64,000 bases of DNA. Source: Albibacterium bauzanense. GTDB lineage: Bacteria; Bacteroidota; Bacteroidia; Sphingobacteriales; Sphingobacteriaceae. The notes under the pieces are model-generated. The model had not been told where the DNA came from. It saw nothing but the letters and a program-made list of their open reading frames with translations, and made no database searches. Below, piece by piece: positions 1 through 64,000 of this stretch (the first letter of the stretch is position 1; every line of letters starts with the position of its first letter). The position numbers and the translations under genes are program-made. Where the stretch lies: the NCBI RefSeq assembly GCF_004339765.1, contig NZ_SMGO01000003.1, forward strand, positions 62,001-126,000. Reading direction: 5' to 3'.

Positions 1-1453
1 CAACATCTTTTAATATTACCAGATTAGTTCCTTGAGAAAGATAAACACCTTCTTCTGTAACTTCAAAACCAATTGGGAGATGTAATTTATCTGCAAATAC
101 AGTTTGCTTATCTGCTTTTCCATCACCATCTGTATCTTCATAAATAATAAGCTTGTCATTTGGCTTAGGGTCTCCCGGCCTCCAATGAGGATAAGTTGGC
201 ATGGTAGCAACCCAGAGACGACCTTTATTATCAAAGGACATTTGAGCAGGGTTTTCTAAGTCAGGGAATTCTTCTTCTGAAGCAAATAGCTCTACTTTAT
301 AACCTGGCGCGACATGGAATTTATCAAGCGCTTCCTGACCATATAAATAATTAGGATCGCCATTTACTTTCGGATCATAATTGGTTTTAACCGGTGGCAA
401 TACAGATGTTTTTTGATCGGCAAGCGCTAAATCCATCTTCTCTCCCTTCGCAGCTTTCCATATGGCCTCATCTCTGATAGCAGTCATTTCACGTAATTTA
501 GCGACTTCTGCCGGATAGTTATCTGCACCGAAAGGATCGTATCTACGTCCGTATGCATGAACACCATTAGGAATTTTAAAATCGCTGTGCCACATCCAGT
601 TTTTTTCAAGCACGGCATCGTGCACTAAGTCTTTGTATTCTTCTGCTTCTAAAGAAGCATTTCCAAATATCTCATCTGCAAGGAGTTTTGAAAACTTGAC
701 ATAACCATTGTCTGTTAACTGAAAACCATCAATAGTTAAGTCTTCTTTAGAGGAATTATACCATCTTTTTGATGGATTAAAAGCATCTACAAAAAGGATG
801 TTATTTTGTGCAGCCACCTCTTCCATTGCATTGCTATACAGCTCAAGGTTTACATTCTCCTTTTTGCCGTTTGGAAGATCGATTTTAGCAGAAAGATCTT
901 CAAATGCAATCGGTGAAACAATAGCCAATTGAAGAGTAGTGTCACCATTATATTTTTGTGATAAGGTATGTTTTATGAAAGCATCCAATTCTGCTTTATA
1001 ATTTGCTAAACCTTCCTCGCCATCAAATGACTCATTATATCCAAAAAAAGCGATTATAATATCAGGCTTAAGGCTAAAAAGCCACTCATCTTCGGTAGGG
1101 AAATGACCTTCGCTATCAGCATAGTCTGCTAATTCAGGATGGAATTTTTCTGCACCAGGAAAGGCCCATGGCGATTTTCGTGCAGAATGGGGTCTGAACC
1201 CCGGTGTATTTCCTCCATCGCTCATATTTCGTATAAATAACAAGCTGTCTGGATAGCGTAGATGCATTTCAGTCTCGAAATGACCGTAATTCATCATTCT
1301 TGATCCTAGATTATTACCAATTAAAACAATACGAGATCCTTTTTTTAATTGAACAACGTTTTTATTTGAATTGGTGCACTGAGTGATGCTAAAAAGAACT
1401 AATAAGGCTCCTAAGAGCAAAGAGAATTTTCTAAATATTATGTTTCTTTTCAT
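1..1453 (-). CDS. SGNH-like plus PVC-type propeller lipoprotein, C-terminus cut by window edge
   Basis: The reading frame is open from the ATG at 1453 to the window edge, so only the first 484 codons are visible. Residues 1-26 look like a lipoprotein signal ending at Cys26 (FSITQC). Next comes a domain resembling the SGNH/GDSL hydrolases found in membrane-bound dehydrogenase-like (PVC-type) proteins: IGNN near residue 45, GYNES in the block III position and DGFQLTDNGY in the block V position. The last part (FHVAPGYKVELFAS, GRLWVATMPTYPHWRPGD, YEDTDGDGKAD) matches the start of the PVC-type propeller domain. The usual catalytic Ser and His are not seen at blocks I and V, so hydrolase activity is uncertain. 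A likely role is envelope-bound carbohydrate or ester metabolism. That is inference from the architecture. Confidence 0.75.
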   Translation of the reverse strand, partial: MKRNIIFRKFSLLLGALLVLFSITQCTNSNKNVVQLKKGSRIVLIGNNLGSRMMNYGHFETEMHLRYPDSLLFIRNMSDGGNTPGFRPHSARKSPWAFPGAEKFHPELADYADSEGHFPTEDEWLFSLKPDIIIAFFGYNESFDGEEGLANYKAELDAFIKHTLSQKYNGDTTLQLAIVSPIAFEDLSAKIDLPNGKKENVNLELYSNAMEEVAAQNNILFVDAFNPSKRWYNSSKEDLTIDGFQLTDNGYVKFSKLLADEIFGNASLEAEEYKDLVHDAVLEKNWMWHSDFKIPNGVHAYGRRYDPFGADNYPAEVAKLREMTAIRDEAIWKAAKGEKMDLALADQKTSVLPPVKTNYDPKVNGDPNYLYGQEALDKFHVAPGYKVELFASEEEFPDLENPAQMSFDNKGRLWVATMPTYPHWRPGDPKPNDKLIIYEDTDGDGKADKQTVFADKLHLPIGFEVTEEGVYLSQGTNLVILKDV

Positions 1454-1690
1454 GGTTGGTTAAAGGGTTATAATAAGTGACCTAACGCTCTTTGTGTGGT
1501 TACACTCCCATTCTGTAATATAAATAAACGATTTTTTTCGCTAAAACGAGTTTTTCCGTTAAGTTATCTAAAGATAAAATATATCAATCGTAATACTATC
1601 CTGCCCTGACCTGAAATAGAGCTGATCTATTTATAAACTAAACTTTAAGATAAACTGCTTGTTTTATTTAAAGTTATAGCAATTAAAGAG

Positions 1691-2644
1691 ATGAACTTTA
1701 TCAGCATCATATTAATTATAATTTTATTACTGAGTACAGTTAATGGAATAACGAGAGGTTTTATCCTAAGTTTTACCAGCTTGCTTTCCTGGCTAGGAAG
1801 TCTTTTGCTGATGATTTTTCTTTATCCATATGTTGTGGATTTCTTAAAAAGAATAATGGAGGATAACCTTTGGATTATGCCTTTTGCGGTTTTTATTAGT
1901 CTCATTGTTACAGGATTATTTATGTCTTTATTATTCAACCAATTTTTAAGATTTATACCGATAAAGGCACATGATAATCTTGTAAACAAAATTGCTGGTG
2001 TTTTCCCCGGAGCTATTACTGGTCTTTTATATGCTGCACTTCTTTCATTGCTGCTATTGATACTTCCACTTTCAGAAAGGATTTCTAATGAAACCCGTAA
2101 TAGTAAAATAGTCCAACAACTGACTCTTGGTTTAGACAAAGTTGAAAACCGCCTGAAGCCCGGATTTAAGGAAACCATTAGTCAGACAATGCAAATGACA
2201 ACCATTGAGGAAGGTTCTAAAGAAACACTTAAACTTCCTTTTTCTGTTAAATTCCCGAAAGTCAGAGAGCCTTTAGAAAAGGAAATGCTGAACATGATTA
2301 ATGTTGAGCGTAAAGCGCATGGCTTGGCCCCACTTGAAGTTGACAGCCGATTAACAAATGTGGCACGAGATCATAGTCGTGATATGTTTACACGATCGTA
2401 TTTTTCACATATAAGTCCCGAAGGGCTATCTCCTTTTGACAGGATTAGAAAAGCAAATATTTTATTTTTAACTGCAGGAGAGAATCTAGCTCTTGCACAA
2501 ACTATACCCATTGCTCATGAAGGATTGATGAATTCGCCCGGACATCGGGCTAATATTCTTAATCCTTCGTTTCGAAGGGTAGGAATTGGTGTTTTGGATG
2601 GAGGTATATATGGGTTGATGATTACCCAGGAATTCAAAAATTAA
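1691..2644 (+). CDS. CvpA-family membrane protein fused to CAP (SCP/PR1) domain
   Basis: This is a 317-residue protein. Residues 1-130 form about four hydrophobic segments typical of CvpA-like membrane proteins. Residues 195-316 form a CAP domain of the YkwD type, with the conserved tetrad visible as His240 (YFSH), Glu264 (GENLA), His285 (SPGHR) and Glu314 (TQEF). The CAP domain should sit on the periplasmic side. Bacterial CAP domains are mostly uncharacterised, and CvpA homologues have been linked to colicin V export and envelope maintenance. The gene is divergent from the lipoprotein gene upstream and convergent with the propeller lipoprotein downstream, with a hairpin between. Confidence 0.85.
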   Translation: MNFISIILIIILLLSTVNGITRGFILSFTSLLSWLGSLLLMIFLYPYVVDFLKRIMEDNLWIMPFAVFISLIVTGLFMSLLFNQFLRFIPIKAHDNLVNKIAGVFPGAITGLLYAALLSLLLLILPLSERISNETRNSKIVQQLTLGLDKVENRLKPGFKETISQTMQMTTIEEGSKETLKLPFSVKFPKVREPLEKEMLNMINVERKAHGLAPLEVDSRLTNVARDHSRDMFTRSYFSHISPEGLSPFDRIRKANILFLTAGENLALAQTIPIAHEGLMNSPGHRANILNPSFRRVGIGVLDGGIYGLMITQEFKN

Positions 2645-2657
2645 ATTTACTATCTAT

Positions 2658-2698
2658 TAATATTGGTACTATCAGACTTTCTAATAGTACCAATATTA
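2658..2698. terminator. Bidirectional hairpin between convergent genes
   Basis: A 15-bp perfect stem (2658-2672 pairing with 2684-2698) with an 11-base loop lies between two convergent stop codons. The flanks are AT-rich but lack a long T tract, so termination is probable rather than certain. Confidence 0.55.
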
Positions 2699-2703
2699 TT
2701 ATT

Positions 2704-3597
2704 CTAATAATTTAACTTATACGCAGCTACTTCATTTTTCATAAAAGTAGGTACAATCACTAGGTTTTGATCTGCAATAAAGCCAATATCAGCTGTATTC
2801 GATTTTTCAGCCTTGGTATCAACCAATAAGGTTGCCTTATCACCTTTAATCAGATAAATTTCGCCAGCCCAGCGACTTGCAACGAATGTACTATCGTTAA
2901 GAATAACAAGTCCATCACCACCTTTAACTTCAGAATTAAGAAGGCTTCCTTTGTACTCTGTGGTGTCATATTTGTTCAATCCTTGTTTATCAAGAGTATA
3001 TAAGCTTCCTTCATACAATTCTAATCCATTAATGCCATCGGCATTATTAATTACAGCCATTGTACTTCCTGCCTGATTTAATGAATAAACAGTACCTGCA
3101 TCAGAATCTGAGAAATAAACAGTTGTTCCATCACTTGCAAGATCATTCAAGAATTTTGCTCCTTCAACAGGGATGGTTTTCTCAATGCTTGCAGTTTCTA
3201 AATCAATAATTTTTACTTCATCAACATCTGTTACGTAAAGTTTTCCATTTAAAATGGCCATACCCTTAGGTGCATTCAAACCTGTTACCCATTTCATGTT
3301 TTTAACAGAACCATCGGAATTAAGCAAAGCAATAAAACCATCGCCATCTTTTGCACTTGGATCTGTATTACCACAAGAAACATAGATGGTATTATTAGCA
3401 GGGTTATATAATGTGGATTCTGACCCTGTAAATGTAGAATCTGTTTTCCAAACTTGGGTAAGGCTAGCTACTGTATCCTGAACAACCTCATCGTTGTTGC
3501 TATTATCATTTTGATTCGTATTGTTGCACGATACAATGGCTGCAATACAAAATGTAAATGCTAAATAACTGAATACTTTGTTTGTTGTTTTTTTCAT
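2704..3597 (-). CDS. SMP-30/NHL-type beta-propeller lipoprotein
   Basis: This is a 297-residue protein with a signal sequence ending at a lipobox-like Cys (IAAIVSCNN). The body is a series of short repeats (GLNAPKGMAILNGKLYVTDVD, then LNDLASDGTTVYFSDSDAGTVYSL) typical of six-bladed gluconolactonase/SMP-30 or NHL propellers. Such proteins bind or hydrolyse small lactones or act as ligand scaffolds. No catalytic metal site can be assigned with certainty here. It stands downstream of the glucan locus on the same strand, but a terminator and a broken gene separate them, so it is probably independent. Confidence 0.7.
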   Translation of the reverse strand: MKKTTNKVFSYLAFTFCIAAIVSCNNTNQNDNSNNDEVVQDTVASLTQVWKTDSTFTGSESTLYNPANNTIYVSCGNTDPSAKDGDGFIALLNSDGSVKNMKWVTGLNAPKGMAILNGKLYVTDVDEVKIIDLETASIEKTIPVEGAKFLNDLASDGTTVYFSDSDAGTVYSLNQAGSTMAVINNADGINGLELYEGSLYTLDKQGLNKYDTTEYKGSLLNSEVKGGDGLVILNDSTFVASRWAGEIYLIKGDKATLLVDTKAEKSNTADIGFIADQNLVIVPTFMKNEVAAYKLNY

Positions 3598-3705
3598 AAT
3601 GTTGGGGTTTTAGATTGTATTTCTTTTTTCATAAAAATATATCGTTAAAAGTACAAAATATATCTTTTTTAAAGAATTAATAAATAAGTGATTACATTAA
3701 TAAAT

Positions 3706-3822
3706 TTACAACTTTAATTGATACCTCACTGATCTTCCTGCTCCTTCTTGATTAAAAACACCAATCTCATGCAGATGTTGCAAATCTCTTGTTGCAGTAG
3801 CTTTAGATGTTGTAGTAATTGA
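3706..3822 (-). pseudogene. C-terminal winged-helix remnant of a Fic-family protein
   Basis: This stretch encodes 38 residues ending at a stop, with in-frame stops directly upstream. The translation contains SKATATRDLQHLHEIGVF followed by GAGRSVRYQL, which matches the C-terminal winged-helix of Fic/DUF4172-type proteins (pattern SKATATRDL then GGGRSTRY). Nothing of the Fic catalytic domain is present. It appears to be the tail of a deleted gene, lying in the gap behind the glucan-locus terminator. The match is from memory of the family, not from a search. Confidence 0.55.
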
Positions 3823-3846
3823 TTAGTATCTGAATTAAAAACAAAA

Positions 3847-3881
3847 GGCGATTAATATCATTAAAAATGATATCAACCGCC
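3847..3881 (-). terminator. Rho-independent terminator of the glucan-utilisation operon
   Basis: On the minus strand an imperfect stem (GGCG at the base, an 8-bp upper stem, 3-base loop) is followed by TTTTGTTTTT. It lies 60 bases after the GH16 stop codon, as expected for the end of the operon. Confidence 0.7.
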
Positions 3882-3941
3882 AAATGCAACCAACCACTCC
3901 CGTTTTGACAAAGAAACGAGAAAGAACTTTATTTAACTTTA

Positions 3942-4790
3942 CTATTGTAAATCATATACACGTACATAATCTACTTCCATTTTTGCCGGAAATGCATCTT
4001 CATCAACACCTTGCTGTCCTCCCCAATCGCCACCTACAGCTAAGTTTAATAACCAATGAAAACGTTTATCAAAAGGCCACACAGTATATCCTTTAGCTTC
4101 ATTCGCTAGATGAAAAATTTCAACATTGTCTACAAAACCTTTTATATAATCTGGTGTCCAGTCAACCCGATAAACATGAAATTCTGTTGTAGCATTTTGA
4201 ATTTTTTTGGTTGATGTTTTCTGAGTACCAATACTATGGTTGTAAGCCTCCGTATGCATACTGATATGTACTACGTCTTGATCATAGCCAACATGTTCCA
4301 AAATATCAATCTCTCCAGAAGCCGGCCAACCTCCATAAGCCCAATCAGTAGGCAACATCCATGCTGCAGCCCAGGTTCCTTTTCCAGGAGGAACTTTTGC
4401 ACGCACTTCAAAACGACCATATAAAAAATCGCCTTTTCCCTTACTTACAAGACGAGCAGAGGTATATGTTAGGCCCTCAAAGTTCTCGCGCTTTGCTGTG
4501 ATGGTTAGCAACCCATTTTCAACACGAGCATTTTCTAAGTTTGCTTCAGTATAATATTGAAGTTCATTATTTCCCCAACCGTTATTTTGGGAGCCAGCAT
4601 CGTAACTCCATTTCTTAACATCGGGAAGGCCTTCATAATCAAACTCGTCTGCCCAGCTAGGTGTCGTAGAGAATGAATACTCTTTTGGCCCAATTGGTTC
4701 TGGCTGTGGTATATTAGGTTTTGGATTTTCACTCTCAGAACAAGCAAGAGAAAGTAATAGAATAGGAATTATTTTTAACATGGATTTCAT
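3942..4790 (-). CDS. GH16 family beta-glucanase (laminarinase-like) lipoprotein
   Basis: This is a 282-residue protein with a lipobox at Cys17 (LLSLAC) and a Pro-rich linker to about residue 36. The rest is one GH16 jelly-roll domain. The family catalytic motif is seen as EIDILE, with nucleophile Glu160, Asp162 and acid/base Glu165. Conserved flanks such as FRYGRFEVRAK-like (residues 122-132), GTWAAAWMLP and RVYDLQ at the C-terminus fit 1,3- or 1,3(4)-beta-glucanases. It is the last gene of the SusC/SusD operon, 31 bases after the lipoprotein gene. It probably cuts beta-1,3-glucan at the cell surface. Exact linkage specificity cannot be read from sequence. Confidence 0.92.
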   Translation of the reverse strand: MKSMLKIIPILLLSLACSESENPKPNIPQPEPIGPKEYSFSTTPSWADEFDYEGLPDVKKWSYDAGSQNNGWGNNELQYYTEANLENARVENGLLTITAKRENFEGLTYTSARLVSKGKGDFLYGRFEVRAKVPPGKGTWAAAWMLPTDWAYGGWPASGEIDILEHVGYDQDVVHISMHTEAYNHSIGTQKTSTKKIQNATTEFHVYRVDWTPDYIKGFVDNVEIFHLANEAKGYTVWPFDKRFHWLLNLAVGGDWGGQQGVDEDAFPAKMEVDYVRVYDLQ

Positions 4791-4821
4791 AGTTTTATGG
4801 ATAATTTATATGTTGGTATTA

Positions 4822-5742
4822 CTAAAAAGAACGTAAAGTAAAGGTCCACCATCCTTCACCAGCTATATTAACACCTATTTTCAAAATGTCATATCCCTTA
4901 CCGTCAACATTTTTCTTCATTTCTAAAATGTCATATAAGATAGATTCGCCTACCGGTCCTTCTGCAGTCTCACCTCCATTATGTGCTTTTTTCACACCAA
5001 TTTGAGCACCTTTTCCAACTACTCTTAATTGTCCTAAATTTTTAACTCCTGTGCCTTCAGTTACTGAAAAACTAAATTCTCCTGAGTCCCATAATTTCTG
5101 ATCCCCTGTTAAATTAGTGGCAGGTTCACATCCTTGAGTCTTATTTCCAAGATATCCATCTGCAAAGAAATCGCCTTTATTATCATAATTGAAGGTTCCT
5201 TCAGCATTAAATGAGAAGCTATACTCATCATTGAACTCACAGCTTCGAACTTGAATATCGCCGGCACCACTTGACCACCAGTCGCCATTATCAGGTCCGG
5301 GTCCAACTTTAAAAGCTCCAGCTTCTGGATTCAATTTCCATGTTCTGGCATCGCAACCTGCAATAAAACCAAGAGCTCTTGTATCTGCACAAGCTTCAGG
5401 GTCATTTTCACTCACAGTAACTGGTTTAGTTATATTTGCCATACCACCTTGCGAAACAACATTCAATTGTATATCGTATTGACCAGCAAAAATGAGGTTC
5501 AATTCAACTGTATCGCCCGTAAACTTTTGACCTGTACTAACAACTGTCCATTGTGCAATAGAAGGTGTGCTGGTTGTGTTAACTAGTCTAACCTTACCTT
5601 TTGTAAGATCAACTGCTTCGAAATCTGGTTGTGCAATTTTCTCTAAATGCAGGTTATCTCCTTCGATTTTGCATGCATTCAGAACCATCGTTCCCATCAA
5701 GACCCAGACTAAATAATGTAATTTTCTATAATTGAGTTTCAT
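4822..5742 (-). CDS. PKD-like surface glycan-binding lipoprotein (SusE/F position)
   Basis: This is a 306-residue protein with a lipoprotein signal (VLNACKIEGD). Residues about 40-115 resemble a PKD/Ig-like fold (VRLVNTTSTPSIAQWTV, then GQYDIQLNV). The C-terminal half is a beta-rich domain with WKLNPEAGAFKVGPGP and WWSSG motifs, common in surface glycan-binding proteins encoded next to SusD. No catalytic motif is visible. It lies 11 bases after susD and just before the GH16 gene, so it probably holds the glucan at the surface. The binding role is inferred from position and fold. Confidence 0.75.
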   Translation of the reverse strand: MKLNYRKLHYLVWVLMGTMVLNACKIEGDNLHLEKIAQPDFEAVDLTKGKVRLVNTTSTPSIAQWTVVSTGQKFTGDTVELNLIFAGQYDIQLNVVSQGGMANITKPVTVSENDPEACADTRALGFIAGCDARTWKLNPEAGAFKVGPGPDNGDWWSSGAGDIQVRSCEFNDEYSFSFNAEGTFNYDNKGDFFADGYLGNKTQGCEPATNLTGDQKLWDSGEFSFSVTEGTGVKNLGQLRVVGKGAQIGVKKAHNGGETAEGPVGESILYDILEMKKNVDGKGYDILKIGVNIAGEGWWTFTLRSF

Positions 5743-5753
5743 AATTTCCGTAT

Positions 5754-7283
5754 TTATTTGGTTCCACCATATTCTTTATTCTGCTCTAACTTGGTATTGT
5801 CCAATTCTAGTAATGGTATAGGCAATACTTCATTCTTACCAACTACAAAACCGCGATCGCCTAAAGCTGCAGCTGCATCTCCCCAACGAACAAGATCAAA
5901 CCATCGGTGTCCTTCACCTGCTAACTCAATTCGACGTTCTCTTTTAATATTAGGCATAGTTGCAGCTACAGGACCTAAACCGACCCTTGCACGAACAGCA
6001 TTCAAAAGAGCAGCAGCACGGACCAAATTTCCACTGCCTCTAACAATTGCTTCTGCTTCTAATAAATAAGTATCTGCCAATCGAATATCATAGATATTTT
6101 GTGGAAAATTCAACTCAAATGATCCTGCACCGGTCCAGCGGTTAGATTCTCTTCCTGCGAATTTTTCAAGAAAATAACCTGTATCCATATATCCAGGAGT
6201 ATAAGTACCTTTACCTTCGTCAACCAATTTATGCATATCTATAATGGTATATGGGTATCTTGGGTCATTCTTCATCAGATCTGCTAAATCAGCAGTAACG
6301 GGAAGAAAGCTCCATCCTGATACATAATCCGGGCCACCAGCACCAACACTGTAGCCACGCGGACCAACCATAATATTCAAAACATTACCTTCAGTACAGG
6401 TAATACATCCCCAATCTCCAACAGAAGTATTTGTAAATGAGATCTCAAAAATCGATTCACTATTAAATTTGTTATCTACTTCGAACAAGTCTGCGAAATT
6501 GTCTAATAAGCGATAACCATATTGGCTCGTTTGTCCTGGCTCTCCATTCACGGCAGCAAGCTGCTGTGCAGCCAAATCAAACTTTTCTTGTTGTAAATAC
6601 ACTTTTCCTAATAAGGCTTTGGCTGTACCTTGTGATACTCTGCCAGCTTCTGTTGCTGCAACAACCTTTATAGGGAGGTCTTCCATTATTGTTGTCAAAT
6701 CGCTTTCAATAAATGCGTATATATCTGCAGGTGCTACTTGTGTCACTTCATATAGTTCGTTTCCTACCAATGGATGATCTATTAAAGGAAGATTTTTAAA
6801 GTAACGGATTAGGTCAAAGTAAAAGTAGGCACGTAGAAACTTTGATTCTGCTTCAAATCTTGATTTCTCAATTTCGTCCATTGGGATATCAGGCAATTTT
6901 GACAATAATATATTTGCCCGATTGATACCCATGAAATTCCGACGCCATAAATCCTCTTGTGGACCCACTGCTGGATTTAAGGTATAACTTGACCATGCTT
7001 GAAGATTAGGTAAATCAGATGAATTTCCACCACCGGCATAATGGTCATCCGAAGCTGCTGATGTTGCTAAAAGCTTTGTTGTATAGGAACCGCTTTGATA
7101 ACCAACTATGTCATAAATAGCTACTAAACCATTATAAGCTTCTTGTCTATTGCGGTAATAATTATCTTCTAGATCTGTTCCTTTCGGCTTTAGTTCCAAG
7201 AAACTATCTTTACATGCCTGCAGACTAAAAAGAATCAGACACGCTATTATTGATGTGAATATCGTATTTTTCATTGTTGTCAT
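5754..7283 (-). CDS. susD-like: SusD/RagB family glycan-binding outer-membrane lipoprotein
   Basis: This is a 509-residue protein with a lipoprotein signal (LILFSLQAC). It shows the SusD pattern: DNYYRNRQEAYNGLVAIYDI near the N-terminus, RRNFMGINRANILLSKLP, AESKFLRAYFYFDLIRYF, and the C-terminal IRLADTYLLEAEA and IKRERRIELAGEGHRWFDLVRWG. SusD lipoproteins cap the SusC channel and capture oligosaccharides. The gene follows susC after only 3 bases. Translation may begin at the first Met or at Met4. Confidence 0.95.
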   Translation of the reverse strand: MTTMKNTIFTSIIACLILFSLQACKDSFLELKPKGTDLEDNYYRNRQEAYNGLVAIYDIVGYQSGSYTTKLLATSAASDDHYAGGGNSSDLPNLQAWSSYTLNPAVGPQEDLWRRNFMGINRANILLSKLPDIPMDEIEKSRFEAESKFLRAYFYFDLIRYFKNLPLIDHPLVGNELYEVTQVAPADIYAFIESDLTTIMEDLPIKVVAATEAGRVSQGTAKALLGKVYLQQEKFDLAAQQLAAVNGEPGQTSQYGYRLLDNFADLFEVDNKFNSESIFEISFTNTSVGDWGCITCTEGNVLNIMVGPRGYSVGAGGPDYVSGWSFLPVTADLADLMKNDPRYPYTIIDMHKLVDEGKGTYTPGYMDTGYFLEKFAGRESNRWTGAGSFELNFPQNIYDIRLADTYLLEAEAIVRGSGNLVRAAALLNAVRARVGLGPVAATMPNIKRERRIELAGEGHRWFDLVRWGDAAAALGDRGFVVGKNEVLPIPLLELDNTKLEQNKEYGGTK

Positions 7284-7286
7284 AAT

Positions 7287-10200
7287 TTAAAATGTTACAT
7301 TAAGACCTACCATAAATGATCTTGCCTGAGGGTAAATTCCTCTGTCAATACTTAATATACCTCCTCCAATTTCAGGGTCGAAACCAGAATATTTAGTGAG
7401 CGTAAATAAGTTTTCTGACATCACATAAACTCTAGCCTTCTGAAGACCGATCTGCTGTGTCATTGAAGACGGAATAGTATATCCTAATTGTAAGGTTTTT
7501 AGACGGAAGAAATCACCATCTTCTAAATAGAAGCCAGATGGATATGCGAAGTTATTATTCGGGTCATTATCGCTAAGTCTAGGATAAGTTTCTGAAGAAC
7601 CTGCACCGGTCCATCTTCCCAAAGCTTTGCTAGAATAATTTGCATTACCTATATCCAATCTTCTTAAACCTTGGAAAATCTTGTTTCCTGCAACACCTTG
7701 TCCAAAGACAACTGCGTCAAAACCTTTCCAAGCCACATTAAATGTAAGCCCAAATGCCCAGGTAGGTGTCGGATCACCGATAAATGTTCTATCGTCTTCA
7801 CCAATTCCTCCATCATTGCTAAGGTCTGCCCATTTAAAATCACCAGGCTTTGCATTTGGTTGAATCAAACCTCCTTCAGCATTGGTATAAGCATCAATTT
7901 CTGCCTGAGTTTGAAAAATACCCAGGTTTTTAAAACCATAAAAAGAATTATAAGGCTGACCAACCATGGTACGTGTAATGTTGTAACTGGAAGCTTGAAA
8001 GCCAGCACCGTTTATAAAGCTAACACCTGCACCTATATTAGTCACTTCATTACGTACATAGGAAGCATTACCATTAACTGAGAAATCTACATCTCCCCAT
8101 TTATTACGATAACCCAACTCTAACTCAACTCCTGTGTTTTTCATGTCTGCGACATTCGCAGCAGGGTTGCCAATTGCTCCTACGTAATATGGTATACGCG
8201 GATTTTGTAGTATTCCTTTGGTTACCTTGTTATACCAGTCAAACGTAACATTCAACCGATTAAGGAAAGTTAAATCAAAACCTATATTTGTCTGACTTGT
8301 TTCTTCCCATTTCAAATCTGGATTTGAAGGTGCATTCGGACTATATCCTACTGTATACATATCAGTTTGACCGATTGTATAGTTTCTACCTCCACTTACA
8401 GTAGCGATGTAAGCAAAATCGCCAATATTATCGTTACCAACAACACCATACCCTCCTCTTATTTTCAGTATATTAATACTTTCAACATCTGCGAGAAAAT
8501 CTTCTTTTGAAGCTACCCAGCCAAGAGAGAACGAAGGAAACACACCATATTTATTATTAGAACCAAAACGAGACGATCCATCACGACGAATTAAACCTTC
8601 AGCCAAATATTTCTCTTGGTAGTTATAATTTAAACGTGCAAAAAGTGAAGACACTGTATGTCCCGCATTCTCATATCCAGACGAGTTTCGTTGATCTGTA
8701 GGAATATTGTAATTCATGGAGGCATCATCAAAATTGTCTACAGGAATATCGAAATAAGTTACATTCAACCCGGTAGAACGATTATCATAATAAGCTCCCT
8801 GTCCTATTAAGGCCTGGAAACTATGATCGCCAACTAATCGTGAGTAGGATACTGTATTTTCCAGATTCCAATCAAATCCCTTGCTTCTACTTCTTGTAAA
8901 ATTATTCTGTGCATTCTGATTAGTTGCATTTAAATAAAATACTGGCGTAAAACTCTCGTTGCCCCAATAGGAAAGCTTAGATCCTAATGTAGAACGGAAT
9001 GTTAAGCCTTCGATAGGTGAAATCTCTGCATAAACATTTCCAACAATATTATCCGACCATCCGTAATTTCCAAGACGCGTTTGGATATATGCCAGCGGGT
9101 TGGTCATTTCCTGAGTTACGGATTCTGAAATCCCATATGGATTTCCATTTTGATCACGTACTACTGGATTATCTGAATAAGGTTTACTGTTAATGATAGC
9201 TGGATCCGTTTCAACAACAGGTGTTAGTGGATCCAGGTTAATCGCTGCTGAAAGAGGGCCTCCAAACTCACTATTTGTGTTTCCAAGTCCTTGACTTTTT
9301 TCATGCGAATAACCAAGGTTTTGTCCGAATTTCAACCAGTCTTTTATTTTATGCTCTGAGTTAAGACGTATGTTAATTCGATTATACTTGGAAATTTCAG
9401 TTGCTACAATACCGTCTTGTGAAAGGTATCCAAATGAACCGTAAAAGGTTGACTTGTCATTTCCACCACTAATACTCAACTCATGATTATGTCGTTGTGC
9501 ATTATTATTAAAAATCTGATCCTGCCAGTTGGTTCCTTCACCAAATTCCTGCGGATTAGCAAATGGCAATGCTTTACCAGCAGCAAGTGCTGACTCATTT
9601 CGCAGCGTTGCATACTCTGTTCCATTTAACAGACTGAGTTTACGTGCCGGAGCCGACGTTCCATAATAGGCATTGTAATTTACACGCATTGTTCCTGCAA
9701 CACCTTTTTTAGTCGTTACCAGAATAACCCCTGCTGCTGCTCTTGCACCATAAATAGCTTGAGAAGAAGCATCTTTCAAAACCTCAATCGATTCAATATC
9801 CGATTGATTAAGATAGCTGATTCCGCCAGCGTCAACAACTACCCCATCGACTACCCATAATGGATTGTTGTTTCCGAAAGTAGTAATACCACGAACACGG
9901 ATTGTGGCTGATGAACCAGGTTGTCCTGAATTACTAGCAATGGTCAACCCGGAAGTCCTACCTTGTAATGACTGCTCTATTCGGGTTACCGGCATCGATT
10001 CAAGATCGCTCCCTTTTACACTACTAATTGCTCCAGTAACTACACTCTTTTTCTGAGTACCATATCCTACTACAACCACTTGCTCAAGTTCGGTCAAGTC
10101 TTCGCGTAGAGATACATTGTAAATACCCGACGAATTTACAACGACTTCTTGAGTCGCCATCCCTATTTGTCGGAACTCCAAAGTTGCACTGGTCCCGGAA

Positions 10201-10400
10201 ATAGTTAAATTGTACTGGCCATCCGCATTCGTACCAGTCGAAGTTGTAGTTCCTTTTACAGAAACGACGACCCCTGGAATGGGAGCGTTATCGGAAGCCC
10301 CGATAACTTTACCGCTTACTTGCAAAGTCTGAGCAGATAGCTCAGAAGCAAACATAAGCATACTTAATAACATGAATACATGTAGAATTCTCTGTTTCAT
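7287..10400 (-). CDS. susC-like: SusC/RagA family TonB-dependent outer-membrane transporter
   Basis: This is a 1037-residue protein: signal peptide to about residue 23, a carboxypeptidase-regulatory-like domain (27-100, GKVIGASDNAPIPGVVVSV), a TonB-box-like stretch (LEQVVVVGYGTQ), the plug (RIEQSLQGRTSGL and PLWVVDGV) and a 22-strand barrel ending in F. It imports glycan oligosaccharides using TonB energy. The gene opens the operon susC-susD-lipoprotein-GH16. The 220-base upstream gap carries a promoter-like element and repeated boxes, and the regulator gene lies directly beyond it. Confidence 0.96.
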   Translation of the reverse strand: MKQRILHVFMLLSMLMFASELSAQTLQVSGKVIGASDNAPIPGVVVSVKGTTTSTGTNADGQYNLTISGTSATLEFRQIGMATQEVVVNSSGIYNVSLREDLTELEQVVVVGYGTQKKSVVTGAISSVKGSDLESMPVTRIEQSLQGRTSGLTIASNSGQPGSSATIRVRGITTFGNNNPLWVVDGVVVDAGGISYLNQSDIESIEVLKDASSQAIYGARAAAGVILVTTKKGVAGTMRVNYNAYYGTSAPARKLSLLNGTEYATLRNESALAAGKALPFANPQEFGEGTNWQDQIFNNNAQRHNHELSISGGNDKSTFYGSFGYLSQDGIVATEISKYNRINIRLNSEHKIKDWLKFGQNLGYSHEKSQGLGNTNSEFGGPLSAAINLDPLTPVVETDPAIINSKPYSDNPVVRDQNGNPYGISESVTQEMTNPLAYIQTRLGNYGWSDNIVGNVYAEISPIEGLTFRSTLGSKLSYWGNESFTPVFYLNATNQNAQNNFTRSRSKGFDWNLENTVSYSRLVGDHSFQALIGQGAYYDNRSTGLNVTYFDIPVDNFDDASMNYNIPTDQRNSSGYENAGHTVSSLFARLNYNYQEKYLAEGLIRRDGSSRFGSNNKYGVFPSFSLGWVASKEDFLADVESINILKIRGGYGVVGNDNIGDFAYIATVSGGRNYTIGQTDMYTVGYSPNAPSNPDLKWEETSQTNIGFDLTFLNRLNVTFDWYNKVTKGILQNPRIPYYVGAIGNPAANVADMKNTGVELELGYRNKWGDVDFSVNGNASYVRNEVTNIGAGVSFINGAGFQASSYNITRTMVGQPYNSFYGFKNLGIFQTQAEIDAYTNAEGGLIQPNAKPGDFKWADLSNDGGIGEDDRTFIGDPTPTWAFGLTFNVAWKGFDAVVFGQGVAGNKIFQGLRRLDIGNANYSSKALGRWTGAGSSETYPRLSDNDPNNNFAYPSGFYLEDGDFFRLKTLQLGYTIPSSMTQQIGLQKARVYVMSENLFTLTKYSGFDPEIGGGILSIDRGIYPQARSFMVGLNVTF

Positions 10401-10471
10401 AGAATGAAATTATTTAACATGGTTTAAAAATTTAGTTATAGCAATCCTTTGAGATAGCGGAGTGCTAGGTA

Positions 10472-10479
10472 TGAAAGTA
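10472..10479 (-). promoter_or_regulatory. Probable -7 element of the susC operon
   Basis: TACTTTCA on the minus strand differs from TAnnTTTG at one defined base and lies 72 bases before the susC start. The repeated boxes lie 35 to 93 bases upstream of it, where an activator would bind. Confidence 0.4.
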
Positions 10480-10513
10480 GATAGATAATGAGAAAACCAG
10501 AATTATCAGCCAT

Positions 10514-10572
10514 CTACAATACCCCTACAATGGAATATTTCGTGATGTAAAAGCCACTACAATACCACTACA
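10514..10572. repeat. Paired 16-bp direct repeats upstream of susC, probable activator site
   Basis: CTACAATACCCCTACA at 10514-10529 and CTACAATACCACTACA at 10557-10572 differ at one base and are spaced 43 bp. Each contains two CTACA boxes 11 bp apart, so four boxes fall roughly on one face of the helix. They lie between the regulator gene and susC. A binding site for the adjacent regulator is the obvious hypothesis. Confidence 0.55.
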
Positions 10573-10621
10573 GCTAATTTGTATATAGCTATATATCAAT
10601 TAATTAATAAATCATGAAATC

Positions 10622-13531
10622 TTATTCTGCTATGAACTGTAATAGGTAGGTGTGTAGATTGGTCTCAGGGCTAATTTCTAGCTTTTTTCGTAGCCGATAA
10701 CGACCAACTTCGATTCCTTTTATAGTGATATTCATTAATTGTGCGATTTCCTTTGAAGATAAATTCATACGTAGGTATGCACATATTTTCAATTCATTTG
10801 AAGTTAAATCAGGATGCCTTGCTTTCAAGTTAGAAAAGAATCCCTCGTTTGCATTATTAAAATGTACACTAAATTTTTCCCAGTCCTCACTCGTACGTTC
10901 TCCTGATTTGACCAATCGCATTAACTGCCTAAAACTGATTGAACCCCAGTCAGCATCATCCTTTTTTGCAATTTCATGTATTTTGTCTTTAATCTTTGAT
11001 AGAACCTCGCCGCGTTGAACTAAATGCATTGTCATACTCACCAACTCTCTATCTTTAAAATCAAGATCAGCTTTCAATTTCTCATTCTTAAGTCGGACTA
11101 CCTCTTTTTCTCGATGATCTAATTCAAGCTGTCGAAGATATAATTCATTTTCGTGCTTCAATGTCAATTTACGTTTTTGCCTCTTTATATAGTAATATAG
11201 AAGCATCAAAAAGACAAGCGCATATATTATATAACTGAATGTATTTGCATACCATGCTGGTAATACATAAAAAGAATATGAAAGGACTTCTGATTCACTT
11301 CCACTGCTATTTCTTGATTTTACGTTGAAAGTGTATTTACCAGGTGACAAATTAGTATACTCTTTATCACTTTTACTATTCCAGGTGGACCAGTTTTTAT
11401 CAAAACCTTCCATTAGATAGCTATACTCAACATTACCAAGCTGATCATAGAGTGTACTTGAAAAAGTGAACTGAAATGAATTCAATTTATAACTTAATTC
11501 TGCCAGATCCTGCGGAAACTGCCCATGTCCACCATACAATATCGTTTCATTCTTCTCCGCATCAAGAGCTTTCACAGTTCTTAATAGTACATTAGGCTCC
11601 AATATTCGTTCCCTATATTTATTATAATTGAGAAGAATACCTCCCTTATTTGCTCCAACAAATACATGGTTATTATCAAAAGCATAAACAGACTCATAGC
11701 CACCCAATACTCTTCCGTCTAATTCCGGAAAATAAACCAGGGTATAAGGTATTTCACCGTTTGATCTGGAAAAATCCAACACACCAAGTTTCTTCTTACT
11801 TACAAACCAAATATTTCCCGTTTTATCTTCATACATATACTCCGGCGAAACACCTTTTAAAGGTTTAAATAAATTCGACAACACAAATTTATCTTGAGAT
11901 ATATCATATTCATAAATACCATCTCGGGCTGAAACAAGGATGTTATTTCTGATATAGAATAAATAATTATTTAATGGCGAACTAAGCCCTTCATTCATTC
12001 CATATTCTTTCTGCGTCACAACCTTCTTTAAATCTTTCGATAGAAATAATTTAAAGACTCCCCGATAAGGGTGAGATACCCATACTGCATTTTCTCTTTC
12101 ATCAAAATGAATGAAACGTAATGATTCCTCTGATCCCTCTACCTCTTTCGGATTAGAAAACTGACCATTATCAAATGAAATATGTTGAAGTCCCCAGTAT
12201 GTTCCCGCAATAATACTTTGTGAAGGATATACTCTCGATACTGGTGTAAATAACCAGGTTCCCGGTGTTGAATAAATTTTCTTTGCGTTAAATCCATTAA
12301 TACTATAGGCTCCATCTTCATGTCCCATCAACAAATTTTCGTTGATCTCATTCAACATCCATACTTGACCATCTGTGTCTGCTATCTTAACAAATCTCGA
12401 GTTAGCCATTCCGATATCTCCCAAATCTTTATACTGAAAACTACTTGCATACAACCCGTTAGATGTACCAACATAAAGCTTATTATCAAATATGCGCATT
12501 GTATAAGTACTGATAGGATTATCTTTATCAGGATGAATGTATTTTATAGCACTATTAATTGCTATAAAGTCTATTCCATCATCCAGCGCAAGCCAAATAT
12601 TCTCATCCCGATCAATAAATACATCTCGAATATTATTTTTCTGCAGTCCCTCTCCATACATATATTTCTGTACTACTCTACCTTGTTTATCCATCACCAG
12701 TAAACCTGATGCTGTCGTTCCAAAAGCGAATAGATCTGTCGAAATTCTCTCACCACTATATATCCTACTAGTATACAGCATATTATCAACTTCCGTTATT
12801 TTAGGAAGTAACTGATTACCTACCAAGTAGAAAAGACCATTTTTTAATGTTGTAACTAATAAGGTATCTTGATTATAAGGAAGTATATGGGTTACAGGAG
12901 AAACATTGAGATCTGCATGATTAGCTAATGGTTTCCAAAACCCGCCATCATACTGCATCAAACCCTGCTCTTGAGATTGAGCATATAATTTACCATCAAC
13001 CTCGCCCATATATTGCCAAGTATTCTTCGGTTTATCAACAGTAATACGTTCTCCATTATATCGAAAAATACGATTGTTCGTCATAAAGAAAACACCATCA
13101 TCAACAATTGTGATGCGCCATACATCTGCAAATTCACGCTCTGTATTGATAATCAGAGGCACAAGCGAATGGTAGTGTAAGGTTCCTGTCTCATCCGCTT
13201 CAAAATATCCCAACTCATCTTGCCCGCCAACATAAATCCGATTTTTATTATCAACAGCTACCGAGCGCACAATTGTGCTATTTGGCAATGGAAATACTGA
13301 CCAGTAATAACCATCAAAAGTCATTAACCCTTCATTATTGCCAAAGTACATGATGCCTTCAGAATCCTGATCAACGCTCCAATTCTGTAATCCAGCTTTA
13401 TAAACCTCATTAGAATAATTTATAATTTGGGGTACAGCAATGGTACGCTGTGCCAAAGCATTGAAATTAACAACAAAAACAACAGCTATAACAGCAAACA
13501 AATAGCGGTTCATTTGGATAAATTGGTTCAT
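10622..13531 (-). CDS. Two-component-type propeller regulator with Y_Y_Y and LuxR HTH domains, no kinase
   Basis: This is a 969-residue protein: signal peptide (1-27), a long series of propeller repeats to about residue 690 (such as DSEGIMYFGNNEGLMTFDG and DRDENIWLALDDGIDFI), a Y_Y_Y domain (YSYLMEGFDKNWSTW, YTNLSPGKYTFNVKS), one membrane helix (about 760-780), a cytoplasmic coiled coil, and a LuxR-type HTH (about 908-965, LTSNELKICAYLRMNLSSKEIA). There is no histidine kinase or receiver domain. The periplasmic propeller probably senses a glucan oligosaccharide and the tethered HTH probably acts directly on DNA. It is divergent in function but transcribed toward susC, which it likely activates. 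Confidence 0.9.
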   Translation of the reverse strand: MNQFIQMNRYLFAVIAVVFVVNFNALAQRTIAVPQIINYSNEVYKAGLQNWSVDQDSEGIMYFGNNEGLMTFDGYYWSVFPLPNSTIVRSVAVDNKNRIYVGGQDELGYFEADETGTLHYHSLVPLIINTEREFADVWRITIVDDGVFFMTNNRIFRYNGERITVDKPKNTWQYMGEVDGKLYAQSQEQGLMQYDGGFWKPLANHADLNVSPVTHILPYNQDTLLVTTLKNGLFYLVGNQLLPKITEVDNMLYTSRIYSGERISTDLFAFGTTASGLLVMDKQGRVVQKYMYGEGLQKNNIRDVFIDRDENIWLALDDGIDFIAINSAIKYIHPDKDNPISTYTMRIFDNKLYVGTSNGLYASSFQYKDLGDIGMANSRFVKIADTDGQVWMLNEINENLLMGHEDGAYSINGFNAKKIYSTPGTWLFTPVSRVYPSQSIIAGTYWGLQHISFDNGQFSNPKEVEGSEESLRFIHFDERENAVWVSHPYRGVFKLFLSKDLKKVVTQKEYGMNEGLSSPLNNYLFYIRNNILVSARDGIYEYDISQDKFVLSNLFKPLKGVSPEYMYEDKTGNIWFVSKKKLGVLDFSRSNGEIPYTLVYFPELDGRVLGGYESVYAFDNNHVFVGANKGGILLNYNKYRERILEPNVLLRTVKALDAEKNETILYGGHGQFPQDLAELSYKLNSFQFTFSSTLYDQLGNVEYSYLMEGFDKNWSTWNSKSDKEYTNLSPGKYTFNVKSRNSSGSESEVLSYSFYVLPAWYANTFSYIIYALVFLMLLYYYIKRQKRKLTLKHENELYLRQLELDHREKEVVRLKNEKLKADLDFKDRELVSMTMHLVQRGEVLSKIKDKIHEIAKKDDADWGSISFRQLMRLVKSGERTSEDWEKFSVHFNNANEGFFSNLKARHPDLTSNELKICAYLRMNLSSKEIAQLMNITIKGIEVGRYRLRKKLEISPETNLHTYLLQFIAE

Positions 13532-13548
13532 GGTTTACTCAGATCTGA

Positions 13549-13556
13549 CAAAAATA
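13549..13556 (-). promoter_or_regulatory. -7 promoter element of the propeller regulator
   Basis: TATTTTTG on the minus strand fits TAnnTTTG exactly and lies 17 bases before the regulator start codon. No TTG is seen at the 19-base distance. Confidence 0.5.
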
Positions 13557-13638
13557 ATTAAGCGATTTGGCTAAATATAATAAAATACTCGGATGGAGCT
13601 TATCTGCCTTAGCCAATTCAGAACAATCTTTACTATTC

Positions 13639-14304
13639 TTAAAATTGTTCTTTTACGATATGTGTGTCGTCTATGCCTAATTCTTGCAAAAAAATCAATA
13701 CAGCATCCATCATCGGTGGTGGTCCGCAAAGATAAAAGTAAGTGTCGGAGCTCTCCATTTGTGCTTTAATTAAATCTTTTGTTATATATCCATGTTCAAA
13801 CCCTGCCATTTCCTCTTCAGATAGAACATTAATAAAGTTTTCACCCAGCAAACGATTAAAAAATGCTTGGTTAATAATATCATTTGAAGTTTTGTTAGCA
13901 AATATGAGTTTGTTTTTACCAACACTATGTTGTTTTTCGAGACTTCTAAAAATGGAAATAAAAGGTGTGACACCTGCTCCACCTGCAATAAAAATCCCCT
14001 CACCTTTATATTGAATATCGCCAAATACTTCGCCGATAGAAAGTGAGTCGCCTTGCTTAAGCTTTCCTATTTGCTTTGTAACACCATTACGTTCAGGATA
14101 GGTCTTTATAAAAAACTCTAAATGATTATCTGAAGGTAAAGAGGTGAAAGTAAAAGGTCTTAACTCTTCTTCGAAACCAGGTTTATTTACAGAAACATCT
14201 ACTGCCTGTCCGGGTACAAATGAAACATCTTGTGGTTTTTTCGTTTTAATGTGTACCACATTGTGTGTGTCATTTTCGATTGAAATTATTTTTATTTGCT
14301 CCAT
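13639..14304 (-). CDS. FAD-binding ferredoxin/flavodoxin reductase-type oxidoreductase
   Basis: This is a 221-residue protein of the ferredoxin-NADP reductase fold. The FAD-binding signature RPFTFTS lies near residue 50, the NAD(P) motif GGAGVTPFISIFRSL near residue 107, and the C-terminal CGPPPMMDAVLIFLQELG completes the pattern. It should move electrons between NAD(P)H and a flavin or iron-sulphur partner. The length suits a stand-alone reductase without a ferredoxin domain. No partner gene is adjacent. Confidence 0.85.
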   Translation of the reverse strand: MEQIKIISIENDTHNVVHIKTKKPQDVSFVPGQAVDVSVNKPGFEEELRPFTFTSLPSDNHLEFFIKTYPERNGVTKQIGKLKQGDSLSIGEVFGDIQYKGEGIFIAGGAGVTPFISIFRSLEKQHSVGKNKLIFANKTSNDIINQAFFNRLLGENFINVLSEEEMAGFEHGYITKDLIKAQMESSDTYFYLCGPPPMMDAVLIFLQELGIDDTHIVKEQF

Positions 14305-14472
14305 TATATTAGCTTTAATTACATTTCACCATAAAACCCCACTGTGCTATAAATATACTAAGGTTTTTTAACTAATGAGCGGACTTAATAATTGTAAAAT
14401 ATCAAATATTGTTTAATTAATTACTTGATAAAATCATAATAGTAGCTCTATGATCGTTTAATATTAGTGCAC

Positions 14473-14480
14473 TAGTTTTG
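14473..14480 (+). promoter_or_regulatory. -7 promoter element for the small conserved gene
   Basis: TAGTTTTG fits TAnnTTTG and lies 47 bases before the preferred start of the 71-residue gene. Confidence 0.45.
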
Positions 14481-14527
14481 TAAATGCAAACAAGATAGCT
14501 GTAATTAATTTTATAAAGATCATGATC

Positions 14528-14743
14528 ATGCTGGAATATGTAAAGTTGATTTTATCGAAGGTAAGTTTTGACAAGACTTTATTCGAAAGGGAACTGATTA
14601 AAAGCTTGAAAACGCTTAAAAAAGACGAACTAATACAACTTAAACAATGGTGTAATGAAAAATTCACCGATATACACTTACTTATCGTTAATAGAGTATT
14701 TCAACCTCTTGACTTAGCAAATGAAAATTATCTGATCAACTAA
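14528..14743 (+). CDS. Small conserved Bacteroidota protein of unknown function
   Basis: The frame encodes 71 residues from the ATG at 14528. An ATG two codons earlier is less likely because related proteins, as I recall them, begin MLEY. The sequence reads MLEYVKLILSKVSFD followed by LFERELIKSLKTLKK and ends in a polar tail. It is predicted helical and charged, with no signal peptide or catalytic motif. The pattern (a hydrophobic first helix, then FE-EL-K and LKQWCNEKF) recurs in short proteins of many Bacteroidota. The function is unknown. Confidence 0.65.
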   Translation: MLEYVKLILSKVSFDKTLFERELIKSLKTLKKDELIQLKQWCNEKFTDIHLLIVNRVFQPLDLANENYLIN

Positions 14744-14804
14744 AACAGAAATAATATGAACGAATATTATTTGAAGCAATATACATCTGATGAGATCTAA
14801 TAAT

Positions 14805-15326
14805 TTACAGACTTTCCCTTTGCATTGCTTTTAATATATTTTTTCTAGCAACATGTATTGCGGGTGAACTTTCCCCTTCCATCATTTCCAATGCAGCTTT
14901 AAACTCTTGCATCAATTCAGAGCTCGAACGACAAAGTTCAAAAGCGATTTTCATACAAAGAGACTGAATTCCTGAAGGTTCTTTCTTTGTAATCATTCGC
15001 TCCAGACAAAAATCAAGAAAATCTACTCTTAGAAGACTCACTAAAGGCTGCTTGTATAAAAGAGTGAGTATTAATCTACGCTTTCCAGTATGTTGACAGA
15101 TCAAAACCTCGTCAATCATTTCATCTTGTTTACAAAATAACCATTCGTTTTCCTTCAAAGAAAAATGGCTCATAACCCAAGCAGCTTGAAATGCAACCTT
15201 ATCATTGGGGTCAAAGAGTAAACTGAATAACTCTTGTTTCTTTAAACCGTTATCTTGAATCCGATAAATAATTTCTTGCATATCATCCATGTTGATACGT
15301 TGCGAAAGTCTTTCTTTGATGTTCAT
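14805..15326 (-). CDS. HEAT-like helical protein of unknown function
   Basis: This is a 173-residue all-helical cytoplasmic protein. The segment KVAFQAAWVMSHFSLKENEWL and later paired helices resemble HEAT/ARM repeats (helices of 15-20 residues with Ala/Leu cores). There is no signal peptide or catalytic motif. Similar short proteins are widespread as hypothetical proteins in Bacteroidota. A scaffolding role is possible but not shown. It is divergent from the fatty-acid synthase operon. Confidence 0.6.
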   Translation of the reverse strand: MNIKERLSQRINMDDMQEIIYRIQDNGLKKQELFSLLFDPNDKVAFQAAWVMSHFSLKENEWLFCKQDEMIDEVLICQHTGKRRLILTLLYKQPLVSLLRVDFLDFCLERMITKKEPSGIQSLCMKIAFELCRSSSELMQEFKAALEMMEGESSPAIHVARKNILKAMQRESL

Positions 15327-15451
15327 TCAGTTACAATGAAGTATTTAATATTGACGTACAAATACAAAAATTTAGCGATATATAGTTAACGCGTACTTCG
15401 CTCAATAAAATATCACAGAAAATCAGAAACTACGTTTACAGCAAATTTAAG

Positions 15452-15481
15452 TTGTTTTGTCCGATTAATATTTTAATTTTG
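15452..15481 (+). promoter_or_regulatory. Canonical Bacteroidota promoter of the fatty-acid synthase operon
   Basis: TTG at 15452-15454 and TAATTTTG at 15474-15481 are separated by exactly 19 bases, the classical -33/-7 arrangement. Transcription should start near 15486, about 27 bases before the TTG start codon of the first gene. Confidence 0.75.
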
Positions 15482-15512
15482 AGTAATCATTATAAACTTA
15501 TTCAACAATCCA

Positions 15513-16235
15513 TTGAGAAAACTCAAAGTATTGATTACAGGTTCCAGCTCTGGCTTGGGATTAGCAATTGCTAGAAAACTCAACGGTACTTACCACTTAA
15601 TCTTGCATGCATCAAAAGAAGAACATGTTAAAGAATTAAGAGAAAACAACTCGGTACTAGCAGCTGATTTCAATGACCCTGCTGAGCTCAAGGCATTCTG
15701 TAAACGACTTAAAGCTGAGCATGGCGATGATTTATTTGCCGTTATTAATAATGCGGGAGTCACCTTCGATAAATCGCTGGTTTATCAACCAGAAACGGAT
15801 ATCGACACCATGCTCATGGTCAATTTAAAGGCACCAATCATGATCACCAAAACCGTTGTAAAATTATTTGGATTAAGAAAACGTGGTGTTGTTATACAAG
15901 TAAGTTCTTGCGTTGCAGAAACGGGTAACGCTTTTCAATCGGTTTATGCAGCAACCAAAGCTGGTCTGATTGCTTTCTCTAAGTCAATGGCTAAGGAAGT
16001 TGCCGTTTTATATGAACAACACGAAATACGGATCTTGACGGTTTCTCCAGGTTTAATAGAAACCCGTATGACCGATGCTGTACCGGCGAAAGAGAAAGAA
16101 AAATACTTGAATATGATTCCAGCACAGCGCTTTGGTAAACCAGAAGAAGTAGCAGAAGTAATCGCTTTTTTACTTTCGGATAAAGCGTCTTATATGAATG
16201 GTAGTAACATTCAAATTAATGGAGGGCTCTTATAA
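15513..16235 (+). CDS. 3-oxoacyl-ACP reductase-like SDR (KR of the fatty-acid synthase operon)
   Basis: This is a 240-residue short-chain dehydrogenase of the FabG type. It shows the NADPH motif TGSSSGLG (residues 9-16), VINNAG (78-82), catalytic Ser131/132 and YAATK with Tyr145 and Lys149. The start is a TTG codon: the frame is open back to a stop at 15480-15482 and no ATG or GTG occurs before it. It would reduce the beta-keto group made by the downstream ketosynthase. It opens the operon and its stop is 1 base before the dehydratase start. Confidence 0.88.
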   Translation: MRKLKVLITGSSSGLGLAIARKLNGTYHLILHASKEEHVKELRENNSVLAADFNDPAELKAFCKRLKAEHGDDLFAVINNAGVTFDKSLVYQPETDIDTMLMVNLKAPIMITKTVVKLFGLRKRGVVIQVSSCVAETGNAFQSVYAATKAGLIAFSKSMAKEVAVLYEQHEIRILTVSPGLIETRMTDAVPAKEKEKYLNMIPAQRFGKPEEVAEVIAFLLSDKASYMNGSNIQINGGLL

Positions 16236-16236
16236 T

Positions 16237-16785
16237 ATGAACAGTCTCGTAGGCGTTGCACCAAATGAAATTCTTTTACACGGCCCCAGTAAGCTACTGA
16301 TTGACCAGTACCATTGGCATTTGCCTAAAACCGGTATTGTAGCAAGTTACAGCCCCAAAGCGAAAGACACTTTGGATCACTTTGGAATCTTTCGTGGAGT
16401 TGATCAAATTGAAGCGTTTGCTCAAGCTACAACAGTATCATGTGCTACCTTTTTAGAGGCTAAAAAGCGAAACTGTGCCCCAATTGAGTTACGAGATCTT
16501 TTTGTTCCGGCCTTTATTAGTGTGGGACAGGTATACTTTCATCACTATCTGGAGGAAGGCGATACCTTTATTTGTGCGGGACAGATCAAGTTCTATAAAT
16601 TCAGGCAGATGGTGTGCGATGGTCGGATTTACAAAGTACCAAAAGGATATGACCTTTCTGCGTACTTCAATGATTTTAATGAAGATATGCTGCATACATA
16701 TATGTTTCCGCCGGACTTCATATTAGTAGCCGAATTATTTGATATTACAGGGCGAGCCTTAAAAAAAGAATTTTTCAATCAATAA
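16237..16785 (+). CDS. FabZ-like hotdog 3-hydroxyacyl-ACP dehydratase
   Basis: The ATG at 16237 is chosen because it follows the SDR stop directly; an in-frame ATG 39 bases earlier would overlap the SDR. The protein has 182 residues. The hotdog active-site motif is present as DHFGIFRGVDQIEAFAQ with the His and Glu pair of FabZ, but the loop between them is three residues shorter than the usual HFPGxPxxPGVxxxE. It should dehydrate 3-hydroxyacyl-ACP in the cycle. The short loop may alter substrate fit. Confidence 0.8.
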   Translation: MNSLVGVAPNEILLHGPSKLLIDQYHWHLPKTGIVASYSPKAKDTLDHFGIFRGVDQIEAFAQATTVSCATFLEAKKRNCAPIELRDLFVPAFISVGQVYFHHYLEEGDTFICAGQIKFYKFRQMVCDGRIYKVPKGYDLSAYFNDFNEDMLHTYMFPPDFILVAELFDITGRALKKEFFNQ

Positions 16786-16789
16786 AAAT

Positions 16790-17050
16790 ATGGAAAGACA
16801 AGACATCATTGATGGTTTAGTAGAAATTTTGAAAACTGTGCGAACAGTAGATCCTGCGAAATTAACCCAGGTAACCGAAGAAACCGATTTTATTGCCGAT
16901 CTAGGCACTCCTTCTACCGAGATGATTAATATTGCCGCGAAAATCGAACAAAAGTTCGATATAGAATTTGACGACGACGATATAGATGATCTAGGCTCAA
17001 AGGTTAAAGATGTAGTCGATCTGATTGTACGTACCCAAGAAAAAGCTTAA
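16790..17050 (+). CDS. Acyl carrier protein of the fatty-acid synthase operon
   Basis: This is an 86-residue acidic helical protein. The phosphopantetheine site is Ser42 in DLGTPSTEMI instead of the usual DSLD, a variant seen in specialised ACPs. The C-terminal half is very acidic (EFDDDDIDDLG). It should carry the growing acyl chain for the surrounding enzymes. It starts 4 bases after the dehydratase and ends 1 base before the ketosynthase. Confidence 0.9.
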   Translation: MERQDIIDGLVEILKTVRTVDPAKLTQVTEETDFIADLGTPSTEMINIAAKIEQKFDIEFDDDDIDDLGSKVKDVVDLIVRTQEKA

Positions 17051-17051
17051 G

Positions 17052-18404
17052 ATGGAGCTCCAGGGAAGAAAAGTTGCAGTAGTAGGAATGGGTGGAGTTT
17101 TTCCTACCTGTACCAAGTTGGATGATTTTGCTGACAAACTATTTTCTAACCAAAGCCTTATCCGAGAGTGGGATCAGGCCAAACATCATGGAAAGCAAGT
17201 GCGTTCCAGCGTTTCGGGTTATGTCACAGAAGAAGAAATGCACTTAGAAGCTATTTATTCATCGCATATCGAAGATTATCCTGAAACATATTTAGATCAT
17301 TTGAATCGTATCCCACATGCCCATTTAGCGACAGCAGACGTTGGCAGTATTTGGGCTATGTTGGCTACACTGGATGCTATAAAAATGGCAGATTGGCAAG
17401 AGGATGACATTCAATCCGAGTTGACCGGTGTGGTAGTTGGATCAGGTGGTAGTGGTACTAAAATAGCCAGATCTGCTTGGCGCAATTTTTTTGAACTAGG
17501 TAAAAAAAGTCGTTCCATTGGAACACATACTGTTGACCGATCCATGTTCTATCGCGAAGCAGCCAACATTTCCTGTCTCATCAAAAATAAAGGCGTATGT
17601 GAATCAATCGGCTCCGCTTGTGCTACAGGCTTAGGTAATATTGGTCATGCATATCGATTAATCCAATATGGAATACAAGATCGTGCGGTTGCAGGTGGTG
17701 TAGAAGGTACTTCTTTAGAAAGCTTTATAGGCTTTGATGGAATGCAAATTCTAAGCCGTGGGTTTACTCCTGAGGCAAGTTCCCGGCCATTTGATATCAA
17801 TAGAAATGGTTTTGTTTGTTCGTTTGGAGCCGGAATTGTTTGCCTAGAGGCCTACGACATTGCTAAAGCTCGGGGAGCGAATATTCTGGGTGTGATTGAT
17901 CGCTATTTCAATAATTCCGATGGAGATGGCAATATGTTCCATCCATCCTATGATGGACAAAAACGCTTATGGAAGGGTTTATTAGGAAATTCCGGTATGG
18001 TGCCAGATGTTGTTAAAGTACATGGAACATCCACGCAAGTTGGAGATGCTATTGAACTTTTCAGCATTGCCGATATGCTCGGTGATAAAGGTTATCATAT
18101 TGCTGCGCCTAAATCACAGTTTGGCCACATGCTTGGCGCCTCCGGATCTGTTGAAATGATAGCTGCTCTTTTGATGCTTGAGCGACAAACCGTATTGCCT
18201 TGTCTCAACTCGGTTCAATTAAATACCGAGCTTGAGTATTTTCAACAGGCAGATTCGTGGGAAGGCCCTCAAACTCCGATGGCGCATTTTAGAGAGTTAA
18301 TACCACAAGAAGCATTCAAAAAAGAGATCAATACCGTTGTTTGTTTGAATTATGGATTTGGAGGTACCAATAGTTCTATTTTATTATCAAAAGATACACA
18401 ATGA
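17052..18404 (+). CDS. Beta-ketoacyl synthase (KS) of the operon
   Basis: The ATG at 17052 follows the ACP stop; an upstream frame start would overlap the ACP. The 450-residue thiolase-fold enzyme shows the FabB/F triad: Cys190 (SACATG), His324 (VHGTSTQVGD) and His359 (KSQFGHMLGASG), with the glycine-rich C-terminus NYGFGGTN. It condenses acyl groups with malonyl-ACP. There is no chain-length-factor partner next to it and no malonyl transferase, so malonyl-ACP presumably comes from the general pathway. Family membership is firm and the product is unknown. Confidence 0.92.
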   Translation: MELQGRKVAVVGMGGVFPTCTKLDDFADKLFSNQSLIREWDQAKHHGKQVRSSVSGYVTEEEMHLEAIYSSHIEDYPETYLDHLNRIPHAHLATADVGSIWAMLATLDAIKMADWQEDDIQSELTGVVVGSGGSGTKIARSAWRNFFELGKKSRSIGTHTVDRSMFYREAANISCLIKNKGVCESIGSACATGLGNIGHAYRLIQYGIQDRAVAGGVEGTSLESFIGFDGMQILSRGFTPEASSRPFDINRNGFVCSFGAGIVCLEAYDIAKARGANILGVIDRYFNNSDGDGNMFHPSYDGQKRLWKGLLGNSGMVPDVVKVHGTSTQVGDAIELFSIADMLGDKGYHIAAPKSQFGHMLGASGSVEMIAALLMLERQTVLPCLNSVQLNTELEYFQQADSWEGPQTPMAHFRELIPQEAFKKEINTVVCLNYGFGGTNSSILLSKDTQ

Positions 18405-19216
18405 TCGATAACAAAGGCAAGGTAGCGATTGTTTTTGGAGTTCGAAACGAACATTCAATCGCTTATCATATCGCGCTCCGATTACATCAATCGGGCTGTC
18501 AGGTTGTCCTAAGCTATCTTCCCGACACGAAGGAAGAAGTGCTATACCTGTTGGATAAAGCAGGCATTGATACAACCAACACCGCGGCAGTCGATGTACG
18601 AAATGAAACAGAGATACAAGCTTTCGTAAGTCAGGTTTATGAACGCTTGGGTCCCATCGATTATATCCTACACGGTGTCGCTTTTGGGAATCAACAGGTT
18701 TTGTGTTACACCATTCCAGGCAGCCAACAACCAGCTCCTTCCTATATTGATATCCCATTTGAAGATTTCATGGACGCTATTAATATAAGCGCTTATTCGT
18801 TATTGCGAATCTGTCGATCAGCAGAACCCTTTTTATCGCCTGGCGCTTCAGTGCTAACCTTAACCTACAACGCATCACAACGTGTTTTCCCGGCCTATGC
18901 AGGCATGGCTATTTGCAAAGCCGCACTTGAAAACATCATGCTATATCTATCCAGTTATTTTAGAAAAACCAGTGTACGGGTCAATGCCATCTCTGCGGGA
19001 CTGATCATGACAACATCAGCCGGCGCCATATATGGAGTACGAAAATTGCGCAAACTCGGCAGACAAACTGCCCCTTTGGGTAATGTAGATGCTGGAGATA
19101 TTGCTGATACAGCTCTATATTATTTCTCGGACCTGTCAAAAAAAGTCACCGGAAATATCCACTATGTAGATGGAGGGTTTAACATTATGGGAGTTGCAGT
19201 AGAAGATGAAAAATAA
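18401..19216 (+). CDS. FabI-like enoyl-ACP reductase (ER of the operon)
   Basis: This is a 271-residue SDR overlapping the KS stop by 4 bases. It has the FabI features: Tyr156, Tyr166 and Lys173, the same spacing (10 and 7) as the E. coli FabI triad, the YAGMAICKAALE segment, and the glycine motif GVRNEHSIA that replaces the usual TGxxxGIG. It should reduce the enoyl-ACP and so allow a fully saturated chain. A second enoyl reductase for housekeeping synthesis is expected elsewhere in the genome. Confidence 0.88.
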   Translation: MIDNKGKVAIVFGVRNEHSIAYHIALRLHQSGCQVVLSYLPDTKEEVLYLLDKAGIDTTNTAAVDVRNETEIQAFVSQVYERLGPIDYILHGVAFGNQQVLCYTIPGSQQPAPSYIDIPFEDFMDAINISAYSLLRICRSAEPFLSPGASVLTLTYNASQRVFPAYAGMAICKAALENIMLYLSSYFRKTSVRVNAISAGLIMTTSAGAIYGVRKLRKLGRQTAPLGNVDAGDIADTALYYFSDLSKKVTGNIHYVDGGFNIMGVAVEDEK

Positions 19217-19613
19217 GGTATTCGACGCGATAACGATTCCATTAGTTTCCGAAGAAAGTTTTTCCGTCGGAAACGATATCGTGTTTCTACCCGATTTCAT
19301 TTTGTCTTTTAACCCCATGTTTCAGAAAAAGATCTACACATCAGAAGAGATTCTTTATTGCGATCAATTCGATAAACCCATGCTGCGTTACGCCTCTACC
19401 TGGGCCGCAAAAGAAGCCATTTATAAAAGCATTAAACAACTTTGCCCCACACCGATTGGTTTGTCAAAGATCACAATCATTCGGGATAAAATAGCAGGCA
19501 TACCTCGTGTTGTATTGCCGGCATCATTTTCCCATTTAAAAGTCAGTTTAAGCATTACCCACGATGGTGATTATGTTTGGGCAATAGCAATATCAAAAAT
19601 AAGTAGCGTATGA
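19206..19613 (+). CDS. 4'-phosphopantetheinyl transferase (AcpS-like)
   Basis: This is a 135-residue protein with the AcpS/PPTase motifs VGNDIVFLPDF (21-31) and WAAKEAIYK (about 67-75), and the C-terminal SITHDGDYVWAIA. It probably loads phosphopantetheine on the ACP at Ser42. It overlaps the enoyl reductase by 11 bases and the next gene by 4, indicating translational coupling. A dedicated PPTase beside its ACP is typical of specialised lipid or polyketide loci. Confidence 0.82.
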   Translation: MKNKVFDAITIPLVSEESFSVGNDIVFLPDFILSFNPMFQKKIYTSEEILYCDQFDKPMLRYASTWAAKEAIYKSIKQLCPTPIGLSKITIIRDKIAGIPRVVLPASFSHLKVSLSITHDGDYVWAIAISKISSV

Positions 19614-20440
19614 CCGAACACTACTTTGAAAATAAACTGGTGCGAATGCATTACTATCAATTTGGTCATGGTGCAAAAAAAATGCTCTGTTTCCATGGTT
19701 ATGGTATGCATGGTAAGCAATTTACTGTTCTTGAACCGGCTTTGGGCAACCAATATACCTTTTACGGATTTGATTTATTCTTTCATAAAGAAACCAAATT
19801 AAAAGATTCAAGCTTGAACGCGGTTAAGAAAGGTATTTCAAAGGAGGAACTCAGCCAGTTGTTTTTAGAATTTTGTGAGGCCCAAAACATTGTTCAGTTT
19901 TCTATTATCGCCTATTCTATGGGTTCTCATTATGCGACAACCTTAGTAGAAGAAATGCCTCATCGCATTCGGGAATTAATTGTCGCCGCTCCGGCCTGTT
20001 TTAACCCTGGCAAAGTCGTCTCCTTTTTAAGCCTCCATCCAATGGGTGGCATACTGCTTAAGTATTTAGCGCTACACACTGGCCGTGGCATGCCTCGGTT
20101 TTTATGGCTACTCAGGCGATTATCTGTTATAGATAAAAAAGCATATAATATATTGTTACGTGAAGTAGGTACATATGAATTAAGATTTGCTTTCTTTGCT
20201 TGCATTCGTTACAAGCGTTTTCTGACTTTAAACGCAGAAAAATTTGTTGAGAGGTTAAATACGCATCCCATCAATAGTTATTTTATTTTTGGTAAGCGCG
20301 ACAAAAATTATCCTGTGAAAATTGGCCGATCCATCGTTCCTCGAATTCTTACGGCCCAAGAAATGGAAATCGATGCTAACCACGATATGATTCACTTGGA
20401 ATTCGGGCAATTTTTAGTAGAATTGCTCCATGATCATTAA
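19610..20440 (+). CDS. Alpha/beta hydrolase, possible acyl-chain release enzyme
   Basis: This is a 276-residue alpha/beta hydrolase. It has HGYG as oxyanion motif (29-32), the nucleophile elbow AYSMGS with Ser103, a later Asp in FGKRDKNYP and a His in DANHDMIHLE. The fold fits esterases and thioesterases, so release of the acyl chain from the ACP is a reasonable role, but the sequence does not prove it. It overlaps the PPTase gene by 4 bases and the acyltransferase gene by 11. Confidence 0.75.
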   Translation: MTEHYFENKLVRMHYYQFGHGAKKMLCFHGYGMHGKQFTVLEPALGNQYTFYGFDLFFHKETKLKDSSLNAVKKGISKEELSQLFLEFCEAQNIVQFSIIAYSMGSHYATTLVEEMPHRIRELIVAAPACFNPGKVVSFLSLHPMGGILLKYLALHTGRGMPRFLWLLRRLSVIDKKAYNILLREVGTYELRFAFFACIRYKRFLTLNAEKFVERLNTHPINSYFIFGKRDKNYPVKIGRSIVPRILTAQEMEIDANHDMIHLEFGQFLVELLHDH

Positions 20441-21086
20441 AGCCAGACCCTTTCCGTTATTCATTGTCCGAGGAGCCTTCCGTCTTTTAAGTTTCGGAAT
20501 GCGACTTCGTTTCCATAAATTGGTAATTCGAGACATCCCCATCAAACCTGGACACTCCTACTTACTAATGTGCAATCATTTTAGTTTTTGGGATGGCTTC
20601 TTCGCCGCCTATCTCTGCTTAAATAGCATTTTCAAAACTCAAGAGATGAAAGGTTTTCATTTCTTAATATTAAAAAAGCAATTACAGATGAAACCCTGGC
20701 TTCGTTTCTTTGGTGGTTTTTCAATTGCACCAGGCACTCCTTCTGTTAATAGAAGTTTGGATCAAATGGCTAAGCTTCTAAGTCAGCCAGGCCATGTCGT
20801 ATTAATGTTTCCTCAAGGAAAACTCGAATCCAACCATGTTCGAAAAATAGAGATGAAAGATGGAATCAGTTATTTAATTCCAAAAATAGAAGGCGATTGT
20901 CAATTGATATGGAGCACACAATTAATCGAATACTTTGAAAGCCTCAAAACCTCCGTTTATTTTGATATGCTTGATTGCGGTACTGCGGAAAACTTTGATT
21001 TTGATCAGTTTCGCAATCAAATCAATATTCATCATCAAGCAGCCATTCAGCGGCAACTTCGATTTACACAAGAAGATAAAGCTTAA
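20430..21086 (+). CDS. PlsC-type lysophospholipid acyltransferase
   Basis: This is a 218-residue protein with the HX4D motif as NHFSFWD (His50 and Asp55), a further block around GGFSIAP and FPQGKLES in the position of FPEG. Such enzymes move an acyl chain from ACP or CoA to a lipid alcohol. As the last gene of the operon it may place the chain made by the KS-KR-DH-ER set on an acceptor. There are 5 bases between its stop and the convergent TPR gene. Confidence 0.82.
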   Translation: MIIKARPFPLFIVRGAFRLLSFGMRLRFHKLVIRDIPIKPGHSYLLMCNHFSFWDGFFAAYLCLNSIFKTQEMKGFHFLILKKQLQMKPWLRFFGGFSIAPGTPSVNRSLDQMAKLLSQPGHVVLMFPQGKLESNHVRKIEMKDGISYLIPKIEGDCQLIWSTQLIEYFESLKTSVYFDMLDCGTAENFDFDQFRNQINIHHQAAIQRQLRFTQEDKA

Positions 21087-21091
21087 CGTTC

Positions 21092-22570
21092 CTAATTGCC
21101 TATTCGTTTTAAAGCACTTTTTGCCTTATTCTCGATGCTACTTTCGTATTCATGATTTTTCATAGCAATGGCCATTCGGTAAAAAGCTGCTGCTTGTTTC
21201 TTATTATTTTGGTTCTCATAAATATCACCAATATTCAACGCAGCATTCGCTGCATAATAATAAGATGTCTGTTTTCCCAAATCAATTGCTTGCTGATAGT
21301 GAGAAAGCGCCTTTGGATCCTGGCCCGATTCATCGTAAATCCTTCCTAACCGATAATGAAACTCAATCTTATCACGCTGAAGTTTAAAACTGTTTGTATT
21401 TTTCGTCTTCAGCTGCTCAAGCGCCCGATTATAATAGCCTCCATCAAAGAAAAACCGTGCACTCAATAACGAAGGATCTGGTGCAGCATCGTTCGCTTCC
21501 TTTAAAGCCTGTTTATCTTTCTCATCGTAATTATTTCCTTTGGTTTTAACGGACTGAAGAAACTCACGGTAGCGAGTATTATTACCTCTTAAATAATAGT
21601 AATAAGATAGCTTTAGATAAGCATCTTTTACATAATTAACTCCTTCTGTATTGTTTATAAAGTTCGCCAGATAAATGTTAGCATCGGCATCCATTCTATT
21701 CAATTTAGCAATTCCGAGCAAGTAGTCAAGTGATGGGAAAGCAATATACGCAGATCCTTTCGGCCGTCCCTGTAAATAAGCAATCGCCTTATCATTCTGA
21801 TAATATTTCATGGACACGTATCCCTGAAGATAACTTTTCAATAGACTGGAATCATTAAAAGATTCGGTATAGCTTATCATTTTGTTATAACCAGATTGAT
21901 GAGGTACCAGATCTGTTTCAATATAGCACAAAAAGAAAGCAACCTCTTTTTTATAAAAATCATAAGATTTTGGCATTGTAGTGAGCAATCCTTCTAATGT
22001 TTTTATACCTCTTGTCACATTACCCTTTAATCCAAGAGTACTTGTAAAACGCTGCAAGTTAGCCGGTATTGCTCCAAAAATGACATCAATCAAACCGGAA
22101 CTTTTCTTATTCGGCGAAAAGTCAGGAAACCGTTCCGCATTACTGCGAAGCAATTTTTCTGCCTTCCAGATATCCATTGCTGAAGGGAAATAATCTTGAA
22201 ATCTACTCTGAAGCAAGCCCCATTGCAAGTTTATCTCTGCCTGAGAATAAAAATAAAAAGGCGAATTCTTATCATTCCGTTCCAAGGCACTCAAACGGCT
22301 TGACTTTCGCGCCTTCAAACGCTCATAATCACTTTTATTTTCCGAAGCCAGCAGGCTAAAAAAATCTATATAGTTTTCTAATAGAACAATAATCCCATTG
22401 TTAGCATTTTGACTTTTTTCCGTCGCTATCCATTTTTTCGCCTCATTCATACGCAGGTCAAAAATAGCGTCATAAGCTTGTCGACAATTATAATTAAAAT
22501 CGAAATTCGCTTTGGCAAATAGACTCGAAAACAATAAAAAACAGATTATAAATAAAGACTTTTTGATCAT
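21092..22570 (-). CDS. Secreted TPR-repeat protein
   Basis: This is a 492-residue protein with a signal peptide (about 1-21, FLLFSSLFAKA) and several tetratricopeptide-like repeats, clearest at the C-terminus (YRLGRIYDESGQDPKALSHYQQAIDLG, then NIGDIYENQNNKKQAAAFYRMA). The middle has a long helical region. It should be periplasmic or outer-membrane anchored and act as a scaffold. Its 3' end faces the end of the fatty-acid synthase operon with only 5 bases between stops. Confidence 0.8.
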   Translation of the reverse strand: MIKKSLFIICFLLFSSLFAKANFDFNYNCRQAYDAIFDLRMNEAKKWIATEKSQNANNGIIVLLENYIDFFSLLASENKSDYERLKARKSSRLSALERNDKNSPFYFYSQAEINLQWGLLQSRFQDYFPSAMDIWKAEKLLRSNAERFPDFSPNKKSSGLIDVIFGAIPANLQRFTSTLGLKGNVTRGIKTLEGLLTTMPKSYDFYKKEVAFFLCYIETDLVPHQSGYNKMISYTESFNDSSLLKSYLQGYVSMKYYQNDKAIAYLQGRPKGSAYIAFPSLDYLLGIAKLNRMDADANIYLANFINNTEGVNYVKDAYLKLSYYYYLRGNNTRYREFLQSVKTKGNNYDEKDKQALKEANDAAPDPSLLSARFFFDGGYYNRALEQLKTKNTNSFKLQRDKIEFHYRLGRIYDESGQDPKALSHYQQAIDLGKQTSYYYAANAALNIGDIYENQNNKKQAAAFYRMAIAMKNHEYESSIENKAKSALKRIGN

Positions 22571-22587
22571 TGCGACAATGAGTTAAA

Positions 22588-22615
22588 AATGGCACTGCAC
22601 TATCCGAATGCCATT
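22588..22615 (-). terminator. Hairpin after the GH-like barrel gene
   Basis: On the minus strand AATGGCA pairs with TGCCATT across a 14-base loop and is followed by TTTTTAAC. It lies between the barrel gene stop and the TPR gene start. Confidence 0.5.
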
Positions 22616-22717
22616 GTTTAGAACCACAAAAATGGGAAAATATTTTAAGAGTTTTACGAAATCATTCTATAAAACCATTTCTTATCCATGCTCATCACCT
22701 AATGGCGGCAGGGTATT

Positions 22718-24388
22718 TTAAAAATATCCATTACTTGAAACATCCCCATAATTTAATGCAACCTCTAATCGTTTCACTACAAAAATATTGGATTTAGATA
22801 CGATGGAAACTGTATTTTCTCCTTGAGTTAAACAATCTTCAGGCAATTCAAAAGCAAACATTTCTTCTCCTTCTTGCATACCATGTAAGCGATCATATTT
22901 TTCAGCATAATCTGGTATGCTATTGCTTAATTTCACATTATTTACATAAATATCCATTCTTGCCTTACGGTCAGTCCGTACAAACAATATTTGTTGTTTA
23001 GGTTTCGTGCTTTCCACAGCATCACCTATAAAAATGCTGGCATTACTTTTTTTACCATTTCCACAAGCCATAGGTAAATCCGCAACCTGCAAAACACCAT
23101 AAGAATTTGTCACTCCATCTGAAGCACAGTATATTTTATTCGCAGTTTGCAATTTATCTACTGTTCCTAACTCTGTAAGTAATCTTTGCGATCGTGTTCT
23201 ACAAACCAACCCGCTCTTATTTAATGCTTTTTCATAATCCACCTTACCATAATCGGCGAAATAAAAATTAAACAAATGTAATCCATCTCCACCCTGCCCC
23301 AAAATATGAGAGGCCATGCCTTTGTACATACCATCAGAAAAAAGCTCTCTTGGCTGATAGCCCCCATCATCGATAGAACCATATACAGGAATAGTTTGTT
23401 TTCCTGCACCGAAAAGATCTGTTTTAAATTTAGAAATAGGCATAGCAGTTTCACCCCTCCAATGCGCGCCAATAGAAATAAAGTCTATTAATCCCAGTTT
23501 AACCCATTCACGCACATCTAAGCCCTTTTCCAAAGATCCTTCAACTGTAATAGGAACTCGGGCAGATAATAGAATTTTCTTTCCACGCTTGGTTGAAACC
23601 GAATCAACTATATGCCTTACATCCTTCACAAACGAAGTTATTAAATGTGCTTTTGAAGGCCCTTCTCCAGTCTTAAACAAAACAATAAAACGCATAAAAT
23701 CCAGATCATAACCATCTATCTGTTCATACTTCTCTAGTTGTTCGCGAATTAAATTCAATTTATGTTGTCGCACTTCCGGAAATGTAAAGTCCAAAGCTTG
23801 CGCACTATTCATTCCCTGCGTATCATCCCCTGTCCAATATTGGGGATTATTATACCAAAAATCCGGATAAGAAACCCGACAACGCTTGCTTGTATCAGCG
23901 AAATGAAGGTCATTTACTCTAAAAGTTATAATCGCTTCCATCCCACGTTCCTTTGCCCTGGTTAATGAAGCATCAATAATGTCTGTACCTTCTTTTTCCA
24001 GGTTAATGAAATTATTATAATAATTCTTAAAAGCATTACGTTCAGATTCACTGCCCTCACAACTTAAAGTTCCATTTAAGTCGTCACCAAATGGCCGTTC
24101 ATATTTAGATCGATAAAACACAAAATCACTCCCTGTACACATCATAAAAGTAGTAACCACTCCCGCATCAGCAACCATATCTACATATCGATTTATATCT
24201 TCACGGGTTAAATCTGGCTTCCTATTAAACCACATATTTGCCAATGCATCTGTCCCATCGTTATTATGGATTAATCTGTATTTTGGTTTATCGTTTGTAT
24301 GAGTAAACGAAGTTAAAATTGCTAATACGCCAAAAGCCATTAAAAAAATACTTCGGATAGAATTGGTTCTTTTTTCTTTCATTATCAT
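22718..24388 (-). CDS. Secreted TIM-barrel glycosidase-like protein
   Basis: This is a 556-residue protein with an N-terminal signal sequence (about 10-28). The body resembles family-10-like barrel glycosidases: DINRYVDMVADAGVVTTFMM, REQLEKYEQIDGYDLDFMRF (a DxDFMR element with an Asp pair), and SIGAHWRGE. The C-terminal third is beta-rich and could bind carbohydrate. The acid pair is not proven. Translation may begin at Met1 or Met3. It is divergent from cfa with 165 bases between. Confidence 0.6.
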   Translation of the reverse strand: MIMKEKRTNSIRSIFLMAFGVLAILTSFTHTNDKPKYRLIHNNDGTDALANMWFNRKPDLTREDINRYVDMVADAGVVTTFMMCTGSDFVFYRSKYERPFGDDLNGTLSCEGSESERNAFKNYYNNFINLEKEGTDIIDASLTRAKERGMEAIITFRVNDLHFADTSKRCRVSYPDFWYNNPQYWTGDDTQGMNSAQALDFTFPEVRQHKLNLIREQLEKYEQIDGYDLDFMRFIVLFKTGEGPSKAHLITSFVKDVRHIVDSVSTKRGKKILLSARVPITVEGSLEKGLDVREWVKLGLIDFISIGAHWRGETAMPISKFKTDLFGAGKQTIPVYGSIDDGGYQPRELFSDGMYKGMASHILGQGGDGLHLFNFYFADYGKVDYEKALNKSGLVCRTRSQRLLTELGTVDKLQTANKIYCASDGVTNSYGVLQVADLPMACGNGKKSNASIFIGDAVESTKPKQQILFVRTDRKARMDIYVNNVKLSNSIPDYAEKYDRLHGMQEGEEMFAFELPEDCLTQGENTVSIVSKSNIFVVKRLEVALNYGDVSSNGYF

Positions 24389-24553
24389 AAAATAGTTGTT
24401 CTCATCGCAAAAGTAGCCATCATTATTAAAAGAAAGGCTTATTGAAAAATAAAACTTAACTCTCTATTTAAATTTTCGTAAAAGACTAATTTAACTATTC
24501 AAAATAGTTTTAAAATCATATTTTTATAGTTAGAATTAAATAATTAACCCTAT

Positions 24554-25669
24554 ATGATATCAATTAGACAAATCATCTTCAACACATTCGCAGAAGTGGG
24601 CATTACCATTAATGGCAATAACCCTTGGGATATGCAGGTGAATAACACGAAATTTTACGATAAAATTTTAAGTAGTGGTTCTATTGGTTTTGGCGAAGCA
24701 TATATGGCGGGGTGGTGGGATTGTGAGGACCTAGATGGTTTCTTTTTCAGAGTACTTTACCATCGAGTAGATAAAAAAATCCCGATTGATATTTTTACTG
24801 TATTCTACGCTTTAAGAGCTAAGTTTAGAAATCTTCAAACCCATAGTCGTGCTAAACAAGTTGCTTATAAACATTACGATATAGGAAATGAGCTGTTCGA
24901 AAAAATGTTAGATAAACATATGATGTATTCTTGTGGATATTGGAAAGATGCAACCAATCTTGAAGAAGCACAAGAAGCTAAAATGGATCTCATCTGCAGA
25001 AAGTTAAAATTGGAAAAAGGGATGCGCGTATTAGAGATAGGTTGCGGTTGGGGCGGTTTTGCTAAATATGCTGCCGAAAAATATGGCGTATCAATAGTTG
25101 GAATAACTATATCAGAGCAGCAAGCAATCTTAGCTAAAGAGATTAATAAAGGATTACCTGTTGAAATAAGAATACAAGACTATCGCGATATAGATGAGAA
25201 GTTTGACAGGGTAGTATCCATTGCCATGTTGGAGGCTGTAGGCCACAAAAACTTTAGACAGTATATGGAAGTAGCTGAAAAAAACCTTACACAGGATGGC
25301 ATATTCCTAATTCATACTATTGGGGGCAATTACGATGCTAAAACCACCGACCCCTGGATAGATAAATATATTTTTCCGAATGGAATGCTTCCATCAGCAA
25401 GCCAACTCTCTAAAGCCTGGCAAGGATTGTTCGTCTTAGAAGATTGGCATAACTTCGGACCAGATTATGACCTGACATTATTGGCATGGTTAAAAAACTT
25501 TGAAGAAAGTTGGGACAGCATTAAGCATAATTATGATGAGACCTTTCATCGCATGTGGCGCTATTTCCTTTGTGCAAGTGCAGCATCCTTCCGCTCGCGC
25601 AAAAACCACCTTTGGCATATCGTTTTAACTAAACCATTGCATGTAGGAATATATGAATCTGTGAGGTAA
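24554..25669 (+). CDS. cfa: Cyclopropane-fatty-acyl-phospholipid synthase
   Basis: This is a 371-residue protein with the SAM-binding motif VLEIGCGWGGFAKYAA (about residues 162-177). The family blocks are visible: AYMAGWWDCEDLDGFFFRVL, YDIGNELFEKMLDKHMMYSCGYW and AMLEAVGHKNF. It adds a methylene to double bonds of phospholipid acyl chains. It stands alone between divergent and convergent neighbours. Most species carry one, so a link to the fatty-acid synthase operon 3.5 kb away is only a possibility. Confidence 0.92.
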   Translation: MISIRQIIFNTFAEVGITINGNNPWDMQVNNTKFYDKILSSGSIGFGEAYMAGWWDCEDLDGFFFRVLYHRVDKKIPIDIFTVFYALRAKFRNLQTHSRAKQVAYKHYDIGNELFEKMLDKHMMYSCGYWKDATNLEEAQEAKMDLICRKLKLEKGMRVLEIGCGWGGFAKYAAEKYGVSIVGITISEQQAILAKEINKGLPVEIRIQDYRDIDEKFDRVVSIAMLEAVGHKNFRQYMEVAEKNLTQDGIFLIHTIGGNYDAKTTDPWIDKYIFPNGMLPSASQLSKAWQGLFVLEDWHNFGPDYDLTLLAWLKNFEESWDSIKHNYDETFHRMWRYFLCASAASFRSRKNHLWHIVLTKPLHVGIYESVR

Positions 25670-25761
25670 GAGAAATGTGCGGCTCTAATCATTCTAATAA
25701 CCTTCTTGTTTCGTGGATACCAACCAGGACTTCTTTTATTTATTGATTTCTGTTGAGCACG

Positions 25762-26712
25762 CTAATAATAAGTTTTTTTTACTGTCTCCATTTCCTCGGG
25801 TTTACTTGAGGCAACTAACAAAGTAAGACTTGCAAGGGCTTCGTTACTTACGATTGGTTTTCGATTTTGAACGTAAAGCAAATCATTCTTTTCTAAAAAG
25901 AGTAGAAAGCAAGCTGCTGCTATACGTTTATTTCCATCTACAAAGCCGTGATTTTTCACAATTAAATATAACAAAGTAACTGCCTTTTCCTCTATGGATG
26001 GATAGAAATCTTCTTTGTTGAACCCTTTGGAAATTTGTGCTATAGCGCTCTGAAAACTACCGTCTTTCTCTTTTCCAAAGATGGCAGAATGGAAATCTGC
26101 CCTCATCATATTAATAATCTTTTCGTAATCAGCTGATTCGGGGTAATTAGCCAAGCGTTTGGTTAACCCTTTATCATCCAATTGTTCGTGGTCATAATCA
26201 TCCAATAACTCCAAGCCTTTGGCAAAATGCTCTAACCAACCCAATTCCGTCTCTATGATTTTACCCTTGATTGCCCGGCTTAATATGCGAATACCATCTT
26301 TAAGTATCTGAACTTCTTGCTGTTTTTGAGCTAGACGGGTTTTGTTAATGGCATAACCTTGTACAAGGTAATCTCTTAAACGTTGGGTAGCCCATTGACG
26401 GAATTGGGTGCCTTGTTGAGATTTTACACGGTAGCCAACTGAAATAATGACATCTAGGTTGTAAAACTCTATGGCTCGTTTGACCTGTCTAACTCCTTCC
26501 TTTTGAACTGTCAAGGATTTCTTGACAGTTGCATTTCTTACCAACTCCTTTTCTCTAAAACAATTATTAATGTGTAAACTAATATTCTGCTTAGTCTGAT
26601 TAAACAGGGCGGACATCTGTTGTTGTGTAAGCCATACCGTGTCCTGATCGAACGTTACCTCAACCTGTGTTTGACCATCCGTGGCTTGATATATTTCAAT
26701 TTGGTTCTTCAT
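25762..26712 (-). CDS. RhuM-type N-terminal domain fused to Fic/Doc domain
   Basis: This is a 316-residue protein. The N-terminal half matches the RhuM-type virulence protein family (VWLTQQQMSALFNQTKQNISLHI, then YNLDVIISVGYRVKSQQG and FRQWATQRL). The C-terminal part carries the Fic/Doc motif HGFVDGNKRIAAA from His255. Fic proteins transfer AMP or phosphate groups to target proteins; the Doc form of the motif (DGNK) points to phosphotransfer rather than AMPylation. No antitoxin or typical partner gene is seen beside it. It is downstream of and convergent with cfa. Confidence 0.88.
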   Translation of the reverse strand: MKNQIEIYQATDGQTQVEVTFDQDTVWLTQQQMSALFNQTKQNISLHINNCFREKELVRNATVKKSLTVQKEGVRQVKRAIEFYNLDVIISVGYRVKSQQGTQFRQWATQRLRDYLVQGYAINKTRLAQKQQEVQILKDGIRILSRAIKGKIIETELGWLEHFAKGLELLDDYDHEQLDDKGLTKRLANYPESADYEKIINMMRADFHSAIFGKEKDGSFQSAIAQISKGFNKEDFYPSIEEKAVTLLYLIVKNHGFVDGNKRIAAACFLLFLEKNDLLYVQNRKPIVSNEALASLTLLVASSKPEEMETVKKTYY

Positions 26713-26811
26713 TAGTTAAAATTCAGTTACATCATAGCATTATGCCAAAAATATAGTACAAAATAAGAATTTTACCTAGTCATACCCGAGAAATAACATT
26801 GAATAACAAGG

Positions 26812-28170
26812 TTACTTGCCAATACAAAACTTCGAAAAAATATTATCCAACAAATCATCCGTGGTAACCTCTCCTACAATCTCACCTAAATAATGCAAGG
26901 CTTGCTTAATATCCATTGCCAGAAAATCAGAAGTAATAGGATTATCAACGTTCTCTAAAACACGATTCAAAGCAGCTTCTGTATTTTTCAAAGCTTCAAC
27001 ATGACGAATATTGGTTAAAATGGTTTCATTGGTATTCAGATTCTTGATGTTAACAGTTTCAAGCAAACTGTCTTTAAGTTCATCAACACCGATATTCGAC
27101 ATGGCAGAGATAAAATGAACTGGAAGCTCTTTCAATTGCTCTTTCTGCAAATCAGTCAATAAATCTGATTTATTTACCAACAACAAATAAGGGATATCTT
27201 GTTTTTCCAAGCCAGCTATCTGACTAGCAATATCATCGAAATCTTGAAGAGCATCTGCCATATAGATAATAAGCTTGGCTTGCTTCATTTTTTCCAATGT
27301 TCGCTCCACCCCTTTTGCTTCAATTAAATCAGCTGTTTCACGAATACCAGCAGTATCGATAAATCTAAATATTACACCTTCGATATTGATTTCATCTTCA
27401 ATGGTATCACGCGTAGTTCCGGCAATATCAGAAACAATGGCTCGTTCCTCATTTAACAAGGCATTTAACAAGGTTGATTTCCCCACATTGGGCTTTCCGG
27501 CAATAACAATAGGAATACCATTCTTAATTACATTCCCTAATTCAAAGGAAACAATTAAACGTGCAATAACTTTATTGATCTGTAAAACTAAATTCTTTAA
27601 TTCTTCACGGTTAGCAAACTCAACATCTTCCTCTGCAAAATCAAGCTCAAGCTCTATCATGGAAGCAAAATGAATCAACTTTTCCCGCAATCCTTGTAAT
27701 TCATTAGCAAAACCTCCACGCATTTGCTGCATAGCTATATCATGCGATGCCTTTGAATTAGAAGCAATTAAATCTGCTACCGCTTCTGCTTTACTTAAAT
27801 CGAACGCTCCATTTACAAAAGCTTGAAGCGTAAATTCTCCTGGTTTTGCAGCACGGGCACCTTGCTCTATCAACAGATTGATAATCCGTTGAATAATGTA
27901 GCTTGATCCATGACATGATATCTCTACTACATTTTCTTTTGTATATGATTTTGGTGCAAGAAACAATCCTACCACAACCTCATCCAAAATAGTATCTTTA
28001 TCCATAATCAACCCAAAATGAAGAGTATGGGATGCCTGTTTCGTTAAATCCTTACCTTTAAAAATCGAATTAATAATGAAAATTGCATCAGGTCCCGATA
28101 ATCGGATAACTCCCAATGCCCCACTTCCGGATGGTGTTGATAAAGCAACAATTGTTTGCACGTTATTCAT
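26812..28170 (-). CDS. mnmE: tRNA modification GTPase MnmE
   Basis: This is a 452-residue protein, the usual MnmE length. The N-terminal folate-binding domain, a helical region (FANREELKNLVLQ) and the G domain (GKPNVGKSTLLN, DTAGIRET, NKSD) are followed by the C-terminal FCIGK with the conserved Cys. With MnmG it makes 5-carboxymethylaminomethyl uridine at the wobble position. It is divergent from the MBL hydrolase gene, and the -7 element lies only 5 bases before the start codon. Confidence 0.97.
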   Translation of the reverse strand: MNNVQTIVALSTPSGSGALGVIRLSGPDAIFIINSIFKGKDLTKQASHTLHFGLIMDKDTILDEVVVGLFLAPKSYTKENVVEISCHGSSYIIQRIINLLIEQGARAAKPGEFTLQAFVNGAFDLSKAEAVADLIASNSKASHDIAMQQMRGGFANELQGLREKLIHFASMIELELDFAEEDVEFANREELKNLVLQINKVIARLIVSFELGNVIKNGIPIVIAGKPNVGKSTLLNALLNEERAIVSDIAGTTRDTIEDEINIEGVIFRFIDTAGIRETADLIEAKGVERTLEKMKQAKLIIYMADALQDFDDIASQIAGLEKQDIPYLLLVNKSDLLTDLQKEQLKELPVHFISAMSNIGVDELKDSLLETVNIKNLNTNETILTNIRHVEALKNTEAALNRVLENVDNPITSDFLAMDIKQALHYLGEIVGEVTTDDLLDNIFSKFCIGK

Positions 28171-28175
28171 ATCAA

Positions 28176-28183
28176 CAAAGATA
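28176..28183 (-). promoter_or_regulatory. -7 element of mnmE, near-leaderless
   Basis: TATCTTTG on the minus strand fits TAnnTTTG exactly. It ends 5 bases before the mnmE ATG, so the predicted transcript has almost no 5' leader. Confidence 0.6.
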
Positions 28184-28211
28184 GAACTATATCAATGTAT
28201 TCTGAAAATTG

Positions 28212-28219
28212 TACCTTCG
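28212..28219 (+). promoter_or_regulatory. -7 element of the MBL hydrolase gene
   Basis: TACCTTCG matches a common variant of TAnnTTTG. It lies 13 bases before the ATG at 28233, which is why an upstream in-frame TTG at 28209 is rejected as start codon. Confidence 0.55.
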
Positions 28220-28232
28220 TAAAAAACAGTTT

Positions 28233-29075
28233 ATGAATTTATACAGCATTGATACTGGTTTATTTAAGTTAGATGGTGGTGCTATGTTTGGGGTAGTTCC
28301 TAAATCAATATGGAACAAAACCAACCCTGCCGATGAAAACAATCTTTGCACTTGGGCTATGCGCCTGTTACTGATTGAAGATGGGGATCAACTTATTTTA
28401 ATTGATACAGGCCTTGGTGATAAGCAATCTGAAAAGTTTTTTAGCCATTACTATTTACATGGTGATGATACATTGGATAAGTCGCTACAAAAACACGGCT
28501 TTAACAGAGATGATATAACCGATGTTTTCTTAACGCACCTTCATTTCGATCACGTTGGTGGTGCAATTAAAAGGGAGGGCGACCAGCTCGTACCTGCCTT
28601 TAAAAACGCAAACTTCTGGAGTAATAAAAAGCACTGGCAATGGGCCACAGAACCCAATCAGCGAGAAAAAGCATCGTTTTTAAAAGAAAACATTCTTCCT
28701 ATTCAGGAAAGTGGAAAGTTAAAGTTTGTAGAGGATAAAGAATCAGGAATACTACATCCGGATATCAGCATCCGTTTCGCTTTTGGACATACAGATGCGA
28801 TGATGTTGCCACAGATAAATTATAAAGGGAAAACAATCTTATACATAGCAGATTTGCTCCCTTCGGTTGGACATATCCCTCTGCCCTATGTCATGGCTTA
28901 TGATATGTTTCCATTAAAGACTTTGGAAGAAAGAGCTCAATACTGGAAAGAAATTGCGGATAATGAATATATCTTATTTTTAGAGCACGATCCTGTAAAC
29001 GAATGTTGCACATTGCAGCATACAGAAAAAGGCGTCCGATTAAAAGACACCTTTACACTTGCTTCTATCTTATAA
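28233..29075 (+). CDS. MBL-fold metallo-hydrolase
   Basis: The ATG at 28233 is preferred because a promoter element overlaps the longer TTG-initiated version. The protein has 280 residues. It shows the metallo-beta-lactamase zinc motif THLHFDHVGG, an upstream Asp loop (LIDTGLGD), and later zinc ligands in AFGHTDAM and ADLLPSVGH. It is of the class that hydrolyses lactones, thioesters or phosphoesters. The substrate is unknown. It is convergent with the zinc peptidase gene. Confidence 0.86.
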   Translation: MNLYSIDTGLFKLDGGAMFGVVPKSIWNKTNPADENNLCTWAMRLLLIEDGDQLILIDTGLGDKQSEKFFSHYYLHGDDTLDKSLQKHGFNRDDITDVFLTHLHFDHVGGAIKREGDQLVPAFKNANFWSNKKHWQWATEPNQREKASFLKENILPIQESGKLKFVEDKESGILHPDISIRFAFGHTDAMMLPQINYKGKTILYIADLLPSVGHIPLPYVMAYDMFPLKTLEERAQYWKEIADNEYILFLEHDPVNECCTLQHTEKGVRLKDTFTLASIL

Positions 29076-29097
29076 TTACTCCCGATAATTATAAGAC

Positions 29098-29148
29098 AAG
29101 AGCATTATTGCATCAATCTCAATTCAGTATTGCTGTATTAATGCTCTT
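29098..29148. terminator. Hairpin between convergent MBL and peptidase genes
   Basis: AAGAGCATTA at 29098-29107 pairs with TAATGCTCTT at 29139-29148 across a 31-base loop. The right arm overlaps the last base of the peptidase gene. Confidence 0.4.
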
Positions 29149-29996
29149 TATTGCAATCCCAACTCGGTAAATGTATCTCCTTGGTTTACATCACCCCCTT
29201 GGTAACCTTTTTTAAACCAGTACATACGCTGCGCTGATGTACCATGCGTAAAAGTTTCTTGGTTGGCATGGCCTTGCATTTTCTCTTGAATAGTATCATC
29301 TCCTACTGCATTGGCTGCACTTAAAGCCTCTTCTATATCCCCTTCTTCTAGTTGATCCTGATTATAATGAGACCACACACCAGCATAAAAATCGGCTTGT
29401 AACTCCAATGCAACTGATAATTGATTAGCGCGCGTTGCATTTGAACTTTGCATCGCCTGCTGAGTCCGCCCACTAGTTCCTAATAGATTTTGAACATGAT
29501 GGCCAACCTCATGGGCAATCACATAGGCAATTGCAAAATCACCTCCTTTTGCACCAAAACGATCTTTTAGCTCATTAAAAAACACTAAGTCCATGTAAAC
29601 TGTTCGATCTGCAGGACAATAAAACGGTCCGGAAGCTGAACTTGCACCACCGCAACCTGTTTGAACTGCATCAGAAAATAAAACTAATTGAGGGTTTTCA
29701 TAGGTTAAATTATTCTCCTGAAATATTTTCCCCCAAATATCCTCCGTATCAGCCAATACAACAGAAACAAACTCGCCCATCTGCTTATCGGCTTCGCTTA
29801 ACTCTACAGTTCTTTCAGTACCTTGTTGAGGCTGTGTTAATTCAGCCGGAATAACCTGAGAAAGATCTGTACCGGTAAACATCTGTACAAGCAAAACAAT
29901 TACACCAACCACCCCTCCACCTAGTAACATTTTACCACCCGACATACCTCTACGGTCATCCATATTAGAACTTTGTCTACGTCCTTGCCATTTCAT
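29148..29996 (-). CDS. Putative neutral zinc metallopeptidase, YpfJ family
   Basis: This is a 282-residue protein. Residues about 15-40 form one membrane segment (GGKMLLGGGVVGVIVLLVQMF). The catalytic zinc motif is HEVGHHVQ, and the ELQADFYAGVW stretch supplies the third ligand and family signature. Family members are membrane-anchored peptidases of unknown substrate. The gene lies upstream of and opposite to the sigma factor gene. Confidence 0.88.
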   Translation of the reverse strand: MKWQGRRQSSNMDDRRGMSGGKMLLGGGVVGVIVLLVQMFTGTDLSQVIPAELTQPQQGTERTVELSEADKQMGEFVSVVLADTEDIWGKIFQENNLTYENPQLVLFSDAVQTGCGGASSASGPFYCPADRTVYMDLVFFNELKDRFGAKGGDFAIAYVIAHEVGHHVQNLLGTSGRTQQAMQSSNATRANQLSVALELQADFYAGVWSHYNQDQLEEGDIEEALSAANAVGDDTIQEKMQGHANQETFTHGTSAQRMYWFKKGYQGGDVNQGDTFTELGLQ

Positions 29997-30000
29997 AGTT

Positions 30001-30263
30001 TATTTATTTACATGAAAATTAAATAATGAATATTTTATTAATACGAAATATGTATTATATTTAAAAAACCATCACCCATAACACAAATTATATGCCTAAT
30101 TTCTCATTTGAAAATCACATTACGAGATCTTTCACTGATCGCGGGAATTACATACTCAGTTGGAACAGTTTTTGCGCGCCAAAGTCAGTAATGAAAGCTT
30201 GATAAATCCCTCTTTATCAGAGAACTTTTCACCATTTTAATCGTTATTTGATTATATTTTATC
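30001..30263. other. Intergenic region before the sigma factor gene
   Basis: This AT-rich gap separates the divergent peptidase and sigma factor genes. Apart from the promoter element that follows it, I see no gene, RNA or strong repeat here. Confidence 0.5.
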
Positions 30264-30271
30264 TATTTTTG
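30264..30271 (+). promoter_or_regulatory. -7 element of the primary sigma factor gene
   Basis: TATTTTTG fits TAnnTTTG exactly and lies 38 bases before the start codon. No TTG is seen at the 19-base spacing. Confidence 0.5.
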
Positions 30272-30309
30272 CACACTTTTGCATCAGAGGAGCACCTTAA
30301 TATTACTTA

Positions 30310-31170
30310 ATGAGACAGCTTAAAATTACACAGTCGATTACCAATCGTGAATCCCAGTCATTAGACAAGTATTTGCATGAAATTGGGAAGGTCGACCTTA
30401 TTACTGCAGAGGAAGAAGTAATTCTTGCTCAAAAAATTAGAGAAGGCGATCAAGCCGCATTAGAACGTTTGACAAAAACGAATTTACGTTTCGTGGTTTC
30501 AGTAGCGAAACAGTACCAAAATCAAGGTCTAACCCTAGGAGACCTAATAAACGAGGGAAATTTAGGCTTAATTAAAGCCGCAAAAAGATTTGACGAAACA
30601 AAAGGATTTAAATTCATTTCTTATGCCGTATGGTGGATTAGACAATCAATTCTACAGGCCATCGCAGAGCAATCACGTATTGTACGTTTACCTTTAAACC
30701 AAGTAGGTTCGTTAAGCAAAATCAGTAAAGCATTTTCAAAATTAGAACAAGATTTTGAACGTGAACCTTCGCCAGAAGAATTAGCAGAGCAACTTGAAAC
30801 AACTGTTGAAAAAATCTCGGATACACTAAGTAACTCCGGACGACATGTTTCAATGGATGCCCCATTTGTTCAAGGAGAAGAAAACACATTACTTGATGTT
30901 CTTGAAAACCATGATCCTAATACGGATAACAGTCTAATTGACGAATCCCTTTCAGAGGAAATTAGAAGATCATTGGCTACATTAACAGATAGAGAACGTG
31001 AAATTATTGTATTGTTCTTTGGATTAAGCTCTAACCACCCTCTTTCTCTTGAAGAAATTGGTGAGCAATTCAATTTAACAAGAGAGCGTGTACGTCAAAT
31101 TAAAGATAAAGCTTTACAGCGTTTACGCCATACATCAAGAAGTAAAATATTGAAAACTTACCTGGGTTAA
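30310..31170 (+). CDS. rpoD: Primary sigma factor RpoD (short Bacteroidota form)
   Basis: This is a 286-residue sigma-70 protein. Region 1.2 ([15 protein letters not shown]), region 2 ([32 protein letters not shown]), region 3 and region 4 ([30 protein letters not shown]) are complete, while the long N-terminal region 1.1 of other phyla is absent, as usual for Bacteroidota. This factor reads the TAnnTTTG promoters seen across the window. A strong terminator follows. Confidence 0.96.
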
Positions 31171-31194
31171 AACAGGATCAAGTTCATATCAAAT

Positions 31195-31231
31195 AAAAAA
31201 GCAGCTATACAAAAGTATAGCTGCTTTTTTA
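31195..31231. terminator. Bidirectional terminator after rpoD
   Basis: GCAGCTATAC pairs with GTATAGCTGC (31201-31210 and 31215-31224) across an AAAA loop, flanked by A6 and T7. It works in both directions between the convergent sigma factor and DUF1080 genes. Confidence 0.85.
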
Positions 31232-31256
31232 TGTAGAGGGCGCAAAGGAAGTTAAC

Positions 31257-32093
31257 TTAATTTAATTTCTTAACCCACATATTTCTGAATGACACTTTTG
31301 TTGTTGCTTCGATCTCTATACCAAAATTACCCGACCAATTATTAGATGAAGCCGGATCGTCATCAATCATAATTGCCATCACCTGGCCATTCAAAATATG
31401 AATGCAAACAGGCCCTCTTGCAATCACAGTATATTCATTCCAATCATTCACTTTAACAAGCTTTTGCAGTTCGGCATTATCGCCGATATTACCCATTAAC
31501 TTTTTGCTTTTATCTCCATACCCTTCCACAAGTTGTCCACGCCAAGCAAGAATACGCATTGGAGTATTTTCTGAATAAAACTGACCAGTCCATGGAGCGC
31601 TTGGCCAAAAATCTGCTTGAGGGCCAGTCATCATCCAATTTAAATTTACCGGACCAACATTGGCTGTTACCTTAGGTGAAATTGAGGCCAGCCATGGAAT
31701 GCCCGTTTTGCTACGATATTGCATTCCTGTACCACCACTTCCTTCTACTTTTACCTCAAATTTTAATGTAAAATCTTTTGCTTCAAGATCGCGATAAACA
31801 ATATAATTGTTGCCACTTGGATTCTCCGGAGTTGATTCACCAACGAGAGCTCCATCTTCCACACGCCAGAATTTCGGATTCCCATCCCAGCCTTTTAAGG
31901 TCTGACCATCAAAAATAGAAATGTACCCTTCATGATCATTAAAATCCATTGAATCAGGTTGAGTAAAAACCATTCTTCCAGTCTGGGGCGGGGTTGGTGC
32001 GGCTGGTTGCTGTGCAAATGCATAACTTATAGAAATCAAAAGAGTAACAACTAATGCCTTGGTTACTTTTAAATTAAGTGGAGATAGTTTCAT
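31257..32093 (-). CDS. DUF1080 (3-keto-disaccharide hydrolase-like) secreted protein
   Basis: This is a 278-residue protein with a signal peptide (cleavage after SYAFA, about residue 27). The single DUF1080 domain shows FDGQTLKGWDGNPKFWRVEDGALVG and the C-terminal NFGIEIEATTKVSFRNMWVKKL. Members of this family have been linked to 3-keto-glycoside hydrolysis and to glucan binding. The fold resembles GH16-type jelly rolls. It is a single gene flanked by two very similar terminators. Confidence 0.85.
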   Translation of the reverse strand: MKLSPLNLKVTKALVVTLLISISYAFAQQPAAPTPPQTGRMVFTQPDSMDFNDHEGYISIFDGQTLKGWDGNPKFWRVEDGALVGESTPENPSGNNYIVYRDLEAKDFTLKFEVKVEGSGGTGMQYRSKTGIPWLASISPKVTANVGPVNLNWMMTGPQADFWPSAPWTGQFYSENTPMRILAWRGQLVEGYGDKSKKLMGNIGDNAELQKLVKVNDWNEYTVIARGPVCIHILNGQVMAIMIDDDPASSNNWSGNFGIEIEATTKVSFRNMWVKKLN

Positions 32094-32186
32094 AAGTTTA
32101 ATAATTAAGTTTATATAAAGCTAATATATGCGAGGCTGAAAAGCATCCTGTTCCGTCATCCTAGCTAAACCCATTTAATACCAAAT

Positions 32187-32224
32187 AAAAAAAGCAGTTA
32201 CACAAAGGTGTAACTGCTTTTTTT
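32187..32224 (-). terminator. Terminator after htpG
   Basis: GCAGTTACAC (32194-32203) pairs with GTGTAACTGC (32208-32217) across AAAG, with A and T tracts on both sides. Compared with the hairpin near 31.2 kb it shows paired base changes that keep the stem. Confidence 0.8.
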
Positions 32225-32242
32225 ATGCTTTAATATATTATT

Positions 32243-34132
32243 CTATATCAAACTAACACTGCGTTTAACAAAGTCGGTTAATTCAGAACCGGTAAGTAAC
32301 CCTCTGCTTAACAATGCTAAATCAAAAGCTTGTTTCGCTAGTTTCTCTTTATTAGCTTCATCCTTTTCTTCTAAAATACGCTTAATCAACGGGTGATTAC
32401 CATTTACAGTTACCTTGTAATTATCAGGCAAGCTTCCATAAAAGCCCATTCCTCCTCCACCGTTCTGTGCCATTTCTTTCATCCGGCGCATAAACTCATC
32501 CATGGTAACAGTAACAGGCATTGCATCTTCTTTTAAAGCTGTAATTTCTACCTGGTAGGTTTCTTTATGAATAGTTTTCTCAAAAATCGACTTAACCGAA
32601 GCGCTCTCTTCTTCTGTTAATGTTAGTTTCTGATCGTTATCTTCCTTTTTGATTAACTGATCAATAACATCTGAGTCAACTCTTTTCAACGAAGTCTTTT
32701 CTACTTTCGACTCTAAGAAACCAACAAAATGGCTATCAATCGGCGAATCAAATACAAGCACATCATAACCTTTATCTTTGGCAGATGCGATAAAGCTATC
32801 TTGGTTGGCTGTATCTGTACTGTATAAATATACTACCTGACCTTCTTTTTCATTCTGAATATCCTTCACCTTGGCAGCATATTCTTTCAATGTAAAGTAT
32901 TCGTTTTCTGTATTCTTAACCAGGCAGAAATCAGTTGCTTTTTCAGCAAACTTATCATCGGTTAACATTCCGTATTTTACAAATACACCAATGTCGTTCC
33001 ATTTTTCTTCAAAACCTTTACGATCTGTCTTAAACAGTTCACTTAGCTTATCGGCTACTTTTCTGGTAATATAAGTGTTGATCTTCTTTACATTACTATC
33101 TGCCTGTAGGAAGCTTCGTGATACGTTTAACGGAATATCCGGCGAATCAATTACACCATGCAATAACATTAGAAATTCAGGTACGATATCCTTTATCTCG
33201 TCTGTAATAAATACCTGACGGGAATAAAGCTTAATCTTGTTTTTCTGAATATCAAGCTCATTCTTAATTTTCGGGAAGTAAAGTATTCCTGTTAAATTAA
33301 ACGGATAGTCTACATTTAAATGGATCCAGAATAATGGATCTTCAGCAAATGGGTATAATTCACGATAAAAAGCAAGGTAATCTTCATCCTTCAATTCGGA
33401 TGGTGCTTTTATCCATGCAGGTGAAGTATTATTAATAATATTATCAACCTCTACGCTTTTATATTTTGGTTTACCTTCTTCATCTTCTCCATCAGGTTCA
33501 GATGTCGTTCTTGTACCAAATTTAATTGGAACTGGTAAGAACTTACCATATTTTGTTAATATCTCTTCTAAACGCGATTTGTTTAAAAACTCTTCCGAAT
33601 CAGCGTTAACATGTAAGATAATATCCGTACCTCTTTCTGTTCTATTTCCCTCTGATATTTCAAATGAAGTACTTCCATCACATTCCCATTTTACCGGCTC
33701 TGCACCCTCTTGATACGATAAAGATTGAATTTCTACCAAGTCTGCAACCATAAAAGCAGAATAGAAACCAAGTCCGAAACGTCCTATGATCTCATTAGCA
33801 TCTTTAGCCTCCTTAAACTTCTCTACAAACTCCTCGGCACCCGAAAAAGCAATCTGATTGATATATTTTTTTACTTCTTCAGCAGTCATCCCAATTCCAC
33901 GATCTGAAATTGTAATGGTCTTAGCTTTTTCATCCAATGAAACGCTTACAGTGATATCACCTACCTCTCCGCTTATTTTACCCAAAGAAGATAAGCGTTT
34001 TAATTTTTGAGTAGCATCAACTGCATTGGAAACCAACTCTCGCAAGAAAATCTCATTATCTGAGTACAGAAACTTTTTAATTACCGGAAATATATTCTCG
34101 GTATGGATAGAAATATTACCTTTTTCTTTCAT
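32243..34132 (-). CDS. htpG: Molecular chaperone HtpG (Hsp90)
   Basis: This is a 629-residue Hsp90 protein. The N-terminal ATPase domain carries ELVSNAVDA, ISDRGIGM and GRFGLGFYSAF. The middle domain has IYLFPKIKN-like and PLNVSRSFLQ, and the C-terminal dimerisation part ends near LTDFVKRSVSLI. It lacks the C-terminal MEEVD of eukaryotic forms, as bacterial proteins do. It stands alone on the minus strand with its own terminator. Confidence 0.97.
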   Translation of the reverse strand: MKEKGNISIHTENIFPVIKKFLYSDNEIFLRELVSNAVDATQKLKRLSSLGKISGEVGDITVSVSLDEKAKTITISDRGIGMTAEEVKKYINQIAFSGAEEFVEKFKEAKDANEIIGRFGLGFYSAFMVADLVEIQSLSYQEGAEPVKWECDGSTSFEISEGNRTERGTDIILHVNADSEEFLNKSRLEEILTKYGKFLPVPIKFGTRTTSEPDGEDEEGKPKYKSVEVDNIINNTSPAWIKAPSELKDEDYLAFYRELYPFAEDPLFWIHLNVDYPFNLTGILYFPKIKNELDIQKNKIKLYSRQVFITDEIKDIVPEFLMLLHGVIDSPDIPLNVSRSFLQADSNVKKINTYITRKVADKLSELFKTDRKGFEEKWNDIGVFVKYGMLTDDKFAEKATDFCLVKNTENEYFTLKEYAAKVKDIQNEKEGQVVYLYSTDTANQDSFIASAKDKGYDVLVFDSPIDSHFVGFLESKVEKTSLKRVDSDVIDQLIKKEDNDQKLTLTEEESASVKSIFEKTIHKETYQVEITALKEDAMPVTVTMDEFMRRMKEMAQNGGGGMGFYGSLPDNYKVTVNGNHPLIKRILEEKDEANKEKLAKQAFDLALLSRGLLTGSELTDFVKRSVSLI

Positions 34133-34449
34133 ATTGAATCTTATAAATTTTAGTCTATCTCCTGTTAATCAATGAATGTTCCAATTCTAATCTATAGCTA
34201 TTTAAAGATATAAATCAGTCACTATGACAGTTATAAACTGCCACCAGGGACTACTTTTCAAATCATTCTTGTTTCTCTTCTCAAATATAAGACGTTCATA
34301 TCTCGATTTACTTGAACAAGGATCAAACAGGGTTCAAACAGGGACCAAACAGGGGCAAAACAGTCATATTTCCCTTGTTTGGTCCCTGTTTGAACCTAGC
34401 TTAATCCTTATTTATCTAATGCAAAGACTAAAGCAATATATTTTAAAAA
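34133..34449. other. Intergenic region between htpG and the porin gene
   Basis: No convincing gene is present. The region holds a repeat-built long hairpin near 34.32-34.40 kb. An open frame from 34224 to 34499 runs through the repeats and ends inside the porin gene, so it is not believed to be coding. Confidence 0.5.
34321..34396. repeat. Tandem 11-bp repeats forming a 25-bp-stem inverted repeat
   Basis: From 34321 the left side consists of about four copies of a GGNNCAAACAG unit. The block 34331-34355 is the reverse complement of 34372-34396 at 24 of 25 positions, with a 16-base loop. The result is a long strong hairpin built of repeats. It could be a terminator-like element or a member of a dispersed intergenic repeat family. 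Confidence 0.7.
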
Positions 34450-35493
34450 TTAAAAAGCGTAAACAGCAGCTAAAGAAAACTGAGATGCATTTTTTGTAGC
34501 AGCATTTGAAGAATCAAAAAAGGCAGAGTCTGAATTATTATCAAACCGTACTTCAGGAATCAATGTTAGTGGTCCGGCATGAACATTTGCTGATAAAGTA
34601 AAGGCCAGAGTTTTTGCTCCTTCAACATTAACAGCATCTTCCATAACATCTTTACGTTTAAAATATTCTCCACGTACACCCAATGATACAGTTTCAGAAA
34701 AAGCTTGTTGAACGTAAAGCGCTCCGCCAGAATAACCTCCGGCATCGTTAGATGCACTGTAATCTGCAGCATTCAAACCCAATTTTAACCCACTAGCCAT
34801 TTCGTACGAAGTAGTTAAATCATAGATCGTTCCGGATGGATATCCAGTTAAGAAATTGAGGTAAGCATTCAAACCTTCTACAGGAGCTAAAGAAAGCTGT
34901 GCACCAAAATCAGAAACTCCATTAAAATCCTGGTATACATTCCAATCATTAAAAAGCCCGACCATCAACCCTACTTTATCATTGAAGGCGTATTTAGCTT
35001 TGATACCTGCATTTTGGAACGGTCCGGATGAAAAGAGGTACGATGTAGAATAGTTAAAATTACCTGTAGGCGAGATAATTTCATATCCTATAAAGGTTCC
35101 CATATAACCTGCAGTCATTGAAAACTGATCAGTAAACTGATAGTTTACATATAAATTCTGGATATGGAAACTATTACCATCTTCGCTGTTAGGAATAGAA
35201 CCACTTAATAATCCAGCATTTTGCCCTCTGGGGCCAAAGGACAAATCGCCAACAAAAGAAGCCTTTCCTACTTTCTTCTGTGCAATCAGGTTAATCATTC
35301 CCAATGAAATCGAATTTTGCTCATTTGCGAAATAGGTAGGAATATTAGAAGACCCATCCTCAGTTTTATACTTTGAGAAATCGTATTTGTAATAGGTGTC
35401 TACAGAACCAGAGATTTGTAGCTTTTCATCATCTTGTGCATAAAGGTTGCCAACAAGTAGAGAAATCAAAACAAGGAGGAGCATTTTTTTCAT
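34450..35493 (-). CDS. Outer-membrane porin-like beta-barrel protein
   Basis: This is a 347-residue protein with a signal peptide ending at YAQ (about residue 20). The rest is an alternating-residue barrel (SGSVDTYYKYDF, INLIAQKKVGKASFVGDLSFGPRG and many later strands) with a C-terminal aromatic residue (VYAF). It matches the group of putative porins annotated as outer membrane beta-barrel proteins in Bacteroidota. Channel specificity is unknown. The gene has the AT-rich region upstream of the chorismate operon as its upstream neighbour. Confidence 0.8.
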   Translation of the reverse strand: MKKMLLLVLISLLVGNLYAQDDEKLQISGSVDTYYKYDFSKYKTEDGSSNIPTYFANEQNSISLGMINLIAQKKVGKASFVGDLSFGPRGQNAGLLSGSIPNSEDGNSFHIQNLYVNYQFTDQFSMTAGYMGTFIGYEIISPTGNFNYSTSYLFSSGPFQNAGIKAKYAFNDKVGLMVGLFNDWNVYQDFNGVSDFGAQLSLAPVEGLNAYLNFLTGYPSGTIYDLTTSYEMASGLKLGLNAADYSASNDAGGYSGGALYVQQAFSETVSLGVRGEYFKRKDVMEDAVNVEGAKTLAFTLSANVHAGPLTLIPEVRFDNNSDSAFFDSSNAATKNASQFSLAAVYAF

Positions 35494-35985
35494 TTTTTCT
35501 ATTTTTTAAGGTTAATCATTAATATATTTCATACTATTTCTTAGTAATGATGTAAAATTATTAAAAAATATCCTTAAAAAACAAATTATTTATATAATAT
35601 TTCTATTTATACATAACAAATATTTAAATAAGCCACTATTTACACAATAAAATATCATATATACGTTAATATTATAAACTATTTATACATTTAAACGAAC
35701 ATATAATTACAATACTCAATTATAAGTAGAAATTTATAGTTATATAATAAGAAATTACTAGACAATATCTTAATATTTGGATAAAATACAACCAAATTAG
35801 GCTACAAAACACCAAAACACTTAAAAGAAACCAACCAAAAGGATTGTATTTCAGAAATAATGAAGATTAAAACATAAAAACAGAACAAACAAAATCATTC
35901 CAGCATATTAAACAGAACATTCTATTGATATTCTGATTCGTAAAAAGGTATCTGCATTCATGTATGTGAAATTATTTTACATTTT
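35494..35985. other. Very AT-rich intergenic region
   Basis: About 490 bases without a gene, dominated by A and T with long runs of TATA-like sequence. It separates the porin gene from the attenuator of the chorismate operon. It may hold promoters for both, but no single element is clear on the porin side. Confidence 0.5.
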
Positions 35986-35988
35986 TTG

Positions 35989-36018
35989 TTGATAAAATGA
36001 ATTTCTTTTGTACTTTTG
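35989..36018 (+). promoter_or_regulatory. Canonical promoter of the aromatic attenuator and operon
   Basis: TTG at 35989-35991 and TACTTTTG at 36011-36018 are exactly 19 bases apart. Transcription should start near 36023, only a few bases before the leader peptide ATG. Confidence 0.75.
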
Positions 36019-36026
36019 GCAATACA

Positions 36027-36092
36027 ATGAAGCAAACAACAGCATATTGGTATTTTGGTTTCTTTTACTTTAGCAGTAACAGCCGGGATTGA
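36027..36092 (+). CDS. Aromatic leader peptide of a translation-coupled attenuator
   Basis: A 21-codon frame contains the run YWYFGFFYF at residues 7-15, so eight of nine consecutive residues are aromatic (four Phe, three Tyr, one Trp). It starts 9 bases after the -7 element and ends at TGA, overlapping the antiterminator arm. It is followed at 36125 by a terminator and then by pheA. The leader senses charged tRNA for aromatic amino acids by ribosome stalling. Regulation by this means is inferred from the arrangement, which follows the classical trp/phe design. Confidence 0.88.
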   Translation: MKQTTAYWYFGFFYFSSNSRD

Positions 36093-36132
36093 TATGCATA
36101 TATAAAAGATAAAATGTATAAAAAGTCTCGGT
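36082..36132 (+). promoter_or_regulatory. Antiterminator pairing of the attenuator
   Basis: GCCGGGAT at 36082-36089, inside the last leader codons, can pair with GTCTCGGT at 36125-36132, which is the 5' arm of the terminator. Three of the eight pairs are G-U wobbles. The two structures exclude each other. Confidence 0.75.
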
Positions 36133-36153
36133 AAACCCCGGGGCTTTTTTTTT
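36125..36153 (+). terminator. Attenuator terminator before pheA
   Basis: GTCTCGG (36125-36131) pairs with CCGGGGC (36138-36144) including two G-U pairs, with loop TAAACC and nine T residues after. It lies 12 bases before the pheA start codon. Confidence 0.85.
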
Positions 36154-36165
36154 GACAAAAAAACA

Positions 36166-36993
36166 ATGGATAAAATACGCGTAGCCATACAAGGAACGAA
36201 GGCCTCCTTTCATGAAGAAGCCGCTTTTAAATATTTCGGAGAGGATATCGAAACAATTGAATGCGATTCTTTTAAAGCAACCTGCGATGCGTTAAAGCAA
36301 AAAAAAGCAGATTATGTTGTAATGGCTATCGAAAATTCAATAGCCGGAAGTTTGCTGCCGAACTATAATTTGCTTCAAGAATACCGCTTTCCTATTATAG
36401 GCGAAGTTTACTTAGGTATCCAGCTGCATTTAATGGCTTTACCGGGGATTACATTAGAACAAATAAAGTTTGTAGAATCACACCCCATTGCTCTGCGTCA
36501 ATGTGCTGATTTTTTTGAAGAACATCCGGATATTAAGGTAAGCGAAGGAATGGATACGGCAGCCTGCGCAAAAAAAATTAGTGAAAATAAATTAACTGAT
36601 ACGGCAGCTGTAGCCAATGCATTGGCAGCTAAGATATATGGATTAGAAATCCTTGACCGTAGAATCGAAACGAATAAAAAGAACTATACTCGTTTTTTGA
36701 TTCTTGCAGCTAAGCCTGGAGAAAATCCCAATGCCAATAAAGCATCCATATCTTTCCAGACTGACAACTCTATTGGATCTTTAGCAAAAGTATTGAACTA
36801 TTTCGCTGAACATCAAATCAATATGAGCAAAATTCAATCAATGCCAGTACTAGGAAAAAGAAATGAATACATCTTCCATGTTGATTTTGAATGGAAGAAG
36901 CTTTCAGACTATGAAGCAGCCATCCGAAAAACATTGAAACACACGGTGAACTTCAATATTTTAGGAGAGTATCAGAAAAACGAAAAAGTATAA
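36166..36993 (+). CDS. pheA: Prephenate dehydratase
   Basis: This is a 275-residue protein: a prephenate dehydratase domain (residues about 4-180, including ENSIAGSLLPNYNLL and the conserved ESHPIALRQC) and an ACT regulatory domain (about 193-270, NSIGSLAKVLNYFAEHQINMSKIQS) that binds phenylalanine. It makes phenylpyruvate from prephenate. There is no fused chorismate mutase domain; that activity is on the next gene. It is the first structural gene after the attenuator. Confidence 0.95.
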   Translation: MDKIRVAIQGTKASFHEEAAFKYFGEDIETIECDSFKATCDALKQKKADYVVMAIENSIAGSLLPNYNLLQEYRFPIIGEVYLGIQLHLMALPGITLEQIKFVESHPIALRQCADFFEEHPDIKVSEGMDTAACAKKISENKLTDTAAVANALAAKIYGLEILDRRIETNKKNYTRFLILAAKPGENPNANKASISFQTDNSIGSLAKVLNYFAEHQINMSKIQSMPVLGKRNEYIFHVDFEWKKLSDYEAAIRKTLKHTVNFNILGEYQKNEKV

Positions 36994-37039
36994 AATATAG
37001 CTAACAAGAATAATCAATAAGAATTTAACAATAAAAAAA

Positions 37040-38146
37040 ATGAAACTTAATTTAAACATCGTACCTCTAAGCTCTTGGTTAAATACAGGTAAAGAACCTT
37101 TAATTATATCAGGACCTTGCAGTGCTGAAACAGAAGAACAACTGTTAGCTACTGCACATTTATTGGCAGCAACAGGTAAAGTATCTGTTTTGCGTGCCGG
37201 GATCTGGAAACCACGTACTCGTCCGGGTGAGTTTGAAGGAATCGGGAGCATTGGTTTAGAATGGTTAAAGCGTGCAAAAGAAGAAACAGGATTGCCTACA
37301 GCTGTTGAGGTTGCTACTGCAAAACATGTTGAAGAAGCTTTGGCAGCCGGTGTTGATATTTTATGGGTAGGTGCTAGAAGTACAGCTAATCCTTTCACTG
37401 TTCAGGAAATAGCAGATGCTTTAAAAGGTGTAGATATTCCTGTTTTAGTTAAAAACCCAATCAATCCTGATCTTGCATTATGGATTGGAGCTCTTGAGCG
37501 TATTAATAATGCTGGAATCACTAAAATAGGCGCTATTCACCGTGGTTTCTCTTCTTACGAAAAAACTTCTTTCCGTAATGAACCAATGTGGGATCTTGCT
37601 ATCCAATTAAAAGCAATTGCACCAGAATTGCCAATGATCAATGACCCAAGCCATATTTGTGGTAACCGTGAGTTGATTCCTTACATCGCACAAAAAGCAT
37701 TGGATTTAGATATGCAAGGTTTAATGATTGAATCTCATATCGATCCTTCGGTTGCATGGACAGATGCTAAACAACAATTAACTCCTGCTGCTCTTGCTGA
37801 ATTGGCTGATAAATTAACACTTCGTAAAGCAGATTCTGACAACCCGGTTTTTGATGATCAACTAGCAACACTTCGTACAGAAATAGATAAGCTAGATACC
37901 TTGATTATCCAAAAAATTGGAGAACGCATGAAGATTGTTGAGAAAATCGGTACTTTCAAACGTGATAATAATGTAACTATTTTACAAATCACTCGTTGGG
38001 ATGAAATCGTTGAAAAAAGAACTGCAATGGCAAGTGCTTTAAAGTTAGATAAAGACTTTACTGTTAAATTCTTAGAATTAGTTCATAATGAATCAATTCG
38101 CAAACAAAACGAAATCATGAACACAAAACCATCGGTAGAAGTTTAA
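37040..38146 (+). CDS. DAHP synthase fused to chorismate mutase
   Basis: This is a 368-residue protein. The N-terminal KDO-8-P-synthase-like DAHP synthase (1-260) carries ISGPCSAETEEQL, RAGIWKPRTRPGEFEG, KNPINPDLALW, and NDPSHICGNREL. The C-terminal AroQ-type chorismate mutase domain (about 275-360, RTEIDKLDTLIIQKIGERMKIVEKIG) feeds the pheA product line. Both first and branch steps lie on one chain, typical of Bacteroidota. The operon order is pheA, this gene, aroA, aroC. Confidence 0.95.
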   Translation: MKLNLNIVPLSSWLNTGKEPLIISGPCSAETEEQLLATAHLLAATGKVSVLRAGIWKPRTRPGEFEGIGSIGLEWLKRAKEETGLPTAVEVATAKHVEEALAAGVDILWVGARSTANPFTVQEIADALKGVDIPVLVKNPINPDLALWIGALERINNAGITKIGAIHRGFSSYEKTSFRNEPMWDLAIQLKAIAPELPMINDPSHICGNRELIPYIAQKALDLDMQGLMIESHIDPSVAWTDAKQQLTPAALAELADKLTLRKADSDNPVFDDQLATLRTEIDKLDTLIIQKIGERMKIVEKIGTFKRDNNVTILQITRWDEIVEKRTAMASALKLDKDFTVKFLELVHNESIRKQNEIMNTKPSVEV

Positions 38147-39397
38147 ATGGAAGCAAAAGATATCCGTTTAACAGCTTCTTCAAAAACGATTAAGGATACC
38201 ATTCAGCTTACCGGATCTAAGAGCGAGAGCAATCGGGCTTTGATTATTCAGGCTTTAAGCAAAGGAAAGGTTGAAATTAAGAACTTATCAGAAGCTGCCG
38301 ATACAGTTGCCTTAGAAGGCGCATTGCAACAAGCAAAAAATGCCGGAGATGCTGAGATCACAGTTGATATCGGCCCGGCAGGTACCGCCATGCGTTTTCT
38401 AAGTGCTTTTCTTCCATTAAATACAGGAAAATTTGTACTTACCGGAAGTGAACGAATGAAACAAAGACCTATTGGTATTCTATCAAATGCGATGAAGTCT
38501 TTGGGTGCACATATTGAATTTGTGGATAATGAGGGTTTCCCTCCTTTAAAAATAACAGGGCCTTTTGAGCAAAAATCGGCCGAAGTTACTGTAAAAGGAA
38601 ACATCAGCAGTCAGTATTTATCGGCTTTGCTGTTAATATCCAACTCTCTTCCACAAGGGTTAAAGCTTAATATTGAAGGAGAATTAACCTCTCGTCCTTA
38701 TGTCGAAATGACTTTGGACATGTTAAAGGAAACAGGGATCCAACACAGTTGGCAAGGAAATCAAATTCATATTGCTCCACAAACTCCGAAAGCGTCTACC
38801 CTATTTATAGAACCAGACTGGAGTGCTGCTTCCTATTGGTATTCTATAGTTGCTTTGGCTGAGGAAGCAGATATTTTACTGCCTGGATTAAAACCTTCAA
38901 GCCTACAGGGCGATCAGGAAATTAAAGATATTATGTTGGACTTTGGAGTTCTTTCGGTCTTTACCGCTGAAGGATTAAAACTTACCAAAGTAAAGGGAAG
39001 AAAATTAAAAGAAAGCTATAATCTTATCTCTTGTCCGGATCTTGCTCAAACTGTCATCGTTTGTTGCGCTGCATTAGGTTATGAAACATCATTTACCGGA
39101 TTAGAAACGCTGAAGATAAAAGAGACAGATCGCATACTGGCTTTACAGAATGAATTGGCTAAATTTGGCGTAAGGCTTTATGAGGCAGAAAAAGAAACGT
39201 ATCGAATAGATTGCAGTAAAAGATTTAATCCGGATACAATAACTATAAAAACTTACGAAGACCATCGCATGGCCATGGCTTTTGCCCCTCTTGCTTTGAT
39301 CTTCAAGGAATTAATCATTGAAGAGCCGGAAGTAGTAGAAAAATCGTACCCATTATTCTGGAAGCATTTGGAACAAGTGGGTTTTAAAATCAATTAA
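38147..39397 (+). CDS. aroA: 3-phosphoshikimate 1-carboxyvinyltransferase (EPSP synthase)
   Basis: This is a 416-residue protein starting directly after the preceding stop. It shows the EPSP synthase elements GSKSESNRALIIQAL, GPAGTAMRFLSAFL, SSQYLSALLLIS and the C-terminal KETDRI and DHRMAMAFAP. It adds the enolpyruvyl group to shikimate-3-phosphate, the sixth step of the shikimate pathway. The zero-base spacing suggests translational coupling. Confidence 0.95.
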   Translation: MEAKDIRLTASSKTIKDTIQLTGSKSESNRALIIQALSKGKVEIKNLSEAADTVALEGALQQAKNAGDAEITVDIGPAGTAMRFLSAFLPLNTGKFVLTGSERMKQRPIGILSNAMKSLGAHIEFVDNEGFPPLKITGPFEQKSAEVTVKGNISSQYLSALLLISNSLPQGLKLNIEGELTSRPYVEMTLDMLKETGIQHSWQGNQIHIAPQTPKASTLFIEPDWSAASYWYSIVALAEEADILLPGLKPSSLQGDQEIKDIMLDFGVLSVFTAEGLKLTKVKGRKLKESYNLISCPDLAQTVIVCCAALGYETSFTGLETLKIKETDRILALQNELAKFGVRLYEAEKETYRIDCSKRFNPDTITIKTYEDHRMAMAFAPLALIFKELIIEEPEVVEKSYPLFWKHLEQVGFKIN

Positions 39398-39419
39398 TTG
39401 AGAATAATCAAATAAGAAA

Positions 39420-40514
39420 ATGGCAGGAAATTCTTTTGGTAAAGCTTTTAAGATTACCACCTTTGGTGAGTCGCACGGTAAAGCTATTGGTGTAATTATA
39501 GATGGTTGTCCTCCAAATGTTGAGGTTGATTTAGAGTTTATTCAGCAGGAGCTTGATAAACGCAAACCTGGCCAATCTAAAATTACTACTCAAAGAAAAG
39601 AGAGCGATACCTGCTCGATCCTATCGGGTATTTTTGAAGGTAAAACTACCGGAACGCCTATCATGCTTTTGATTCCAAATGAGGATCAACGTTCAAAAGA
39701 TTATTCACATATTCAGGATAAATACAGACCCTCACACGCCGATTATACCTACCAGGTTAAATACGGAATTCGTGACTATCGGGGTGGCGGACGCTCTTCT
39801 GCAAGAGAAACAGCTGCAAGAGTTGCAGCCGGAGCTCTGGCTAAGCTATTCTTAAAGCAATATAATATTGAAATTTTCTCGCATGTTTCTGCTGTAGGAA
39901 AAATTCAAGCACCTAATCTAAGTAGCAACAATATCAAAGAATTACTGGCGATACGTGAAGAGAATATTGTGCGTTGTGCTGACCCTGCAACTGCTAAGGA
40001 AATGGAAAACTTTATTGGGGTGATCAAAAAAGAAGGCGATACAGTTGGTGGAAAGATAGCTACCGTTATTCAAAACGTTCCAGTAGGTTTAGGTGAGCCG
40101 GTTTTTGATAAACTACATGCCGATCTGGGAAAAGCGATGTTAAGCATTAATGCTGTTCACGGCTTTGAATACGGATCAGGTTTTGAAGGTTCAAGCATGC
40201 GCGGATCAGAGCATAATGATATATTTATCAATCCTGAACATTCAAATAAGGCTTTAAAAACCTTAACAAATTTTTCAGGCGGTATTCAAGGTGGTATTTC
40301 AAACGGAATGGATATCAACTTTAACGTAGCTTTTAAGCCGGTAGCAACCATTATGCGTGCTCAGAACACCATTGATCAGGAAGGAAACGATGTGGAAATT
40401 ACAGGAAAAGGAAGACATGACCCTTGTGTGGTGCCTCGTGCAGTAATTATTGTAGAAGCTATGGCCGCATTGGTAATAGCCGATCATCTACTACGAAACA
40501 AAGCCTATCAATAA
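39420..40514 (+). CDS. aroC: Chorismate synthase
   Basis: This is a 364-residue protein with the three family signatures: [34 protein letters not shown] and [16 protein letters not shown], plus [11 protein letters not shown] near the C-terminus. It uses reduced FMN to convert EPSP to chorismate. It ends the operon before an MFS gene that has its own promoter. Confidence 0.97.
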
Positions 40515-40564
40515 ATTCATTATTTCTTTACACTTTAATGTATGAATTAAACCAATCTTTTTCA

Positions 40565-40572
40565 TACTTTTG
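40565..40572 (+). promoter_or_regulatory. -7 element of the MFS transporter gene
   Basis: TACTTTTG fits TAnnTTTG and lies 31 bases before the start codon. A palindrome follows directly. Confidence 0.6.
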
Positions 40573-40574
40573 CA

Positions 40575-40593
40575 TAGTGTATTAGTTACACTA
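40575..40593. promoter_or_regulatory. Operator-like palindrome at the MFS start site
   Basis: TAGTGTA and TACACTA form a perfect 7-bp inverted repeat with a 5-base spacer. It begins 2 bases after the -7 element and covers the expected transcription start, the position of a repressor site. Confidence 0.55.
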
Positions 40594-40603
40594 AGTATTT
40601 GAT

Positions 40604-41833
40604 ATGAAAAAAGGATTATATGCATTATTACTCGGTGGTTTAGGAATAGGAATTACCGAATTTGTGATGATGGGTTTGTTACCCGACATTGCAAAAGATT
40701 TAGCTATTAGCATTCCTCAGGCAGGGCATTTAATTTCTGCTTATGCATTAGGTGTTGTAATTGGCGCTCCCCTATTAGTATTGATCGCAGGAAAGTACCC
40801 ACCAAGAAATATATTGATTTTCTTGATGATCATGTTTACAGTTTTCAACGGACTATCTGCATTTGCTCCTGGCTATACAAGCTTGTTTATAAGTCGTTTA
40901 TTGGCTGGATTACCACATGGAGCCTTCTTTGGTGTCGGTTCTGTAGTAGCAAGCCGAATAGCTCCTAAAGGTAAGGAAGCACAATCTATCGCCATCATGT
41001 TTGCCGGTTTAACCATAGCAAACATTGCCGGCGTACCGCTTGGCACTTATATTGGTCACCATTATTCATGGCGACTTTCGTTCGCTGTTATTGTTTTAGT
41101 GGGTCTTATTACTATAATAAGCTTAAAATACTGGATGCCAAATCTTCCTGCAAACAAAGAAAGCAGTCTTAAAACTCAATTAAACTTCTTTAAGAGTTCG
41201 AAATCATGGTTAATGATCCTTATGATTTCTATTGGTACAGGAGGTTTATTTGCATGGTATAGTTATATCGCTCCATTAATGACTGAAGTATCTGGCTTTT
41301 CAGCAAACTCAATTACTTATATATTAATGGTAGCTGGTTTTGGAATGTTACTTGGTAACTTCATAGGTGGTAGATTAGCTGACATCGTTTCGCCTGCTAA
41401 AGCATCTTTAATATTGCTTTCTACCATGGCTGTTACCTTGGTAATTGTATATTTCGTTTCTTTTAATCCTATTCTTTCTCTTGTTATGACTTTTGTAACC
41501 GGTGCAGTAGCATTTGCTTTAGCACCCTCTGTACAAATGTTAATGATTAATACAGCTAAAGGATCTGAAATGCTTGCAGCATCAACCAGTCAAGCAAGTT
41601 TTAACATCGGAAATGCATTAGGTGCTTTCTTAGGTGGTTTGCCATTAGCAGCAGGTTATGATTATACTTCTCCATCATTAGTGGGTGCATTAATGGCCTT
41701 AACGGGAGGTGTAGTAGCCTGGGTTATTGTAGTACAAAGCAGAACAGCTAAAGTAAAAGTAAGCCCTGTTAAAAAGGAAAAGAAAATACCTAGCATTGAT
41801 TTCTTCAAAAAAAGTATAGCTCTTCAAAAGTAA
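40604..41833 (+). CDS. MFS transporter (AraJ-like DHA1 efflux family)
   Basis: This is a 409-residue protein with twelve predicted membrane helices. The N-terminal motif GITEFVMMGLLPDIAKDL and LISAYALGVVIGAPLL, as well as SRLLAGLPHGAFFGVGS, fit the AraJ/YdhP-type DHA1 family of sugar or drug efflux proteins. It sits directly after the shikimate operon but has its own promoter with an operator-like palindrome, so it is probably controlled by a ligand-sensing repressor. Substrate unknown. Confidence 0.88.
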   Translation: MKKGLYALLLGGLGIGITEFVMMGLLPDIAKDLAISIPQAGHLISAYALGVVIGAPLLVLIAGKYPPRNILIFLMIMFTVFNGLSAFAPGYTSLFISRLLAGLPHGAFFGVGSVVASRIAPKGKEAQSIAIMFAGLTIANIAGVPLGTYIGHHYSWRLSFAVIVLVGLITIISLKYWMPNLPANKESSLKTQLNFFKSSKSWLMILMISIGTGGLFAWYSYIAPLMTEVSGFSANSITYILMVAGFGMLLGNFIGGRLADIVSPAKASLILLSTMAVTLVIVYFVSFNPILSLVMTFVTGAVAFALAPSVQMLMINTAKGSEMLAASTSQASFNIGNALGAFLGGLPLAAGYDYTSPSLVGALMALTGGVVAWVIVVQSRTAKVKVSPVKKEKKIPSIDFFKKSIALQK

Positions 41834-41850
41834 GAGCTATATCATTTTTT
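41815..41850 (+). terminator. Terminator overlapping the MFS stop codon
   Basis: TATAGCTCTT pairs with AAGAGCTATA across a 7-base loop that includes the start of the stop codon, and is followed by TCATTTTTT. Confidence 0.7.
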
Positions 41851-41930
41851 AATCTTATTTTCGTCTACAGCATCATTATTGCTTAATTTTAATGTGAACA
41901 TATTTTTGATTCCATTTTAATTAAGATATA

Positions 41931-42884
41931 ATGAAGAAAAGAACGATAGGAAAATCTACTTTATCTGTTGCACCCATTGCTTTCGGGGCAAATGTTTTCG
42001 GATGGACGCTCAATGAAAAAGAATCTTTTAAGATTCTGGATGAGTTTGTTGACAATGGCTTTAACTTAATCGACACGGCCGATACCTACTCTACATGGGT
42101 TCCGGGAAATGTAGGTGGCGAATCTGAAACCATCATTGGCAACTGGATAAAACAAGGCAATAAGCGCGATCGCATTATTTTGGCTACTAAATTTGGTGGC
42201 GATATGGGTCAGGGTAAAAAAGACCTAAGTGCGAAATACATGAAGGAAGCTGTTGAGAAATCTCTTAAGCGCCTTCAAACAGACTATATTGACCTATACC
42301 AATCTCATTACGACGACTTAGAAACTCCGGTAGAGGAAACGATGGAGGCATTTAACCAATTGGTTAAAGATGGCAAAGTTCGATTCATTGGAGCCTCTAA
42401 TTTAAGTGCAGAACGTATTGAAAGCTCTTTAAAGGTAAGCCAAGCAAACAATTGGGCTTCTTATGTATCCATTCAACCACTTTATAATTTATACGAGCGC
42501 GAGAAGTTTGAAACAGAATATGCTTTGCTGGTGAATAAATATGAGCTAGGGGTTCTTAACTACTACGCTCTGGCGAGTGGATTTCTAAGTGGAAAATACC
42601 GTGGCGAAAAAGATCTAAACTTGAGTGAGCGTGGCCCTGGAATAAAAAAATACTTAGGAAAACGTGGTTTTAAGATATTAAGTGCGCTGGATACTTTAGC
42701 CTTAAAATACAACGCCACTCAGGCTAGAATTGCTATTGCATGGCTACTTCATAAACCAGGAATAACTGCTCCTATAGCAAGTGCTACCAATACTGAGCAA
42801 TTATTTGAATTGTTAAAAGCGGCAAGCTTGGATTTAAGCAAAGAAGATGTAGAATACCTGGATCAAGAAAGCGCCTGGCAATAA
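41931..42884 (+). CDS. Aldo/keto reductase
   Basis: This is a 317-residue aldo/keto reductase. The catalytic tetrad is visible as Asp and Tyr in NLIDTADTYSTW, Lys in ILATKFGG, and His in YQSHYDD. The TIM-barrel core and the C-terminal NADPH-binding block (IASATNTEQL) are present. It reduces aldehydes or ketones with NADPH. The substrate cannot be named. Confidence 0.9.
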   Translation: MKKRTIGKSTLSVAPIAFGANVFGWTLNEKESFKILDEFVDNGFNLIDTADTYSTWVPGNVGGESETIIGNWIKQGNKRDRIILATKFGGDMGQGKKDLSAKYMKEAVEKSLKRLQTDYIDLYQSHYDDLETPVEETMEAFNQLVKDGKVRFIGASNLSAERIESSLKVSQANNWASYVSIQPLYNLYEREKFETEYALLVNKYELGVLNYYALASGFLSGKYRGEKDLNLSERGPGIKKYLGKRGFKILSALDTLALKYNATQARIAIAWLLHKPGITAPIASATNTEQLFELLKAASLDLSKEDVEYLDQESAWQ

Positions 42885-42886
42885 TA

Positions 42887-43627
42887 TTATTCTATCACCA
42901 CTGCATTTAATTCATTAATGTAGTGGTGAAACAATTGAATAGCGTTTCTTTTCTCCAAGGTTAAATCGAAATCAATCGATTCTGTTAAGTATTTTCTCAA
43001 GTCAAAATTCTCAACCTTAGGCAACTCATCGATCAATTCATCGCGGTGATCCAAGCCATATTTCAATGTTTGGTTAAATAACTGGACAAAAGATTCAGGA
43101 ATAGCCTTATTAGCAGCCCATACAGCATAGGCAAAAGGCAAGCCTGTAAAGTTAGTCCATGCCTCTCCTAAATCATAAGCATAAGGCTCTGACCCTACTT
43201 TTCCAAAAGTCCGATCACCTATAAGCACATAAGCATCTGCATTTTTATCTGTGCTTAATGTAATTGGTCTCTTCCAATAATTTTTCAATAAAACACGAGC
43301 AAGGTTATTAGAAGTACGTGAATGTGAATCTAAACGTAAAGTTTGAATCTCTTCAATCGGTTTTTTACTAAAAATAAAAACAGAAGTAACTGCACCCACA
43401 GAACCTATACAATAGTCTGCTATAATTTTATAATCAGGAATATCTAATAAAGCAGCAACCGGCACTAAACCAATATCAACCTTATTTTCAATCAATTTTT
43501 CTGCACAGATAGAAGGAATATCCAAACTGATATCACTGATTGCCAGTAACTCTTCATTCCGATTAATGCCATACATAAACGGGCTTGTATTGATATAAGA
43601 TACGGCAGATATTTTTATTTTGTTCAT
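42887..43627 (-). CDS. mqnA: Chorismate dehydratase MqnA (menaquinone, futalosine pathway)
   Basis: This is a 246-residue protein of the MqnA/periplasmic-binding-like fold. It begins KISAVSYINTSPFMYG and continues with ICAEKLIENKVDIGLVPVAALLDIPDYKII and RTSNNLARVLLKNYWKRP. It converts chorismate to 3-enolpyruvylbenzoate, the first step of the futalosine route. It is in an operon with the phosphatase and mqnE upstream, with only 2 bases between stop of the convergent AKR and its own stop. Confidence 0.93.
   Translation of the reverse strand: MNKIKISAVSYINTSPFMYGINRNEELLAISDISLDIPSICAEKLIENKVDIGLVPVAALLDIPDYKIIADYCIGSVGAVTSVFIFSKKPIEEIQTLRLDSHSRTSNNLARVLLKNYWKRPITLSTDKNADAYVLIGDRTFGKVGSEPYAYDLGEAWTNFTGLPFAYAVWAANKAIPESFVQLFNQTLKYGLDHRDELIDELPKVENFDLRKYLTESIDFDLTLEKRNAIQLFHHYINELNAVVIE
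42895..42929. terminator. Hairpin between the aldo/keto reductase and mqnA ends
   Basis: TCACCACTGCAT at 42895-42906 pairs with 42918-42929 at 11 of 12 positions. It lies inside the mqnA 3' end and just after the AKR stop. No long T tract is present, so termination is possible only. Confidence 0.4.
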
Positions 43628-43628
43628 G

Positions 43629-44255
43629 TTATCCTTCTAAATTAGTCAAATGATCTATGTTATAGAATAAATCAATTTTAAAATCAATTCCATCATAATC
43701 CACTTTATATAAAGCAGTATTTGTATGCGGAAAAGTATCCATGAATGAATAAGATTTATTAGTAAGCAAACAAAGCAACATCCGCATTGCACGGCCATGT
43801 GTACAAATCAGGATATTCTTATCTCCTTCTGTAATCTCGAGAATCTCTTTAATGGCATTTTTCTGGCGAATTTTCATCTCGTTAGGCGTCTCCCCCTCAT
43901 CTACACAAACATCTAAATCACCATTGGTCCAACATTCAATTAACCGGTTAAATCCGGTCAAGATTTCTTCATCCTGATGTTTTCCTTCATATATTCCCCA
44001 ACTAATCTCATCCAGGTCTGCAAGCTGAACCCATGGAATACCATCCTTAATAAAATTCTCTACAGTTTGATGTGTCCTTCTAAGAGTTGAGGTAATTATA
44101 CGATCAAAAGGGATTTGGCGATAATTCTCATAAAACGCTTTTGCCTGTAAAATTCCATGTTCATTGAGCGGAGAGTTAACACCACGACCTTGTACAATAC
44201 CCAATTTATTTAGGTCGGTTTGCCCGTGTCTTATAATGTAAAGTGATCTTTTCAA
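43629..44255 (-). CDS. Histidine phosphatase family protein
   Basis: This is a 208-residue protein of the phosphoglycerate-mutase-like fold. The catalytic histidine lies in IIRHGQTDLN, with LRRTHQT, and the second histidine in CTHGRAMRM. It lies between mqnE and mqnA, 2 bases before mqnA. A role in the menaquinone pathway is possible because of this position but not established. Confidence 0.88.
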   Translation of the reverse strand: MKRSLYIIRHGQTDLNKLGIVQGRGVNSPLNEHGILQAKAFYENYRQIPFDRIITSTLRRTHQTVENFIKDGIPWVQLADLDEISWGIYEGKHQDEEILTGFNRLIECWTNGDLDVCVDEGETPNEMKIRQKNAIKEILEITEGDKNILICTHGRAMRMLLCLLTNKSYSFMDTFPHTNTALYKVDYDGIDFKIDLFYNIDHLTNLEG

Positions 44256-44281
44256 ATTTAATTCGCTAAAGCCTATTGGGT

Positions 44282-45496
44282 TTATATTTTCTCTCCAATT
44301 ACAGGAAGTGGATAATAACGTGCTTTCTTTTCATCTTCTTCCTCAAATACAACATCTTTATAATCTGTGATTACTTCGTATAAAGTATTACGTTCAATTG
44401 GATGGCGGCCTACATGACGAATCAGTTCAACAAGTTGCTGAGTGCTCATTTTCGGGGTTTGTTCTTCAGAGCCTGCCATAGAGTAAATTTTGGTTGTATC
44501 GTCTAACGTTCCATCAATATCATCTACACCAAAGCTTAAGGAAAGCTGTGCTGTATCGCGGCCTATCATAGCCCAATATGACTTAATATGATCAAAATTA
44601 TCCAGGTAAATACGGCTTACTGCATAATTGCGAAGGTCTTCAATAACAGACACTTCGGGCACATAAGACATCTGATTATCTTTATTTCTAAATTTCAATG
44701 GAATAAAAGCCTGAAAACCACCTGTTTTATCTTGCAACTGACGCAGCCTTTCCATGTGGTCAATGCGGTGATGGTATTTCTCAATATGCCCGTATAGCAT
44801 GGTAGCATTTGAGCGCATATCTAATTTATGTGCTTGTTCATGAATATCAAGCCATTGTTCTGCATTGCATTTATCAGCCGCAATCTGTTCTCTTATCTCC
44901 GGATGAAATATTTCTGCTCCTCCTCCAGGCATAGAATCCAGTCCTGCTTCTTTCATATACTTCATACCTTCATAATGGCTTAATTTCGCCTTCTTGAAAA
45001 TATAATAGTACTCTACAGGAGTTAATGCCTTGATATGTAAGTTGGGTCTATGGGCTTTCGACTCACGAAAGAAAGAAGCATAAAATTCAAGATCTTGTTT
45101 GGGTACTACCCCACCTGTGATATGAACTTCTGTTACAGGTTCGTTATCATATTTACGCACGATATCCATCATGGCATCCACGTCCATCTCCCACCCTTCG
45201 TCTCTATTTTTTATAAGCCGTGAATAAGAACAGAATTTACAATCGTAAACGCATACATTGGTAGGCTCGATATGAAAGTTCCGATTAAAATAGGTGTAAT
45301 TACCGTGCCTCTTTTCCCGAATATAATTAGCTAGAACTCCTAAATAACCCAGTTCACCTTTTTCAAATAGCAGAACACCTTCATCAAAACTAATTCGTTC
45401 TCCTTCAAGCACCTTACTTGCAATGGCTTTTAAACCTGCATCTAAACGTTCGTTCTCCAGTAAAAATTTAATCTTGCTTTCAGCATCCATACCCAT
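44282..45496 (-). CDS. mqnE: Aminofutalosine synthase MqnE (radical SAM)
   Basis: This is a 404-residue radical SAM enzyme. The cluster motif CVYDCKFCSY has three cysteines, followed by VTEVHITGGVVP, LTPVEYYY, MPGGGAEIFHPEIR and SFGVDDIDGT. It joins 3-enolpyruvylbenzoate to adenosine, the second step after MqnA. Translation may begin at Met1 or Met3. It heads the mqnE-phosphatase-mqnA operon. Confidence 0.94.
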   Translation of the reverse strand: MGMDAESKIKFLLENERLDAGLKAIASKVLEGERISFDEGVLLFEKGELGYLGVLANYIREKRHGNYTYFNRNFHIEPTNVCVYDCKFCSYSRLIKNRDEGWEMDVDAMMDIVRKYDNEPVTEVHITGGVVPKQDLEFYASFFRESKAHRPNLHIKALTPVEYYYIFKKAKLSHYEGMKYMKEAGLDSMPGGGAEIFHPEIREQIAADKCNAEQWLDIHEQAHKLDMRSNATMLYGHIEKYHHRIDHMERLRQLQDKTGGFQAFIPLKFRNKDNQMSYVPEVSVIEDLRNYAVSRIYLDNFDHIKSYWAMIGRDTAQLSLSFGVDDIDGTLDDTTKIYSMAGSEEQTPKMSTQQLVELIRHVGRHPIERNTLYEVITDYKDVVFEEEDEKKARYYPLPVIGEKI

Positions 45497-45508
45497 ATTC
45501 GTTTATGA

Positions 45509-45516
45509 CAAATGTA
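45509..45516 (-). promoter_or_regulatory. -7 element of the mqn operon
   Basis: TACATTTG on the minus strand fits TAnnTTTG and ends 12 bases before the mqnE ATG. Confidence 0.55.
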
Positions 45517-45555
45517 CGAAAACAGATGCATTTTTAATAAAGGGTAAAGGCATAG

Positions 45556-47289
45556 TTATATAAGATCTTTCATAATTAAGTCAACTTTTTCATCTAAAAT
45601 CCTTTGCGATTCATTATAGTTGATATGTGGACCTTTTGCTAATTTAACATTACAGTAGAACTTGATTTTAGGCTCTGTACCGGAAGGCCGGATTGATATT
45701 ACATCGCCCTCAGATGTTATAAACTGTAATACATCTGACTTGGGAAGATCAATAACTTCTTCAAGTCCTGAAGAGACTGTTAAAGAACGAGATGTGTTAT
45801 AATCTTTAATACTAACGATCTCTATACCACCCAGATATTTCGGTGGTGTAGCTCTAAACTGATTCATCATTTCTGTAATTTCTTCAGCTCCTGCTTTTCC
45901 TTTTTTAGTAAGCGACACTTGCTTTTCTTTAAAATAGCCATAGTGTGAATAGATATCAAGTAAGGCTTCAAAAAGAGTTTTGCCTTCATTTTTAAAGTAG
46001 GCTGTCATTTCAGCTATAAAAGCACAAGAAACAACTGCATCTTTATCACGAACCAGATCGCCTATTAAAAAGCCGTAGCTTTCTTCTCCACCAAGTATAA
46101 ATTCTTCTTTACCAGCTTTCAGGGTCATCAACTCGCCAATAAACTTAAAACCTGTTAGAACATCATAACACTGGATACCGTATTTCTTAGCGATCTCTAA
46201 TATCAGGTTACTCGTTACAATGGTTTTAACGATATAATGATCTTTAAAAGACTGACCTTTATCTTTATAAGAGCCAAGTACATATTCGGCTAAGAGACTA
46301 AATATCTGATTTCCATTCAGTAGTTGAAATACACCTTCTGTATCTTTAACTGCTACTCCAACTCTATCCGCGTCAGGATCGGTTGCCATCACCACATCTG
46401 CGTCTAATTCTTTTCCTTTATTAGTTGCAAGCATCATGGCATCCCTTTCTTCGGGATTAGGATATACTACGGTAGGGAAATTACCATCAGGTTTAGCCTG
46501 CTCTTCTACCAAATGAACATTACGGAAACCCCATGCTTCCAATGTCTTTGGTACAACTGTAATCCCGGTTCCATGGATGGAAGAATACACAATTTTAAGA
46601 TCTTTTTGCGCCTCAACGATCGATGGATTCAGTGAAAGTGCTTTTATTCCTTGAATGTAAGTATCATCCATTTCAGAACCTAAGTGTCTAATATTTTCTT
46701 CTTTCGCTTCAAATTTTATATCACTCAGATCAGCTATTTTATTAACCTCTCCAATTACATTGCTATCATGTGGTGCAACTAATTGCCCTCCATCTCTCCC
46801 GTAAGCTTTATAACCATTATACTCTTTGGGGTTATGAGAAGCCGTAAGCATTACTCCACCGTGGCAGTTTAATTCGCGAATTGCGAAAGATAATTCCGGC
46901 GTTGGCCTTAACTCATCAAAGAAATAGACAATCAGTCCGTTTCCAGAAAATACATTTGCAACAATCTTGGCGAAGTCTCTAGAATTATTACGGCTATCGT
47001 ATGAAACTACCACACGTATTTCTTCTCCTGGATACAGCCCCTTCAGGTAGTTGCTAAAACCTTGCGTTGCTTTACCTAACGTATATTTATTAATCCGATT
47101 GGTGCCCACTCCCATGATTCCACGCAAACCACCTGTTCCAAACTCCAAGTCTTTATAAAAGGAATCTGTTAGCTCACCAATTTGATTTTCATTGATCATC
47201 GCCTGAACAGCTTCGATGGTCTCAGCATCGTATGGTTTTTCTAACCATAATTGCGCTCTTTGTTGTATTTGAGGGTCTATCGTAGCCAT
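45556..47289 (-). CDS. Phosphoglucomutase/phosphomannomutase
   Basis: This is a 577-residue alpha-D-phosphohexomutase. The active-site loop is TASHNPKEYNGYKAYG with the phosphoserine, the metal loop DPDADRVGV, the sugar loop GGEESYGF and the phosphate loop RPSGTEPKIKFY. The length fits the group that includes PgcA-type enzymes. It interconverts hexose-1- and hexose-6-phosphates. It is divergent from ychF. Confidence 0.94.
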   Translation of the reverse strand: MATIDPQIQQRAQLWLEKPYDAETIEAVQAMINENQIGELTDSFYKDLEFGTGGLRGIMGVGTNRINKYTLGKATQGFSNYLKGLYPGEEIRVVVSYDSRNNSRDFAKIVANVFSGNGLIVYFFDELRPTPELSFAIRELNCHGGVMLTASHNPKEYNGYKAYGRDGGQLVAPHDSNVIGEVNKIADLSDIKFEAKEENIRHLGSEMDDTYIQGIKALSLNPSIVEAQKDLKIVYSSIHGTGITVVPKTLEAWGFRNVHLVEEQAKPDGNFPTVVYPNPEERDAMMLATNKGKELDADVVMATDPDADRVGVAVKDTEGVFQLLNGNQIFSLLAEYVLGSYKDKGQSFKDHYIVKTIVTSNLILEIAKKYGIQCYDVLTGFKFIGELMTLKAGKEEFILGGEESYGFLIGDLVRDKDAVVSCAFIAEMTAYFKNEGKTLFEALLDIYSHYGYFKEKQVSLTKKGKAGAEEITEMMNQFRATPPKYLGGIEIVSIKDYNTSRSLTVSSGLEEVIDLPKSDVLQFITSEGDVISIRPSGTEPKIKFYCNVKLAKGPHINYNESQRILDEKVDLIMKDLI

Positions 47290-47383
47290 ATTGTGTTTTA
47301 TATTGATATTTTTCTTATATCTATAAAAGTAGCATGAAAAATATGATATGACAAATTAATACCTGTTAAAAGGTTAAAATTTT

Positions 47384-47391
47384 TATCTTTG
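47384..47391 (+). promoter_or_regulatory. -7 element of ychF
   Basis: TATCTTTG fits TAnnTTTG and lies 48 bases before the ychF start codon. Confidence 0.5.
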
Positions 47392-47439
47392 CGACAATTT
47401 TACAATAGGTTAAATCCTATCATCTAAACTAAAATATCA

Positions 47440-48540
47440 ATGGCATTACAATGCGGAATTGTTGGATTACCAAATGTTGGGAAATCAACTTTGTTTAATT
47501 GTTTATCGAATGCAAAAGCACAAGCTGCTAATTTTCCATTTTGCACAATCGAACCCAATGTTGGAGTAATTACAGTACCCGACAATCGATTAAATAAACT
47601 AAGCGAATTAGTTAAACCTCAACGCATTGTACCAAATACAATTGAGATTGTTGATATCGCCGGATTGGTAAAAGGAGCTAGCAAGGGAGAAGGTTTAGGA
47701 AACCAATTTTTGGGTAATATTCGTACTACCAATGCAATTATTCACGTTCTACGTTGTTTTGATGACGGAAATGTTATCCACGTAGATGGTTCTGTAGATC
47801 CTATCCGTGATAAAGAGATAATTGATACTGAACTTCAACTGAAAGACCTGGATACTGTAGAAAAACGCATCCAGAAAGTTGAAAAGATGGCAAAAACCGG
47901 TGGAGATAAAGATGCTAAGAAAACTTACGAGATTCTAACTGTAGTAAAAGCTACTCTGGAAAGCGGAAAATCTGTTCGTATTGCTCCATTAACTGAAGAA
48001 GACTTTGAGTATATAAGTGACTTAGGATTATTAACTCAAAAACCTGTTCTATATGTTTGTAATGTTGATGAAGCATCTGTAGTTGAAGGCAACAAATATG
48101 TTGACTTAGTTAAAGAAGCTGTAAAAGATGAAAATGCTGAAGTACTTATTATTTCTGCTAAAATAGAATCAGAAATTGCTGAGCTGGAAAGCTTTGAAGA
48201 AAGACAAATCTTCTTAGAGGATATGGGTTTATCAGAATCTGGAGTAACTAAATTAATTCAGGCAGCCTATAAACTTTTGAAACTTTCTACCTACTTCACA
48301 GCTGGTGTACAGGAAGTAAGAGCCTGGACTATCACTCAAGGTTTTACAGCGCCTCAGGCAGCTGGAGTTATCCACACAGATTTCGAAAAAGGCTTCATCC
48401 GTGCTGAAGTTATTAAATACAATGATTTTGTTGCTTTAGGATCGGAGAACGCTTGTAAAGAAGCCGGAAAACTGAGTGTTGAAGGTAAAACTTATATCGT
48501 TGAAGATGGCGATATTATGCATTTCCGCTTCAACGTTTAA
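47440..48540 (+). CDS. ychF: Redox-responsive ATPase YchF (Obg family)
   Basis: This is a 366-residue Obg-family P-loop protein. G1 is GLPNVGKSTLFN, G3 is DIAGLVKGA, the adenine-selective G4 is YVCNVDEAS (Asn-x-Asp-Glu type), and the C-terminal TGS domain has TAGVQEVRAWTI and DIMHFRFNV. It binds ATP rather than GTP and interacts with ribosomes. The length is normal for the family. Confidence 0.97.
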   Translation: MALQCGIVGLPNVGKSTLFNCLSNAKAQAANFPFCTIEPNVGVITVPDNRLNKLSELVKPQRIVPNTIEIVDIAGLVKGASKGEGLGNQFLGNIRTTNAIIHVLRCFDDGNVIHVDGSVDPIRDKEIIDTELQLKDLDTVEKRIQKVEKMAKTGGDKDAKKTYEILTVVKATLESGKSVRIAPLTEEDFEYISDLGLLTQKPVLYVCNVDEASVVEGNKYVDLVKEAVKDENAEVLIISAKIESEIAELESFEERQIFLEDMGLSESGVTKLIQAAYKLLKLSTYFTAGVQEVRAWTITQGFTAPQAAGVIHTDFEKGFIRAEVIKYNDFVALGSENACKEAGKLSVEGKTYIVEDGDIMHFRFNV

Positions 48541-48563
48541 ACTTTTAGAAATCTTCTTTATTT

Positions 48564-48617
48564 TCTATAAATTGCTTAAGAAACGATGGCATGATTATTT
48601 CTTAAGCAATTTATAGA
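48564..48617 (+). repeat. Perfect 20-bp hairpin abutting the SIMPL gene start
   Basis: The 20 bases at 48564-48583 are the exact reverse complement of 48598-48617, with a 14-base loop. The right arm ends 2 bases before the ATG at 48620. No T tract follows. The hairpin could block ribosome access, stabilise the transcript end after ychF, or terminate. Confidence 0.75.
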
Positions 48618-48619
48618 TT

Positions 48620-49345
48620 ATGAACAGAAATCATTTTATTATACCCGCTCTTATAATATCACTTGCAGCAATCATTGCTATAACAATTCTTGCTATTACT
48701 GTTAAGAATATAAAAAGTGAAGATCAAAGTATTAATACAACCGGTTCTGCTAAAAAGGTTATTGTATCCGATTTAGGAATACTTCGCGGAACTTTAAGTG
48801 TTGAAGCAGCATCTCCAAAAGAAGCTTATCAAAAATTACAAGTTGAAAAACCGATTGTCATTTCTTATATAAAAAATGCAGGCTTTAAGGAAGATAGCGT
48901 AGAATTCCAAACTGTTAATAGTTATGCGAATTACCGCTATGATCAAAATGGACGGCAAATCGGAATATCTTCCTATTCTACCTCACAAATGATAAGCATT
49001 TCATCAACAGATGTAAATAAAATTAAGGATGTGTCTTTAGATATTAGTTCGCTTGTTGAACAAGGAGTAAGTTTTATGGTAAATCAACCTGAATATTATT
49101 ACACCAAATTAGGAGATATAAAGATTGAAATACAAGCAGAAGCAGCAAAAGACGCAATGACAAGAGGAGAAAGAATAGCTGAAGCCACTGGCCGAGAGTT
49201 GGGCACATTAAGACGTGCAAGAATGGGAGTTATTCAAATAACTCCTGAAAATTCCAATATGGTTTCTGATCAGGGAATAAATGATGTTTCTTCAATTAGA
49301 AAAGAAATAACAGCTGTTGTTAATGCTGATTTCTCGATAGAATAA
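48620..49345 (+). CDS. SIMPL-domain secreted or membrane-anchored protein
   Basis: This is a 241-residue protein. It has one N-terminal membrane segment (about 6-27, FIIPALIISLAAIIAITILA) and a SIMPL (DUF541) domain with YQKLQVEKPIVISYIKNAGF, VEFQTVNSYANYR and the C-terminal KEITAVVNADFSIE. SIMPL proteins are periplasmic and of unknown activity in most bacteria. It follows ychF, separated by a perfect hairpin whose arm touches the start codon. Confidence 0.88.
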   Translation: MNRNHFIIPALIISLAAIIAITILAITVKNIKSEDQSINTTGSAKKVIVSDLGILRGTLSVEAASPKEAYQKLQVEKPIVISYIKNAGFKEDSVEFQTVNSYANYRYDQNGRQIGISSYSTSQMISISSTDVNKIKDVSLDISSLVEQGVSFMVNQPEYYYTKLGDIKIEIQAEAAKDAMTRGERIAEATGRELGTLRRARMGVIQITPENSNMVSDQGINDVSSIRKEITAVVNADFSIE

Positions 49346-49436
49346 TCAATAATTTCACCATATCCTTAATGTAATTTTAGTTCAATAAGAACTAGAAAAA
49401 AATCACTAAATATCTTTTCATTTCGCATTTTATGCT

Positions 49437-49444
49437 TAATATTG
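49437..49444 (+). promoter_or_regulatory. Probable -7 element of tRNA-Lys
   Basis: TAATATTG differs from TAnnTTTG at one base and lies 10 bases before the mature tRNA 5' end. Confidence 0.4.
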
Positions 49445-49454
49445 CACCTCATTA

Positions 49455-49527
49455 GACTTCGTAGCTCAGCTGGTAGAGCAACTGACTCTTAATCAGTGGG
49501 TCCAGGGTTCGATTCCCTGCGGGGTCA
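49455..49527 (+). tRNA. tRNA-Lys (anticodon CTT)
   Basis: The cloverleaf is complete: a 7-bp acceptor stem (GACTTCG with CGGGGTC), the D arm GCTC/GAGC, a 5-bp anticodon stem ACTGA/TCAGT with loop CTCTTAA, and the T arm with GGTTCGATTCC. The anticodon CTT at 49488-49490 reads AAG. CCA is not encoded. The accessory region begins directly after it. Confidence 0.95.
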
Positions 49528-49532
49528 CAAAG

Positions 49533-49556
49533 AAAGGCGCCATAAAAGCGCCTTTT
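49533..49556 (+). terminator. Terminator after tRNA-Lys
   Basis: AAAGGCGC pairs with GCGCCTTT across a 7-base loop, followed by another T and TGTG. Confidence 0.65.
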
Positions 49557-49616
49557 GTGTTTAAGTAACCGAAAAACCTCGGTAGTGGATAATTTCACCA
49601 AATTAAAAAGATACAA

Positions 49617-49748
49617 CTACTTCCCTTTCGTGTGCTTATGTGGCTTCAGAGAAGGCGTATTTCCTGGAGTTTCTTTATTATCCCGCTGTCGTCTATCAGG
49701 TTTACCTGTTGATATTGCAATCCTTTTAGGACCAGGCTTAATGCTCAT
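49617..49748 (-). CDS. 43-residue basic protein with perfect Shine-Dalgarno, unknown function
   Basis: The frame runs from ATG at 49748 to TAG at 49617. It begins MSIKPGPKRIAISTGKPDRR and is rich in Lys, Pro, Arg and Thr, with no hydrophobic segment or Cys. A full AGGAGGT lies 5-6 bases before the start. Such a strong ribosome site is unusual in Bacteroidota, where most genes lack one. The overlapping plus-strand frame 49555-49767 has no such signal. No relative is recognised. It may be a small nucleic-acid-binding protein, which is a guess from its charge. Confidence 0.55.
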   Translation of the reverse strand: MSIKPGPKRIAISTGKPDRRQRDNKETPGNTPSLKPHKHTKGK

Positions 49749-49769
49749 TACATACCTCCTTTCTTAATA

Positions 49770-50130
49770 AAATCTATAATAATATAAATTTACTATTAAT
49801 CATTAGGATTTTGATTTTAAAAGATCGAAATGACTGCAGAATTTATCCACATTTTAGTATTTCTGAAGATCAAGACCAAATGTTGTGTTTATGCAAAATA
49901 CAGGTGCTCGTTGATCATCGATAATTATATTATCTTTCAATAGGTTCAATCGTCTAAATCTTCTAATAAAGAGTTCTAGTTATGTACCAGTGAGTTCACA
50001 AGAAAGACCTCTCAATCGACTTAGAGACCTTCATATTAGAGTGACATGGGTTTGGGCGCAGTTTAGAAGAAATTATTAAAATAATTTTAATAATCGGATA
50101 GATTACCATCTCCTCTTTTTAAATGAGCGA
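49770..50130. other. Non-coding stretch after the small basic gene
   Basis: AT-rich sequence with no convincing reading frame, RNA or repeat on either strand. It may be decayed mobile DNA, but I see no recognisable trace. Confidence 0.4.
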
Positions 50131-50380
50131 TTAGTTTTTTGTTTTATTCTCCAAAATCATTTTCATTGAAACCTTTGAAACAGAATAACGATTTCCTTTG
50201 AAGCAAATATGGCCGTTAGCGATGATCGTCTATCTCTACAAATATCATGACTGTCAGGATATGTCTTGGTTCCCCGGATTTCTTTATTCTTAATTTGAAT
50301 TCAGGTATAATCTTTTCATATAGGTCAAAAAAATCCATTTTTAAACATTTGTTAAATCCACTCTTTTTAGTTTCTCTCAT
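50131..50380 (-). pseudogene. Possible broken small gene
   Basis: A 54-codon frame runs from the ATG at 50380 to a stop at 50216 (IIPEFKLRIKKSGEPRHILTV is protein-like). In another frame the sequence then continues protein-like (HICFKGNRYSVSKVSMKMIL) to a stop at 50131. This suggests a small gene split by a frameshift. No family is recognised and it could be chance. Confidence 0.3.
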
Positions 50381-50574
50381 AACGAAACTGTTATATTTGT
50401 TTTTCGCAAAAAGATAAACTATCTTTCAAAGACTAAATACCGTTAAACCATATCTTATTGATCAACAATAATTTTAAATTGACCTCTTATTTATTTATAG
50501 AAATTTTATAAGATTAATCATTATTTACTGTTACATCTATACCAAATAAAAACCTAATAGCCACTTGGATTAAT

Positions 50575-52920
50575 ATGTCAGATACTAAATATACATGGAT
50601 TCAAACCCATATTGACATTGTAAATTATCTTTCTGCAATGAAAGATAATCAAAAGGAATTGATTGAACTATTGAAGTCAGTTGGAATAAGAGGATTTAAC
50701 GATAAAGATGAAACGGGCAAAGCCCTTGAACTGGAAGAAATTGATCCTTTTACATTTTTCTGCTATATATATAAATACGGCGATGCGAAACGACTAGAAT
50801 TTCTACAAGAGATTGCGAAAAAAATATCAGCATCCATTCCGACTGATACCGATGGAGTGCCTTCCGCGCAAGCCCAAAAAGTTTGGCTTTTCCCGTATAA
50901 AGAAGAAAGAAAGAACAATGAAATAGAACGTTTATGGACATTCTTCAAAAAAGCAATTGCAGACGAAATTACAGATGAGGATTTTAAAGACCTTCTATCG
51001 ATAAATAGCATCGGACTGACAAAGCTCACGGAAGCATTATTTTATATAAACCCCACGAAATATTTGCCTATAAATGGTCCCACTAAGCCATATATTGAGA
51101 ATGATTTAGGGATTAATGTCAAGTTTAAAACTTATTCGGAATACAAATCCATTTTAAAACATATAAAGCAAAAGAAAAGTGATCCTTTTTATAAAATATC
51201 CTTTGATTCTCGTTTACTGAATAAAGAAAAGGGAGGTAATAAAATTTGGCTTTATGCTCCTGGTGAAAAAGCCTCTTTATGGGATGAATTCTATGAAAAA
51301 GGGATAATGGGTTTAGGTTGGGATTATCTAGGAGATTTAAATGAGTATCAAAGTAAAAGGGAAATTGCTGACAGATTGAACGAGCTAGAAAAATCAACTG
51401 GTTCAAAAATGAACTCCGCAAATGCGAATTATGATTTTAAAAATACCGTCTCAGTTGGTGATGTAATTATCGCTAAGAAAGGGAGAAGTGAATATCTCGG
51501 CTATGGAATTGTTTCATCTGATTATTTTTATGACGATACTCGAGAGTCATACAGAAAATGCAGAAAAGTGAAGTGGAAGAAGAGAGGTGTATGGGATGGG
51601 CTGGATCATAAAATTGTAGTTAAAACGTTAACAGACGTAACGAAATATCCGGATTACATTCAATTTTTGAAGAACCTTATCGGAATTACAGAAGTAAAAG
51701 AACCTATTCTAAGTTTAGGTACTGATAGCCAACAAACTCTAATGAAGCCTCACCCATTAAATGTAATTTTTTACGGCCCTCCCGGAACAGGGAAGACTTA
51801 TACTACCCTTATTAGAGCCGCAGAAATCGTAACAGGATACCAGGTAAACGACTATAAGATGGCTTTGAAAATCTTTAATGAGAATATCGATGACCGAATA
51901 GAATTTATTACGTTTCACCAAAACTACAGCTACGAAGACTTTATCCAAGGACTTCGACCAGATACCGAAAATGATAATCAATTAACCTTTGAGAGGAAAG
52001 ATGGCGTATTTAAAAGGTTAGCAGATCGAGCATTAAAAAACCTTAATGATTCAGAAAAACCCATAGTTTCTAAAAAATCTTTCGAGGAAGTATGGAACCA
52101 GTTCATCGACCCGCTAATTGAGGGTGAAGTGGAAGAAATTGAAGTCAAGATGAAGAAGGTATCTTTTTTTATTACTTCAATTTCTAATAAGTCAATCGAT
52201 TTTAGAAAAACGAGTGGAGCTACGGCTCACACATTAAGCATTGGAACATTAAAAAAGATGTATGATGCCGAATCAGTGTTAGAAATACAAGGACTGTCAT
52301 CATATTATGCTCCGTTGCTCGAAGAACTTCTTTTGAGAGGAAAGGACACTACGGGGAAAAAAGAGCAAATACAACTCAAGAACTATGTTATCGTCATTGA
52401 TGAGATTAATAGGGCCAATATCTCTAGAGTTTTCGGTGAGTTGATTACGCTTATTGAACCAGATAAGCGGTCGGGAGGAGAAATCCCCTTGTCTTCAACA
52501 TTACCGTCTGGAGATAAGTTTTCCGTACCCTCTAATCTTTATATTATTGGCACTATGAATACGGCTGATAAGTCCATCGCATTATTGGATATTGCCTTGA
52601 GACGAAGGTTTGAATTTGAATCGATGTATCCCAAATATGAAATTCCTGGGCACGAAATATATGATACAGATATCCTGCTGAAAATCAATGAACAGATTAT
52701 AAAGTCAAAAGGGCATGACTTTCAAATTGGTCATGCCTATTTTATGGGTGAAAACAAGGACCTTGTATCCAGAATAAACAATAAAATAATTCCGCTACTA
52801 CTTGAATATTATATGAACGATGAAAAAGAAGTAAAGTCGATATTAACGAATGCAGGTCTTGAATTAGTAAAGGATATATGGCCACTTAAAATTAGAGAAA
52901 AAAGTGATCAATCTATTTGA
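50575..52920 (+). CDS. mcrB: McrB-type AAA+ restriction NTPase with an EVE-like reader domain
   Basis: This is a 781-residue protein. Residues about 1-200 are an uncharacterised helical N-terminal part. Residues about 220-370 (LWDEFYEKGIMGLGWDYLGDL, VGDVIIAKKGRSEYLGYGIV) resemble an EVE/PUA-like domain, the class that flips modified bases. The AAA+ core has Walker A GPPGTGKT (401-408), the Walker B segment VIVIDEINRA with Asp609 and Glu610, and the McrB signature TMNTADKSIALLDIALRRRF. It probably translocates on DNA with modified cytosine and activates the McrC nuclease. Its gene overlaps mcrC by 17 bases. Confidence 0.9.
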   Translation: MSDTKYTWIQTHIDIVNYLSAMKDNQKELIELLKSVGIRGFNDKDETGKALELEEIDPFTFFCYIYKYGDAKRLEFLQEIAKKISASIPTDTDGVPSAQAQKVWLFPYKEERKNNEIERLWTFFKKAIADEITDEDFKDLLSINSIGLTKLTEALFYINPTKYLPINGPTKPYIENDLGINVKFKTYSEYKSILKHIKQKKSDPFYKISFDSRLLNKEKGGNKIWLYAPGEKASLWDEFYEKGIMGLGWDYLGDLNEYQSKREIADRLNELEKSTGSKMNSANANYDFKNTVSVGDVIIAKKGRSEYLGYGIVSSDYFYDDTRESYRKCRKVKWKKRGVWDGLDHKIVVKTLTDVTKYPDYIQFLKNLIGITEVKEPILSLGTDSQQTLMKPHPLNVIFYGPPGTGKTYTTLIRAAEIVTGYQVNDYKMALKIFNENIDDRIEFITFHQNYSYEDFIQGLRPDTENDNQLTFERKDGVFKRLADRALKNLNDSEKPIVSKKSFEEVWNQFIDPLIEGEVEEIEVKMKKVSFFITSISNKSIDFRKTSGATAHTLSIGTLKKMYDAESVLEIQGLSSYYAPLLEELLLRGKDTTGKKEQIQLKNYVIVIDEINRANISRVFGELITLIEPDKRSGGEIPLSSTLPSGDKFSVPSNLYIIGTMNTADKSIALLDIALRRRFEFESMYPKYEIPGHEIYDTDILLKINEQIIKSKGHDFQIGHAYFMGENKDLVSRINNKIIPLLLEYYMNDEKEVKSILTNAGLELVKDIWPLKIREKSDQSI

Positions 52921-54304
52921 ATATCAGAATAAAGCTCCCTTTCCTGACTCTTTTCAAGATATTGAAGCGTTTCTGGATGAAATTTGGAAGAAAAGAGAAA
53001 AATCAGAATTCTATTTAAATGGAGAAGAAGATAGGATCGAGAGCCAACGTTTTATTCAGTTTTTGCATCAATCGGGTGAAATTAAATCCAATAAATACGT
53101 CGGTGTAATACATTATGGAGCCCATAAAATAAATTTGCTACCCAAGATCTTCTTTGACTCGAATAAAGAATATTCATCAACACAAATCACTCAGATACAG
53201 AATCATATAATCTGGTGGTTGAGTTATTGCAGAAAAATCAAGTTTCCAAATTATCAATCAGCGTTAGGAAGCCAACAAAGTGATTTTTTTGAAGTACTTA
53301 TCTATTTATTTTCAAAATACACCAGGGAACTTCTTAGTAATTCAATTTATCAACAGTATGAAGAAGTACATGAAGAATTGACTTTTATAAAAGGCAGATT
53401 AAATGCAACTGATTATATTAATCAAAATTTAAGTACTGGCCGCTGGCATAGACTTAATTGCTCGTATGATTCCTTTGTATTTGATAATAAGTTCAATAGA
53501 ATAATAAAATATGTAACAACCTTCCTGTTTAATGCATGTACAAGTCAAGATAATAAAAAGAACTTAAGAGAAATCCTTTTCATTCTGGATGAGGTTTCAG
53601 ATGAAAGAGCCACTGCTGAGCAGTGTGCATCTATTAAGTTTAACCCAATGCTAGAAAACTTCGACACGGTAAGAGACTTTTGCCATCTGTTTCTCTCTAA
53701 TTCTATTTCCTTTGATTATAAAAATGATCTTAAGCTTTTCGCATTCCTCTTGCCTATGGATTACCTTTTTGAAGATTTTATTTTCGGTTTCATCGAAAAG
53801 GAGGTTGAATCTATTACTGCAAAAGCGCAACGAAGTGATGTCTACCTGGATCACGATAAGTTTTTTAACCTTAAGCCTGACCTATTCATAAAATCCGAAT
53901 TTAAATCGCTCATAGCCGATACAAAATATAAGATTGTATATTCTAATGAAACAGACCCCAAGAAGGGAATTTCACAAAGCGACTTATATCAAATGATAGC
54001 ATATGCAATCAGATTTGAAGTAGATGAGATTATTCTCTTTTACCCAAATACAGTGAACGATATTCAGGCAAACTCAACAAGCTTTATTATCGAAGATACT
54101 CTTGCAGGGAACAGAAAAATATTTATTAAAGCATTTAAGCTTCCATTTCTTAGTTTAGAGGTTTTAAACACCGGGCTAGATTTTAGTTTGGATATCAATA
54201 CTCTATTTGAATCAACGAGAGCGAAGCTAAGTGAAAAGATTTTGAATATTTTCGAAGGAGAGCGGAGAGAGGATTCTAACCTAGGTGAAGATTTCGGATC
54301 CTAA
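52904..54304 (+). CDS. mcrC: McrC-type nuclease subunit
   Basis: This is a 466-residue protein that starts with GTG at 52904 inside the mcrB end. The N-terminal part resembles McrC (YVGVIHYGAHKINLLPKIFFD and ELTFIKGRLNATDYINQNLSTGRWHRLNCSYDSFVFDNKFNRIIKY). The nuclease PD-(D/E)xK core is seen as PD with Asp326 and the D-x-K at Asp339-Lys341. Together with McrB it forms a type IV restriction enzyme against modified phage DNA. The GTG start within mcrB suggests coupled translation. Confidence 0.9.
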   Translation: MINLFEYQNKAPFPDSFQDIEAFLDEIWKKREKSEFYLNGEEDRIESQRFIQFLHQSGEIKSNKYVGVIHYGAHKINLLPKIFFDSNKEYSSTQITQIQNHIIWWLSYCRKIKFPNYQSALGSQQSDFFEVLIYLFSKYTRELLSNSIYQQYEEVHEELTFIKGRLNATDYINQNLSTGRWHRLNCSYDSFVFDNKFNRIIKYVTTFLFNACTSQDNKKNLREILFILDEVSDERATAEQCASIKFNPMLENFDTVRDFCHLFLSNSISFDYKNDLKLFAFLLPMDYLFEDFIFGFIEKEVESITAKAQRSDVYLDHDKFFNLKPDLFIKSEFKSLIADTKYKIVYSNETDPKKGISQSDLYQMIAYAIRFEVDEIILFYPNTVNDIQANSTSFIIEDTLAGNRKIFIKAFKLPFLSLEVLNTGLDFSLDINTLFESTRAKLSEKILNIFEGERREDSNLGEDFGS

Positions 54305-54409
54305 AATTGTTGCGTTGAGTATAAAGATTACGTAGGGAGAAAACCTTCGAAAAGTAAGGCTTAAGTGTTTCTTATATCGTAACCGTAGCTGTTAAAAAAA
54401 ATTAATATT
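54305..54409. other. Non-coding gap after mcrC
   Basis: About 100 bases with no reading frame of interest between mcrC and the HxlR remnant. Confidence 0.4.
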
Positions 54410-54664
54410 GAATACAGCTATCTTTTAAACGAACAAGAACTGGGTATAGCGAATTAAGAAATAGACTTGTTGGGATTTCAGCGCGGGTACTTATCTCTAA
54501 AATAAAAGAATTGGAAAAGGACGGCTTAGTAAATAGAATCGTTTACCCATAAGTTCCTCCAAGGGTTGAATGAGCTAACTGATTCTGAAAATCCATAAAA
54601 AAAGATAATATCATTAGTGAATGAATGGAGTAAAACTAATATAAAAAATGAAAATAGTTTTTAA
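54410..54664 (+). pseudogene. Broken HxlR-family regulator
   Basis: Joining frames gives a clear HxlR pattern: SYLLNEQEL, then YSELRNRLVGISARVL, KIKELEKDGLVNRIVYP, VPPRVE, ELTDS and LVNEWSKTN. It is broken by a frameshift at about 54442, an in-frame TAA at about 54551, a frameshift after the RVE codons (about 54570) and a further shift before the tail. HxlR proteins often control NAD(P)H or quinone reductases, and a flavodoxin-like reductase lies 0.75 kb downstream. The MFS palindrome at 40575 is a type that HxlR or MarR proteins could bind, but this gene is dead. Confidence 0.75.
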
Positions 54665-54830
54665 ACGGTCATTTCTGGCTAGCTAAATTAATTCCAATCT
54701 TAAAGAATAGTAGTTGGATATCATGAAGTATGGTGATAACATTTTAAAGCAGGGACATGTATAACATGGTAAACGCAGCTGTTTCCTCGTTAGTAACATT
54801 GTAACAAAACTCTAAGTAATGACAAAATAA
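54665..54830. other. Gap before the Crp/Fnr gene
   Basis: No gene seen; the sequence presumably carries the promoter of the Crp/Fnr-like regulator, but no clear TAnnTTTG element stands out. Confidence 0.35.
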
Positions 54831-55340
54831 ATGGATAAATTAAAACATCTTTTTACACGGTTAGAAGTTCCTGCAAAAACAACTCTTTTACAGGAAGGAC
54901 AAATTTCAAAAACAATGTTCTTTATTGAAAAAGGTTGTTTACGGACTTGGGTCAATAATGACGGTAAAGAGATAACTACTCAATTTTTCTTTGAAAACGA
55001 CAGAGTTGCTTCCATCGAAAGCTTTAGGACAAATCAGCCGAGTTTATATAGCATTGAAAGCTTAGAGCCCTGTATTTTACAGACAATTTCACAACAAGAC
55101 TTCCAAAACGCTTTAGAAAACTTACCTGAAATAAAAGAGGAATTGGAAGGGCATTTATTCCGACGACTTTTACAGGCTCAAAAACTTTTCTATTCCTATC
55201 TTAAAAATAATCCTCAAAAACGCTATGAAGAACTTCTTGAAGAGCATCCTCATATTATTCAGCGTATTCCACAACATTATATCGCATCCTATTTAGGCAT
55301 TACATCTGTTTCGTTAAGCAGGATACGCAACAGACGATAG
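54831..55340 (+). CDS. Crp/Fnr-family transcription regulator
   Basis: This is a 169-residue protein. The cyclic-nucleotide-binding-like domain (about 1-115) has LLQEGQISKTMFFIEKGCLRTW and GKEITTQFFFENDRVAS. The C-terminal part after the long helix is a short HTH (IPQHYIASYLGITSVSLSRIR). Many Bacteroidota have short members of this family that act on nearby redox genes. It lies 82 bases before the flavodoxin-like reductase gene, same strand, so it may control it. Confidence 0.85.
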   Translation: MDKLKHLFTRLEVPAKTTLLQEGQISKTMFFIEKGCLRTWVNNDGKEITTQFFFENDRVASIESFRTNQPSLYSIESLEPCILQTISQQDFQNALENLPEIKEELEGHLFRRLLQAQKLFYSYLKNNPQKRYEELLEEHPHIIQRIPQHYIASYLGITSVSLSRIRNRR

Positions 55341-55422
55341 GAAACCCATTTCTTTACAATTGTTATCGTTCAGGCATTTGCTACTTCTCAATTTTGCTAA
55401 ATAAATTTAAACAAAGCAAAAA

Positions 55423-56013
55423 ATGAGAGTAGCAATAGTATTTAATCATCCTTACGAAGGGAGCTATAACAATGCAATATTAAGTTCAGTAACCAAAGGA
55501 CTTAAAAGTGGAAATCACGAGGTTGACCTGATGCATCTTGATAATGATGGATTTAACCCTGTAATGTCAAAGGCTGATTTGAAAGCTTTTATAGAGCACA
55601 AACCTATAGACCCACAAGTAATAGACTATAATGAGCGTTTGAAAAAAGCAGACCATCTGATTTTTATTTTCCCCATTTGGTGGGATTTGATGCCTGCAAT
55701 GACCAAAGGATTTATTGATAGAGTTCTCACTCCGGGGGTTGTTTATGACCATCATCCCCGAGGTTTCGGATTAGTGCCACTTCTGAAAAACTTAAAGGGT
55801 GTAACCCTAATCACCACAATGAATAAACCCAAAATAATGTACTCTTTGCTCATTGGAAATTTAATAAAGAGAGCAATGATAAAAAGCGTTTTTAAAACTA
55901 TGGGTTACAAAAACATTCAGTGGATTAGCTATAATATGGTAAAGTCGGTCGGTCAGAAAAAAAGGGTAAAATGGCTGACTGATATTGAAAGCAGGTTTTC
56001 AAAATTTAACTAA
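55423..56013 (+). CDS. Flavodoxin-like NAD(P)H:quinone oxidoreductase
   Basis: This is a 196-residue flavodoxin-like reductase (NQO/MdaB/KefF group). It shows the N-terminal VAIVFNHPYEGSYNNAIL, IFIFPIWWDLMPAMTKGFIDRVLTPG, and KGVTLITTMNKP. It reduces quinones with two electrons and so avoids radical formation. It stands behind a Crp/Fnr-like regulator, with a broken HxlR gene further upstream. Confidence 0.87.
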   Translation: MRVAIVFNHPYEGSYNNAILSSVTKGLKSGNHEVDLMHLDNDGFNPVMSKADLKAFIEHKPIDPQVIDYNERLKKADHLIFIFPIWWDLMPAMTKGFIDRVLTPGVVYDHHPRGFGLVPLLKNLKGVTLITTMNKPKIMYSLLIGNLIKRAMIKSVFKTMGYKNIQWISYNMVKSVGQKKRVKWLTDIESRFSKFN

Positions 56014-56103
56014 ATCATAGCATTATGAAATTGAACATAAAATAATTAGCCGTTTTATAATTTTCTAGTTTTTCTTGTCGGAGGATTATCAGGTGTACAC
56101 AGG

Positions 56104-56568
56104 TTATTCCAACTCGAAAGTAACAGTAACATTTCCTGAACCCAATGCAGAGGATAAGTCTCTTATATTATCAACCGTGCCTAGCTTTGTATAGCTGTAT
56201 GTTGTTGAATGAGCTTTGTAAAATAGCACCAACGTTTTGGAGCCAAACAACATCAGGTCACCTTCCTTTATTGTTTTCGGACGAGAAGAATTTGTGATTA
56301 GGCTATGTGTCAAATCAAAATACTTTTCATTGCCGTTCAGCTCAATCATATTAATTGTCATAGGCAACAATTCTTTAAAGGCTATAGCCGTATTATTATC
56401 TAACAGCGTAGCTGTGAATACGTGTGAGTTAACCTTTATTTTGATTTTATCGTTGTTCATAGTATTAGCACTTTCTGCATGAGTTTTAGATTCCTCTTTC
56501 TTGTAAGTTGAAGCACTGCTAAAAATTATAAGAATAAAAATTAAAGTGAGCGAAAATGAATGTTTCAT
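56104..56568 (-). CDS. Secreted cyclophilin-like-fold protein
   Basis: This is a 154-residue protein with a signal peptide (about 1-21, ILIIFSSASTY). The body matches the cyclophilin-like fold family: KIKVNSHVFTATLLDNNTAIAFKELLPMTINMIELN, then EGDLMLFGSKTLVLFYK and YTKLGTVDNI. Proline isomerase activity is not established for this family. It lies 8 bases after the hydrolase gene, so both are probably cotranscribed. Confidence 0.78.
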   Translation of the reverse strand: MKHSFSLTLIFILIIFSSASTYKKEESKTHAESANTMNNDKIKIKVNSHVFTATLLDNNTAIAFKELLPMTINMIELNGNEKYFDLTHSLITNSSRPKTIKEGDLMLFGSKTLVLFYKAHSTTYSYTKLGTVDNIRDLSSALGSGNVTVTFELE

Positions 56569-56576
56569 ACGGTTTC

Positions 56577-57620
56577 CTACTTCAAATTCTCTTTAAAGAA
56601 TTGCTCCAATTTATCGAAAGGAATAATATCCACTTTATCATATAAGTCAACATGAACGCCATTTGGAATAATTATCAGTTCTTTTGGCCCAATAGCTGCC
56701 TTGTAAGCATCTTCAGAAAAATAGCGTGAATGCGCGTTTTCTCCAGCTATCAAAAGCATCGGCCTTGGCGAAATCTCTTTGATGTAAGTCAGCAGCGGCA
56801 TATTCATAAAAGACAGCGAATTGGTTGTTGTCCAGCCGGTGGTTGAATTTAATGAACGCTCGTGGTAACCTCGTGAGGTTTTATAATAGTCGAAATATTC
56901 TTTTACGAATTGCGGTTCATCGCCGTTTAACTTTTCTGGCAAATGAGTGGTAGGGTAAGCTGGTGTTCCATTCTCTGCGTCTTTCCAGCGTTGCAAACTC
57001 ATTTGCTCCAAAGCTTTTGTGCGTTCCTCCAAAGTCATTGCATCATTATAACCCTTAGCGTTGACTCGCGACATATCGTACATACTTGTTGTGGCCACGG
57101 CTTTTACACGTTTGTCCACAGCAGTTGCATTTAAAGCAAAACCTGCCCAGCCACAAATACCGATGATGCCTATTTTATTTCTGTCCACTTGTTTCTGAAG
57201 CCCCAGAAAATCTACTGCTGCACTGAAATCTTCGGTATTGATGTCCGGTGAAGCCACATTGCGAGGTTCGCCACCACTTTCACCAGTGTAAGACGGGTCA
57301 AAAGCGATAACCGCAAAGCCACGTTCTGCCATCTGGTTGGCGTATAAACCGGATGATTGTTCTTTCACCGCACCAAACGGGCCGCTGATTGCTAATGCAG
57401 GCAATTTTTGGTTCTCTGTATTTTTTGGGAGGTACAAATCGCCAATAAGCGTGATGCCGTAGCGGTTTTTAAAGGTTACCTTTTGCCGAATTACCTTGTC
57501 GCTCAAGGTAAAGGTATAATGTTCTGTGTTATTCATATCCTCCTGATCTGATTTCTTGTTATATGCAAATAATTGTCCTGCTATCAAGAACACTATTACG
57601 GTTACTATGATCTGTTTCAT
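56577..57620 (-). CDS. Secreted alpha/beta hydrolase with a cysteine nucleophile elbow
   Basis: This is a 347-residue protein with a signal peptide (1-19). The core has DLYLPKN, PALAISGPFGAVKEQSSGLYA, FDPSYTGESGG and the nucleophile elbow IGICGWAGFA, where the expected Ser is Cys156. The late block has PMLLIAGENAHSRYFSEDAY and PNGVHVDLYDK with the His. Cys in this position occurs in dienelactone-hydrolase relatives. The gene starts 11 bases after the acetyltransferase gene on the same strand. Confidence 0.82.
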   Translation of the reverse strand: MKQIIVTVIVFLIAGQLFAYNKKSDQEDMNNTEHYTFTLSDKVIRQKVTFKNRYGITLIGDLYLPKNTENQKLPALAISGPFGAVKEQSSGLYANQMAERGFAVIAFDPSYTGESGGEPRNVASPDINTEDFSAAVDFLGLQKQVDRNKIGIIGICGWAGFALNATAVDKRVKAVATTSMYDMSRVNAKGYNDAMTLEERTKALEQMSLQRWKDAENGTPAYPTTHLPEKLNGDEPQFVKEYFDYYKTSRGYHERSLNSTTGWTTTNSLSFMNMPLLTYIKEISPRPMLLIAGENAHSRYFSEDAYKAAIGPKELIIIPNGVHVDLYDKVDIIPFDKLEQFFKENLK

Positions 57621-57631
57621 TTTATTTTGTG

Positions 57632-58192
57632 TTAAATTGTTTTAAGGGTTTTTGCCGGAACACCACCTACAATTACATTATCCGGAACGTCTTTGGAAAC
57701 CACCGCACCAGCCGCTACCACTGAATTCTCTCCAATAGTGACACCTTGCAGAATGATGGCACCAGCACCGATCCATGCATTCTTTTTAATGTGGATCTGT
57801 TTGGGAATAAGAAATTGCCGTTCTTGAGCTTCGATGGGATGGCCTTCTGTTAATAAACTGACTTTTGGAGCAATCTGTACGTTGTCATCAATTGTAATTC
57901 CACCCATATCCAGGAACACACAATCAAAATTGATGAAAACATTTTTACCGATTCGTGTATGCTTACCGTAATTAATATACAGAGGCGTAAAAACCGCAAC
58001 ACTTTCGTCAATCTCATTGCCCGTAATCTGGCCCAGCAGATTCCTGATTTCATCAGGATCGGCAGAACAATTCATTTTTAGTAGCAGCTTTTTTGTGGCG
58101 AATGCAGCCTCGCGCATTTTATAGGCTTGCGGGTCATTCGCCGAAATGGTTTCTCCATTTCGAAGCCTTTCAAAAATATCCTTAGTTTCCAT
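57632..58192 (-). CDS. Maltose/galactoside O-acetyltransferase-like protein
   Basis: This is a 186-residue hexapeptide-repeat protein. The N-terminal part (RNGETISANDPQAYKMREA) and the left-handed beta-helix (DFVFLDMGGITIDDNVQIAPKVSLL, AWIGAGAIILQGVTIGENSVVAAGAVVSKDVPDN) fit the maltose/galactoside acetyltransferase group. It acetylates sugars with acetyl-CoA. It is the first gene of a three-gene minus-strand set with the hydrolase and cyclophilin-like protein, and faces an AraC gene. Confidence 0.88.
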   Translation of the reverse strand: METKDIFERLRNGETISANDPQAYKMREAAFATKKLLLKMNCSADPDEIRNLLGQITGNEIDESVAVFTPLYINYGKHTRIGKNVFINFDCVFLDMGGITIDDNVQIAPKVSLLTEGHPIEAQERQFLIPKQIHIKKNAWIGAGAIILQGVTIGENSVVAAGAVVSKDVPDNVIVGGVPAKTLKTI

Positions 58193-58220
58193 ATCCTTTT
58201 GAAGTTCTTAAATTACATTA

Positions 58221-58228
58221 CAAATCTA
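58221..58228 (-). promoter_or_regulatory. -7 element of the acetyltransferase gene
   Basis: TAGATTTG on the minus strand fits TAnnTTTG and ends 28 bases before the start codon. An imperfect inverted repeat (58222-58247) covers it. Confidence 0.5.
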
Positions 58229-58259
58229 TGTACTAAAATACAGATTTATAAGGCCTGTT

Positions 58260-58286
58260 TTACGTCAATAATGTCACATATTACGT
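58260..58286. promoter_or_regulatory. 21-bp-spaced direct repeat beside AraC gene
   Basis: TTACGT occurs at 58260-58265 and 58281-58286, exactly 21 bp apart, in the gap between the acetyltransferase and the AraC gene. This spacing is that of AraC half-sites. The motif is short, so chance is possible. Confidence 0.4.
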
Positions 58287-58308
58287 ATCTTGCTGAAAGT
58301 TTTTAAAA

Positions 58309-59130
58309 ATGGTCACCGCAAAAAACCAAATAGTAACTTTATTTAAAGCCACTTCTACCGAAGAGCTTCCACCGAATTTCCAATCGAAATTTCACACGCA
58401 TATTTATTGTGAGCGCGGAAGTGTACAATTCAACTTCAATAATGGATCCTGGCAAGGGAAAACGGACGAGTTTATTTTCTGGTTAGCGGGCAGCGAGGTT
58501 TCGGACGTATCGTTTTCGCCGAATTTTCGCGGCACAGTGCTGCTTGTAGAGAAAAGTTTTTTGACCGATAATGTGCCCAGTGTAAACAGGAGCATCGATG
58601 CTCTTCTCTATTCCATGGAAAACCCCGTTTTACATCCAGGCAAGCAGGATAAGAAAAAGATTTTTAGCAATTTTCAGCTATTATACGATCGCTCGCAAGA
58701 AACCGACCATCGTTTTTACGAAGAAGCATTGAAACTCCAGATGCAACTGTTTCTACTAGAAATGTGGCATATCTTTGCCGAAGAGCACGAACGGCGAAAA
58801 CGGAGTTTGCAAAGTGGCACATTGTACGAACGTTTTGTACAGCTGGTGCAGCAACACTGTATGATCGAGCGCGAAGTGAAATTTTACGCTGACCGGTTGC
58901 ATATTACCCCGAAATATCTGAACCAGGTCTGTAAAGCCAACACAAGTATTCCAGCCTCGCAATGGATTCAACGTTATACAAAAGAGCGGATTATCCTTCT
59001 TTTACAGAATAAAAATCTAAGTATTGCCGAGATAGCCGATAAAATGAATTTCTCTAGTTATTCGTTCTTTACTCGATATGTAAAAAAGGTGCTGGGGATG
59101 AGCCCTCGAGCGTACCGAAAGAGGATTTGA
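58309..59130 (+). CDS. AraC-family transcription regulator
   Basis: This is a 273-residue protein. The N-terminal part (about 1-165) is a cupin-like sensing domain (FHTHIYCERGSVQFNF). The C-terminal double HTH of the AraC type has FYADRLHITPKYLNQVCKANTS and LSIAEIADKMNFSSYSFFTRYVKKVLGMSPRAYRK. The gene is divergent from the acetyltransferase-hydrolase set, its probable target. The ligand is unknown. Confidence 0.9.
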   Translation: MVTAKNQIVTLFKATSTEELPPNFQSKFHTHIYCERGSVQFNFNNGSWQGKTDEFIFWLAGSEVSDVSFSPNFRGTVLLVEKSFLTDNVPSVNRSIDALLYSMENPVLHPGKQDKKKIFSNFQLLYDRSQETDHRFYEEALKLQMQLFLLEMWHIFAEEHERRKRSLQSGTLYERFVQLVQQHCMIEREVKFYADRLHITPKYLNQVCKANTSIPASQWIQRYTKERIILLLQNKNLSIAEIADKMNFSSYSFFTRYVKKVLGMSPRAYRKRI

Positions 59131-59196
59131 CCGATTATATATTTTTGCTAATCAAACTGATTATCAAAATCTATCTTTCAGAGCAAAACTTTGTAC

Positions 59197-60330
59197 CTAC
59201 AATTCCAGAAACTCAATCAACTCTTTTGCAGCAGCCCGACCAGCACGGTTGGCACCAATAGTGGAAGCAGAAGGACCATAGCCGGTTAAATGGATCCGCG
59301 GGTCTTTAGCAACTTGCGTAGCTAATTTTCCAGACATCTCAATACCGTTTTTATCATTCATCAACTTTAAAGGAGTAAGATGGTCTAAAGAATGAAGAAA
59401 ACCTGTATTCCAAAAAATAACATCGGCATCAAGAGTCGTTCCATCTGCCCATCGAACGCCTGTTTCTGTAATTTCATCAAACATAGGTTTTCGATCTAAA
59501 ACTCCATTTTTCAACATTCCCTCAATAGCGGGAGTGATTGGTAAACCCGTTACAGATACTACTGAATTTGGAGGCAGGCCTTCTCTTACTCTTTTCTCTA
59601 CCATCGCAACAGCCTCGCGCCCTAATTCAGGAGTAAACTCATATTTTCTAAAATCAGGGGATCTACGTGCCACCCAGGTAGTTTGAGTTACCTTCGAGAC
59701 TTCACCCAACAATTGAACAGCTGAAATTCCACCTCCCACAATAATGACATGTTTTCCAACGAACTCTTGTGCACCTTTATACTCACCTGTATGTAATTGC
59801 CTCCCTTGAAATTTTTCCCATCCAGGATACCTAGGGCAATTTGGAGTTTTCCAGGTACCAGTAGCATTAATCAACCCACGAGCACTGAATTGAACGCCAT
59901 TCGTTCTGATGATAAACCGCCCATGTCTTTCTGTAACATCAATGACCCTTATTGGACGAATTACAGGAAGTTCGAAAGCTTTCTCATATTGCTCGTAGTA
60001 TTTCGGAATTGCAAAATTTGCCTGTAATTCTTTATCTTTCATGTTTATAGCATCGGCAAAGCCCATTCCAGGTAGATCGTTGATACCGTTTACATTATTC
60101 AGCGTTAAAGAATCCCATCGATGTTGCCAAGCTCCTCCAGGCGCGAACTCATCATCTAAAACTACAAAACCTTTCCCAGGTTCTATTCCCTCTTTTTTTA
60201 AATGGTATGCTGCAGACAAACCTGCTTGTCCAGCTCCGATTACAACAATATCCACCTTATAGAATATATCAGAACCAACTTTGTTCGGTTCAGAAGGATC
60301 GGTATTAGGTAAATCTTTATCAGCTTTCAT
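59197..60330 (-). CDS. FAD-dependent flavoprotein monooxygenase-like oxidoreductase
   Basis: This is a 377-residue protein. The FAD motif VIGAGQAGLSAAYHL lies near residue 32 and a second dinucleotide motif VGGGISAVQLLGEV near residue 192. The layout matches CzcO-type flavin monooxygenases and related pyridine-nucleotide disulphide oxidoreductases. It should oxidise an organic substrate with NADPH. The substrate is unknown. The SDR gene lies upstream on the same strand with a terminator between. Confidence 0.86.
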   Translation of the reverse strand: MKADKDLPNTDPSEPNKVGSDIFYKVDIVVIGAGQAGLSAAYHLKKEGIEPGKGFVVLDDEFAPGGAWQHRWDSLTLNNVNGINDLPGMGFADAINMKDKELQANFAIPKYYEQYEKAFELPVIRPIRVIDVTERHGRFIIRTNGVQFSARGLINATGTWKTPNCPRYPGWEKFQGRQLHTGEYKGAQEFVGKHVIIVGGGISAVQLLGEVSKVTQTTWVARRSPDFRKYEFTPELGREAVAMVEKRVREGLPPNSVVSVTGLPITPAIEGMLKNGVLDRKPMFDEITETGVRWADGTTLDADVIFWNTGFLHSLDHLTPLKLMNDKNGIEMSGKLATQVAKDPRIHLTGYGPSASTIGANRAGRAAAKELIEFLEL

Positions 60331-60417
60331 TTAAATCCTCTGTACAAGTTTCAATAAATCTCTTTCGTGCGGGGTTAAAACCATACACAAATATATCTTT
60401 TACTCCTCTCATAAAAA

Positions 60418-60438
60418 AACACCCATTTAGAGGGTGTT
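60418..60438 (-). terminator. Terminator after the SDR gene
   Basis: AACACCC pairs with GGGTGTT across a 7-base loop; on the minus strand the stem is followed by TTTTT. It lies between the SDR stop and the monooxygenase start. Confidence 0.7.
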
Positions 60439-60484
60439 CAAAAAACAGGTCTCACCTGCCCAATAAGTTTAGGGGTATTAGAAA

Positions 60485-61255
60485 TCAAAGAGCCACTCCA
60501 CCAGATACTTCGATACGTTGCCCATTAATCCACCCTGCATCCTCTGTACATAAAAAAGATACTACACCACCAATATCATCTGGCAAGCCAACACGACCCA
60601 GCGCAGTAAGACTTGCTATATTTGCATTAATTTCTTTATTATCTCTTGTACGACCGCCACCAAAATCAGTTTCTATAGCTCCTGGAGCCACTACATTCAC
60701 AGCAATGCGTCTTCCGCCCAATTCTTTTGCAAGGTATTTTGTCAATACTTCAACAGCACCTTTCATAGATCCATAAACAGAAGATCCTGGAAAAGAGAAA
60801 CGAGTAAGTCCGGAAGAAATATTAATAATACGTCCACCATCATTGAGGAAAGGCAATGCTTTTTGTGTAAAGAAAAACACTCCTTTGTAATGGATATTCA
60901 AAGCATCATCAAACTGATCTTCTGTAGTCTCCGTAAACGGCGCGTACAACGCTGTACCAGCATTATTAATAAGAAAATCAATTTTCTTGCTACCATTTTG
61001 TTCTTCTAAACGTTCACTTAGCTGCTTGAAAAACCCATCAAAAAGTTGAATACTACCGGCGTCTAACTGAAAAGCCATGGCCTTTTGGCCAAGCGCTTGT
61101 ATTTCCGCTACCACCTCTTCTGCTTTCTGTTGATTACTGTGATACGTAAGTATTACGTCAATTCCTTTTTTAGCCAAACTTAAGGCCATATTTCTTCCCA
61201 GGCCACGGCTTCCTCCTGTTACGAGGGCTATTTTACTTTTTGCTTTTGTCATCAC
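60485..61255 (-). CDS. SDR-family oxidoreductase
   Basis: This is a 256-residue short-chain dehydrogenase. It shows TGGSRGLGRNMA, FLINNAGTAL, the serine in IINISSG and YGSMKGA with the Tyr-x3-Lys pair, and ends with VSGGVAL. The frame begins GTG at 61255 followed by ATG at 61252; the ATG may be the real start. It is preceded by strong 21-bp-spaced direct repeats and by an AraC gene on the same strand, which is its likely regulator. Confidence 0.88.
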   Translation of the reverse strand: MMTKAKSKIALVTGGSRGLGRNMALSLAKKGIDVILTYHSNQQKAEEVVAEIQALGQKAMAFQLDAGSIQLFDGFFKQLSERLEEQNGSKKIDFLINNAGTALYAPFTETTEDQFDDALNIHYKGVFFFTQKALPFLNDGGRIINISSGLTRFSFPGSSVYGSMKGAVEVLTKYLAKELGGRRIAVNVVAPGAIETDFGGGRTRDNKEINANIASLTALGRVGLPDDIGGVVSFLCTEDAGWINGQRIEVSGGVAL

Positions 61256-61304
61256 TTATATTTTTTATTTGATGTAACAAAATTCAGTAAAAAAACAGCT
61301 TGCT

Positions 61305-61341
61305 TGTTTGCAAGCATCAATCCTATGTTTGCAAAATTCAA
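61305..61341. promoter_or_regulatory. 21-bp-spaced direct repeats, probable AraC-family operator
   Basis: TGTTTGCAA at 61305-61313 recurs at 61326-61334. The similarity continues through TCAA, giving 13 of 16 identical positions at exactly 21 bp spacing, two helical turns. The site lies 50 to 86 bases before the SDR start and directly after the AraC gene. Confidence 0.6.
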
Positions 61342-61351
61342 ACATTTTGAA

Positions 61352-62290
61352 CTATGAGCGAAAAGTAAGTGGAGTTAAGGTGGTTTGCTTCTTGAAAAAA
61401 TTAGAAAAATGTGCAACCTCTTCAAATCCCAGACTATAAGCAATTTCGGAGACGTTCCAATCCGTTTGTTTCAACAGAATCTTGGCTTCCTGAGTAATCC
61501 GGCTGCTAATGATTTCTGTAGTTGTCTTTCCTGTATTTTCCTTTAAAACCTTATTGAGGTAATTAACATGAATGGCCAGCCGATCCGCATATTCCTTTGC
61601 GGTCTTTAATTGCAACCTCTGGTGGGAAGATTCCACCGGAAACTGTCGTTCCAGCAATTCGATAAATAGAGCGAAGATACGGGTTGCAGCATTCTGGGTG
61701 GAATGCAAAGGCGTAGCAGGTTGCAGCTTTTGTCCATAATGAATAAGCTCCAGCACATAATTGCGGAGAAGATCGTACTTATATTCATAGTCTGATGCTA
61801 TTTCTTTTTGCATTTTTCTGAATACAAGTTCAATTTCTTCTGCCTGTTTATCTGTGATTTCAAAGACGGGATAACCTCCTGATTTAAAGATAGGAAGTTC
61901 GTCCAGCATAACACCAGATTTGTTTTTGATGAGAAACGCATCTGTAAAAACACAAAAGGATCCGGATTGGTTTTCATCCAACGGAAGCCAGTGATAAGGC
62001 ACCTTAGGTGAAGCAAACAACAAAGCATTATGTGCTATATCAATAACTTTATCCGCATATTCTGCTCTATTCTTACCTCGTATCAGACTAATTTTGTAGT
62101 AGGCCCTCCGATTGTAAGGCATCGCTTGCTTTTGCTTTAACTGCCTGATAGTTTCAAAAATATCAAACACGTTAAAATGGCCAATCTCTTTATGAATGCC
62201 TGGCGGCAATAGCATATGAATCTCTTTACCTGTAAAAGCCACTGCTTGCTGATAAAACTCATCAAGCGATGTGTTTTCAATGTTCTTCAT
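61352..62290 (-). CDS. AraC-family transcription regulator
   Basis: This is a 312-residue protein. The N-terminal 200 residues form a cupin-like sensing part (FCVFTDAFLIKNKSGVMLDELPIF). The C-terminal double HTH has AKEYADRLAIHVNYLNKVLKENTGKT and WNVSEIAYSLGFEEVAHFSNFFKKQTTLTPLTFR. It lies directly upstream of the SDR gene on the same strand, with the direct repeats between, so it probably controls that gene. The ligand is unknown. Confidence 0.92.
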   Translation of the reverse strand: MKNIENTSLDEFYQQAVAFTGKEIHMLLPPGIHKEIGHFNVFDIFETIRQLKQKQAMPYNRRAYYKISLIRGKNRAEYADKVIDIAHNALLFASPKVPYHWLPLDENQSGSFCVFTDAFLIKNKSGVMLDELPIFKSGGYPVFEITDKQAEEIELVFRKMQKEIASDYEYKYDLLRNYVLELIHYGQKLQPATPLHSTQNAATRIFALFIELLERQFPVESSHQRLQLKTAKEYADRLAIHVNYLNKVLKENTGKTTTEIISSRITQEAKILLKQTDWNVSEIAYSLGFEEVAHFSNFFKKQTTLTPLTFRS

Positions 62291-62398
62291 GGTGAGCTTC
62301 TGTTTGTAAAATTCAAAGGTAAGAAATATTCATAAACTGATGATAGACAAACAACTTAACTATCATGAAGCTGCTGTTTATATAAATAGATTTTACAT

Positions 62399-62406
62399 TA
62401 TATTTG
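62399..62406 (+). promoter_or_regulatory. -7 element of the Pr6Pr gene, leaderless
   Basis: TATATTTG fits TAnnTTTG and ends 3 bases before the ATG. The predicted transcript would begin at or within the start codon. Confidence 0.55.
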
Positions 62407-62409
62407 TAA

Positions 62410-63048
62410 ATGGATCAACACAAAACAGTACGCGTTATTGCTACTCTCTGTGCCCTTCTTGTGTGGGCAACAGTAATTCTGCAGTTTATCCTTATTATTC
62501 AAAACCGCACCTACCCCGTTCCAGAAACCATTATCCAGTTCTTCAGTTACTTTACAATTCTTACAAACATCCTGGTTGCCTGTTGCTTTACAACGATAGC
62601 GATAAAGCGAGAACCATATAAAACTACATTTTTTGCTAATCCAGGAGTATTGGCTGCCACGGTTGTTAATATAACTATCGTTGGAAGTGTTTACAACCTC
62701 ATATTACGTGCGTTATGGACGCCTACTGGCCTACAACTTCTTGCAGATGAATTCCTTCATACTATTATCCCTATATTATATATAACATTCTGGCTGATAG
62801 CCGTCCCAAAAATTCATTTGCACTGGAGCAGGATATTCAACTGGTTGTACTATCCGCTCGGTTATTTTATTATTATACTTTTTTCAGGTTCTTTATCCGG
62901 ATTTTACCCCTACCCTTTTATCAATGTAACAGAGCTAGGATGGTCACAGGTAATCATAAACAGCATCTTCATAACCGCTGCATTTATCTTTTTATCTCTA
63001 CTCATAGTTTTCATTTCAAGAATGATGCAGCGAAACAAGCACTCTTAA
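62410..63048 (+). CDS. Pr6Pr-family membrane protein
   Basis: This is a 212-residue protein with six predicted membrane helices. It matches the Pr6Pr (FAR-17a/AIG1-related) family through FFSYFTILTNILVACC, YNLILRALWTP, LLADEFLHTIIPILYITFW and YPLGYFIIILFSG with FYPYPFINV. The function in bacteria is unknown. Its stop codon overlaps that of the convergent Rof-like gene by 4 bases. Confidence 0.85.
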   Translation: MDQHKTVRVIATLCALLVWATVILQFILIIQNRTYPVPETIIQFFSYFTILTNILVACCFTTIAIKREPYKTTFFANPGVLAATVVNITIVGSVYNLILRALWTPTGLQLLADEFLHTIIPILYITFWLIAVPKIHLHWSRIFNWLYYPLGYFIIILFSGSLSGFYPYPFINVTELGWSQVIINSIFITAAFIFLSLLIVFISRMMQRNKHS

Positions 63049-63356
63049 TTTTCGTATCCGCCCATACAACTCATACAGGCATTAGCATATAAATCATACT
63101 CATCGTAGGCAGCACCTATCTTACCAAACAGAGTTATTATTCTGTCTATCCTTATTTTAGCTCCGGTATTTAGAATTAGATAGACTCCGGCATTCTTTTC
63201 CTCTACCATCTCAAGAACGATACCTTTTTCATCAGCAACTTGACCGTTATTATCAAAAAAGAAAACTTTACCCTCGTTCTTTTTATTTATTGCTTCTTCT
63301 ATTGCCTCTTTAAATTCCCAAGAGACAGGAAGATATGATATGTTTTTTGAACTCAT
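63045..63356 (-). CDS. Rof-like (Rho-binding antiterminator) small protein
   Basis: This is a 103-residue protein. The segment GKVFFFDNNGQVADEKGIVLEMVEEKNAGVYL-like strands followed by KIRIDRIITLFGK resembles the Rof fold, which binds Rho and blocks termination. The tail YDEYDLYANACMSCMGGY carries two cysteines near the C-terminus, a feature I recall in related Bacteroidota proteins. The assignment rests on the IRIDRI motif and length and is tentative. Confidence 0.5.
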   Translation of the reverse strand: MSSKNISYLPVSWEFKEAIEEAINKKNEGKVFFFDNNGQVADEKGIVLEMVEEKNAGVYLILNTGAKIRIDRIITLFGKIGAAYDEYDLYANACMSCMGGYEN

Positions 63357-63430
63357 GACTTATTAAATTTCTTTACTATTATATCCTTTACTATATAATA
63401 TATTGAAATAGCTTTTTGTTTTACATCAAG

Positions 63431-63787
63431 CTATATATTCTGACCAAAAGTTAGTAGATTACTATCCGGGTCCAACATCGAAAATTCCCTTTGTCCCCAA
63501 GGTTTTGTTTGCAAATGCCCGTTCGGATGTATACTTAATTTCTTATCAAGCATCGACTGATATAAGGCATCAATATCATCTGTTCGGATATACACCTGTC
63601 CATAATTTTCTTTTGGATCAAGTTCCCTAAATTCAAAGAAATGGATTTGAATGCTATCCTTTTGCACCATTAAATAGCCATCATAGTCAGCATTCCCAAA
63701 TTCCTGAAACCCTAATTTATTTAAGTAAAACTCCCTTGTTGCGGCTTTATCCCGCATTGGTATTTTTGGATTAATATCTGTCAACAT
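63431..63787 (-). CDS. VOC-family (glyoxalase/bleomycin-resistance-like) protein
   Basis: The ATG at 63787 is preferred over one 15 codons upstream because the domain begins MLTDINPKIPMRD. The protein has 118 residues. The two-module VOC fold has FYLNKLGFQEFGNADYDGYLMV, IHFFEFREL, GQVYIRTDDID and EFSMLDPDSNLLTFGQ. It could bind a small molecule or a metal. Its closest resemblance is to bleomycin-binding-like proteins, without evidence for resistance. Confidence 0.85.
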   Translation of the reverse strand: MLTDINPKIPMRDKAATREFYLNKLGFQEFGNADYDGYLMVQKDSIQIHFFEFRELDPKENYGQVYIRTDDIDALYQSMLDKKLSIHPNGHLQTKPWGQREFSMLDPDSNLLTFGQNI

Positions 63788-63891
63788 ATTCTTTGAGCTT
63801 TTGTTAAAATTACTAATACTAAAAATATACACAACAAATAAATTGTATATATTTTACCAAACTTCTAACTTTAAGCTTAAGACTAAAGAGA

Positions 63892-64000
63892 ATGAATAAC
63901 CAATTGGCAGCTAACGGTATCGAATTTGCAAATAAATATCATCCTTTATTTCAAAACAATTCTTCATATTTAAATGGAGTAAATAGTATTTCTATAATAG
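63892..64000 (+). CDS. Start of an unrecognised gene, cut by window edge
   Basis: An open frame begins with ATG at 63892 and runs to the window edge with 36 codons visible (MNNQLAANGIEFANKYHPLF at the start). There is no signal peptide in the visible part. I do not recognise a family. Confidence 0.4.
   Translation, partial: MNNQLAANGIEFANKYHPLFQNNSSYLNGVNSISII

Follow-up and report, generated by a model that had tools for sequence, protein, structure and literature searches.

A probable trp-type attenuator with a phenylalanine- and tyrosine-rich leader upstream of pheA in Sphingobacteriaceae

Introduction

What decides whether RNA polymerase enters the aromatic amino acid operon of Albibacterium bauzanense? 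In the window analysed here, a 64,000-nt stretch of that 3.08 Mb genome (whose closest pheA outside its own genus is found in Olivibacter, at 80% identity, and in other Sphingobacteriaceae), a short reading frame dense with aromatic codons stands just upstream of pheA, and a sequence-only reading of the locus had proposed attenuation following the logic of the trp and phe operons. We are highly confident that the element is a trp-type ribosome-mediated transcription attenuator of pheA, DAHP synthase/chorismate mutase, aroA and aroC, responding to the charging of tRNA-Phe and tRNA-Tyr and, in this species, perhaps to that of tRNA-Trp. The leader, promoter box, antiterminator, terminator and 1:2 hairpin, all of which recur across the family, support the logic first proposed.

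The classical precedent is E. coli pheL, a Phe-rich leader ORF before pheA whose transcript forms 1:2, 2:3 and 3:4 hairpins and a U-tract terminator, with the position of the ribosome selecting the fold. Multi-amino-acid attenuators are also known, as in ilvGMEDA (Ile, Val, Leu) and thr (Thr, Ile). Bacteroidetes are reportedly among the predicted attenuators of Vitreschak et al. in 2004. In this phylum, where Shine-Dalgarno sequences are for the most part not used to start translation and the promoters are of an unusual type, such switches have mostly only been hinted at, and mapping a complete trp-type attenuator by comparison has value there. A structured 5' element of pheA, conserved among further genera of the family and lacking an Rfam match, was described for Flavobacterium psychrophilum in 2021, and leader peptide attenuation was inferred for amino acid operons in the same paper (PMC9723704). 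Beyond that paper, we found little literature on Bacteroidota amino acid attenuators; leader-peptide-like sORFs in B. thetaiotaomicron are the subject of a general remark (PMC7366714).

The operon and its promoter

Features of the locus are collected in the table. The operon had been described as pheA-aroA-aroC; all three genes are indeed present, and the description omitted the DAHP synthase-chorismate mutase fusion that lies between pheA and aroA. For the same reason the proposal that the leader governs the "whole late shikimate pathway" agrees with the gene content for the late steps and is too narrow for the rest, since with this fusion the operon includes the first shikimate enzyme. Control of the trunk shikimate pathway would then be coupled to Phe and Tyr supply via a single switch. 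Each of the 33 family contigs that were tested shows this four-gene order behind the leader; in one of them the examined stretch ends short of aroC. In the window, 89 bp 3' of aroC, lies a gene for an efflux transporter (MFS, AraJ/Cmx-like group; 40604-41833) that may or may not belong to the operon; none of the relatives tested for operon order had it at that place.

Table. Features of the pheA leader and operon (window coordinates).
Feature	Position	Strand	Evidence
-33 element TTTG/TTG	~35985..35991	+	sequence; 19-22 nt from -7 box
-7 box TACTTTTG (TAnnTTTG)	36011..36018	+	TAnnTTT in 56/56 distinct family sequences
Leader peptide ORF MKQTTAYWYFGFFYFSSNSRD, then stop	36027..36092	+	21 codons; same-kind ORF at all family loci
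Regulatory codons TAT TGG TAT TTT GGT TTC TTT TAC TTT (YWYFGFFYF)	36045..36071	+	sequence; at least 6/9 aromatic in 56/56 family
Segment 1, 1:2 hairpin 5' arm (GCATATT, ATTTTGGTT, TTACT)	36042..36069	+	MFE fold, covariation, synonymous-codon control
Segment 2, 1:2 hairpin 3' arm, includes antiterminator arm GCCGGGATT	36075..36097	+	MFE fold, synonymous-codon control
Antiterminator 5' arm (GCCGGGATT + ATGCATA region)	36082..36099	+	alignment pairing, folding
Antiterminator 3' arm, also terminator 5' arm	36114..36132	+	alignment pairing, folding
Intrinsic terminator, stem 36120-36131/36138-36149 (12 pairs), T-run 36145-36153	36120..36153	+	-14.2 kcal/mol
pheA, prephenate dehydratase (ACT-like region at the C terminus)	36166..36993	+	PF00800 1e-55
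DAHP synthase-chorismate mutase fusion	37040..38146	+	PF00793 + PF01817
aroA, EPSP synthase	38147..39397	+	PF00275, TIGR01356
aroC, chorismate synthase	39420..40514	+	PF01264, TIGR00033

Upstream of the leader one finds the promoter that had been anticipated, though of the Bacteroidota type, with TTTG as its -33 element, rather than the canonical E. coli -35/-10 type; a scan for E. coli-type promoters returned 25 matches vs 28.7 in shuffles, and thus no excess. TAnnTTTG is the Bacteroidota -7 box, placed at -12 to -5 (PMC9723704), and on that placement transcription would start near 36023, 4 nt 5' of the leader ATG. The distance from box to ATG is 8 nt here and 8-27 nt, with a median of 17, in the 56 distinct family sequences; the 5' UTR predicted from the same placement (PMC9723704) is ~4 nt here and ~13 nt typically in the family. 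This predicted near-leaderless start thus characterises the genus rather than the family, and the earlier remark that the leader begins only a few bases from the transcript start would apply to this species and its genus.

The leader peptide

The leader runs from an ATG at 36027 to a TGA at 36090-36092, and the 21 codons with eight aromatics among the nine of YWYFGFFYF lie where they had been placed. An alternative in-frame start at 35997, which gives a 31-codon ORF, was rejected; it lies 5' of the conserved -7 box and is found only within the genus.

The region upstream of pheA is AT-rich, and TTT, TTC, TAT and TAC arise easily in such sequence, which might suggest that the aromatic ORF is a by-product of composition and that the locus holds nothing beyond a 5' UTR and a plain intrinsic terminator, constitutive or factor-dependent, with no sensing. 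Composition alone, however, is unlikely to yield such a frame: when the 300 bp upstream was dinucleotide-shuffled 5000 times, no shuffle reached eight aromatics per nine codons and two reached seven, and random tiles from the same family loci never attained six (0/845 at at least six). Scanning the whole window on both strands gave five overlapping tiles at eight aromatics per nine codons, which is the expected count because a 50-base tiling step covers one leader repeatedly. Against a by-product, too, each of the 56 distinct Sphingobacteriaceae regions upstream of pheA has an aromatic leader scoring 6-8 per nine codons; among these leaders Phe and Tyr codons replace one another, and insertions preserve the frame. 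We consider the by-product explanation very improbable.

Across the family, the leaders follow roughly the pattern M-x(3-5)-[AT]-Y-[WFY]-F-G-[YF]-F-Y-[FY]-...-S-K-S-R-D-stop. In Desertivirga, Pararcticibacter and their kin the ORF ends after 16 codons and the RNA GAGCCGGGAC persists just past the stop, so here it is the RNA arm that is retained, and not the peptide. In all 54 aligned sequences (of the 56) the leader stop codon falls between -6 and +17 nt from the start of the antiterminator arm.

Alternative folds of the leader RNA

The predicted leader RNA (36023-36153) has a minimum free energy (MFE) fold of -29.8 kcal/mol, made up of a long 1:2 hairpin, a small AU hairpin and the terminator. 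The 1:2 hairpin, absent from the sequence-only reading and found here to be conserved and covarying, comprises an outer helix of GCATATT (36042-36048) with GATATGC (36091-36097), a middle helix of ATTTTGGTT (36052-36060) with AGCCGGGAT (36081-36089) and an apical helix of TTACT (36065-36069) with AGTAA (36075-36079); in the window species its apical part contains a mismatch and the middle helix is largely G-U. On the strength of these MFE and partial folds, the aromatic codons and the single Gly codon are placed in the 5' arm of 1:2, and the SRD codons coincide with the antiterminator arm. The codons of the sensor peptide are in this way constrained by RNA pairing, the Gly codon retained inside the aromatic run being an example.

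With the 5' arm of the 1:2 hairpin removed, which mimics a ribosome stalled on the aromatic codons, and the second arm of the terminator left out as well, the RNA adopts the antiterminator, a nine-pair helix (36082-36090/36124-36132) with a second, seven-pair helix (36093-36099/36114-36120), at -16.5 kcal/mol vs -14.2 kcal/mol for the terminator. The shorter pairing proposed beforehand (36082-36089 with 36125-36132) is exact if G-U is allowed and is extended by these two helices. The competing terminator was likewise located correctly, with nine T in its run and 12 bases between the end of that run and the pheA ATG (36166). The 3' arm of the antiterminator overlaps the 5' arm of the terminator, and the two folds are mutually exclusive. 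Removal of 36023-36102, which mimics a ribosome at the stop codon, leaves the terminator to form on folding. If folding is instead begun at 36061 and the terminator included, the terminated form prevails at equilibrium, and the switch must therefore be kinetic, as in trp. The 1:2, 2:3 and 3:4 architecture of a trp-type attenuator is complete.

Conservation and covariation

The comparison with relatives that the sequence-only reading had called for is borne out twice over, by the aromatic leader at every family locus and by covarying arms in the 54-sequence alignment, in which terminator, antiterminator and 1:2 hairpin are all conserved. For the 1:2 outer and apical helices together with the terminator, 93.9% of cells are paired, as against 34-48% when the arms are slid by 1-3 columns. 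Changes on both sides of a pair occur in 11 of 27 pairs vs 5.4 (sd 1.1) in shuffles of the 54 sequences, a comparison in which the shuffles ignore kinship; related sequences are not independent, and tree-based counts of changes account for relatedness in part. Six of the 12 terminator pairs have changed on both sides within the family.

The apical helix, predicted independently by RNAalifold, has 98.4% of its cells paired, and its pair 54:65 is C-G in 46 sequences and U-A in 7, with joint changes of both sides some 5-6 times along the pheA tree. At the outer pair 19:90, 28 sequences have G-C, 13 have A-U and 6 have G-U. One relative (L031) has wholly different arms, ACTGGTTTTAC with GTAAAACTAGT, and maintains the pairing. 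Two others (L037 and L038) have replaced the conserved GGT (Gly) by GCT (Ala) and carry AGCGGGG, not AGCCGGG, in the antiterminator arm; by our reading the middle helix is preserved there in a shifted register. The 1:2 hairpin is predicted in the MFE fold of the window's leader RNA and in nearly all relatives, and with the peptide held constant the 1:2 region is more stable than synonymous-codon redraws in 53 of 54 sequences (mean z -1.74).

The antiterminator has 94.8% of its cells paired and at least five contiguous pairs in all 54 sequences, with double changes at two pairs, a modest covariation attributable to the fact that its arm must match two partners. The weak antiterminators are those of L051 (-8.1) and L016 (-13.0).

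Proposed mechanism

From the arrangement of these parts we infer a translating ribosome whose stalling sets the outcome. With aromatic amino acids plentiful, the ribosome would reach the stop codon at 36090 and cover the antiterminator arm (36082-36090); the terminator (36120-36149) would then form, and transcription would end before pheA. When Phe or Tyr runs short, the ribosome would stall within 36045-36071 and open the 1:2 hairpin, which would allow 36082-36099 to pair with 36114-36132 before the second arm of the terminator exists, and the polymerase would read on. Were the leader left untranslated, the 1:2 hairpin (36042-36069/36075-36097) would sequester the antiterminator arm, and termination would be the default. 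A ribosome usually shields ~12 nt ahead of its A site; one halted at the final aromatic codon (36069-36071) would already encroach on the antiterminator arm, and hence the earlier codons should matter most.

Relation to known regulators

Could a structured RNA of this kind sense its ligand with no ribosome at all, as a T-box-like tRNA sensor, a riboswitch or the target of an RNA-binding protein, the ORF being incidental? The RNA is structured, and so is the Flavobacterium pheA 5' element that lacks an Rfam match (PMC9723704). Searches speak against it: no T-box, riboswitch or protein-binding leader reaches the Rfam threshold, the T-box covariance model matches neither the window nor any of 20 relatives, and none of those 20 relatives attains the gathering cut-off of any Rfam family. 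The conserved primary sequence, moreover, is that of the ORF, with aromatic codons and a stop beside the antiterminator arm even where the frame has shrunk to 16 codons. We give a sensor of that sort scarcely any credence and retain the ribosome-mediated attenuator.

Of the Rfam attenuator families, Phe_leader (RF01859) gives a full-model match of 30.1 bits (E 0.0023), below its gathering cut-off of 55, and Trp_leader (RF00513) has no match to the pheA leader element. The element would act like pheL and trpL and lies outside both Rfam families by their own test. With the E. coli pheA leader (pheL, RF01859) it shares the leader ORF, the three hairpins and the U-tract terminator, and it differs in having Tyr as frequent as Phe (216 vs 227), trunk shikimate genes in the operon and a Bacteroidota promoter. 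Like E. coli trpL (RF00513) it has three mutually exclusive hairpins and an antiterminator arm that forms part of the 3' arm of 1:2; unlike trpL it has Phe and Tyr codons, a predicted 5' UTR of 4 nt and a separate trp leader in the genome. The likeness to Phe_leader may reflect common descent or convergence. With ilvGMEDA and thr, the element would have in common that one leader reads several end products of a branched pathway, here another pathway and other amino acids. The F. psychrophilum element belongs to the same phylum and gene and is likened to ours by description, the main text of that paper containing neither the pheA sequence nor a mechanism (PMC9723704). Given the proposed pheL- and trpL-like action and that prior report, this would be a known kind of switch that has been little described in the phylum. 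Our 54-sequence alignment could seed an Rfam family.

Whether the genome holds the element twice was also asked, and a further copy was rejected: all other matches were weak, the best scoring 37 bits vs 109.7 for the pheA element. At G000:C1:583288-583466, two weak leader-model matches lie on opposite strands, perhaps a bidirectional terminator.

Amino acids probably sensed

It had been suggested that one leader senses all three aromatic amino acids. For Phe and Tyr the suggestion agrees with the codons, which dominate the 56 leaders (227 Phe and 216 Tyr residues); for Trp it fares less well, Trp codons being present in 23 of the 56 distinct leaders and absent from 33. The same genome, furthermore, has its own WWWY leader, MTNINYINNWWWYGKNRAGKLI, followed by a terminator, before trpE (L032:1310-1440, G000:C2). 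Phe and Tyr would thus be the conserved signals, since fewer than half of the leaders contain Trp and the trp operon has a leader to itself; Trp would be optional at best, and doubtful. An attenuator of the same design responding equally to all three might be favoured by the early TGG in the window leader and in the leaders of several genera, and by the fact that the operon provides chorismate for Trp too. Set against the missing Trp codons and the separate trp leader, an equal response seems unlikely to us, and we keep to an attenuator responding chiefly to Phe and Tyr.

The -7 box of the trp leader, TAATTTTG, stands only 5 nt before its ATG, so the trp leader may be practically leaderless too. 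In this genome hisG is preceded by a leader peptide with five His, MNYTFTHHLHFHRHCGDIK (L115 reversed, ~1235-1294, G000:C1). No obvious intrinsic terminator is seen before hisG, which apparently starts at TTG, and hisG may be regulated at translation or in some other way. With trp and his leader peptides seemingly present in the genome, the pheA leader is not the sole candidate Trp sensor. Upstream of two ilvD-type genes we saw no convincing leader. The aminotransferase-tyrA pair is located apart from the pheA operon (L113:288-2301, G000:C2), and no aromatic-rich leader was seen in the 287 bp upstream of it. In a Cyclobacteriaceae relative (L108), by contrast, a single aromatic leader precedes pheA, and the aminotransferase and tyrA genes come next, ahead of DAHP synthase.

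Occurrence outside the Sphingobacteriaceae

Elsewhere in the class, beyond this family, 44 pheA upstream regions were compared, and 25 of them contain a leader of six or more aromatics per nine codons. A strict terminator separates leader and pheA in 18 of those 25, vs 2 of the 19 regions that have no such leader. Both operon and leader are missing from most Prolixibacteraceae loci. We regard as evenly balanced the broader proposition that attenuators of this kind form one family across the Bacteroidota, in which a single leader would respond to Phe and Tyr together (in some lineages to Trp as well) and so adjust flux through all of aromatic biosynthesis, DAHP synthase to chorismate and prephenate; in the present genus its translation would begin almost at the first nucleotide of the transcript.

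At four Bacteroidales MAG loci (L105-L107 and L110), a second terminator-like hairpin with a T-run (e.g. GTCCCGCTTTCACGGGACTTTTTTT) abuts the ATG of the aromatic leader; this upstream hairpin may be the terminator of the preceding gene or a second attenuation step.
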